Origin: Clostridiales bacterium
GTDB lineage: Bacteria; Bacillota; Clostridia; Oscillospirales; Acutalibacteraceae
Length of the DNA stretch: 41,077 bases
NCBI GenBank assembly: GCA_024697575.1
Contig: JAILFM010000015.1
Location: 1-41,077 of the forward strand
Reading direction: 5' to 3'
The notes under the pieces were generated by a model that did not search any database, was not told the DNA's origin, and was given only the letters and a program-made list of their open reading frames with translations. Positions 1-41,077 of the stretch are shown piece after piece. Every line of letters starts with the position of its first letter. Position 1 is the stretch's first letter. A program made the translations under genes and the position numbers.

Positions 1-257
1 TAAAACCTGAAAAGTTGTTTTTTGTGCATTTTTCGTTGTGCGCAATGTACAAAATCACGCCTAAAATTTTGTAGGTTATTTTGATAATGGCGAGATAAGA
101 AAATTTCAAAAAAGCAAAAATTTTTTCAGCTTTTTTGTTTAAAACTCTTCAAAACTCTATTGAAATGCAACATTGTTTTTCATATAATTATTGCCGATGA
201 ATAAAGGCGGCGTTGCGCTGCGATTGCACAATGCCGCCGGCAAGGAACGGAGATGAT

Positions 258-1550
258 ATGTTGAAGGCAGGAGCCGCAAAAACCGATATAACACCGCCGG
301 TCGGAACAGAACTGTTCGGTTACAGACCGGGGCTTGTTTCAACATCGGTTCATGATAAACTTGAATGCGCAGCATCTGTTTTTTCGGACGGCGAAACAAC
401 GCTTGTTTTAATCAGCGTAACAGTGTGCGAAATAAGAAATGATATAGCCTCGCTTATCAGGGAGAAATGCGCCGAGGAACTGAAACTTTCCAAAGAGAAT
501 ATTATACTCGCGGCGACTCATACGCACTGCGCCCCGAATGTCGCCGGCATGGAAGGATGGGGTGATGTCAATTTTGAATATCTGAATTCCATTCTTCTGC
601 CCGGATGCGTCAATGCTGTAAAAAATGCATTCGTCAGACTTGAAGATGTCAGTATGAGCATAGGTTTCTGTGAAAGCCTTGTCGGCATAAACCGGCGCGA
701 AATTTTCAGAGACGGCGGCATAGGTCTGGGGCAAAATCCTTGGGGCAGTATCGACAAAATCATGACCGCTGTTAAATTTAAAAGTGTGAAAAGCGGCGAA
801 TACCTTTTTCAGTTTATTCATTACGGCTGCCACGGCACGGCGTGCGGTGCCGGCACCGAAATAACAAGGGACTGGCAGGGCGTTATGCAGGATATTGCCG
901 AAAAAGAAACCGGCGCGATGACGATATTCCTCAACGGAGCCGAAGGCGACGTCGGTCCGAGACTGACGAACGGTCAGACGGTCGGCGATATCGGCTATGT
1001 TGAAAGGCTCGGCGCCGTAGCGGGGAGCGACGCACTGAAAGCGCTCTCAAACGCGGTGACCGCTTCTTCCCCCGATATCTCCTTGTTAACCGGAATGATT
1101 AAAATTCCTTATAAACCCCTGCCCTCTCTGAGTGAAGTTGAAGAAAGACTTTCAAAAATTGAAAATCCTCAGAATCTTATCAACTGTGAAAGGCTCACTT
1201 ACGCCGGACTTTGCGAAATCAGGGATTATCTCAAAGCAGGTAAAAACGACCGCGATGAGGAAATGACGATTGAAGAAAATATATTCAGAATCGGAAATGT
1301 TCTGTTTATCCCCTATCCGTATGAAATCTTCAGCGAAATTTCACTTCGTCTGAGGAAATATCTGCCGGAATTTATACCGCTCTGTCTTTCATGCGCAAAC
1401 GGCTCAAACGCATATCTGCCCAGCGAAGATCAGATTTGCCGCGGCGGGTATGAAGTTGACGTATTCAAAGCGGCGGGGCTTAAATCACTGCCGGACAATG
1501 CGGATCAGATACTGATTGAAAAAACAATGGAAATTATTGAAGGGAAATAA
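258..1550 (+). CDS. neutral/alkaline non-lysosomal ceramidase-like N-terminal domain protein
   Basis: ORF with the characteristic N-terminus AGAAKTDITPPVG..LFGY, ATHTHCAP and FLNGAEGDVGP segments. ATG at 258 follows an AAGGA-type RBS; the ORF-track start at 213 is probably too long. Confidence 0.75.
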   Translation: MLKAGAAKTDITPPVGTELFGYRPGLVSTSVHDKLECAASVFSDGETTLVLISVTVCEIRNDIASLIREKCAEELKLSKENIILAATHTHCAPNVAGMEGWGDVNFEYLNSILLPGCVNAVKNAFVRLEDVSMSIGFCESLVGINRREIFRDGGIGLGQNPWGSIDKIMTAVKFKSVKSGEYLFQFIHYGCHGTACGAGTEITRDWQGVMQDIAEKETGAMTIFLNGAEGDVGPRLTNGQTVGDIGYVERLGAVAGSDALKALSNAVTASSPDISLLTGMIKIPYKPLPSLSEVEERLSKIENPQNLINCERLTYAGLCEIRDYLKAGKNDRDEEMTIEENIFRIGNVLFIPYPYEIFSEISLRLRKYLPEFIPLCLSCANGSNAYLPSEDQICRGGYEVDVFKAAGLKSLPDNADQILIEKTMEIIEGK

Positions 1551-1554
1551 ATCT

Positions 1555-2724
1555 ATGTACAGAATAGGTAAAGAAGAAATTGACGCCGTCGCAAAGGTCA
1601 TTAACAGCGGCGAGCTTTTCAAAATCAACAACGGTTCCCACGAGTGCATGTATTTTGAAGAGGAGTTTAAAGAAAAAATCGGCTCAAAGCACGCAATTCT
1701 CATGACAAGCGGCGCCGCCGCCATTGAAAGCGGACTCGCCGCCATGGGCATAGGACCGGGGGACGAGGTAATCATACCGGCATACACCTACATTGCCACG
1801 GCAATGGCGGTTCTGGGTACGGGAGCAATCCCCGTTGTCGCCGACGTTGACGAAACGCTGACGCTTGACCCCGATGATTTTAAAAGAAGAATCAGCCCCG
1901 CTACTAAGGCGGTAATTCCCGTTCACATCATGGGCTTTCCGTCAAATATGGCAAGAATTACGGAGATCGCAAAAGAAAACAGCATTCTTGTTCTGGAGGA
2001 TGCCTGCCAGGCGGACGGCGGCTCATTCGGTGGCAGAAGGCTCGGAACATGGGGCAAAGCGGGCGCATTCAGTTTCAATTATTTTAAGATTATCACCGCC
2101 GGTGAGGGCGGAGCGCTTGTAACGGACAGTGACGAAGTATTTCACCGCGCGCTGATTTATCACGATTCCTCCGCTATCGCCTATTTCGGCGACCAGCTTA
2201 ACGGCGTTGATGAAGAGCAGTTTTGTGCAAGGGAATACAGAGTGTCGGAGATAACTGGCGCAATTATGCGAAAACAGCTTGAAAAGCTTGACGGCATTCT
2301 TGAAGACCTGAGAAAGAATAAAAAGCTTCTCTCTTCTCTCATAAGCGATAAATTCGCCCTTGCTCCGTCGCACGACATTGAAGGCGACTGCGGAACAACA
2401 ATCCCTCTGCGTTTTGACAGCGAAGAGGAAACATTGAAGGTTCAAAACGCCCTTGCTTCCAACGGCATCGATGCTGTCAGACCTTTCGACACCGGCAAGC
2501 ATGTTTACATCAACTGGACACCGATTGTCAACAAAAAAGGCGCTCTCAACCCGAAATACGATCCCTTCCTGTTTGAAAAAAACAAAGGTCTGAACACCGA
2601 CTATTCACCCGCTGCCTGCCCCAAAACGCTGAATTTGCTAAGGCGTACGCTCTATATCATCGTCAATCCGGATTGGAACGGGGAGCAGATAAAAGAACTT
2701 GCCGACAGAATAAAAGCAGTATAA
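1555..2724 (+). CDS. DegT/DnrJ/EryC1/StrS family PLP-dependent aminotransferase
   Basis: TSGAAAIESGLAAMGIGPGDEVIIPAYTYIATA, EDACQADGG and AFSFNYFKIITAGEGGALVT motifs. ATG at 1555, close behind the upstream stop. Confidence 0.88.
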   Translation: MYRIGKEEIDAVAKVINSGELFKINNGSHECMYFEEEFKEKIGSKHAILMTSGAAAIESGLAAMGIGPGDEVIIPAYTYIATAMAVLGTGAIPVVADVDETLTLDPDDFKRRISPATKAVIPVHIMGFPSNMARITEIAKENSILVLEDACQADGGSFGGRRLGTWGKAGAFSFNYFKIITAGEGGALVTDSDEVFHRALIYHDSSAIAYFGDQLNGVDEEQFCAREYRVSEITGAIMRKQLEKLDGILEDLRKNKKLLSSLISDKFALAPSHDIEGDCGTTIPLRFDSEEETLKVQNALASNGIDAVRPFDTGKHVYINWTPIVNKKGALNPKYDPFLFEKNKGLNTDYSPAACPKTLNLLRRTLYIIVNPDWNGEQIKELADRIKAV

Positions 2725-2736
2725 AATGCATAAAAG

Positions 2737-2774
2737 CAGACCCGTGAGTCATTAACGCTCACGGGTCTGTTTTT
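2737..2774 (+). terminator. intrinsic terminator
   Basis: CAGACCCGTGAG / CTCACGGGTCTG perfect 12-bp stem (2737-2748, 2758-2769) followed by a T-rich tract. Confidence 0.85.
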
Positions 2775-3252
2775 ATTTATGATATTTTGCGCCGCTTTGT
2801 ATCATGAACGCCCTGTAAACCTGTTCAAGCAGCATAACGCGGGCAAGCTGATGGGGAAATGTCATTTTGCCGAAAGAAAGTCTGTATTTGCCTGCGGCTT
2901 TTACCCGGTCTGACAGCCCGAACGAACCGCCGATGATAAAATCGATATTCGACGCACCGTCTGTCATAACCGAAGAAAGCAGCTTTGAAAAAGCTTCGCT
3001 GCTTTTTTCTTCACCCTCAATGCAAAGGGTAAATACAGCATCTCCCCTGTTTATTTTCGATATTATCCTCTCCCCCTCCTCTTCGAGGGCGGCGTTTATC
3101 TGCGCCGGGTTGGGGTTTTCGGGCAAACGGCAGGGCGTGAGTTCAATAATATTCAGTTTACAGAACGCTCCCAATCGTTTTTCATACTCCCTGCATGCGT
3201 TTCTTAAATAGTCCTCTTTAAGCTTTCCTACACAGATGATATTGACATTCAC
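2773..3252 (-). CDS. rlmH: 23S rRNA (pseudouridine1915-N3)-methyltransferase RlmH
   Basis: 159 aa; MNVNIICVGKLKEDYLRNACREYEKRL, FIIGGSFGLSDRVK and PHQLARVMLLEQVYRAFMI signatures. Confidence 0.95.
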   Translation of the reverse strand: MNVNIICVGKLKEDYLRNACREYEKRLGAFCKLNIIELTPCRLPENPNPAQINAALEEEGERIISKINRGDAVFTLCIEGEEKSSEAFSKLLSSVMTDGASNIDFIIGGSFGLSDRVKAAGKYRLSFGKMTFPHQLARVMLLEQVYRAFMIQSGAKYHK

Positions 3253-4013
3253 GGCTTTGCTACCTCTAACAGATAGTCCGTCCCCTCTTTTGCTCCGCGC
3301 TCTTCAAGGGCGTTTCTTGTTGTTTCGCGGGCAAGTGGGGGCAGATTGTTTTCACGGCTCAGATGCCCTAAGATGATTCTTTTTGTGCCGCAGGCAATAA
3401 GTTCGGACGCAAACTCGGCGCACGCATCATTTGATAAATGGCCTTTGTCTGAAAGGATTCTTCTTTTAAGAAAAGGCGGATAACCGCCGATTTTAAGAAG
3501 ATTGACATCATGATTTGATTCAAGAAGAACCTCGCTGCTGCCGGAAACGGAATTTTTCACTTTGTCCGGCACAAAGCCGAGGTCGGTGCACACGCTGTAT
3601 TTTGCTCCCGATAAAAGGGTAACGGTGTATCCGGTCGGCTCTGCGGCGTCGTGGCTGATTTCAAAGGGCTTTATAAACATATCTCTTTCTTCAATGCCGC
3701 CGGGCATAAGCTGCATAACCTTCATGCCGGGTTTAAAACAGCCCGCTGTGTTCATACCCTGTAAAGTGCCGAGCGAAGCGTAAACGGGCACATTGTATTT
3801 TGAAGCAAAAACCTTGATTCCCGCAATATGGTCGGAATGTTCGTGGGTGACAAAAACCGCGCTGATACCGCGCGGGTCAACGCCGACAGCTTTCAGAGCG
3901 TTCTCTGTTTTGCGGCAGGTTACGCCTATGTCAATGAGTATGCCGCCTTTTTCGTCGCCGATGAAAGTGCAGTTGCCGCTGCTGGATGAAAATAAAGGAC
4001 ATAATTTAATCAT
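3249..4013 (-). CDS. MBL-fold metallo-hydrolase, WalJ/YycJ type
   Basis: LFSSSSGNCTFIGDEKGGILIDIG and THEHSDHIAGIKVFASKYNVPVYAS; overlaps the rlmH start by 4 nt. Confidence 0.88.
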   Translation of the reverse strand: MIKLCPLFSSSSGNCTFIGDEKGGILIDIGVTCRKTENALKAVGVDPRGISAVFVTHEHSDHIAGIKVFASKYNVPVYASLGTLQGMNTAGCFKPGMKVMQLMPGGIEERDMFIKPFEISHDAAEPTGYTVTLLSGAKYSVCTDLGFVPDKVKNSVSGSSEVLLESNHDVNLLKIGGYPPFLKRRILSDKGHLSNDACAEFASELIACGTKRIILGHLSRENNLPPLARETTRNALEERGAKEGTDYLLEVAKP

Positions 4014-4033
4014 AATTCCTCTTATCTCATAAA

Positions 4034-4064
4034 AACAGACCCCGTTTTCTCCGAACCGGGGTCA
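4034..4064 (-). terminator. intrinsic terminator of murA
   Basis: GACCCCG / CGGGGTC inverted repeat with a T-tract in minus-strand reading, between the murA stop and the MBL gene. Confidence 0.75.
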
Positions 4065-4103
4065 TAAACGATATTTGTGTTTATTATTCACTATATTTTT
4101 CGA

Positions 4104-5393
4104 TTAAAGAGCCTTCGCTGCCGAACCGTCCGGGCAGTAAAGACGGCGTATATCCGCTCCGAGTTCACCGAATTTACCCACGACATCTTCATACCCTCTG
4201 TCAATATGAAGAATATCCGAAATCTCGGTTTTGCCCGTTGCGGCAAGACCCGCTATTATCATCGCGGCGCCCGCTCTTAAATCATCAGCTCTGACGGAGG
4301 CGCCTTTAAGCTGTTCAATACCGTTTATTATGGCAGTCCTGCCCTCCACGGTGATATCCGCTCCCATACGCATTAGCTGTTCGGTGTAGCGGAAACGGTT
4401 TGTCCATATGCTTTCACTGATAACACTCTGACCGTCGGCAAGCGAAAGCAGCACTGCCATTTGCGGCTGCATATCGGTGGGGAAACCCGGGTGAGGCATT
4501 GTCTTGATATTGCATTTGCCGGGGCGTCTGTCAAGCCTGACACGGACGGAATCATCATTTTCGTCAACAGCGGCGCCGCACTCGACGAGCTTGGCGGTTA
4601 TCGGCTCAAGGTGCTTGGGGATAACATTTTTTATCAGAACATCGCCCCTTGTAGCCGCCGCGGCGACCATAAAGGTACCCGCCTCAATCTGGTCCGGTAT
4701 TATGGAATAGTTGCACCCGTGCATATGCTCAACACCGCGGATTTTAATAACATCCGTACCCGCGCCCCTGACATCGGCACCCATGGAGTTAAGGAAGTTG
4801 GCAAGGTCAACAATGTGGGGCTCTTTGGCTGCCTGCTCAATAACGGTTGTACCCTGCGCCCTGACGGCGGCAAGCATGATATTGGCAGTGGCTCCCACGG
4901 ACACAACATCAAGGTATATACCCGTGCCGCGCATCTTGTCACACCTGACGTCGACAGTCGCTTTATCCTCGGCGGAAACCTTTGCGCCGAGCAGTTCAAA
5001 ACCCTTGATATGCTGGTCTATGGGTCTTGGCCCGAGGTAGCAGCCGCCGGGCATAGCGACATTCGCTCGCCCGAAGCGCCCGAGCAGCGCTCCGATGAAA
5101 TAATATGACGCGCGAAGGTGCGTTGTTATACTGTCGGGTATTGTGTAAAGATTGACGCGCCTTGCGTCAATATAAAGAGTGCTGCTGTTGATAAGCTTAA
5201 CGTCGGCGCCGATATATTCAAGCGCCTTTATAATATATGAAATATCACTTATTGAAGTGGGAAGATTTTCGATAACGCATATATCCTGCGACAAAACCGT
5301 TGCCGGTATGATGGCAAGAGCAGCGTTTTTAGCGCCGCTGACCGCAACCTCGCCGGTAAGGCGTCTGCCGCCGTTAATAACAAATTTTTCCAA
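4104..5393 (-). CDS. murA: UDP-N-acetylglucosamine 1-carboxyvinyltransferase
   Basis: 429 aa; MEKFVINGGRRLTGEVAVSGAKNAALAIIPATVL, THLRASYYFIGALLGRFG and GGCYLGPRPIDQHIKGFE motifs. Confidence 0.96.
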   Translation of the reverse strand: MEKFVINGGRRLTGEVAVSGAKNAALAIIPATVLSQDICVIENLPTSISDISYIIKALEYIGADVKLINSSTLYIDARRVNLYTIPDSITTHLRASYYFIGALLGRFGRANVAMPGGCYLGPRPIDQHIKGFELLGAKVSAEDKATVDVRCDKMRGTGIYLDVVSVGATANIMLAAVRAQGTTVIEQAAKEPHIVDLANFLNSMGADVRGAGTDVIKIRGVEHMHGCNYSIIPDQIEAGTFMVAAAATRGDVLIKNVIPKHLEPITAKLVECGAAVDENDDSVRVRLDRRPGKCNIKTMPHPGFPTDMQPQMAVLLSLADGQSVISESIWTNRFRYTEQLMRMGADITVEGRTAIINGIEQLKGASVRADDLRAGAAMIIAGLAATGKTEISDILHIDRGYEDVVGKFGELGADIRRLYCPDGSAAKAL

Positions 5394-5635
5394 AGTCCAA
5401 CGCCTCTTTTTACATTATTCGCGTGCAAAGACGATTAATTATAACACAGAGAAAATGAAAATAAAAGTGACAACGGCTGTTTTTTAAATATTTTTTGAAA
5501 TTTTCCCAAAGTAAATTCCACAGTGGAGTTAAGAAGTGAAATTTAGGGAATTAACGTTTTTTTGAAATTTTAAAATCCCGTTTGCCGTTTTTAAAAAGAA
5601 TTTTCATTGTTAATCCGCAAAATTTCACAAAAGCA

Positions 5636-5664
5636 TTGACAAAACGGATTTAACGGCGTATATT
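5636..5664 (+). promoter_or_regulatory. sigma-A-like promoter of the lexA-like gene
   Basis: TTGACA (5636-5641), 17-bp spacer, TATATT (5659-5664). Confidence 0.8.
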
Positions 5665-5671
5665 TTTAACA

Positions 5672-5683
5672 GGACATATGTCC
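5672..5683 (+). promoter_or_regulatory. putative LexA-type operator (perfect palindrome)
   Basis: GGACATATGTCC at the expected transcription start; core ACATATGT resembles the Bacillus LexA box CGAACATATGTTCG. Confidence 0.7.
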
Positions 5684-5706
5684 CATTAATGTGAAGGAAG
5701 CGTTTT

Positions 5707-6351
5707 ATGAAGCCTGTTAATGAAGAATTTTTCGGTTTAATAGAAAATTTCATACGCGACTACAAATCGGAATTCGACCGCTCGCCGTCTGTTCGGGAAA
5801 TCGGCTCGGCACTGAATATTCCAAAGTCAACCGCAGGGCGCTACCTTGCTATGCTGAAGGAACGCGGAGTGATTGACTATGACGGTCCCCGCAGTATAAA
5901 GACAATTGAAGAAACGCGAGCCGGCGGGGCGTTAAGCCTTGTCATGATAGGCGAAACCGTGTCATGCGGAGCACCGAAAGAAAGCGAAGGAACGTTTCGC
6001 GAATATGTCAGGCTGCCCGGCGCAATCTTCGGCAAAGGCGAAATGTTTATGCTGACAGCCGACGGCGATTCAATGATTAACGCCGGCATAAACAGCGGCG
6101 ATATGCTGATTTTAAAAAGAGAAAGCACCGCTCGCAACGGGCAGATTGTTCTCGCGTATGACCCGGAGTCACAGGGCATAACCCTCAAGCGCTTTTTCAG
6201 GGACGAAAAAAACAGAGAAATCATCCTTCACCCCGAAAATCCCGATCTTGAAGACATAAGGCTTAAAAATGTTCAGATTCAGGGCGTTCTTGTGAGCGTA
6301 ATCAAAAGAAGCGACAGCCTTGAAACAACCTATCCCCAAGGGTGGCGTTAA
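5707..6351 (+). CDS. lexA: LexA-like SOS repressor (winged HTH + S24 autoprotease)
   Basis: HTH PSVREIGSALNIPKSTAGRYLAMLKERGVI, catalytic Ser in GDSMINAGI, catalytic Lys in GITLKRFF, candidate Cys-Gly cleavage site in SCGAPKES. Confidence 0.88.
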   Translation: MKPVNEEFFGLIENFIRDYKSEFDRSPSVREIGSALNIPKSTAGRYLAMLKERGVIDYDGPRSIKTIEETRAGGALSLVMIGETVSCGAPKESEGTFREYVRLPGAIFGKGEMFMLTADGDSMINAGINSGDMLILKRESTARNGQIVLAYDPESQGITLKRFFRDEKNREIILHPENPDLEDIRLKNVQIQGVLVSVIKRSDSLETTYPQGWR

Positions 6352-6383
6352 GGCAAATAAATTGAAATATTAAAGGTGAAAAA

Positions 6384-6650
6384 ATGGCTAACGGATATCG
6401 GAAAGAATATGTCGACGCCTATGTTTTTCAGACCAGAGACGGCGTAAAATCGCTCAGGTTCATCATTTTGCCCGACGGCAGAAAGGTTGAAATTGACAAG
6501 GTTATCGACAAGAAAAAAGCCCCGCTGACAAGAGTCGGCTGCACCGGAGTGCGCTACACGGTGCTCATTAATCAACGGGAAAAATATATCTATGAGGACG
6601 ACACCGGCTGGTTTGTGGAAGCGTTCGGCTACGACGATTCGCCGTGCTGA
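6384..6650 (+). CDS. hypothetical 88-aa protein downstream of lexA
   Basis: Open frame 33 nt downstream of the lexA stop, same strand, AAAGGTGA RBS. Confidence 0.75.
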   Translation: MANGYRKEYVDAYVFQTRDGVKSLRFIILPDGRKVEIDKVIDKKKAPLTRVGCTGVRYTVLINQREKYIYEDDTGWFVEAFGYDDSPC

Positions 6651-6658
6651 TAAAGATC

Positions 6659-6824
6659 TAAGGAAACGCTGATTAAATCGAAGTGTTTAGAACGGCGAGC
6701 AGGTTTTTCGACTGATGAAGTCGAAAAATCACAGAAATAATTTGTTTATTTCAAGATTTGAGACAAAATCAGGCGGAAAAGATGCCGCCGTTATGAGTGC
6801 GGCGATTTAATCAGCGTTTCCCTA
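6659..6824. mobile_element. MITE-like non-autonomous element, full copy A
   Basis: 22-bp terminal inverted repeats with one mismatch (6659-6680 / 6803-6824), TA at both ends, internal hairpins, no ORF; near-identical copy at the window end. Confidence 0.8.
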
Positions 6825-6826
6825 AA

Positions 6827-7711
6827 TCACAAAACCACCAAAGCGACAGTGCCGGCAAAAGAAAGGGCGACGGCGGCAATCTCCTTTTTGCCCGGTTTAT
6901 TCGGCGTAAAAAAGCATATAATCGTTGACACTATCATAACGCCGCCGGTTATGAACGGACACTGAACCGATGCGGGCAGGTGGCTCAGCCCTATCAATGA
7001 CAGATAATTGCCGATTCTGGCAAGAATGCCGTAGCCGGATGAATAGGCGAGCGATTTTATGCTGAATTTTTGCTTCGGGTCCTTGTTAAGAAGAAGCCAA
7101 ACAGAGCAAATTGCAATACACAAAAGCGCAATCTGCGCAGAATAACCGGCGTCGCCGGCTTTCGGATAATCCGATTCGGTATAAAACTTTGAGATCACAC
7201 CGGACATACCGTTAAGTATAAAAATCCCGGCGTAATAAAGGATGCCGGAGCCTTTACCGTCCTTTTTAACGGTGAGAAACAGCGACACCGCAATCAGAAC
7301 AAAGCAGACAATTTTGCCCGCCGAAAGCTCTTCGCCCCAGAAAATTATCCCCGCCGCAAACGGCAGAGCCATACCGCCGAGCATGCTTATGACAGAATAT
7401 AGCGAAAGGTTGATTTTATCAAACGCTTTGATTGAACAAAAGACAAACAAAAGCGCATCCGCCGCGGCGGCAAGAGCCACAGCAAGCGAAAAAGGCGTAA
7501 ACTCAAACCTGAATTTATTGATAATAAGAAGAATAACAAGACCGACGGCATTCGCTTCAATGTTAAAGCGGATAACCGTGCGCGTTGAGGTGCCGTTCGC
7601 TTTTTGATAGCGTTCATTAAAAAAGAACATAAAGCTGAACATCACGACGGCAACCGTAACCAAACCGTAATAGAACATATCAGAAACCGATGTTAAGCGT
7701 CCTTTCCGCAA
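6827..7711 (-). CDS. EamA/DMT-family transporter
   Basis: 294 aa, about 10 hydrophobic segments, duplicated DMT-like architecture (FWGEELSAGKIVCFVLIAVSLFLTV). Confidence 0.72.
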   Translation of the reverse strand: MRKGRLTSVSDMFYYGLVTVAVVMFSFMFFFNERYQKANGTSTRTVIRFNIEANAVGLVILLIINKFRFEFTPFSLAVALAAAADALLFVFCSIKAFDKINLSLYSVISMLGGMALPFAAGIIFWGEELSAGKIVCFVLIAVSLFLTVKKDGKGSGILYYAGIFILNGMSGVISKFYTESDYPKAGDAGYSAQIALLCIAICSVWLLLNKDPKQKFSIKSLAYSSGYGILARIGNYLSLIGLSHLPASVQCPFITGGVMIVSTIICFFTPNKPGKKEIAAVALSFAGTVALVVL

Positions 7712-7770
7712 ATCTTTCGACGCGAATTATATCACTGCGTAACCGGTCAGTCAACGATTCATACATAATT

Positions 7771-8625
7771 TTAAACTATCGTTATCTCGCGTGCAATGCC
7801 TTCATAACCGCCGCCGGTGACATACTGCATTTTGCCGCAGGGCAGCCGGCTCTCAAAGGAAAAATGCAGGTGGCCGGCTATGACCGCCTTAACGGCGGGC
7901 TGTGAAGCAATGTAATCCACAAAGCATTTTGTCGCTTCATCCGGCCTTTGCTGCAGCGCTCTGTATTCGGAATAGCGCGCAAGATGTTCTTCATCGCAAC
8001 CGACAATACCGGCGCTCGCCTCATGCCTTTCATCCATACAGAAGCTGTACAGACTTTCTTCAAAAAGCGGATTGTGCATAAGCAATACAATCGGCAGACC
8101 TTTTTGAACTTCCGTTTCAAGGCGGCTGATATACCAATCCTCAAATTTATAATACACGTTGTCAACGCCGACAAAATTAACGCCGCCGACCTGCCTTGAG
8201 GTGAAGAACAAATCAACACCCAGACGGGGCTGAATTTCCATATAGCTGTTCATACGGTAAGCGCTGTCTTCCCACGCTTCGCCGACATACTGTGAATATT
8301 CATGATTGCCCGGGACAAAAAGCACCTTCGGCATTTTTACCACTTTTGCCGCCTTGTCGATATTTGCCTGCGAAACAAAATCAATCAGGTCGCCTGTGTG
8401 AACCATAAGGTCGCAGTGCTTTTTGCCATATTCAAGCGTTTCTTCAAGATAGCTTTCGGGCGAGCCGCTTTCACTGCTGAAGGCGGCTTTTCTGCTCAAA
8501 GCGAGCGACCGCTTTCTTTCGTTATCCCGCTCATCGCAAAGCGTCAGGTGCGTGTCGGTAGTGTGAAGGATGCGAACGGTTTTTTCAAGGCCTATATTGA
8601 CAGTAGTTTTTATTATTTTCAACAT
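7771..8625 (-). CDS. calcineurin-like metallophosphoesterase
   Basis: RILHTTDTHLTL, HTGDLID, VPGNHEYS, LLMHNPLF and IAGHLHFSF motifs. Confidence 0.88.
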   Translation of the reverse strand: MLKIIKTTVNIGLEKTVRILHTTDTHLTLCDERDNERKRSLALSRKAAFSSESGSPESYLEETLEYGKKHCDLMVHTGDLIDFVSQANIDKAAKVVKMPKVLFVPGNHEYSQYVGEAWEDSAYRMNSYMEIQPRLGVDLFFTSRQVGGVNFVGVDNVYYKFEDWYISRLETEVQKGLPIVLLMHNPLFEESLYSFCMDERHEASAGIVGCDEEHLARYSEYRALQQRPDEATKCFVDYIASQPAVKAVIAGHLHFSFESRLPCGKMQYVTGGGYEGIAREITIV

Positions 8626-8645
8626 ACGGTACGCTCCGTTTTCTT

Positions 8646-10808
8646 TTAAAATGTAATTTTCTCCAGAGCAATGGTAAATGGCGTCGAATCCGAAGATGTG
8701 CCGACAAGAAGCGAAAAATCACCGCCGTGCGGGCCGAAGCGAAGTCCCGTGTCATAATAGCAAACAACATCAGCGGGAATCTGAATATCCGCATCGACCG
8801 TTTCACCGCGCCTGACATATACGCGCCGGTAAGCCTTAAGTTCCTTTTCCGGCAGAACAACGGCTGTATGCTCCGCATGAAGATAAACCTGAATCACCTG
8901 TGCGCCGTCACACTCTCCGGTGTTGGTAATTGATATATGAAGAACCCAGCCGTTTTCCGCTTTTGACACAGTCGGCTGTTTCAGTTCAAAAGAAGTGTAG
9001 CTCAGGCCGAAACCGAACGGAAACATCGGCTTACCGTCGTCGTCGCAATAGGCATACCCTCTGCCGGACGGCTTGTGAGCGTAATAAAGCGGAAGCTGCC
9101 CGACGGATTTCGGAATTGTTATCGGCAGTTTTGCGCAGGGGTTCGTTTCCCCGAACAAAATCTCAACCAGCGCCTTCGCTCCCTGCTCACCGGGATACCA
9201 CGCTTCAATAACGGCGGGAACGCTTTCAATCCACCGGCGCATATCAATCGGCGCGCCGTTTTGCAAAACCACTATCGTGTTCGGATTTGCCGCCGCCAGG
9301 GTCAGGATGGACTGCTCCTGGTTCTCTTTAATTTTCTGCTCAGCGGTGTCAACAATCAAAGCGCCGCCGTCATTGCGGGTTTGGTGCGATTTTATACCGG
9401 GCAGGCGCAAATCGCTGCGGTCACTCCCTTCACCCTCAATTATGGAGGTGAAATACAACACGGCATCGCATTTGGGCGCGAGCGTTTTAATATCAACGCT
9501 GTCACCGTAAATCACCTGTATATCATTGCCGGATTTTGCCTTCAGCGCTTCAAGCGGCGTCGGAGCGTCTTCACCGCGCCACGGCGCTCCGTACGGACCG
9601 GAATAATTCGTACCGATGGGTATCAAAGCGGCGCTTTGCCCGAAAACTCCGATTTTTCTGATGTTTTTCTTTTTCAGCGGAAGAATGTTGTTGTCATTTT
9701 TCAAAAGAACAATGGATTCCCTTGCGGCTTCGAGCGCAAGGCTTCTGTGTTCGTCACAGCGAACAAGGGCGTTTGCTTTATCCGGGTCCCTGAACGGATT
9801 GTCAAACAGCCCGAGACGGAATTTTGCCGTGAGAATACGCAGTACATTCTCATTAAGCTCTTCTTCGGTAATATACCCTTTTTCAACCGCTTCTTTAACT
9901 GTATCAAAACGGTCATAAGGCAAAATAATGTCAAGCCCCGCTTTGAGCGCCATAGCGCACGCCTCAGCTTCAGACAAAGCCAAATGATGCGCAGTGCAAA
10001 TGCCATCCACGCCGGAATAATCCGACACAACAAAGCCGTCAAATCTCCATTCTTCACGCAGAATTTCCGTAAGCAAGCGGCGGTTCGCGCTGCAGGGAAC
10101 GCCTTCCCACGCATTGTACGCCGCCATAACGGACTGCGCGCCTGCATCAAAGCAGGCTTTGAACGGCGGCAGAAAGACCTCACGCATTGTGCGCTCGCTC
10201 GTTTCGGAATAGTTTGAATCGCGCCCGCCGGAACCGTAATTGTCGGCATAGTGCTTCGGCGTTGCGATAACGCCGCTTCTTTCAAGCCCCCGGCACATTG
10301 CCGCGCCGAGGTCGCTTGAAAGCTTCACATCCTCGCCGTAGGTTTCAACGGTTCTGCCCCAGCGGCAGTCCCTTACAACATTGACAACAGGGGAAAACAC
10401 CTGCCTCACACCGACAATGTCGCATTCCCTGCCGATAACTTCACCGACCCGCTCCACAAGCTCAGGGTCAAATGAAGAAGCGAGCCCTATCGGCTGCGGA
10501 AAGTTTGTCCCCATACCCCACTGCGCGCCGTGAAGCGCTTCTCCGTTTTCAATCGGCGGTATCGAATGCGGCTGAGCCTCGATGCTTTTTTGTATATCCT
10601 CGTTTATCTGCCTTGTAACCTGCGCCGGAGATGCCGGCACTTCCCTGCCCTGATGCATAAAATGCCCGGGATTTCGGTAACTGCCGCAAAGCGGGTTGCG
10701 GCGGTCGTTATATGTTTTGTCAACTTCAAAAATCATATCGGACGTCACCTGACGAATTTTTTCATCAAGCGTCATTTTTTTTAGCAGTTTAAGCGCTTTT
10801 TCTTCCAT
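8646..10808 (-). CDS. glycoside hydrolase family 3 (beta-glucosidase-like)
   Basis: 720 aa; RVEVIGREC..VGVRQVFSPVVNVVRDCRWGRTVETYGED-like core, GFVVSDYSGVDGI nucleophile region, C-terminal FnIII-like domain. Confidence 0.92.
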   Translation of the reverse strand: MEEKALKLLKKMTLDEKIRQVTSDMIFEVDKTYNDRRNPLCGSYRNPGHFMHQGREVPASPAQVTRQINEDIQKSIEAQPHSIPPIENGEALHGAQWGMGTNFPQPIGLASSFDPELVERVGEVIGRECDIVGVRQVFSPVVNVVRDCRWGRTVETYGEDVKLSSDLGAAMCRGLERSGVIATPKHYADNYGSGGRDSNYSETSERTMREVFLPPFKACFDAGAQSVMAAYNAWEGVPCSANRRLLTEILREEWRFDGFVVSDYSGVDGICTAHHLALSEAEACAMALKAGLDIILPYDRFDTVKEAVEKGYITEEELNENVLRILTAKFRLGLFDNPFRDPDKANALVRCDEHRSLALEAARESIVLLKNDNNILPLKKKNIRKIGVFGQSAALIPIGTNYSGPYGAPWRGEDAPTPLEALKAKSGNDIQVIYGDSVDIKTLAPKCDAVLYFTSIIEGEGSDRSDLRLPGIKSHQTRNDGGALIVDTAEQKIKENQEQSILTLAAANPNTIVVLQNGAPIDMRRWIESVPAVIEAWYPGEQGAKALVEILFGETNPCAKLPITIPKSVGQLPLYYAHKPSGRGYAYCDDDGKPMFPFGFGLSYTSFELKQPTVSKAENGWVLHISITNTGECDGAQVIQVYLHAEHTAVVLPEKELKAYRRVYVRRGETVDADIQIPADVVCYYDTGLRFGPHGGDFSLLVGTSSDSTPFTIALEKITF

Positions 10809-10946
10809 TACAATTTAATTCTCCAAAATATGAATTCACGCTGCCGGAACCGGCAAACATAAATCAAGCTCAAGGTTGCGCATTCGCTGTTTTTTATATT
10901 ATAATCCCGTTAAAAAGTCAAGCATTCACATCCTGTTTGACGCAGG

Positions 10947-10967
10947 TTAAATTAAATTAAATTAAAT
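10947..10967. repeat. TTAAA pentanucleotide microsatellite (four units)
   Basis: ttaaattaaattaaattaaat read directly. Confidence 0.9.
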
Positions 10968-11034
10968 GAAACATCATATATAATCTGCATTTTCTGTTTT
11001 TCTTGCAGTCATTATTTTTTGCGAAAAAATGTTC

Positions 11035-11063
11035 TTGACAAGAAAAAAGTGTTTTGATATACT
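11035..11063 (+). promoter_or_regulatory. promoter of the rpsF-ssb-rpsR operon
   Basis: TTGACA (11035-11040), 17-bp spacer, TATACT (11058-11063). Confidence 0.8.
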
Positions 11064-11111
11064 GTTGAAGCTTTTGCGAGAGCAGAAGTTTAATTTGAAT
11101 ATTAAATCCTT

Positions 11112-11128
11112 GCCGCCAAAACGGCGGC
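11112..11128 (+). promoter_or_regulatory. 5'UTR hairpin upstream of rpsF; candidate S6:S18 autoregulatory leader
   Basis: GCCGCC-AAAAC-GGCGGC hairpin ending 8 nt before the GGAAGGAGG Shine-Dalgarno. Assignment to the S6:S18 leader class is inference from position and the GC-rich CCG content. Confidence 0.4.
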
Positions 11129-11155
11129 CAAAGACCGGAAGGAGGTGCTTTAGAG

Positions 11156-11437
11156 ATGACCTACAACTACGAAACCATGGCTGTTTTCTCAGTTGCAGCA
11201 GGCGAAGAAAACGCAAAAGCTCTTATTGAGAAATTTCAGGGCATGATCGAGGCTAACGGTACTCTTGAGAGCGTTGACGATTGGGGCAAGCGCAGACTTG
11301 CGTATCCCATCAACGACGAACCCGAGGGATATTATGTTATCTTCAACTATTCTGCAAACGGCGAATTCCCCGCAGAGCTTGACCGTGTTTTCAAAATCAC
11401 GGACGGTGTTCTCCGTTCACTCATCATCAGAAAATAA
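11156..11437 (+). CDS. rpsF: 30S ribosomal protein bS6
   Basis: YETMAVFSVAAGEENAKALIEKFQ, DDWGKRRLAYPINDEPEGYYVIFNY. Confidence 0.97.
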   Translation: MTYNYETMAVFSVAAGEENAKALIEKFQGMIEANGTLESVDDWGKRRLAYPINDEPEGYYVIFNYSANGEFPAELDRVFKITDGVLRSLIIRK

Positions 11438-11449
11438 GGAGAGGTTGCT

Positions 11450-11908
11450 ATGCTTAATGTTGTTGCAATCGTCGGCAGGCTTGTCGCCGACCCTGAGCAG
11501 CGCACCACCGGCAGCGGCGTCTCAGTAACATCTTTCACTGTTGCCGTTGACAGGTCTTTTGTCCGCGCCGGTGAAGAGAGACAGGCGGATTTTATTGACG
11601 TTGTCGCCTGGCGTCAGACCGCGGATTTTGTCTGCAGATATTTCCGCAAAGGTTCATGGATTGCCGTTAACGGCTCGCTCCAGACCAGAAATTACGAAGA
11701 CAAAAACGGCAACAAAAGAAAAGCCACGGAGATCGTGGCTGACAATGTCAGTTTTTGCGGTCCGAAAACCGATACGGCGAATACGGCATACCAGGGCGCT
11801 CAGAGCTATCAGCATCCCGCTGAGCCCGCCGTCCAGCCCGTTGCCGCTTTTTCAAATGCCGACGCGGGTTCATTCCGTGAAATTCCCGAGGATGACCTCC
11901 CGTTCTGA
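11450..11908 (+). CDS. ssb: single-stranded DNA-binding protein
   Basis: MLNVVAIVGRLVADPEQR, DFIDVVAWRQTADFVCRYFRKGSWIAVNGSLQTRNYED, acidic C-terminal tip EDDLPF. Confidence 0.97.
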   Translation: MLNVVAIVGRLVADPEQRTTGSGVSVTSFTVAVDRSFVRAGEERQADFIDVVAWRQTADFVCRYFRKGSWIAVNGSLQTRNYEDKNGNKRKATEIVADNVSFCGPKTDTANTAYQGAQSYQHPAEPAVQPVAAFSNADAGSFREIPEDDLPF

Positions 11909-11947
11909 GGTTATCATTCAACATCCTGAAAGAAGGAGGATATTCTA

Positions 11948-12196
11948 ATGGCTTACGATAAGAACGAAAAAAGACCGATGAACAAAAAGAGCCGCAGAAA
12001 GGTCTGCGCCTTTTGTGTTGATAAGGTTGAGTCGATTGATTACAAAGATGTCAGCAGGCTCACAAAGTTTACGTCAGAGAGGGCGAAGATTCTTCCCCGC
12101 CGTGTTACCGGCACTTGCGCAAAGCATCAGCGCGAGCTGACAACTGCCATTAAACGCGCGCGCCAGGTTGCGCTCATGGCTTATATCAACGACTGA
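11948..12196 (+). CDS. rpsR: 30S ribosomal protein bS18 (Cys-containing form)
   Basis: [62 protein letters not shown]. Confidence 0.97.
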
Positions 12197-12216
12197 TTAT
12201 TATTGATTAATGAAGT

Positions 12217-12252
12217 CTGCCGCAACGGATAAACCGGGCGGCAGTTCTTTTT
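12217..12252 (+). terminator. intrinsic terminator of rpsF-ssb-rpsR
   Basis: CTGCCGC (12217-12223) / GCGGCAG (12238-12244) stem followed by TTCTTTTT. Confidence 0.75.
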
Positions 12253-13555
12253 GTTGGGAGTGGTATTTACGCAGATTTTATTTTGCATGGCTGTCGCTTT
12301 GGCAGCAGGGCTTTTTATGTCAAGGTTGTCAAAGCCTCTTGGTCTGCCGAGCGTCACGGCTTATCTTGTAGCGGGGATACTTATCGGTCCGTACTGTCTG
12401 GGAAGAATAGGCGTTGAAGGGTTGGGCTTTGTATCCGGCGAAAACATAGCATCTTTTTCCCTTCTCAACGACCTTGCGCTGGGATTTATTGCCTTTTCAA
12501 TCGGAAACGAGTTTCGGCTCTCGCAGCTAAAGAAAATCGGCGGCAAAGCGACTTTTATAGGCATTTTTCAGGCAGTCACGGCAGCACTGCTTGTAGACGC
12601 GGTTCTGATAGTAATGCATTTCACTGTTTTAGGCGACAGGCTGCCGGTTTCTATGGCGATTATAATCGGAGCGATAGCTGCGGCGACAGCTCCCGCCGCA
12701 ACGCTGATGGTTGTAAGGCAATATAAAGCCAAGGGCAAAATCACAGACCTGCTTTTGCCCATTGTCGCTATTGACGATGCAGTGGGTCTGGCGATTTTCT
12801 CCGTTTCCTTCGGTATTGCGCAGGGAATTGAAAGCGGTGAAGTGAGCGCAGTGAGCGTTGTTGTTGAACCGCTTGCCGAAATCGTCTTTTCACTTGCGGC
12901 GGGCGCTGCCGCAGGCGCTGTTTTTTCCGTTGCGGAAAAAGCTTTTTCTTCCGGCAGCAAACGCCTTGCTCTTTCGCTGATGTTTATTATCCTGACGGTG
13001 GCAATTTCAAAAATCAAGTTTGCTTTAGGTTCTGTCAATATCGGTTTTTCGCCCCTGCTTACACTTATGATGCTCGGAACAATGTTTTGTAATCTGTGTG
13101 ATTTTTCAGCAGAAATTATGGAAAAAACAGACCGCTGGGCAGGTCCGTTGCTCATTTTGTTTTTTGTTATGAGCGGTGCAGAGCTTGAACTGAGTATCCT
13201 TAAGGACCTTGCCGTTATCGGCATAGGAGTAACATATATTATCACAAGATCGCTTGGCAAATACGCGGGTGCCTTCATTTCGGCAAAAATCGCCGGATGT
13301 GACAAAATTACAAAAAAATATCTCGGCATTACCCTTTTGCCTCAGGCGGGCGTTGCGCTCGGTATGAGCGTCACCGTGATGCAGTCTTTCGGCGAAATGG
13401 GCGCTGTTGTAAGGAACCTTGTTTTGTTTTCGGTTCTTGTGTACGAACTTGCGGGTCCGCTCGCGACAAAGCTTGCGTTGACGGCTGCGGGGGAAATCAG
13501 ACCGAAGCCCGAGGAAAAAGACAGAAAAAACAGAACAGCCCCGTCGAAAATTTAA
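12251..13555 (+). CDS. cation:proton antiporter (CPA2/NhaP-like)
   Basis: About 12 hydrophobic segments; SKPLGLPSVTAYLVAGILIGP, PIVAIDDAVGLAIFSVSFG. Start codon uncertain: TTG 12251 lies in the preceding terminator T-tract; GTG 12260 and ATG 12287 are alternatives. Confidence 0.85.
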   Translation: MLGVVFTQILFCMAVALAAGLFMSRLSKPLGLPSVTAYLVAGILIGPYCLGRIGVEGLGFVSGENIASFSLLNDLALGFIAFSIGNEFRLSQLKKIGGKATFIGIFQAVTAALLVDAVLIVMHFTVLGDRLPVSMAIIIGAIAAATAPAATLMVVRQYKAKGKITDLLLPIVAIDDAVGLAIFSVSFGIAQGIESGEVSAVSVVVEPLAEIVFSLAAGAAAGAVFSVAEKAFSSGSKRLALSLMFIILTVAISKIKFALGSVNIGFSPLLTLMMLGTMFCNLCDFSAEIMEKTDRWAGPLLILFFVMSGAELELSILKDLAVIGIGVTYIITRSLGKYAGAFISAKIAGCDKITKKYLGITLLPQAGVALGMSVTVMQSFGEMGAVVRNLVLFSVLVYELAGPLATKLALTAAGEIRPKPEEKDRKNRTAPSKI

Positions 13556-13646
13556 GGATACTATTGCTGTTTTGCACAAAAATTCATCGTTTAGCTTGTT
13601 GATATTTGACACATAAATAGAACTTTAAAAACATATTCAATTATTG

Positions 13647-13674
13647 TTGAATGTCAAAAGTTTTGTGATATAAT
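13647..13674 (+). promoter_or_regulatory. promoter of the HPr gene
   Basis: TTGAAT (13647-13652), 16-bp spacer, TATAAT (13669-13674). Confidence 0.65.
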
Positions 13675-13722
13675 TTCTCATCATAATAAATGTTAAATAA
13701 AGCTGTTTGGGGGCATATCACA

Positions 13723-13986
13723 ATGTACGACAGAGAAGTTAAGGTTCAAAATCAGGTCGGTCTCCACGCCCGCCCTGCGACTTATTTCATTCAGAAAGCC
13801 AACGGTTTCAAAAGCTCAATCTGGGTTGAGAAAGAGGAGCGCAAGGTTAATGCCAAGAGCCTTTTGGGCGTTCTTTCGCTTGGCATAATGGGCAATACCA
13901 CCATACGCATCATAGCATCCGGCGCCGATGAAGAAAATGCAGTCAACGAGCTTGTAAAGCTTGTTGAAACGGGTCTTGCCGGCTGA
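13723..13986 (+). CDS. HPr family phosphocarrier protein
   Basis: NQVGLHARPATYFIQKAN (active His) and NAKSLLGVLSLG (regulatory Ser region). Confidence 0.93.
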   Translation: MYDREVKVQNQVGLHARPATYFIQKANGFKSSIWVEKEERKVNAKSLLGVLSLGIMGNTTIRIIASGADEENAVNELVKLVETGLAG

Positions 13987-14014
13987 TAACTCCCAAACAA
14001 AAATTTATAGTTCA

Positions 14015-14050
14015 AAGGACTGCCGCCTTGCGCGACAGTCCTTGTTTGTT
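14015..14050. terminator. bidirectional intrinsic terminator between the HPr gene and dut
   Basis: AAGGACTG (14015-14022) / CAGTCCTT (14036-14043), A-rich on one side and T-rich on the other. Confidence 0.75.
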
Positions 14051-14066
14051 TATGTGTGTTTATGTT

Positions 14067-14507
14067 TTATTTCCCGGTTGAGCCGAATCCGCCTGCTCCC
14101 CTGCCTGTTTCGCCTAATTCATCAGCTTCAACGGGGGTGATAAGCGACACCGGGCTGACAACCAGCTGAGCTATACGCTCACCGCTGTTTATCGTGTATT
14201 CTTCATTGTAGAGATTTACAAGCCCTACTTTGATTTCACCGCGGTAGTCGCTGTCGATAACGCCAACGCAGTTTGCAAGCGTTATGCCGTGCTTAACGGC
14301 GAGACCGCTTCTTGCAAAAATGTAGGCGACAAGGCTGTCAGACGGCAGTTCAATCGCTATGCCGGTGGGCACAACGGCGTTTTCGCCCTTTTTGAGCGTT
14401 ACCGGCTTTTCAAGGCACGCATAAAGGTCCATTCCGGCGCTGCCGGGCGTAGCCCTTACGGGCACAACTGCATTTTCGCTCAGCTTTTTGACTTTCATAT
14501 ATTCCAT
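14067..14507 (-). CDS. dut: dUTP diphosphatase
   Basis: TPGSAGMDLYA, FARSGLAVKHGI, GVIDSDYRGEIKVGLVN, ERIAQLVV and GRGAGGFGSTG motifs. Confidence 0.96.
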   Translation of the reverse strand: MEYMKVKKLSENAVVPVRATPGSAGMDLYACLEKPVTLKKGENAVVPTGIAIELPSDSLVAYIFARSGLAVKHGITLANCVGVIDSDYRGEIKVGLVNLYNEEYTINSGERIAQLVVSPVSLITPVEADELGETGRGAGGFGSTGK

Positions 14508-14508
14508 A

Positions 14509-15537
14509 TCACTGTTTCCTTATCCTGTTAATTTTCCTTACCGCCTTTGTAACAAGCGGTTTCAGGTCTAACGACATTTCGCCCATAAACTCTTCGCTGT
14601 AGGCTCCGAATTTAATCTTGAAGCGGTAAAGTCCGTCATCTTCACTCAAGCGTGACACTCCCCTGAAGTCATAAATTCTGCACCCGTCTTCAACAGCCTG
14701 CTTTATCATGGTCCACTGTATAAGGTAATTCGGCATTACCTCGCGGTGAATGTTGCGGCTTGCGCCGTAAAAATACCAGAACTTGTCGCCCCACTCAACG
14801 CTCAGAGCTCCCGCTATGGGCGTTCTTTCCCCGCCCTCGGGGGTATAGTAAGCGATGTAAATTGCCGCTGCGTCGCCGAAAACATCGACTATTTTTTTGA
14901 AATAATCCGCCTGACGCAGGGCAAAGCCGTCGCGCTCAGTCGTTTCCTTCATCATTTCAAAAAAAAGCTGAGACACTTCGCTGCCGTGTTTTTCAACCTG
15001 AACGTTATTTTTAAGAGCAACCCGGATTTTTCTGCGGTGGCCGGAGTCAAAAGATGAAAAAACCTCATCCACGGTCTTGTTTTCAATGTCAATGCGGATA
15101 ACCTTCGTGCACTGAAGACCGGCAAAGCCGCCGTCAAAATGAATGATATTGAAATTTCTGCCCCGGATATTTCTTCGCCACATTTCGTTACCGGCGCTTA
15201 TGTCTTTGTCGATTTTAAGCTCATGCGCCTTGAATTTTTTACCTTCCCTGACAGCGGCGTCAATAAGGGCGTTAAAAACATCCTGCCTTTCCGGCTCGCA
15301 CACCGGTCCGCGTGGGGAATACATCATATGATACGGGGTATGCGCAACTTTCCTCACAAGCACACCCATGGTACCGGCAATTTCGCCGCTCTCTTCGCGG
15401 CAGATAACACCGAACCACTGCCAGTCGTCCTTGACCTTCGCCCAAAGGGATGACTGCATAAAATGACCGTATCTGCTCTTTTGAACAAAGCGGTCGTATT
15501 CGGCGGCATCATTTATATGTATAATATCCGTTTTCAT
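14509..15537 (-). CDS. FemAB/FemX-like peptidoglycan interpeptide bridge aminoacyltransferase
   Basis: HFMQSSLWAKVKDDWQWFGV, YSPRGPVCE, YFYGASRNIHREVMPNYLIQWTMIKQAVEDGCRIYDFRGVS. ATG at 15537 overlaps the ogg stop (ATGA). Confidence 0.88.
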   Translation of the reverse strand: MKTDIIHINDAAEYDRFVQKSRYGHFMQSSLWAKVKDDWQWFGVICREESGEIAGTMGVLVRKVAHTPYHMMYSPRGPVCEPERQDVFNALIDAAVREGKKFKAHELKIDKDISAGNEMWRRNIRGRNFNIIHFDGGFAGLQCTKVIRIDIENKTVDEVFSSFDSGHRRKIRVALKNNVQVEKHGSEVSQLFFEMMKETTERDGFALRQADYFKKIVDVFGDAAAIYIAYYTPEGGERTPIAGALSVEWGDKFWYFYGASRNIHREVMPNYLIQWTMIKQAVEDGCRIYDFRGVSRLSEDDGLYRFKIKFGAYSEEFMGEMSLDLKPLVTKAVRKINRIRKQ

Positions 15538-16334
15538 AAGCTTCTTCTCCAATGGAACAGATACTGCTGCGCTACGCCTTCAAAGCCCCTTGTACACTCC
15601 GGCAAACCGCCGGGATACATTTCAGCCATTATTCTTTTGACCCATACATCAACCGGAAAGGCTTCGAACTTATTAAAGCCGTAAAGCAGGGCGCACATAG
15701 CGACTTTATCCCCGACGCCTTTGATTTTTTTCAGCTCCTCGGCTCCTTCGTCAACACTAAGCGACCGTATCCGTTCAAAATCGATTTCCCCGCTTGAGCA
15801 TTTTTCGGCAGCGTCAATTATATACTTCGCGCGAAAGCCGCTTCGTATCGGCGAAAGGCCTTCAACGCCGGCTTCAATCACCCTTTCAGGCGGCGGAAAA
15901 GAAAAATCACCGCCACCGAGATCGTCGCCCAAAAGGACGCAAAGGCGCGATATTATCCCTTTTATGCGGGGAATGTTGTTGTTTTGAGATATTATGAATG
16001 AGCACAGCGCCTCCCACGGCTCCTGACGCAAAATCCGTATCCCGGGGAAAGCCTTTACCGCCCGGGCAAGGTTTTCATCCTCCGAAAAACCCAGGCAGAT
16101 TTTTTCGTAATCGGTATCGAGCGAAAAATAATCAATAAGCATTTTCCGCTCCCCGTCATCTATATCGCGCCGGCTTATCAGCATATCGCCGCTTTGGTAA
16201 AGGTCAAACACCTTACCGCGAATAACCCCGTGCCAATCGCCGTTTTCCCGTTTTTCCCACCTGAAAGCCTGACCGCAGTCCGCGCTGACGGCAAGGTCAA
16301 AAAACGGGGCATATATTTCTTTTTGAGAACGCAT
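15534..16334 (-). CDS. ogg: 8-oxoguanine DNA glycosylase (OGG1-type, HhH-GPD)
   Basis: CGQAFRWEK, SFIISQNNNIPRIKGIISRLC, IKGVGDKVAMCALLYGFNKFEAFPVDVWVKRIM. Confidence 0.9.
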   Translation of the reverse strand: MRSQKEIYAPFFDLAVSADCGQAFRWEKRENGDWHGVIRGKVFDLYQSGDMLISRRDIDDGERKMLIDYFSLDTDYEKICLGFSEDENLARAVKAFPGIRILRQEPWEALCSFIISQNNNIPRIKGIISRLCVLLGDDLGGGDFSFPPPERVIEAGVEGLSPIRSGFRAKYIIDAAEKCSSGEIDFERIRSLSVDEGAEELKKIKGVGDKVAMCALLYGFNKFEAFPVDVWVKRIMAEMYPGGLPECTRGFEGVAQQYLFHWRRSL

Positions 16335-16335
16335 T

Positions 16336-16905
16336 TTAATCCTCTTTAATGTTGTAAAGGCGGGCAATCAGCCCCGCGCCGTTTTTTCTGAGCCACGCAT
16401 GGTGTATTTCATAGTCCGGCATAGCGGCATAAACCTGCCTGTAAAACCCGTCGGAATGGTCCATATGCTTTCGGTGGCAAAGCTCATGAACAACAACCGA
16501 ATCAACAACCCTGTCCGGCACAAGCGCCAGAAGGCAGTTGAAATTCAGATTTCCGTTTGACGAGCAGGAGCCCCAGCGGGTTTTTGCCCTGCCTATTTTT
16601 ATTTCGCCGTATGTAACGCCGATTATTCCGGCATATTTTTTTACCTTTGGTTCTATTAAAAGTCTTGTTTTTTCCTTAAGCTGTTCAATATCGTAAAGGC
16701 TGAGCGTATTTTGTTCGCCCGATGCTGTTTTGTATTTGTCAATCGCATTCCGAATCCAGTTTTCTTTTGACTCGACAAAGGCTTTTATATCCCTGTAAGG
16801 CATACCCGAGGGAGCTCGCACGGTAACCTTGCCGTCCGGACGAACGGAAATCGCAATTGATTTGCGCTCGGAATATTTCAGATCAAAACTTCTTACCATA
16901 ATCAC
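16336..16905 (-). CDS. YgjP-like (DUF45) metallopeptidase
   Basis: RAKTRWGSCSSNGNLNFNCLLALVPDRVVDSVVVHELCHRKHMDHSDGFY zinc motif HELCH. GTG 16905 or ATG 16899 start. Confidence 0.9.
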   Translation of the reverse strand: MIMVRSFDLKYSERKSIAISVRPDGKVTVRAPSGMPYRDIKAFVESKENWIRNAIDKYKTASGEQNTLSLYDIEQLKEKTRLLIEPKVKKYAGIIGVTYGEIKIGRAKTRWGSCSSNGNLNFNCLLALVPDRVVDSVVVHELCHRKHMDHSDGFYRQVYAAMPDYEIHHAWLRKNGAGLIARLYNIKED

Positions 16906-17405
16906 CAGTCAAACTTTGTAAGCTTTCCCTTAACCAAAAGCCCCGTATAATTCCATTGACGCAAAACCTCATAAACGCCGACAGCAACAGTATTTGACAG
17001 GTTGAGACTGCGTGCGGAGGAGTCGTTTATCATAGGCAGTCTGACGCATTTGTCCGGATTTGCATAGAGCAGTTCCTCCGGCAGACCCTTTGTCTCCTTG
17101 CCGAAAACAAGGTAACAGCCGTCCGGATAAACCACAGATGAATGAATATTTTCACCTTTTGTGGTGAAATAATAAAATTCGCCGCCGGCGTTCTTTTCAA
17201 AAAAATCGTCAAGGTTATCGTAATATGTGATGTCGAGCAGATGCCAGTAATCAAGTCCCGCCCTTTTGAGCTTTCTGTCATCTATTGTAAAGCCCATAGG
17301 CTTTACAATGTGAAGTCTTGCGCCGGTGGCGGCGCAGGTTCTTGCGATGTTACCCGTATTCTGAGGTATCTCCGGTTCCACCAACACTATGTTAAGAACT
17401 GCCAT
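16902..17405 (-). CDS. trmL: tRNA (cytidine(34)-2'-O)-methyltransferase TrmL
   Basis: LNIVLVEPEIPQNTGNIARTCAATGARLHIVKPMGF, CYLVFGKETKGLPEELL, RSLNLSNTVAVGVYEVLRQ. Confidence 0.95.
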   Translation of the reverse strand: MAVLNIVLVEPEIPQNTGNIARTCAATGARLHIVKPMGFTIDDRKLKRAGLDYWHLLDITYYDNLDDFFEKNAGGEFYYFTTKGENIHSSVVYPDGCYLVFGKETKGLPEELLYANPDKCVRLPMINDSSARSLNLSNTVAVGVYEVLRQWNYTGLLVKGKLTKFDW

Positions 17406-17410
17406 ACCCG

Positions 17411-18013
17411 TCACCTGTTGTTATATCTGTTCATAGCTTCGGCGATATTGCCGTCTGTTATCAGCTTAATGCTGTCAAGCACCGCGTCCGCCGTTGCTTC
17501 GATTTTTTCGGCGTCCTGCTTTGAAAAGGACGAAAGCACCCATTCCACAAGGTCATAATCGGGGCGCGGCTTTGCGCCGACGCCGATTCTTATGCGCGCA
17601 AATGCGTCGGAAGACAGATGATAGATAATACTCTTCATGCCGTTATGTCCGCCGTCGCTGCCCTTGGGGCGTATACGCATTTTGCCCACATCAAGGGTAA
17701 TATCGTCATATATTACAATTATTTTTTCAACCGGGATTTTATAGAACGCCGCGGCGGGGGCAATGGATTCGCCGCTGCTGTTCATAAATGTTCCCGGCTT
17801 TAACAAAAGGCAACTGTGTGAGCCTATCTGCGCCCTTGCCGTTGTGCCCTTGAACTGAATTTTTTTAATTTCCACCCCGAGCTTTTCGGCAACAAGGTCA
17901 AGGCAGATAAAGCCTGTGTTGTGCCTTGTGTTTTCATACTGTCTGCCGGGATTTCCGAGCCCCGCTATCAGAAACTCAGGCGGACCGGACGGTTCTTTTT
18001 TTCTGAAAAACAT
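17411..18013 (-). CDS. pth: peptidyl-tRNA hydrolase
   Basis: LIAGLGNPGRQYENTRHNTGF, LLKPGTFMNSSGESI, IVIYDDITLDVGKMRIRPKGSDGGHNGMKSI. Confidence 0.96.
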   Translation of the reverse strand: MFFRKKEPSGPPEFLIAGLGNPGRQYENTRHNTGFICLDLVAEKLGVEIKKIQFKGTTARAQIGSHSCLLLKPGTFMNSSGESIAPAAAFYKIPVEKIIVIYDDITLDVGKMRIRPKGSDGGHNGMKSIIYHLSSDAFARIRIGVGAKPRPDYDLVEWVLSSFSKQDAEKIEATADAVLDSIKLITDGNIAEAMNRYNNR

Positions 18014-18038
18014 TTTTTTAAATTCCTTCCGTTCCGAT

Positions 18039-18070
18039 TAGGGAAACGCTGATTTTATCATCGTTCCCTA
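18039..18070. mobile_element. miniature copy B of the TA-flanked hairpin element
   Basis: TA-GGGAAACGCTGATTTTATCATCGTTCCC-TA; ends TAGGGAA/TTCCCTA perfectly complementary; shares GGAAACGCTGATT with copies A and D. Confidence 0.65.
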
Positions 18071-19071
18071 ATTACTTCGCGCACCATCTTTGCCCTTGCG
18101 GCGTTTCTTGAGGTGCTCGTGTCGTCAACGCCTTTGATTACGGACAGCGTTGCCGGCTGGCCGCCGATGATAAGCATATTCGTTTTTTCAAGCGGAACAT
18201 CAATAACGCCGGTCGCGCTGCCGAAACGAACGATTGAAATCAGCTGCATAAACTCCTCATAGCTGAGCAGTCTTGCCGTTGAGAGAATACCGTAAGCACG
18301 GAAAATTCTGTCCTGCCACGCTTCATCCTCAATTAAAAGAGAGGCGGCGTTATGCTCCTGCGCGGCGATATGAGATGTGATCGATTTAAGGTTATTAACC
18401 GCCGTTTTTTCATCTATGCCCAGGGTGATACGGTTGCTGACGGAATAAAAATCGCCGGGAGTACGGCTGTGAACGCCGTATACCGGTCTTATCGAAAAGC
18501 CCAATGAGCGTATTGAGCGGGCAAGGCGCGGCAACCTGCCCATGTCGCTGAGCGCGGGCAGGTGAAGCATAACGCTGCAGCGCATTGCCGTGCCTAAATC
18601 TGACGGCGACTGTGTCAGGTAGCCGATGCTGTCACTGTAGGCGTATTTGACCTTTTCGGCAATCGCTTTATCAATTTTACCGGCGTATTCGTAAGCCTGC
18701 TCCGGGCAAAGACCCGGCATTATCGTCTGAAGTCGGATATGGTCCTGTTCGCACAACATTATGCCGGTATTTTCATCCGAGGACAGAATAAGCCCGTTTT
18801 TATCGTCCCTGCCGGCAAACTCGGGGCTGATTATATTACGCTCCGCCATTGACAGGCGCTGCATATAAGTCAAGGTATCAGTTTCGATATAGCAAAATTC
18901 GTCCGGGAACGCGTCAAAGACAATATCCCTCACAAGCTGAGAAACCTTCTGCCTCCCCTCGCTGTCAAGGCGGCAGGGAAAAACAAAATCTTCAATATTT
19001 CTCACAAGGCGAATGCCTGTGCTCAAAACAATGTCGCCCGCTTCGCCAACGGTGTTATACCATTTTGTCAT
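18058..19071 (-). CDS. mcsB: protein arginine kinase McsB
   Basis: STGIRLVRNIEDFVFPCRL, LILSSDENTGIMLCEQDHIRLQ, YLTQSPSDLGTAMRCSVMLHLPAL. Confidence 0.94.
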   Translation of the reverse strand: MTKWYNTVGEAGDIVLSTGIRLVRNIEDFVFPCRLDSEGRQKVSQLVRDIVFDAFPDEFCYIETDTLTYMQRLSMAERNIISPEFAGRDDKNGLILSSDENTGIMLCEQDHIRLQTIMPGLCPEQAYEYAGKIDKAIAEKVKYAYSDSIGYLTQSPSDLGTAMRCSVMLHLPALSDMGRLPRLARSIRSLGFSIRPVYGVHSRTPGDFYSVSNRITLGIDEKTAVNNLKSITSHIAAQEHNAASLLIEDEAWQDRIFRAYGILSTARLLSYEEFMQLISIVRFGSATGVIDVPLEKTNMLIIGGQPATLSVIKGVDDTSTSRNAARAKMVREVIRER

Positions 19072-19574
19072 TGCGTTTCACCGCCCTCAAGGGTTTTTAT
19101 TTGGTCGCGAAGCGCCGCCGCTGTTTCAAAATCCTCCCTCGAAACGGCGGAGCTCATTTCAAGTCTCAAGGCCGCTATTTTTTCTTCTTTCGTCTTTTCT
19201 TTCTCTTTAACGGGAGAAGAATGCGAAGGAGTGTGGCGACTCTTTCCGTGAGTCTGTTCGATAATAGGCAGCAGCCTTTCATAAAAGGTGTGGTAGCATT
19301 CACTGCAGCCGACATTGCCGGTTGAGACAATTTCGCCGAAGGAAGCGCCGCATTTGGGGCAGCGCAGAGTCTCCCTTGCCGGGGCAGGCAGGTCAAAATC
19401 GCCGGCAAAGCCGCTGAGAAGCTGTGAAATATTAAGCCCGAACCCGGGCAGCATATCGCCGTATCCCAGGTGCGAGGCGCAGTCGCGGCAAAGATGATTT
19501 TCACTCATTTCGCCGCCGAATATCTGTTTTATGTGAGTTGTGGCTTCTTTTTTGCCGCAGTTTTGGCACAACAT
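19068..19574 (-). CDS. mcsA: McsA-like zinc/UVR-domain activator of protein arginine kinase
   Basis: MLCQNCGKKEATTHIKQIFGGEMSENHLCRDCA, CPKCG..CSECY zinc motifs, C-terminal UVR segment. ATG at 19574; overlaps mcsB by 4 nt. Confidence 0.9.
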   Translation of the reverse strand: MLCQNCGKKEATTHIKQIFGGEMSENHLCRDCASHLGYGDMLPGFGLNISQLLSGFAGDFDLPAPARETLRCPKCGASFGEIVSTGNVGCSECYHTFYERLLPIIEQTHGKSRHTPSHSSPVKEKEKTKEEKIAALRLEMSSAVSREDFETAAALRDQIKTLEGGETQ

Positions 19575-19629
19575 ACCGTCACCTTCTTTGAAAAACTGCC
19601 AATTCAAGCGTTTTCGTCTTACTTGCCGA

Positions 19630-19659
19630 TTTAACAAAGAGTTATTTAACAAAGAGTTA
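19630..19659. repeat. 15-bp perfect tandem duplication
   Basis: TTTAACAAAGAGTTA repeated at 19630-19644 and 19645-19659, overlapping the stop codon of the MFS gene. Confidence 0.9.
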
Positions 19660-20907
19660 AAAATCTTTTTCCTTTAAATTCGCATCGCAATCCTTGCTCC
19701 TGACAAGAACCAGGGAAATTATGAGCGCAACGCCGTACAGCACCGCGCCGACAATCAGCACCGCCTCAAAATTGCCGGTCTTGTTGCGTATAATTTCAGC
19801 AGTGTTGTTGCCTGTGAGCCCCGCAACCGCCCAGGCGGAAAGTGAAAGGCCGTGAATACGGCTGATTTTTTTCATACCAAAGCGTTCCGAAAGCAGAGCC
19901 GGCAGTGTTGAAAAGCCGCCGCCGTAGCCCGCGTTGATAATAAGCAGAAAAGCTATAACAACCGCCGCCGGGAAAACAGTTGCGGCGCTGACGGTTGAAT
20001 GGGTCAAAGCGGCAACAACCGACGAAATTATGCAGGTAATGAATATGACCTTATATACGGTATTTCTTTCTTTAAGCTTGTCGGAAATTGACGAATAGCC
20101 GATTCTGCCGAGTGCGTTAAGCCCGGCGGTGAAGGACGGAACAACGCTGACAATAACCGCAAGCGCCGCCGATGCCGCAAAAGCGGCGTTCAGAATCTGC
20201 TTTTCATAGGATATGATCATAAGACCGCAGTGGATGTTGATAAAGAACATCAGCCAAATACCAAGAAACTGGCGGCTTTTGAAAATTGAAAGAATATTGG
20301 ATTTTTCTTTGATTTTCGGCTCAACCCAGCCCTCGGGCTTTCTGAGCAATATATGGCCCAAAAACATCATCACGCAATAAAAACAGCCGAGGATGATGAA
20401 CATATTGCCAACGCCGCATCTTTTTTCGAGAATGTTCATAACGGGCGTCGCGATGGCTTTCGCCAGACCGAAGCCCATAATGGATATGCCCGTCGCAAGG
20501 CCCTTGTTGTCGCTGAACCAGAGCATAAGCGTTTTAACAGGTGTCAGATAGCCGACGCCAAGTCCGATACCCATGATAACGCCGTAAAAAATGTAAATGG
20601 CAATCAGCGCCGCATAGCCGGTCAAAAGCTTTATTGACAGACCGGTGCCGACCATGCCGACAGAAAAACAAATGCAGGCAATAAGCGATGACTTGTGAAT
20701 ATCCTGCTCAACAAATTTACCCGCAAAGGCGGCGGACATGCCCAAAAAGAAAATCGCCAATGAAAACGCCCAGCCAAGCGCAAAGGTGCTCAGCCCCAAC
20801 TGAGCCGAAATGGCTTCTTTAAAAATCGACCAGCAATACACCGTGCCGACTGAGCAATGTATCAGCAGCGCAGGTATAGCGGCGCGCATCCATCTGTTGT
20901 TCATCAC
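19657..20907 (-). CDS. OFA-type MFS transporter
   Basis: 416 aa, 12 TM-like; SVGTVYCWSIFKEAISAQLGLS, GVIMGIGLGVGYLTPVKTLMLWFSDNKGLATGISIMGFGLA. Confidence 0.85.
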   Translation of the reverse strand: MMNNRWMRAAIPALLIHCSVGTVYCWSIFKEAISAQLGLSTFALGWAFSLAIFFLGMSAAFAGKFVEQDIHKSSLIACICFSVGMVGTGLSIKLLTGYAALIAIYIFYGVIMGIGLGVGYLTPVKTLMLWFSDNKGLATGISIMGFGLAKAIATPVMNILEKRCGVGNMFIILGCFYCVMMFLGHILLRKPEGWVEPKIKEKSNILSIFKSRQFLGIWLMFFINIHCGLMIISYEKQILNAAFAASAALAVIVSVVPSFTAGLNALGRIGYSSISDKLKERNTVYKVIFITCIISSVVAALTHSTVSAATVFPAAVVIAFLLIINAGYGGGFSTLPALLSERFGMKKISRIHGLSLSAWAVAGLTGNNTAEIIRNKTGNFEAVLIVGAVLYGVALIISLVLVRSKDCDANLKEKDF

Positions 20908-20974
20908 ATACCTCTCTTTGTCATATGTTATTTTCTTTATTATATACGCAGAACAAAATATTTCAATTATTTTA

Positions 20975-21003
20975 TTGATTTTTTTTGATATTTGTTGTAT
21001 AGT
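20975..21003 (+). promoter_or_regulatory. promoter of the repeat-containing secreted protein
   Basis: TTGATT (20975-20980), 17-bp spacer, TATAGT (20998-21003). Confidence 0.6.
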
Positions 21004-21077
21004 ACATAATGCAATAATTAAGCAGTGCCGCGCCGGTTTGAATATTGCGCGGCATAATCAAATAAGGAGGAGCTTTT

Positions 21078-23417
21078 ATGGTAAAAGCAAAAAAATCCGT
21101 CAGCCTCTTGCTGGCGGCGCTGATGATTATCAGCATGTTCGCTGCGCTGCCGTTCTCGGCAAGTGCAATACCCAAACCACCCAAACCCGAAGCTCAGGTT
21201 GCACCTCTTGACAACCTCAACATCACCGTTGACGGCAAAGCCGTTGCTCTTGACGCGGGTTATGTATTCAGCTTCAAAGACGGCGAACCCACCGCCGCTC
21301 AGCTTGAGGCTTACGGCACAGAGCCCTGCGACTATTACATCACCTTCTCAAGCGCTGTCAAAGCCGGCGACGTTACCCTTTACGGCCAGTTCGGCGACTA
21401 CGCATGGCGCGCTGTTGATCTTCCCGTTGACGTTGCCGCAAACACTCCCGTTGCTCTTTGCGGCACAATCCTCGGCGAAAATGTGAACCTTCTCGCTCTC
21501 TCACAGGGTGTAAGCCCGTTCTACTGCGGTATTGTAAACAACACTTCCGACACAGTTACCGCAGACCTCAAGCTTACTGTTGACGAAGAGACAGTTGCCG
21601 AGCAGGCAGAAGTTGAGCTTGCTCCCGCGAAGCCCGAAGCTCAGGTTGAAGCTCTTGACAACCTCAACATCACAGTTGACGGCAAAGCCGTTGCTCTTGA
21701 CGCAGGCTACAAGTTCAGCTTCAAAGACGGCGAACCCACTCAGGCTCAGCTTGCCGCTTACGGCACAGACCCCTGCGACTATTACATCACTTTCTCAAGC
21801 GCTGTCAAAGCCGGCGACGTTACCCTTTACGGCCAGTTCGGCGACTACGCATGGCGCGCCGTTGACCTTCCCGTTGACGTTGCCGCAAACACTCCCGTTG
21901 CTCTTTGCGGCACAATCCTTAACGAGAGCGTAAACCTTCTCGCTCTCTCACAGGGTGTCAGCCCGTTCTACTGCGGTATTGTAAACAACACTTCCGATAC
22001 CGTTACCGCAGACCTCAAGCTTACTGTTGACGAAGAGACAGTTGCCGAGCAGGCAGAAGTTGAGCTTGCTCCCGCAAAGCCCGAAGCTCAGGTTGAAGCT
22101 CTTGACAACCTCAACATCACAGTTAACGGTGAAGCCGTTGCTCTTGACGCAGGCTACAAGTTCAGCTTCAAAGCGGGCGAACCCACCGCCGCTCAGCTTG
22201 CCGCTTACGGCACAGACCCCTGCGACTATTACATCACATTCTCAAGCGCTGTCAAAGCCGGCGACGTTACCCTTTACGGCCAGTTCGGCGACTACGCATG
22301 GCGCGCAGTTGACCTTCCCGTTGACGTTGCCGCGAACACCCCCGTCGCTCTTTGCAAAGACATCCTCGGTGAAGAAGTAAACCTTCTTGCTCTTTCACAG
22401 GGTGTAAGCCCCTTCTATTGCGGTGTTAAGAATAATTCTTCAGACGACATTGAAGTAACACTCGACCTCAAGGTTGATAATGATGTTGTTGCTACCGAAG
22501 AGACAGAAATTCCGGCAGCTGAAGCAGCTTACGGCATTCATGTTTACGGCGCAAAACTGGTCCTTGAAGGCAAGATCATCATCAGATTCGGCGTTACAAT
22601 CCCCGAAGACTCCAAAGCCGATACAATCACCATAGCCCTTAACGGCAGAACAAGAACCGTTAGCGTCGCTACACCTGACAGTGCAGACAGCAATTACAAA
22701 TATTTTGACTTTGCCGTTTACGCGAACGAAATGGACGACATGGTCCGGCTCACCGTCAAGGACGCTCAGGGCAACAGCCTGAAGATTGAAAAGAACGACC
22801 TTTCACTTGTTGACGCTTATGAGTATTCAATTAATACTTATATCGATAACATGACAAACAATTCCGAAGCAACGCAGGACCTTAAAGAGTTTATTGCCGT
22901 TATCAAATCCTACGGCGAATATGCGAAGTACTATTTCGAAAACCGCAGCGCATTAACCAGCCTTGATAACATCACTCCCGCTGCTCCCGAAGAAGGTATT
23001 CTTGAAGATTATCGCGCCGTTGCAGAACCCGACCTCGATTATTCAGGACCTCAGTATGTCGGCGGAAGCTTAGCTCTTATTGAAGGCACATCAATCATGA
23101 TTTACTTCACAGGCGATATTGACGGCTGCAAATTCTTCTATGGCGACTATGACAGCCCTGTATTAACACAGGTTACACCTGTTCAGAACGGCGAATACTA
23201 CTATGTGACGATTCCCAATGTTTCGGCAAGAGACCTTGACAGAATGTTCACTGTCTATGTACTTGACGCAAACGGTTACTCATTGGAAGTCTCCTGCAGC
23301 GCAATGAATTATGTCAGAACAGTTCTCAACAGCGCTACCGCGTCCCGTTCGCTTAAGGACGTCTGCATTAAGCTTTACGACTACGCTATGGCTGCAAACG
23401 ATTACTTTAACGACTGA
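21078..23417 (+). CDS. secreted 779-aa protein with three 149-aa tandem repeats and two C-terminal related domains
   Basis: Signal peptide (KKSVSLLLAALMIISMFAALPFSASA), three near-identical PEAQV..LDNLNITVDGKAVALDAGY units, then two domains each ending in a Y..YA..YF helix. AAGGAGG RBS. Confidence 0.9.
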   Translation: MVKAKKSVSLLLAALMIISMFAALPFSASAIPKPPKPEAQVAPLDNLNITVDGKAVALDAGYVFSFKDGEPTAAQLEAYGTEPCDYYITFSSAVKAGDVTLYGQFGDYAWRAVDLPVDVAANTPVALCGTILGENVNLLALSQGVSPFYCGIVNNTSDTVTADLKLTVDEETVAEQAEVELAPAKPEAQVEALDNLNITVDGKAVALDAGYKFSFKDGEPTQAQLAAYGTDPCDYYITFSSAVKAGDVTLYGQFGDYAWRAVDLPVDVAANTPVALCGTILNESVNLLALSQGVSPFYCGIVNNTSDTVTADLKLTVDEETVAEQAEVELAPAKPEAQVEALDNLNITVNGEAVALDAGYKFSFKAGEPTAAQLAAYGTDPCDYYITFSSAVKAGDVTLYGQFGDYAWRAVDLPVDVAANTPVALCKDILGEEVNLLALSQGVSPFYCGVKNNSSDDIEVTLDLKVDNDVVATEETEIPAAEAAYGIHVYGAKLVLEGKIIIRFGVTIPEDSKADTITIALNGRTRTVSVATPDSADSNYKYFDFAVYANEMDDMVRLTVKDAQGNSLKIEKNDLSLVDAYEYSINTYIDNMTNNSEATQDLKEFIAVIKSYGEYAKYYFENRSALTSLDNITPAAPEEGILEDYRAVAEPDLDYSGPQYVGGSLALIEGTSIMIYFTGDIDGCKFFYGDYDSPVLTQVTPVQNGEYYYVTIPNVSARDLDRMFTVYVLDANGYSLEVSCSAMNYVRTVLNSATASRSLKDVCIKLYDYAMAANDYFND
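21186..22520 (+). repeat. three in-frame 447-bp tandem repeats (units begin 21186, 21633, 22080)
   Basis: Unit starts CCCGAAGCTCAGGTTG spaced exactly 447 bp; long blocks such as GTCAAAGCCGGCGACGTTACCCTTTACGGCCAGTTCGGCGACTACGCATGGCGCGC identical in all three. Confidence 0.95.
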
Positions 23418-23470
23418 TTAAACTAAAGAGCTTAAAAATCAAAAAATAATTTCACACAGCATTTAAAAAG

Positions 23471-23512
23471 AAGAAGTCTGAAAGGAAGCTTTCCCTTCAG
23501 GCTTCTTTTTAT
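23471..23512 (+). terminator. intrinsic terminator
   Basis: AAGAAGTCTGAA / TTCAGGCTTCTT stem followed by TTTTATTTG. Confidence 0.8.
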
Positions 23513-23549
23513 TTGTTGCATTTTAGCTTATAAAAGTGTATAATTATGT

Positions 23550-23584
23550 TAAGGAAACACTTCGATTTAATCAGCGTTTCCATA
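23550..23584. mobile_element. miniature copy C of the TA-flanked hairpin element (inverted left end)
   Basis: TA-A-GGAAACACTTCGATTTAATCAGCGTTTCC-A-TA; its reverse complement matches the first 27 bp of copy A. Confidence 0.7.
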
Positions 23585-23608
23585 AATCATTTCCCGGAGG
23601 GACTGAAT

Positions 23609-23857
23609 ATGACTTACGAATATAAACCGTCGGGCGTGTGCTCGCGTGCGATAGCCTTTGACGTTGACGAAAATGATATAATCACTTCTGTTCATTTTAC
23701 CGGCGGATGCAGCGGCAACACTCAGGGCATCTGCGCTCTTGTAAAAGGAATGAAGAGAGAAGACGCTATTGAAAAGCTCAGCGGCATACGCTGCGGCTTC
23801 AAGTCAACGTCATGCCCCGATCAGCTGGCAAAGGCTCTGTCTCAGGTTGCGCACTGA
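23609..23857 (+). CDS. TSCPD-domain protein
   Basis: 82 aa from ATG 23609 with GGAGG RBS; VHFTGGCSGNTQGI and GFKSTSCPDQLAKAL. Confidence 0.88.
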   Translation: MTYEYKPSGVCSRAIAFDVDENDIITSVHFTGGCSGNTQGICALVKGMKREDAIEKLSGIRCGFKSTSCPDQLAKALSQVAH

Positions 23858-24567
23858 TGTCGAAGAAAGTTTCGGTTGCGCTGGCGGCGTATAACGGCGG
23901 TGATTTCATCACCGAACAGCTTTCTTCAATTTTATCCCAGCTCGGCGAAGAGGACGAAGTTATCGTTTCCGACGACAACCCGCCGGGCAATACCAAACCC
24001 GCCGTTTTATCCTTAGCAGACAAACGCATAAAATATTATGAGGGTCCGGGCAAAGGCGTTGTCAAAAACTTTGAATTTGCCATTTCAAAGTGCGAAGGCG
24101 ACGTTATTTTCCTATCGGACCAGGACGATGTGTGGCTCCCGGGCAAGGTGGAAGCCGTTGTGAAAGAAATCAACGGCGGCGCTTCCCTCGTGCTTCACAA
24201 CGCCATAATAACCGACCGCAATCTGAACGCCGACGGTTTAACCGCATTCTCATATTTCAGTACCAATAAATCATTTCTGCGCAATTTCATAAAAAACACA
24301 TTTGTCGGCTGCTGCATGGCTTTCCCGTCGTGCGAAGCGGAGTCTTTTCTCCCCTTCCCCGAATCACTGCCCATGCACGACTGGTATATAGCTCTTAAAA
24401 CTCTCAAAAGCGGCAAGAAGGTTTCACTCATTGAAGAGCCTTTAATTCTGTACCGCCGCCACGGCGGCAACGTCACCGGAGGCAGAACCTCTCTAAAAGA
24501 AAAATTACGCCGGCGCAAGGACATTGCAAAGGCTGTTTTTATGAAAGGAAATGCAGCGCATGAGTAA
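23857..24567 (+). CDS. glycosyltransferase family 2
   Basis: VSVALAAYNGGDFITEQLSSILSQ, VIVSDDNP, GDVIFLSDQDDVWLPGK. Confidence 0.9.
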   Translation: MSKKVSVALAAYNGGDFITEQLSSILSQLGEEDEVIVSDDNPPGNTKPAVLSLADKRIKYYEGPGKGVVKNFEFAISKCEGDVIFLSDQDDVWLPGKVEAVVKEINGGASLVLHNAIITDRNLNADGLTAFSYFSTNKSFLRNFIKNTFVGCCMAFPSCEAESFLPFPESLPMHDWYIALKTLKSGKKVSLIEEPLILYRRHGGNVTGGRTSLKEKLRRRKDIAKAVFMKGNAAHE

Positions 24568-25339
24568 ATCTGTTTCGGGCTGTATTGTGACTTTTAACAA
24601 CATAAAAACAATTGATTCGGCGCTTTCTTCCGTAATCACCAACACAAAGCTGCCGCTTAAGCTGTTTGTCGTTGACAACGGCTCAACCGACGGAACAGCC
24701 GAGTTTATAGAAAAAAACTATCCCGATGTAACGCTTATAAGAAGTGAAAAAAATATCGGTTTCGGCGCGGGTCACAACACCGTTCTTCCGTTTCTTGACA
24801 GCGATTATCACGCAATTATCAACCCCGATATTGTTATCAAAGACGACATTATGTCTGTAATGGCAGAATACCTTGATAAAGACGACACGGTCGGCCTGCT
24901 CTCACCTGAAATCAGATTCCCTGACGGCAGGATGCAGATTTTAGGTAAGAAAAAGCCTTATCCTCACTACCTTGCTGCCAGCAGACTGCGTTCAGGCAAC
25001 AACATAAATAACATTTTAAGGTCATATGCCATGCTCAATCGCGATTTGACCGTACCGTTTGATATTCAGAACGCCACCGGATGCTTTATGTTCATCAGGA
25101 CTTCACTTTTTAAGCAAATCGGCGGCTTTGACGAAAGATATTTTCTCTATTTTGAAGACTGTGACCTGACAAGAGAGGTCAACAGGCTTTCGCGCTGCCT
25201 TTACTTCCCCGGCGCCGTTGTTTATCACGAATGGGGAAGGGAATCAAAAAAGAACACCCGCCTTGCGCTGATTCAGATGCAGTCAATGTTTAAATACTAT
25301 TTAAAATGGACTTTCAAAAAGGATAAAATCAAAAAATGA
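24560..25339 (+). CDS. glycosyltransferase family 2 (rhamnosyltransferase-like)
   Basis: SGCIVTFNNIKTIDSALSSV, LFVVDNGSTDGTAEFI, NIGFGAGHN, AIINPDIVI, GGFDERYFLYFEDCDLTREVNR. Confidence 0.9.
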   Translation: MSKSVSGCIVTFNNIKTIDSALSSVITNTKLPLKLFVVDNGSTDGTAEFIEKNYPDVTLIRSEKNIGFGAGHNTVLPFLDSDYHAIINPDIVIKDDIMSVMAEYLDKDDTVGLLSPEIRFPDGRMQILGKKKPYPHYLAASRLRSGNNINNILRSYAMLNRDLTVPFDIQNATGCFMFIRTSLFKQIGGFDERYFLYFEDCDLTREVNRLSRCLYFPGAVVYHEWGRESKKNTRLALIQMQSMFKYYLKWTFKKDKIKK

Positions 25340-26145
25340 AGTGGCTTCATAATCTCTACAGGTACAGATATCTGCTTTATGAAATTGTCCGCAAAAACAT
25401 AAAGCTTCAGTACCGTGACAGCGTGCTGGGCATTTTATGGACCTTTTTACAGCCGCTGATGACAACAATCATACTTGTAGTCGTTTTCGGCAATGTTTTC
25501 GGCAAGAGCAACGCCGGCATTATTAATTACCCCATATATCTTTTGTGCGGGCGTCTGCTTTATGAATTTTATTCCCAGTCCACAAAAAGGGCGATGCGCT
25601 CAATCAGAAACAGCGCGTCTGTTATTAAAAAAGTCTATGTTCCAAAATACATTTACCCCATTGCCAATGTAATATCGAATTTTGTCACATTTTTAATATC
25701 GCTTTCCGTTCTTCTTTGTTTCATAGTATTCTTTCTGATAGTCGGCGAAAACCCGCCTCACATTACTCTTTATGCTCTTCTGGCTCCGGTGCCGGTAATC
25801 ATCCTTTTTATACTTGCCGTGGGCGTGGGACTGATTCTCTCGACTATGGATGTGTTCTTTAAGGATACAGACTACCTGTATGAGGTTTTCTGCCTTTTAC
25901 TGTTTTACCTGACGCCGATATTTTACAAGGTGGAATCCCTCGGGATGAAAAACGAAGTTTTCAAAGTTATGCTTATGGCAAACCCCCTTTATTCGATAAC
26001 CGAAATGTTCAGATGCTGTGTACTTTACGGCAAAATGTTCAACATTCACCACCTGCTGTATTCTTTTGGCTTTTCGGTCGCGACGGTACTTCTTGGCTCA
26101 CTTGTATTTTACAAAAAGCAGGACAAATTTATTCTTCACATGTGA
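25336..26145 (+). CDS. ABC-2 type polysaccharide/teichoic acid export permease (TagG/Wzm-like)
   Basis: NIKLQYRDSVLGILWTFLQPLMTTIILVVVFGNVFG; six hydrophobic segments; overlaps the upstream GT by 4 nt. Confidence 0.9.
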   Translation: MKWLHNLYRYRYLLYEIVRKNIKLQYRDSVLGILWTFLQPLMTTIILVVVFGNVFGKSNAGIINYPIYLLCGRLLYEFYSQSTKRAMRSIRNSASVIKKVYVPKYIYPIANVISNFVTFLISLSVLLCFIVFFLIVGENPPHITLYALLAPVPVIILFILAVGVGLILSTMDVFFKDTDYLYEVFCLLLFYLTPIFYKVESLGMKNEVFKVMLMANPLYSITEMFRCCVLYGKMFNIHHLLYSFGFSVATVLLGSLVFYKKQDKFILHM

Positions 26146-26152
26146 GGTCTGA

Positions 26153-27784
26153 ATGGCGGAGAAAATAATATCTTTTATTCTCGCGGTCATAGCGGCGGTT
26201 ACTTCCTTTTTTTCACAGATAAATTTTTTCGACAATGTCAGCTTAACGGTTGACACCGCCCGACCCGGGGAAGAAATAAACTTCATATTTGACAATGTCA
26301 ATGTCTGGGATATGGGCACGCAGTTTATAAACGCGAAGAACGCCGAAAAAAACGATATTTATGACTTTGTCAAATATGTTCAGCTCATGGAATGCACCGG
26401 CGGCAGCTACGGACGCGACCTTTTTAAGGATCCTTATAACACCGGCGTCTTGGATGACTATGACTTTACGCGCCTTATTGAAAATTGCCGCGGAATCCTG
26501 CGCCTCGGCGCAAAGCCCCATATTAAAGTCGGCAATGTGCCTATGAAATATTCTACCGGTGCCAGAACCGGGAATATGCAGGCAAATCTTCTCGAGCCTG
26601 ACGACTATGATGTTTACTATAACTACCTGACGGTGCTTTTCACTGCCCTCGTTGATGAATTCGGAAAAGAAGAAATGCTCACATGGCACTACGGCGTTAT
26701 GACCGAATACGAAAACAGCGACTGGTTTGACTGCGGCGACAGTGAGAAAACAAAGCTCGCGTTTTTTAAGATATATGACTATGCCGTTGACGCCATGCAA
26801 AAGACGATAGGCGAAAGCATCTATGTCGGCGCCCACTCAATGACCGTTACAGAAGGTATCTGGGATGAAAGGGAGTTTATAGAGCACGCCGCCGTGGGCA
26901 CCAACCTCAAAACCGGCAAAAAGGGAACAAGGCTGTGCTACCTTACTTTTTCATACTACGAAATTTCAGCCGGCAATGTCGGGGAACGCTTATCATTTTG
27001 CGAATGCGTTGATCTTTTAAGACAGACGGCGGAAAAATACGGACTTGACAGCCTTGATTACGGCGTTGACGAGGGCAGGGTTCTTTTCGGCGCAAAGGGT
27101 AAAAACTCAAACGAACTGCCTTCAAGAACCGTCGGCTTTCAGTGGCAGGCGGGTATGGACGCGAGGCTGATTAAAGACAGCCTTGACAGCGGCGTAAAAT
27201 GGATATCATCATGGACCTTTAAATCCGACGGTTTAAACGCCGGCAACCCCACTCTCAGCTACCATATAGCCGACTGCTATTCGCGCTGGAAAGGCTCAAA
27301 GCGTTTGCCGGTCAATAAAGGCGGCGCAGGGATTTTCATAAAGAAAAACGTCAACGCAATAGCGGCAGCAAACGGCAATAAAGTTTTTGTTATGGCATAT
27401 AACGAAAAAAACAAAGTCGACTATTCCCGCGGGGCCGATGTTAAAATCAGCATAATATCACCTTCAGATGCATCTTCAAACGCAAAAATCACGGTATACA
27501 GAATAAATGACGAATGTAATTTCTATGATGACTGGGTTAAAGACAAAGCTTTTTACGGTTTAAAAGATGAAGACTTCAGCTGGTCTCCCGACTGCCCGTG
27601 CATCGGTTCCAATTTTGTCAATCGAGATGCCGCTAACCTTTACAACGAAACGCTGCGTGAGAAATATGCCGGCTGTTCCCGCCTTGTTCCCGAAAAACAT
27701 GAAGCCGAAATCATCAACGGCAGCGTAACAGTAACGGACAAAATCGGCGGCAACGAGGTTGTGTTTTATGAAATCAGCTTCTGA
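26153..27784 (+). CDS. membrane-anchored glycosidase-like protein (clan GH-A / GH39-like TIM barrel suspected)
   Basis: N-terminal signal anchor; MLTWHYGVMTEYENSDWF resembles the GH-A acid/base strand and DYGVDEGRVL a possible nucleophile strand. Family assignment is inference. Confidence 0.6.
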   Translation: MAEKIISFILAVIAAVTSFFSQINFFDNVSLTVDTARPGEEINFIFDNVNVWDMGTQFINAKNAEKNDIYDFVKYVQLMECTGGSYGRDLFKDPYNTGVLDDYDFTRLIENCRGILRLGAKPHIKVGNVPMKYSTGARTGNMQANLLEPDDYDVYYNYLTVLFTALVDEFGKEEMLTWHYGVMTEYENSDWFDCGDSEKTKLAFFKIYDYAVDAMQKTIGESIYVGAHSMTVTEGIWDEREFIEHAAVGTNLKTGKKGTRLCYLTFSYYEISAGNVGERLSFCECVDLLRQTAEKYGLDSLDYGVDEGRVLFGAKGKNSNELPSRTVGFQWQAGMDARLIKDSLDSGVKWISSWTFKSDGLNAGNPTLSYHIADCYSRWKGSKRLPVNKGGAGIFIKKNVNAIAAANGNKVFVMAYNEKNKVDYSRGADVKISIISPSDASSNAKITVYRINDECNFYDDWVKDKAFYGLKDEDFSWSPDCPCIGSNFVNRDAANLYNETLREKYAGCSRLVPEKHEAEIINGSVTVTDKIGGNEVVFYEISF

Positions 27785-27794
27785 GGAGATACCA

Positions 27795-28532
27795 ATGGCT
27801 GCTGTTGAAGTTAAAAATATGAGCATGATGTTCAACCTTAACAAAGAAAAGGTTGACAATCTCAAAGAATATTTCATAAAGCTTGTTACGGGCAAGCTTC
27901 GCTTTAACGAATTCTGGGCTCTCAGAGATATTAACCTGACGGTTGAAAAGGGTGACAGAGTCGGTATTCTGGGCTTTAACGGAGCCGGCAAATCGACGCT
28001 TTTAAAGGTTATAGCCGGTGTTTTGAAGCCGACCGAGGGCACCGTTAAGGTTGACGGGGTGATAGCGCCCATGCTTGAGCTCGGCGCAGGCTTTGACCTT
28101 AACTATTCGGGCAAGGAAAACATCTTCCTTTACGGCGCGACAATGGGATATTCCAGAAAATACATAAAGGAAAAGTATGACGAAATCGTTGAGTTTTCCG
28201 AGCTGAAAGACTTTATTGACGTTCCGGTCAAGAACTATTCATCCGGTATGAGGGCAAGGCTCGGCTTTGCTATTGCAAGCGCCGTTGAACCGGAGGTTCT
28301 TATTCTTGACGAGGTTCTTTCCGTCGGAGACGCCAAATTCAGAAAAAAAAGCGAAAACAAAATACGCTCAATGTTTGACAAAGGGGTGACCGTCCTTTTT
28401 GTGTCGCACTCTGTCGACCAGGTTCTTAACATTTGCAACAAAGCTGTTGTTCTTGACAAAGGGCGCATTATCGCTTCCGGCAGCGCTCAGGAAATCTGTG
28501 AACAATACAATGATATGGTAAAAGGAAAATAG
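27795..28532 (+). CDS. ABC exporter ATP-binding protein (TagH/Wzt-like, no C-terminal glycan-binding domain)
   Basis: GILGFNGAGKSTLLKVIAGVLKPTEG Walker A, NYSSGMRARLGFAIA signature, EVLILDEVLSVGD Walker B. Confidence 0.92.
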   Translation: MAAVEVKNMSMMFNLNKEKVDNLKEYFIKLVTGKLRFNEFWALRDINLTVEKGDRVGILGFNGAGKSTLLKVIAGVLKPTEGTVKVDGVIAPMLELGAGFDLNYSGKENIFLYGATMGYSRKYIKEKYDEIVEFSELKDFIDVPVKNYSSGMRARLGFAIASAVEPEVLILDEVLSVGDAKFRKKSENKIRSMFDKGVTVLFVSHSVDQVLNICNKAVVLDKGRIIASGSAQEICEQYNDMVKGK

Positions 28533-28534
28533 AT

Positions 28535-29251
28535 ATGGTTTTTGCAGCAATTTTTGCCGGCGGTTCCGGCACAAGAATGGGAAATATCGACACGCCCAAG
28601 CAGTATCTCGAATTAGGCAACAGGCCGATTATTATTCACACAATCGAAAAGTTTTTTGTCAATGACAGAATCGACGAAATCGTTGTCCTTTGCCCCAAAT
28701 CATGGGTCGCGCACACAAAGGACCTTATAAAAAAATTCATTCCTGCAGGGAAGAAAGTTACCGTTATCCCCGGCGGAAAAACAAGAAACGGCACACTTGA
28801 AAACGCCATTTCTTTTATCAACGAAAACTATGAGGTTGAAGACGACACCGTTTTAGTCACTCATGACGCGGTGAGACCGTTCCTGACGCACCGCATTATC
28901 ACTGAAAATGTCGACTGCGCGCTGAAATACGGCGCGTGCGATACGGTTATACCCGCAACAGACACCATTGTTGAAAGCGGCGACGGCAAAACCATTTCAA
29001 ATATTCCCGACAGAAGCAAAATGTACCAGGGGCAAACGCCTCAGTCCTTTATTCTCAAAGACCTTGAGAATGTGCTTTTATCGCTGACTGAGGATGAAAA
29101 AGCCGTTCTGACCGACGCTTGCAAAATCTACACTCTCAAAAACAAACCCGTTCACCTTGTCGAAGGCGAGGTTTTTAACATAAAAATCACCTATCCTTAT
29201 GATATGAAGGTCGCGGCAACGCTGCTGAAAGGTAAAGAAAGCGATGATTAA
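28535..29251 (+). CDS. tarI: ribitol-5-phosphate cytidylyltransferase (TarI-like; IspD superfamily)
   Basis: FAGGSGTRMGNIDTPKQYLELGNRPIIIHTIEKFF, VTHDAVRPFLTHRII, YQGQTPQSF; closely resembles TarI, and is paired with tarJ. Confidence 0.9.
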   Translation: MVFAAIFAGGSGTRMGNIDTPKQYLELGNRPIIIHTIEKFFVNDRIDEIVVLCPKSWVAHTKDLIKKFIPAGKKVTVIPGGKTRNGTLENAISFINENYEVEDDTVLVTHDAVRPFLTHRIITENVDCALKYGACDTVIPATDTIVESGDGKTISNIPDRSKMYQGQTPQSFILKDLENVLLSLTEDEKAVLTDACKIYTLKNKPVHLVEGEVFNIKITYPYDMKVAATLLKGKESDD

Positions 29252-30266
29252 CCAGGTTTACAGGCTTGTCGCGCCGGGAATGATTGAAGTAAGCTGCACA
29301 CAGCCGGATATCACCGGCAAAACGCTTTTAAGACCCGTCATGCTGTCAATCTGCAAAGCTGATCAGCGTTATTATTTAGGCAACAGAAGCGCCGAAGCTC
29401 TTCACAAAAAGCTGCCGATGTCCCTTATACACGAATGTGTGGCAAGGGTTGTTCTTGACCCGACAGACACTTTCAAAAAAGGCGATATTGTTGTCCCCGT
29501 TCCGAATATCCCGACTGAGGATGACGACATTATTGCGGAAAACTACCGCCGCTCAAGTCACTTTTGTTCCAGCGGATACGACGGTTTTTTAAGGGATTAT
29601 ATTGACTTAGCGCCGGACAGAGTCGTTAAGGTTCCCGACGGAATTGATTTAAGAATAGCTGCATTTTCGGAGCTTATCAGCGTTGCCGTTCACGCGGTAA
29701 GCCGCTTTGAAAAATTTTCACACAAAAGGAAAAACTCAATCGGCGTATGGGGAGACGGCAATGTCGGCTTTATCACGGCTCTGATTTTACGCGCCGTCTA
29801 TCCCGAAAGCAAAATACTTGTTTTCGGCACGGTTTATGAAAAGCTCAATTACTTCGCGTTTGCCGATGAAACATACCATGTTGACAGTGTTCCGAAGGAC
29901 CTTAAGGTTGACCACGCGTTTGAATGCGTGGGCGGCGAAGCGTCAAAATACGCCGTTAATCAGATTATTGACCATATTAATCCCGAGGGCAGCGTGGGTC
30001 TTATGGGGGTAAGTGAAAGCCCGGTCGGCATCAACACAAGGATGGTTCTTGAGCTCGGGCTCAATCTTTTCGGCTCCAGCCGCAGCGGCAAAGCGGATTT
30101 TGAGCGCACAATGGATATTCTCAGTTCTGACAAACAGATTGCCGGCTACCTTGAAAATCTTATAGCCAATGAAATTACAATAAGAACGGTCAAAGACATA
30201 CATACCGCTTTTCAAAGGGATATTCATACCGGTTTCGGCAAAACCGTTATGAAATGGGAAAAATAA
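29244..30266 (+). CDS. tarJ: ribulose-5-phosphate reductase (TarJ-like)
   Basis: MINQVYRLVAPGMIEV, RPVMLSICKADQRYYLGNR, KLPMSLIHECV, FGIWGDGNVGF-like, DHAFECVGG, GSSRSGKADF. Overlaps tarI by 8 nt. Confidence 0.93.
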   Translation: MINQVYRLVAPGMIEVSCTQPDITGKTLLRPVMLSICKADQRYYLGNRSAEALHKKLPMSLIHECVARVVLDPTDTFKKGDIVVPVPNIPTEDDDIIAENYRRSSHFCSSGYDGFLRDYIDLAPDRVVKVPDGIDLRIAAFSELISVAVHAVSRFEKFSHKRKNSIGVWGDGNVGFITALILRAVYPESKILVFGTVYEKLNYFAFADETYHVDSVPKDLKVDHAFECVGGEASKYAVNQIIDHINPEGSVGLMGVSESPVGINTRMVLELGLNLFGSSRSGKADFERTMDILSSDKQIAGYLENLIANEITIRTVKDIHTAFQRDIHTGFGKTVMKWEK

Positions 30267-30282
30267 AAACAAAAAGAAAAAA

Positions 30283-30313
30283 CCTCCTGCGGAAAACAAA
30301 AAACCGCAGGAGG
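30283..30313. terminator. intrinsic terminator between convergent operons
   Basis: CCTCCTGCGG / CCGCAGGAGG perfect 10-bp stem; strong T-tract for the minus strand. Confidence 0.85.
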
Positions 30314-30339
30314 GATGTTTATTTTAAGCCGTAAATATT

Positions 30340-30894
30340 TTACACCTTGATAAACTCCAAATCTTCTATCGCCTTCACAACGCAGGTTATAACATCGTTA
30401 TAGACGCTCCGGGCGAGCTGAGTCAGCTTTTCGTCGCCCTGTTTTTCGCAGAGCATACAATAGCTTTTCGCCAGAGAAGCCGCGGCGTCCTCGCCCGTCT
30501 TGTAGCCCGACATGGCGTAAAAAGTGAAGGAAGAACTGTTTGATATATTAATGAAAAACCCGTTTGAATTCTTCTCTAAAGAGTCATACATTGAATTAAT
30601 CGCGCTGTATGACAAAACAGAGTGCGGCAGGAAGTTATAAAACGCAAGACGCGCCGAAAAGATGATAAGCGCTCTGAGATGAAACAGCTCCCTGTTATTA
30701 AGGGTTTCAACCTCATCCGGGCAGAAATCCTCCGGCATCAGGGCGGCAAAGATTTCGCCGAGCTTCTTCGCCTTTTCAATGTTGCCGTTGCCGCGGTGAG
30801 CCAGTGTTGTCTGCGCAAGCAAAGCGAGGTCCTCGTCGCTGTCCTTCATTTTCGGTTGAAAAATTTTAATATTATCGTCATTTTCTCTAAGCAT
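30340..30894 (-). CDS. hypothetical 184-aa protein
   Basis: Open frame overlapping the PHP-like gene by 8 nt on the same strand; no family recognised. Confidence 0.75.
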   Translation of the reverse strand: MLRENDDNIKIFQPKMKDSDEDLALLAQTTLAHRGNGNIEKAKKLGEIFAALMPEDFCPDEVETLNNRELFHLRALIIFSARLAFYNFLPHSVLSYSAINSMYDSLEKNSNGFFINISNSSSFTFYAMSGYKTGEDAAASLAKSYCMLCEKQGDEKLTQLARSVYNDVITCVVKAIEDLEFIKV

Positions 30895-31756
30895 TTAATT
30901 TCTCAGCCGTTGCCTTTCTCTTTTTCATTTTAGTCTTATAGTTCATAAGCGCCTTGACATCGGCTTCGGGAGTCAGAATATCTCCGACCGACATCATACT
31001 TTTTGAATACATACCCATAAATTCAGTGCCGCCGGTCATAAGAAGTTCTTTGCCCTTGCAGAAGGTTAAGAGAGTTTCGATATCGCTCTGTGTATTAAAC
31101 GGCGTGTGAATTTCAACACCGTCAAGCCCTTTGCCGCAGAGCTCTTCGAGCAAATCAAAATTGCCGTAAAGACCGGGATGCGCCAAAACCGCTATGCCGC
31201 CGGACTCGTGAATCGCATTCAAAACATCCTCGGGGGCAGCGTAACTGACTTTTGTGAGAACATTGTTTTCGCTCTCTGCAGTGAAAAGATCTTCATAAAC
31301 TTTGCCGTAAAAACCGTCCGCCATGCCGCACTCGCAAAGAGCGTGCATAATATGGTGGTCATAAACGGCGGTGGCACCCGTAGCACACTTTGAAATAAGC
31401 TCCGGAGTTATGGGGTACTTTTTCGCTGTTTTGATTGTCGTTATCTGATTTGAGCGTTTTTTTGCAATAAGGTTGTTTCTGCACAGACCTTCAAGCCTGT
31501 CGGGGCTGTCGGCAAGGTAGCACAGAATATCCGCATAGCCGTTCCTTTTGGAATCATAGCATGAAAACAAAACACCCGGGATAACGGTAACGCCCTTGCG
31601 CTCGCCCGCCATCCTTGCCCTGACTATACCCGCCTGGCAGTCACGGTCGGTGATTGCGATGGCTTCGATGTTGCGCTTCTGGGCAAGAGTTATCAAATCA
31701 TCAATGCCAAGTGAACTGTGTGATAATTTTGTGTAGCAATGCAAATCCGCTCTCAT
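30887..31756 (-). CDS. PHP-domain-like protein with degenerate metal-binding motifs
   Basis: MRADLHCYTKLSHSSLGIDDLITLAQKRNIEAIAITDRDCQAGI, VIPGVLFS, GGIAVLAHPGLYG, LDGVEIHTP, LMTGGTEFMG. Confidence 0.82.
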   Translation of the reverse strand: MRADLHCYTKLSHSSLGIDDLITLAQKRNIEAIAITDRDCQAGIVRARMAGERKGVTVIPGVLFSCYDSKRNGYADILCYLADSPDRLEGLCRNNLIAKKRSNQITTIKTAKKYPITPELISKCATGATAVYDHHIMHALCECGMADGFYGKVYEDLFTAESENNVLTKVSYAAPEDVLNAIHESGGIAVLAHPGLYGNFDLLEELCGKGLDGVEIHTPFNTQSDIETLLTFCKGKELLMTGGTEFMGMYSKSMMSVGDILTPEADVKALMNYKTKMKKRKATAEKLNA

Positions 31757-31833
31757 AAATACCTCATTCCGTACAACTAAACCCCGTATATTCGTAAAAA
31801 AGGCCTAAAATCCCCTAATATAATTATATTATG

Positions 31834-31862
31834 ATTATACTCCGAAAAAATCAGAATTTCAA
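31834..31862 (-). promoter_or_regulatory. promoter of the PHP-like operon
   Basis: Minus strand TTGAAA (31857-31862), 17-bp spacer, TATAAT (31834-31839). Confidence 0.75.
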
Positions 31863-31919
31863 GCAAAAAATACGCAAAAACAGCGGTAAATTTTCGGCTT
31901 TTTTCCTTTGATTTTCTGC

Positions 31920-31948
31920 TTGACAACAGTCCCCTTTTCGCTTATCAT
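31920..31948 (+). promoter_or_regulatory. promoter of glyS
   Basis: TTGACA (31920-31925), 17-bp spacer, TATCAT (31943-31948). Confidence 0.75.
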
Positions 31949-31982
31949 TAGATTAATAATATAATGCGGGAGAATTGGTTTT

Positions 31983-33362
31983 ATGAATAATACAGAGAAA
32001 ACAATGGAGAAAATTGTTGCTCTCTGCAAAACAAGAGGTTTCATTTTTGCAGGCAGTGATATTTACGGCGGCCTTGCCAACACATGGGATTACGGTCCGC
32101 TCGGAGCAAGGCTGAAAAACAATGTTAAAGACACCTGGCGCAAGCGCTTTATTCAGGAGCGCAAGAACAGCTATGAGGTTGACGCGGATATACTTATGCA
32201 CCCCAGAGTTTGGGAAGCGAGCGGCCATGTCGCCTCATTCAGCGACCCGCTTCTTGACTGCAAAGAGTGCAAAATGCGTCACAGAGCCGATAACCTTATT
32301 GACGACTTTGACCCCGACGCTCATGCCGACGGCATGACGAAGGAAGAGATGTTTGACTACATCAAAGCGCATTCCATTCCCTGCCCCAACTGCGGCAAAC
32401 ATAACTTCACGGATATACGCGAATTTAATCTTATGTTCCAGACATTCCGCGGAGTAACAAACGATTCGAAAAGTGTTATTTACCTTCGTCCCGAAAACGC
32501 TCAGGGCGAATATGTGAACTATCTGAACGTTCAGCGCACAATGAGGGCAAAGCTGCCGTTTTCAATAGGTCAGATAGGCAAGGCGTTCCGCAACGAGATA
32601 ACGCCCGGTAATTTCACCTTCAGAACAATCGAATTTGAACAAATGGAGTTCCAGACCTTCTGCAAAGAAGGCACGGACACCGAACTGTATGAATATTTCA
32701 AACAGTACGGCAAAAAATATTTTGAAGACCTCGGCATCCCGTCGGAAAACTTAAGATTCCATGACCACGAAAAGCTTGCCCATTACGCAAAAGCGGCGTG
32801 CGATATCGAGTTTCTCTTCCCCTTCGGCTGGGGCGAAATCAACGGCACTCACAACAGGACGAATTTCGACCTTACACGCCACCAGGAATACAGCGGTCAG
32901 AAGCTTGAATACCTTGACCCCGAAACAAACGAAAGATTCATTCCGTTTATAATCGAAAGCACATACGGTCTTGACAGAACGGTTCTCGCCCTTTTGTGCC
33001 AGGCATATGACGAAGAAGTTTTGGATGAAGAGAAAAACGATGTAAGGGTGGTTCTTCACCTGAGTCCCGCTGTCGCTCCCTACAAAGCCGCCGTTCTGCC
33101 GCTTTCAAAAAAGCTTTCGCCCAAAGCGCTTGAAATCTATCAGTCGCTTCAGAAAAAGTTTATGGTCGATTTTGATGAAACCGGTTCCATAGGCAAGCGC
33201 TACCGCCGAGAGGACGAAATCGGCACACCGGTTTGCATAACATACGATTTTGACTCCGAAACCGACAACTGCGTAACGGTACGCGACAGAGACACCATGC
33301 AGCAGGAAAGAATTGCAATTGACGAGCTTGAAGAATACATTGCGAAAAAAATCGTTTTTTAA
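31983..33362 (+). CDS. glyS: glycyl-tRNA synthetase (single-subunit class II type)
   Basis: GFIFAGSDIYGGLANTWDYGPLGARLKNNVKDTW, YLRPENAQGEYVNYLNVQRT, RNEITPGNFTFRTIEFEQMEFQTF. Confidence 0.96.
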   Translation: MNNTEKTMEKIVALCKTRGFIFAGSDIYGGLANTWDYGPLGARLKNNVKDTWRKRFIQERKNSYEVDADILMHPRVWEASGHVASFSDPLLDCKECKMRHRADNLIDDFDPDAHADGMTKEEMFDYIKAHSIPCPNCGKHNFTDIREFNLMFQTFRGVTNDSKSVIYLRPENAQGEYVNYLNVQRTMRAKLPFSIGQIGKAFRNEITPGNFTFRTIEFEQMEFQTFCKEGTDTELYEYFKQYGKKYFEDLGIPSENLRFHDHEKLAHYAKAACDIEFLFPFGWGEINGTHNRTNFDLTRHQEYSGQKLEYLDPETNERFIPFIIESTYGLDRTVLALLCQAYDEEVLDEEKNDVRVVLHLSPAVAPYKAAVLPLSKKLSPKALEIYQSLQKKFMVDFDETGSIGKRYRREDEIGTPVCITYDFDSETDNCVTVRDRDTMQQERIAIDELEEYIAKKIVF

Positions 33363-33386
33363 AATAATTTATAAAGGTGATGCGGT

Positions 33387-34766
33387 ATGAAAGTTAATTT
33401 TACCGAAACTGTTCTGCGCGACGCAAACCAGTCTTTAATCGCAACAAGAATGCCTTTTGCCGACTTTGAGCCTGTTCTTTCAAAGCTGGACAAGGCGGGC
33501 TACTATTCGCTTGAGTGCTGGGGCGGCGCAACCTTTGACAGCTGCCTTCGCTACCTTAACGAGGACCCGTGGGAGAGGCTGCGTAAAATCAGAGCCGCCT
33601 GCCCCAATTCAAAACTGCAAATGCTCCTCAGAGGTCAGAACCTGCTCGGCTACAAGCACTATCCGGACGACGTCGTTCGACTTTTTGTCAAAAAGAGCGT
33701 TGAAAACGGTATTGATATTATCAGAATATTTGACGCTCTCAACGATGTTCGCAACATTGAGGTCGCCGTTGACGAGACACTGAAGAACGGCGCTGTCGCC
33801 TCCGGCACGATATGCTACACCGTCAGCCCCATTCACAATCTTGAAAGCTATGTAAAGCTTGCCAAACAGATTGAGAGCCTGGGCGTGAACACAATATGCG
33901 TCAAAGATATGGCGGGCATAATGAGCCCGAAGGCGGGTTACGATCTTGTCAAAGCGCTTAAGGAAAATGTGAAGGTTCCCATTGTTGTTCACACCCACTC
34001 CACAACAGGTCTTGGCTTTATGACCCTTCTTAAATGCGTTGAGGCAGGAGCCGATGTTATCGACACAGCAATTTCCTGCTTCTCCGGCGGAACTTCACAG
34101 CCGGCGACCGAGACAATGGCGTATGTTTTAAGAGAATACGGTTATGAAGTCTCCCTTGATGACAAAATCCTGAAAGAAATCAATGATTTCTTCACCCCCG
34201 TCAGAAAACAGGCGCTTGACTCAAAACTGCTCAATCCCGTTGTTATGGGCACAAGACCCGACGCGCTTTCTTCGCAGATACCGGGCGGCATGCTCTCAAA
34301 CCTTGTCGCGCAGCTGACAGCTCAAAACAAGCTTGAAAAGCTTGACGAGGTTCTTGAGGAAACGCCGAGAGTCCGTGAAGACCTGGGCTATCCTCCGCTT
34401 GTAACGCCCATGTCGCAGATGGTCGGCGTTCAGGCAACTCAAAATGTTCTCGCAGGCGAAAGATACAAAAATGTTTCAAAAGAGGTTAAGGCGTATCTTA
34501 AAGGCGAATACGGCAAAGCCCCGGGCGAAGTGAATAAAGAGCTTCAGAAAAAGGTTCTCGGCGATGAGGAACCCGTCACATGCAGGTTTGCCGACACTCT
34601 TGAACCCGGAATTGAAAAAGCGAAAAGGGAACTCGGTGATAAAGCAGTCAGCGACGAGGATTTGCTCTCATACATTGCCTTCCCGTCCCAGGCGGAAGCT
34701 TTCTTCAAAAAGAGAGAAGAGCGAAGAAAGAACACCTTCTCTTATTCAATTAAAAGAATTGATTGA
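33387..34766 (+). CDS. oadA: oxaloacetate decarboxylase alpha / carboxyltransferase subunit
   Basis: VNFTETVLRDANQSLIATRM, ECWGGATFDSCLRYLNEDPWERL, CVKDMAGIMSPKAGYDLV, HTHSTTGLG. Confidence 0.93.
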   Translation: MKVNFTETVLRDANQSLIATRMPFADFEPVLSKLDKAGYYSLECWGGATFDSCLRYLNEDPWERLRKIRAACPNSKLQMLLRGQNLLGYKHYPDDVVRLFVKKSVENGIDIIRIFDALNDVRNIEVAVDETLKNGAVASGTICYTVSPIHNLESYVKLAKQIESLGVNTICVKDMAGIMSPKAGYDLVKALKENVKVPIVVHTHSTTGLGFMTLLKCVEAGADVIDTAISCFSGGTSQPATETMAYVLREYGYEVSLDDKILKEINDFFTPVRKQALDSKLLNPVVMGTRPDALSSQIPGGMLSNLVAQLTAQNKLEKLDEVLEETPRVREDLGYPPLVTPMSQMVGVQATQNVLAGERYKNVSKEVKAYLKGEYGKAPGEVNKELQKKVLGDEEPVTCRFADTLEPGIEKAKRELGDKAVSDEDLLSYIAFPSQAEAFFKKREERRKNTFSYSIKRID

Positions 34767-34777
34767 GGTGATTTGAA

Positions 34778-35182
34778 ATGACATATCTGCCACTGGCTCT
34801 TGTTGACCCGAAAGCGGCTATGCCGCTCGGTCAGGCGCTGCTTATCGCCGTTATCGGCATCGCGGTGGTTCTTGTTGAGCTGGCGCTTATTACCGTTATC
34901 ATTTTACTGCTTTCAAAGCTTATAAGGCTCATTGCCCCGAAAAAAGAAGACAGCGAGGAATTAACCCCCGCTGTCCCGCAGGCAGTCGCGCCGGTACCCG
35001 CCGCCGCATTGACAGCCCCCGCAGGCAGTGCTTTGCCGGCGACGGGCGTGCAGCCCAAGGTTGACCTTGTCAATGTTGATGAGCCGACTGCCGCAGTTAT
35101 TATGGCAATCGTATCGGAAGAAAGCGGCATTGAGCTTGACCATCTTTTATTCAAATCGATAAAACTTGCGGAGGAAAAGTAA
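34778..35182 (+). CDS. OadG-like small membrane (gamma) subunit of sodium pump decarboxylase
   Basis: 134 aa, one TM segment, Pro/Ala linker, DEPTAAVIMAIVSEESG tail; in operon with alpha, carrier and beta subunits. Confidence 0.75.
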   Translation: MTYLPLALVDPKAAMPLGQALLIAVIGIAVVLVELALITVIILLLSKLIRLIAPKKEDSEELTPAVPQAVAPVPAAALTAPAGSALPATGVQPKVDLVNVDEPTAAVIMAIVSEESGIELDHLLFKSIKLAEEK

Positions 35183-35183
35183 A

Positions 35184-35570
35184 ATGAAATATATTGTCAC
35201 TCTTAACGGAAAAAACTATGAGGTTGAGGTTGAAAAAAGCGAAGCTGTCATCACCGGCGTTTCCGACGCACCCGTTGCGGTCCCCGCCGCTCCCTCTGTT
35301 CCCGCAGCTCCTGCGGCTCCGGCAGTTCCCGCTGCGCCGGCGGCTCCCGCCGCATCCGGCTCACCTGTAAGGTCGCCGATGCCCGGCACCATTCTTTCGG
35401 TTTCTGTCGCCCCGGGTCAACAGGTTAAATCCGGCCAGGTTATTATGATTTTGGAAGCGATGAAGATGGAAAACGAAATTGTCGCTCCCTGTGACGGCAC
35501 CGTGAATCAGGTAAACGTTCAGAAGGGTTCAACCGTTGAAACCGATGCCGTGCTCGCCCTTATCGGTTAA
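35184..35570 (+). CDS. biotin carboxyl carrier protein
   Basis: [16 protein letters not shown], Ala/Pro linker, [35 protein letters not shown] biotinyl-Lys motif. Confidence 0.95.
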
Positions 35571-35587
35571 CTGAAGGGAGCATAAAT

Positions 35588-36760
35588 ATGATTTTTGATA
35601 TTATCAAAGGTATCTGGGAAGGGTCCGGCTTTGCCTCACTTCAGTGGCAAAACCTCGTAATGATTTTGGTTTCATTCGTTTTCCTTTACCTTGCGATTGC
35701 AAAAAAGTTTGAACCCCTTCTTCTTGTTCCGATTGCCTTCGGCATTCTGCTTGCAAATATGCCCGAAACGGGGCTCATGGCGGACCCCGCCGGCATTATG
35801 ACGGAAATGCCCGACGCTCTTAAAGAACCGTGGTATCACGACGGCGTTCTTCGCCTGATATACGCGGGTGTAAAAAGTTCAATATTCCCCTGCCTTATCT
35901 TCCTTGGCATAGGCGCTATGACGGACTTCGGTCCGCTTCTTGCAAACCCCGTTTCGCTTATCCTCGGCGCAGCGGCGCAGCTCGGTATCTATGTGGCATT
36001 TGTTATTGCGATTCTCTTTGGCTTTACGCCTGCCGAAGCGGCGTCAATAGCCATTATCGGCGGTGCTGACGGACCGACTGCAATTCTTGTCGCTTCAAAG
36101 CTTGCAGGTCATTTACTCGCTCCCATCGCGCTGGCGGCGTATTCCTACATGGCGCTTATTCCCCTTATTCAGCCGCCGATTATGAAGCTTCTCACTACGG
36201 AAAAAGAACGTCAGGTTGAAATGAAGCAGCTTCGCAATGTTTCAAAAACAGAGAAAATCATCTTCCCGATCGCTGTTTTTGTTGTTGTTGCGCTTCTTCT
36301 TCCATCCGCGGCGCCTCTTATCGGCTTCCTTATGCTCGGCAATCTCTTTAAGGAGTGCGGCGTAACGGAGCGCCTGAGCGACACGGCGCAGAACGCGCTG
36401 ACAAACATTGTCACCATTATGCTCGGCACAACGGTCGGCGCGACAGCCAACGGTATAGACTTCATCCAGCTTAAAACGCTTTTGATAGTCGCTCTCGGGC
36501 TTATCGCATTCTGCTTCTCAACAGCGGGCGGTCTCCTGCTCGGCAAACTCCTCTACCTTGTCACAGGCGGAAAAATCAATCCGCTTATCGGCTCCGCCGG
36601 CGTGTCTGCCGTGCCTATGGCGGCTCGCGTCTCCCAGACCGAGGGCAGAAAATACAACCCGACAAACTTCCTTCTTATGCACGCTATGGGTCCGAACGTT
36701 GCCGGTGTTATCGGCTCCGCCGTCGCCGCAGGCTTCCTGCTGCTTATGTTCGGTAAATGA
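35588..36760 (+). CDS. oadB: sodium ion-translocating decarboxylase beta subunit
   Basis: [83 protein letters not shown]. Confidence 0.95.
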
Positions 36761-36819
36761 TTTCAAAAGGGATTGTCGCATATAAGCGAAAAACAAACAG
36801 ATAAAGGAAAACTAAAAAA

Positions 36820-36860
36820 GGCTCGCCGGATTATGAAAAACCCTGCGAGTCTTTAATTTA
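36820..36860 (+). terminator. putative terminator downstream of oadB
   Basis: GGCTCGC (36820-36826) / GCGAGTC (36845-36851), one G-U pair in plus-strand RNA, followed by a T-rich tract. Confidence 0.5.
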
Positions 36861-36863
36861 TCT

Positions 36864-38075
36864 TTATTTCGGTATTTTTATTTTGTTTTTTAATACAATA
36901 AGTCCTGCGCCCATTATCAGCGGAAAAACCAGCGCCGCCAGGATACCGATGCGCATATTGTCCCCAAAAGCGCCGGCAACAGAGCCGGCAAGTGTCGGAC
37001 CCGCCGCGCAGCCGATATCGCCCGCAAGCGCCAAAAGAGCAAACATCAGCGTACCTCTGCCCTTTATGCTCTGAGATGCCGTAGAGAATGTCCCCGGCCA
37101 GAATATACCGACGGAAAATCCGGCAATGCCGCACCCCAAAAGGGCAATAACAGGGTTCGGTACAAACACAATAACCGCATATGAAACAAGACAAAGCGCA
37201 GTCGAAAAGCTCATAAATGTATGAAGCTTTATTTTTTCGCCCTTAAAGCCGTAAATTGTTCGTGAAATCCCCATGCATAGGGCAAACATCATCGGCCCGA
37301 ATATATCACCGAGAGTTTTTGACACGCCCAGACCTTTTTCCGCAAACGCCGAAGTCCACTGACTGATTGCCTGCTCCGACGCGCCGGCGCAAAGCATCAT
37401 TAAAAAGATAAGCCAGAATATACCCTGCGAAAGCAAACCCCTGAGCCCTTCGCTTTTCCCCGAATCAGGCTCCGGCTTGTTAACAGGAACTTTAATAAAC
37501 AGTATTAAATCCGTCAGCGGAACAATACACCAGAGAAGCGCTAAAATCCGCCAGCTCGATATATTGAAAAAAGCAAAAAACAGCGTTGATAAAAGCACAA
37601 CCGCCATGTGTCCCCAGCAGTATGCCGAATGAAGAAGACTCATCTGGGTCTGCTTGTTTTTTGACGGGCACCCTTCGACAATCGGGCTGACGAGCACTTC
37701 CTGGAGTCCTCCGCCGACAGCGTAAACACAAACCGACACAAGTATACCGGCAAAGGGAGAAAGCGCTCTGCCCGGAAGTACAGTCAAAAGGAAAAAGCCC
37801 GCCGCCGCCGCGGCGTTTGATATTATCATTGACGCTTTGTACCCGATTTTTTCAATAAAAGGCGTCGAAAATGTGTCAATCAGCAGCTGTATACCGAAAT
37901 TAAAGGTTATCAGAAGGGTTATTTTTCCAAGCGGTATACCGAACTCGCTTTGAAACCTGATAAACAGCAGCGGCACAAAGTTATTGACAATCGCCTGCAC
38001 AACATAGCCCAAATATGCGGCTTTTATTGTTAAAGCGTATTTATTTTCCATCATTACTATGTTAACTTCACTCAC
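36864..38075 (-). CDS. MFS transporter
   Basis: 403 aa, about 12 hydrophobic segments; starts overlapping the kinase stop by 4 nt. Confidence 0.85.
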   Translation of the reverse strand: MSEVNIVMMENKYALTIKAAYLGYVVQAIVNNFVPLLFIRFQSEFGIPLGKITLLITFNFGIQLLIDTFSTPFIEKIGYKASMIISNAAAAAGFFLLTVLPGRALSPFAGILVSVCVYAVGGGLQEVLVSPIVEGCPSKNKQTQMSLLHSAYCWGHMAVVLLSTLFFAFFNISSWRILALLWCIVPLTDLILFIKVPVNKPEPDSGKSEGLRGLLSQGIFWLIFLMMLCAGASEQAISQWTSAFAEKGLGVSKTLGDIFGPMMFALCMGISRTIYGFKGEKIKLHTFMSFSTALCLVSYAVIVFVPNPVIALLGCGIAGFSVGIFWPGTFSTASQSIKGRGTLMFALLALAGDIGCAAGPTLAGSVAGAFGDNMRIGILAALVFPLIMGAGLIVLKNKIKIPK

Positions 38076-40045
38076 TTATTGACTGCCACCCTGAAGGTCA
38101 ATTCCGTCTTGAAAAGGTCACCGTCAACGGTTATTTCAAAAGTGCCGCCCTGAAGAAGGGTAAAGCTTTTTGCTATTGACAGCCCAAGGCCGCTGCCGCC
38201 GCCGCTTCTTGAGTTATCGTTGCGTTTGAAGCGCTCGGTCAATTCCTCCGGCGTAAGGGTAATCACATCGCAGGAGGTATTCTTTATGCTTACCGCAACT
38301 CGTTCATCCTTCTTTACGGCGTCTATATATACTCTTGTTCCCGGCATTGCATAGCGGCAGACATTGGAAAACAGGTTTTCGAGTACACGCAGCAGCATAC
38401 TGCCGTCGCATATTACATTTGCGCCGTCCTCCGGCAGATTAAGCTGAACTTCCAGACCTTTTTCATCAAAGGCGGGCAAAAACTCCTCCGCAATCTGGTT
38501 AAGGCAAAGCGCAATATCGAGGGTCTCAAACTCCGCCTTGAGCGCTCCTGCCGAAAGCTCGGAAACTTCTATAAGATTTTTCAGCAGATCCTCAAGCCGT
38601 GTCGACTGCCTGCCGAGGACCTCAAGGTAGCTTTTCATCTCCTCTTCGGTGCATCCTCCGCTGCTGATAAGGTCAGTGTAACTGATAATTGAAGTCAGCG
38701 GTGTCTTAAGATCATGCGATATATTCGTTATCAGCTCGTTTCGCATTTCTCTGCTGCGGTTTTTTTCTTCCATTGCGCGGATCATATCGTCCTTTATATC
38801 CTCGAGGTTGGCGGTAATCTGCCTGAAATCTCCGAAAAGGATGTGGCTGTCAACGGTGTAGTTCAAATCGCCCGATGCAAGGCGGTTGCCGCTAACCCTG
38901 ACATGATAAAGGTTAATTGCCATCATAACAAAAATAGAAGAAACAAGCGCTATAAATACAAGCTGCGCAACAGCGAAATAGACAAAGTTGAAGTCCCTGA
39001 GCAAACCCGTTTGGCTTGTGCGGTATTTGAACAGATAATAGAGGACAACAGAGACCTCAATAACAATTATCGAGCCCACGGTTATGAGCATTTTTGAAAC
39101 AAAAGGGACTTTGAAATAGCCGTCGTTCGCTTTGCCCGCTTTTTTTCTTATGCCGGCTATAGCCTTATAAATAAGCATGTTTTTATATACATGACCGGAC
39201 TTTATCCTTGAAGCGATGGTCACGCTGAAGGTAAGAAGTGAAGAAGAAATAAAGAGAGTAAGCACCAGCACAACCGCGTTCCACAAAACAAGGTTGTTTT
39301 CTTTTATCCCGGCGACCGATGTCAAAACAATAAGCACGCTTATTATTGCGATAATGAGCATGAAAATCAGCACCATAAGGTCAAACGGTATTCTGTCAAT
39401 GAACCTCTTGGGCTGTTCGTCCTCATCCCCGGTTCTGCCCCTGCCTATGCTGCTCATAAGCAGCCCGAGCACCACTACGGATGCCAGAATGAGCGGCAGC
39501 AGTATGCACGCCAAGGGGTATCTTATTACCCGGGCAATAGATATCAGGCGGTTCGCCAGCCGGTAGCTGTCGCGAACAGGCAGACCTTTGCGAAGGCAGA
39601 TTACCGCCCTTGCGTTCGTTACTTCTCCGTCTGACAAAAAGCTCACCGCTTTTTCATTTTTGTAGCACGAACCGGTCTCAAAATCAAAAGTCTCTCCATC
39701 CGGAATATTTGTCAGCAGAATTCTGCCGCTGTCATCCGTAACATAAAAAACAACGTTTGTCGCCCTTATATCAAAATGGCGTTCCAAAACGGAAAGAGCC
39801 TGCTCGTCCCCCTCGTTTCTCTCGTTAAAGCTGACGGTCAGGTACCGCTCAATATGCGAAAGCTCTTCATCAGTCTTGACCCGCATTGCTTCTTCAAAGG
39901 CGTATTCTCCGGGTGATGAAGTATAGAACCGGTAATCCGCGAGGCAGTCAACCGCAAGGGCGACAGCCACTACAATTTCCGCCAAAAGAATATACACAAC
40001 AGCTGCTGTGATTTTATCCCACAGAGTTTTGATCATATATTTCAT
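38072..40045 (-). CDS. membrane sensor histidine kinase
   Basis: Several TM segments, HAMP-like linker, ITNISHDLKTPLTSIISYTDLI H-box, RVLENLFSNVCRYA N-box, GGGSGLGLSIAK G-box. Confidence 0.94.
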   Translation of the reverse strand: MKYMIKTLWDKITAAVVYILLAEIVVAVALAVDCLADYRFYTSSPGEYAFEEAMRVKTDEELSHIERYLTVSFNERNEGDEQALSVLERHFDIRATNVVFYVTDDSGRILLTNIPDGETFDFETGSCYKNEKAVSFLSDGEVTNARAVICLRKGLPVRDSYRLANRLISIARVIRYPLACILLPLILASVVVLGLLMSSIGRGRTGDEDEQPKRFIDRIPFDLMVLIFMLIIAIISVLIVLTSVAGIKENNLVLWNAVVLVLTLFISSSLLTFSVTIASRIKSGHVYKNMLIYKAIAGIRKKAGKANDGYFKVPFVSKMLITVGSIIVIEVSVVLYYLFKYRTSQTGLLRDFNFVYFAVAQLVFIALVSSIFVMMAINLYHVRVSGNRLASGDLNYTVDSHILFGDFRQITANLEDIKDDMIRAMEEKNRSREMRNELITNISHDLKTPLTSIISYTDLISSGGCTEEEMKSYLEVLGRQSTRLEDLLKNLIEVSELSAGALKAEFETLDIALCLNQIAEEFLPAFDEKGLEVQLNLPEDGANVICDGSMLLRVLENLFSNVCRYAMPGTRVYIDAVKKDERVAVSIKNTSCDVITLTPEELTERFKRNDNSRSGGGSGLGLSIAKSFTLLQGGTFEITVDGDLFKTELTFRVAVNK

Positions 40046-40050
40046 ATTGT

Positions 40051-40752
40051 TTAATCCATCTTTTCAACTTTGTAGCCGTAGCCGAAAACAGAGAGAAGAT
40101 ATCTCGGCTTTGCGGGGTATATCTCTATTTTTTCCCTTATATGCCTGATGTGCACAAGAACCGTGCCCTCCGAACCCATTGGGTCGCCGCCCCAGATATT
40201 CTTATATATATCTTTAAGGGAATAAACCGCGCCGGCGTTCTGCGTCAGAAACTTGAGTATTGCGAACTCTGTCGGCGTAAGGCTGACAGGGCTGCCGTCC
40301 ACTGTTACGCTTTTGGCGCTTTCGTTAATCACTATCGGCCCATTGCAGATTTCATCCGCCTTCTTTTCTTCTTCACGCCTGCGGCGCACGCTTTTACCAA
40401 GCTGGTATTCCACTCTCGCCGCCACCTCGATTTTATTGAATGGCTTTGTGATGTAATCGTCCGTGCCCATGCGAAATGCAAGGCGTTTATCCTCCGCTTC
40501 ACCCTTCGCGGTGAGCAGTATCACCGGCATGTCGGAAAACTCCCTGAGCTCGGAAAGCACCTCAAAGCCGTCCTTGCCGGGCATCATAACATCGGTTATG
40601 AGAAGGTCGTATTCATTCTTACGCAAAAGCTCCATTGCGCTGAGCCCATCGTAAGCTTCCGTTATCTCAAGCGCAGGATTCTCCGCTTTAAGATAGATAC
40701 GCAGCGCACGGACAATATCTTTGTCATCATCACTAATAAGAATTCTGCTCAA
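40051..40752 (-). CDS. OmpR/PhoB-family response regulator
   Basis: ILISDDDKDIVRALRIYL, LLITDVMMPGKDGFEVL, GTDDYITKPFN, C-terminal wHTH SLTPTEFAILKFLTQNAGAVYS..VHIRHIREKIE. Confidence 0.95.
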   Translation of the reverse strand: MSRILISDDDKDIVRALRIYLKAENPALEITEAYDGLSAMELLRKNEYDLLITDVMMPGKDGFEVLSELREFSDMPVILLTAKGEAEDKRLAFRMGTDDYITKPFNKIEVAARVEYQLGKSVRRRREEEKKADEICNGPIVINESAKSVTVDGSPVSLTPTEFAILKFLTQNAGAVYSLKDIYKNIWGGDPMGSEGTVLVHIRHIREKIEIYPAKPRYLLSVFGYGYKVEKMD

Positions 40753-40811
40753 ATTATCTCAAACCTTTCAAATGCGCCCGTAATCCCCGGACGCAGTATT
40801 TTTATGCCATA

Positions 40812-40840
40812 ATAATACACATTGTCCTGTGTGTTTTCAA
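40812..40840 (-). promoter_or_regulatory. promoter of the RR-HK-MFS operon
   Basis: Minus strand TTGAAA (40835-40840), 17-bp spacer, TATTAT (40812-40817). Confidence 0.7.
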
Positions 40841-40872
40841 CCGGTTTTGTTCAATTTAGTGTGTCTTTAATT

Positions 40873-40894
40873 CAATCTTAAGGCAATCTTAAGG
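40873..40894 (-). promoter_or_regulatory. tandem 11-bp direct repeat, candidate response regulator binding site
   Basis: CAATCTTAAGG twice, contiguous, 33 bp upstream of the -35 box. Confidence 0.65.
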
Positions 40895-40933
40895 TCAATG
40901 CCAATTGAAGCTTAATACCGCCCGGCGTAAGAT

Positions 40934-41077
40934 TATGGAAACGCTGATTAAATCGAGGTGTTTAGAACGGTGAGCAGGTTTTTCGACTGATGAAGTCGAA
41001 AAATCGCAGAAATAATTTGTTTATTTCAAGATTTGAGACAAAATCAGGCGGAAAAGATGCCGCCGTTATGAGTGCGG
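40934..41077. mobile_element. MITE-like non-autonomous element, copy D (truncated by the window end)
   Basis: GGAAACGCTGATTAAATCG... 138/141 positions identical to copy A by hand alignment (40937-41077 vs 6662-6802); TA at 40934-40935. Confidence 0.8.

Follow-up and report, generated by a model that had tools for sequence, protein, structure and literature searches.

A non-coding palindromic repeat in a Clostridiales genome represents a new MITE family, very probably of the IS5 group

The window analysed here, a stretch of 41,077 nucleotides, is contig C120 of a draft Clostridiales genome (G000; 2.16 Mb in 179 contigs). In it, positions 5707-6351 encode a LexA-like protein (match to PF00717, E 1e-23), a small ORF follows downstream at 6384-6650, and an EamA-type gene in convergent orientation occupies 6827-7711. 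The space between the small ORF and the EamA-type gene is occupied by a non-coding element of 160 bp (6662-6821, plus strand), referred to here as copy A, which is palindromic nearly from end to end (GGAAACGCTGATTAAATCG...CGATTTAATCAGCGTTTCC) and which is supported by its copies in the genome, its fold and an alignment of copies. Its left terminal inverted repeat, GGAAACGCTGATTAAATC, covers 18 bp at 6662-6679 on the plus strand, and the inverse of these 18 bp forms the right terminal repeat at 6804-6821 on the minus strand; both are exact matches to the pattern, and this end is also found on IS5-family IS elements. The element lies between 4-bp direct repeats, CTAA being read directly at 6658-6661 on the left and at 6822-6825 on the right. 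The initial annotation had described at this place a structured 166-bp interval (6659-6824) devoid of ORF, located in the gap between lexA and EamA and bearing 22-bp terminal inverted repeats with one mismatch. The placement is borne out, the described interval stopping 2 nt short of the EamA stop; no ORF was found within it, and the repeats TAAGGAAACGCTGATTAAATCG and TAGGGAAACGCTGATTAAATCG indeed differ at one of 22 positions. The extent required revision, the mobile unit being the 160 bp of 6662-6821 with its CTAA duplications. The structured nature of the element is corroborated by its predicted fold, at -77.6 kcal/mol versus -34.9 +/- 4.2 in dinucleotide shuffles (z = -10). The Rfam scan of the window yielded no match at gathering score.

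A search of the genome itself showed the element to be present in about 40 copies, which are 93-100% identical and in many cases truncated by contig ends. The terminal 18 bp, with up to three mismatches allowed, gave 143 matches in this genome versus none for a reversed control pattern. The two copies reported initially are thus both real and belong to this larger set. The second one, at 40937-41077 on the plus strand, shows 97% identity and a left flank TTAT, and is incomplete as the contig stops there. It had been placed at 40934-41077 with 138 of 141 positions matching; our recount, 140 of 144 including the flank, is close to this figure. The window holds two further, shrunken copies. One of 29 bp (23553-23581, minus strand; flanks TTAA and ATAA) keeps both ends, joined at a GTTT microhomology that the left arm of the MITE shares with its right end, and the other, of 26 bp, is degenerate (18042-18067, plus strand; flanks TTAG and CTAA). 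No ORF of at least 70 aa spans a copy among the 27 copies examined. Because many contigs stop within the repeat, it probably contributes to the fragmentation of the assembly.

The duplication at the insertion site was evaluated on the 25 complete copies with both flanks present. Matching 4-mers were found on both flanks in 17 of them, with 7.0 expected, and none of 100,000 permutations reached this number. The flanking duplications are mostly CTAA or TTAG, and the outer bases of the 4-mer match across the two flanks (Fisher p = 0.003 for Y and p = 0.017 for R). In addition, two copies exhibit a perfect 4-bp duplication that lacks TA, namely CTTG/CTTG and CTTA/CTTA. On the basis of the matching 4-mers, the agreement of the outer bases and these two TA-less duplications, the target duplication is 4 bp long and YTAR-like. 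The TA recorded initially at the outer edges of copy A is there, and is present at both edges in most copies, but it constitutes the core of YTAR. In IS5, the YTAR duplication has been described as highly conserved (PMC10359306). The remaining 8 of the 25 copies have no perfect duplication, and three copies, flanked by CTAA at one end and by TTAG at the opposite end, may be recombinants or assembly chimeras. For one of these three, on contig C53, the first 20 bp of the contig are identical to the flank of a copy on C11. Since at least one imperfect copy at a contig start thus has a flank matching that of another copy, assembly chimeras are likely to be behind some of the imperfect duplications.

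Comparison of occupied and empty sites is consistent with insertion. In the case of the copy L011 on contig C140, a paralogous terminator region lying at a distance of about 0.7 kb is without the element and has the target only once, the filled site reading TTTATCTAA[MITE]CTAAAGCCCTTTTTCA and the empty one TTTATTTAAAGCCCTTTTTCA; the L011-type site is also empty in the genus member G420. For another copy, L005, three genus members have the orthologous gene with no element upstream of it. Any match to the element was obtained in only 9 of 40 relatives, mostly as short fragments, the best being a truncated copy at 93% in G012 and two copies at 84% in G013. A copy at 86% (L197) lies on a contig named uncultured Clostridiales RUG467, and the phage collection that was searched for the element gave no match.

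The identity of the mobilising enzyme can be approached through elements that carry the same ends. In GTDB genomes, GGAAACGCTGATTNAATC was found in at least 116 stretches from many phyla. Among these, a contig of Cupriavidus pauculus (L162) bears a complete IS, consisting of 1,208 bp with MITE-type ends between two CTAG, which encodes a 329-aa IS5-family transposase (NF033581, with PF05598 and PF01609; 350 bits for NF033581 versus a cut-off of 140) and carries an IS5-family annotation in plasmids. An Anabaena CRKS33 contig presents 24 terminal bases exactly as in the MITE and encodes a 331-aa transposase of this type, and Firmicutes CAG:791 has a 1,247-bp IS with matching ends in which the transposase frame is split. 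Among the matches listed, every full IS found with MITE ends (L162, L241 and L242) has an IS5-family transposase. Closer to the host, a protein search gave a match in 30 of 396 genomes of the order, and several IS copies examined in the family and order of the window have closely similar ends and YTAR flanks, the ends of the same-family copies (GGAACCACTGATT, GGAAACACTGAACAAATA) being similar to those of the MITE but not identical. The initial annotation rightly stated that the window contains no candidate transposase; in the whole genome, the sole trace of IS5 is a degenerate transposase fragment at G000:C53:180-377, which abuts a MITE copy. An intact IS5 element was found neither in this genome, a draft that may lack repeats, nor in 44 other genomes of the genus. 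The transposase of contig C56, the only PF01609 match in the family search of the genome, was rejected as a candidate, since it looks IS1182-like by sequence and is devoid of MITE ends.

We conclude with high confidence that the element is a non-coding MITE moved by an IS5-type transposase supplied in trans. Its recognition as a MITE, already proposed initially, is corroborated by the approximately 40 copies, the target duplication, the empty paralogous site, the absence at orthologous loci and the existence of IS that share its ends. It constitutes a new family among the IS5-group MITEs and, as such, a new member of an ordinary and known kind of element. From sequence comparison, the enzyme that moved it very probably belonged to the IS5 group, a reading favoured by the full IS5 elements with the same ends, the YTAR flanks and the degenerate fragment in the host genome. 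We propose that the IS5-type transposase would bind the 18-bp ends and excise or copy the element, which would then insert at intergenic YTAR sequences with duplication of 4 bp. The transposase would have come from an IS that either decayed later or is absent from the draft assembly; because no intact IS5 is present in this genome or in the 44 others of the genus, this partner IS can only be inferred. The MITE presumably derives from an IS that lost its internal part, and the family now appears to be inactive or nearly so.

The initial annotation had attributed the movement of the MITE to a TA-targeting transposase of the IS630/Tc1-mariner type, whose MITEs likewise have TA at the junction, and the TA found on both edges of most copies would be in line with this. 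However, the duplication is of 4 bp with agreement of its Y and R positions (p = 0.003 and 0.017), two copies, CTTG/CTTG and CTTA/CTTA, are duplicated without any TA, and the full IS elements found with these ends all belong to the IS5 family, both ends and transposases being of IS5 type; this attribution is therefore very improbable. The idea of a REP/ERIC-like palindromic repeat, spread by recombination or gene conversion without transposition, would account for an intergenic, palindromic and multicopy element whose 26-29 bp versions resemble REP, but the target duplications, the empty site and the ends common to full IS5 elements leave it with a negligible likelihood.

It could also be hypothesised that the repeat is a conserved intergenic RNA or a bidirectional terminator, multiplied as a functional RNA and not as a mobile element. 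The hairpin is highly stable, and in both the MITE and a second, unrelated family nested within it (described below) the mispairs of the palindrome are nearly all G.T and not A.C on one strand, so that the RNA of this strand folds about 14-21 kcal/mol better in the copies of this genome; changes on both sides were moreover observed in seven pairs of the palindrome. This asymmetry is nevertheless weak (small counts, with p of about 0.008-0.13 in the two families) and is not general in relatives with the same ends. With respect to co-directional genes, the insertions are not biased towards either orientation (about 3-4 sense versus 5 antisense), Rfam gives no match, the distribution in the genus is sporadic, with mostly short fragments in the few relatives that have a match, and the element is absent from orthologous sites. 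We thus regard a functional RNA as a highly unlikely origin of the repeat. Selection for an RNA hairpin was likewise not adopted as an explanation, given the small G.T counts, the lack of generality of the pattern and the absence of orientation bias.

The IS5-group MITE described here exists in several derived forms. A second MITE family, of 161 bp with ends GGCAATACCGCACAATT and 4-bp duplications that are mostly TTAA, is present at about 30 places in the genome (for example L073:1174-1336, which is G000:C67:9473-9635). A number of first-family copies harbour it at one fixed point near the apex of the hairpin, where a CAAG duplication surrounds it. Because the resulting compound of 325 bp is present at several different sites, it has probably moved as one unit by means of its outer ends. 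The flank with the degenerate IS5 transposase adjoins a simple MITE at G000:C53:1-186 and a compound MITE at G000:C123:1-230, and this common flank suggests an assembly chimera, a strain mixture or recombination. At the other extreme, about 12 copies of the first family, including the two in the window, are reduced to 26-29 bp but retain both ends. In several of the 29-bp copies the junction falls at the GTTT microhomology, which is what loss of a hairpin through slippage would be expected to produce. In Lachnospiraceae and relatives (L144, L158, L182, L194, L219, L326 and L330), solo palindromes of 27 bp are found that consist only of these same ends in two overlapping copies, often with matched YTAR flanks. 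In a family of 35-bp palindromes of Lachnospiraceae, which had the look of micro-MITEs, some copies form the end of an element of about 120-140 bp and others are solo 27-bp forms with matched flanks.

The MITE shares with bacterial MITEs in general (reviewed in PMC10969869) its short length, lack of coding capacity, inverted ends, target duplication, intergenic location, multiple copies and nested insertions. With the IS of Cupriavidus pauculus it has in common the 18-bp left end, 4-bp flanks of YTAR type and a 5'-GG terminus, whereas that IS encodes a transposase of 329 aa and the MITE is only 160 bp long, non-coding and palindromic throughout. In the literature searched, neither the sequence of the family, its host group nor the 325-bp compound was found, and a search with the end sequence as text returned unrelated matches only. 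The repeat is now assigned to a specific transposase family and the call of its target site is corrected. Elements of 27-220 bp with GGAAACGCTGATTNAATC ends, many of them with YTAR flanks, occur in Gallionella, Spartobacteria, Lachnospiraceae, Synergistaceae, Spirochaetes and others, but their interiors are unrelated to that of the MITE, except for the 86% copy L197 and, in part, L173. One set of IS5 ends common to MITEs of several bacterial phyla offers a simple means of recognising and naming such elements. A broader proposition would be that a cross-phylum pool of IS5-type MITEs is defined by a single short terminal sequence; its 26-29 bp forms, reduced to the two ends, would still be mobile, and the strand-polarised RNA hairpin of the long forms would be maintained by selection. 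We consider this combination unlikely. In Gallionella (L127, L134, L143, L184, L192 and L201), the elements with the same ends measure 131 bp and recur within and between genomes, and in L127, the only one with flanks read, the element lies between two CTAA.
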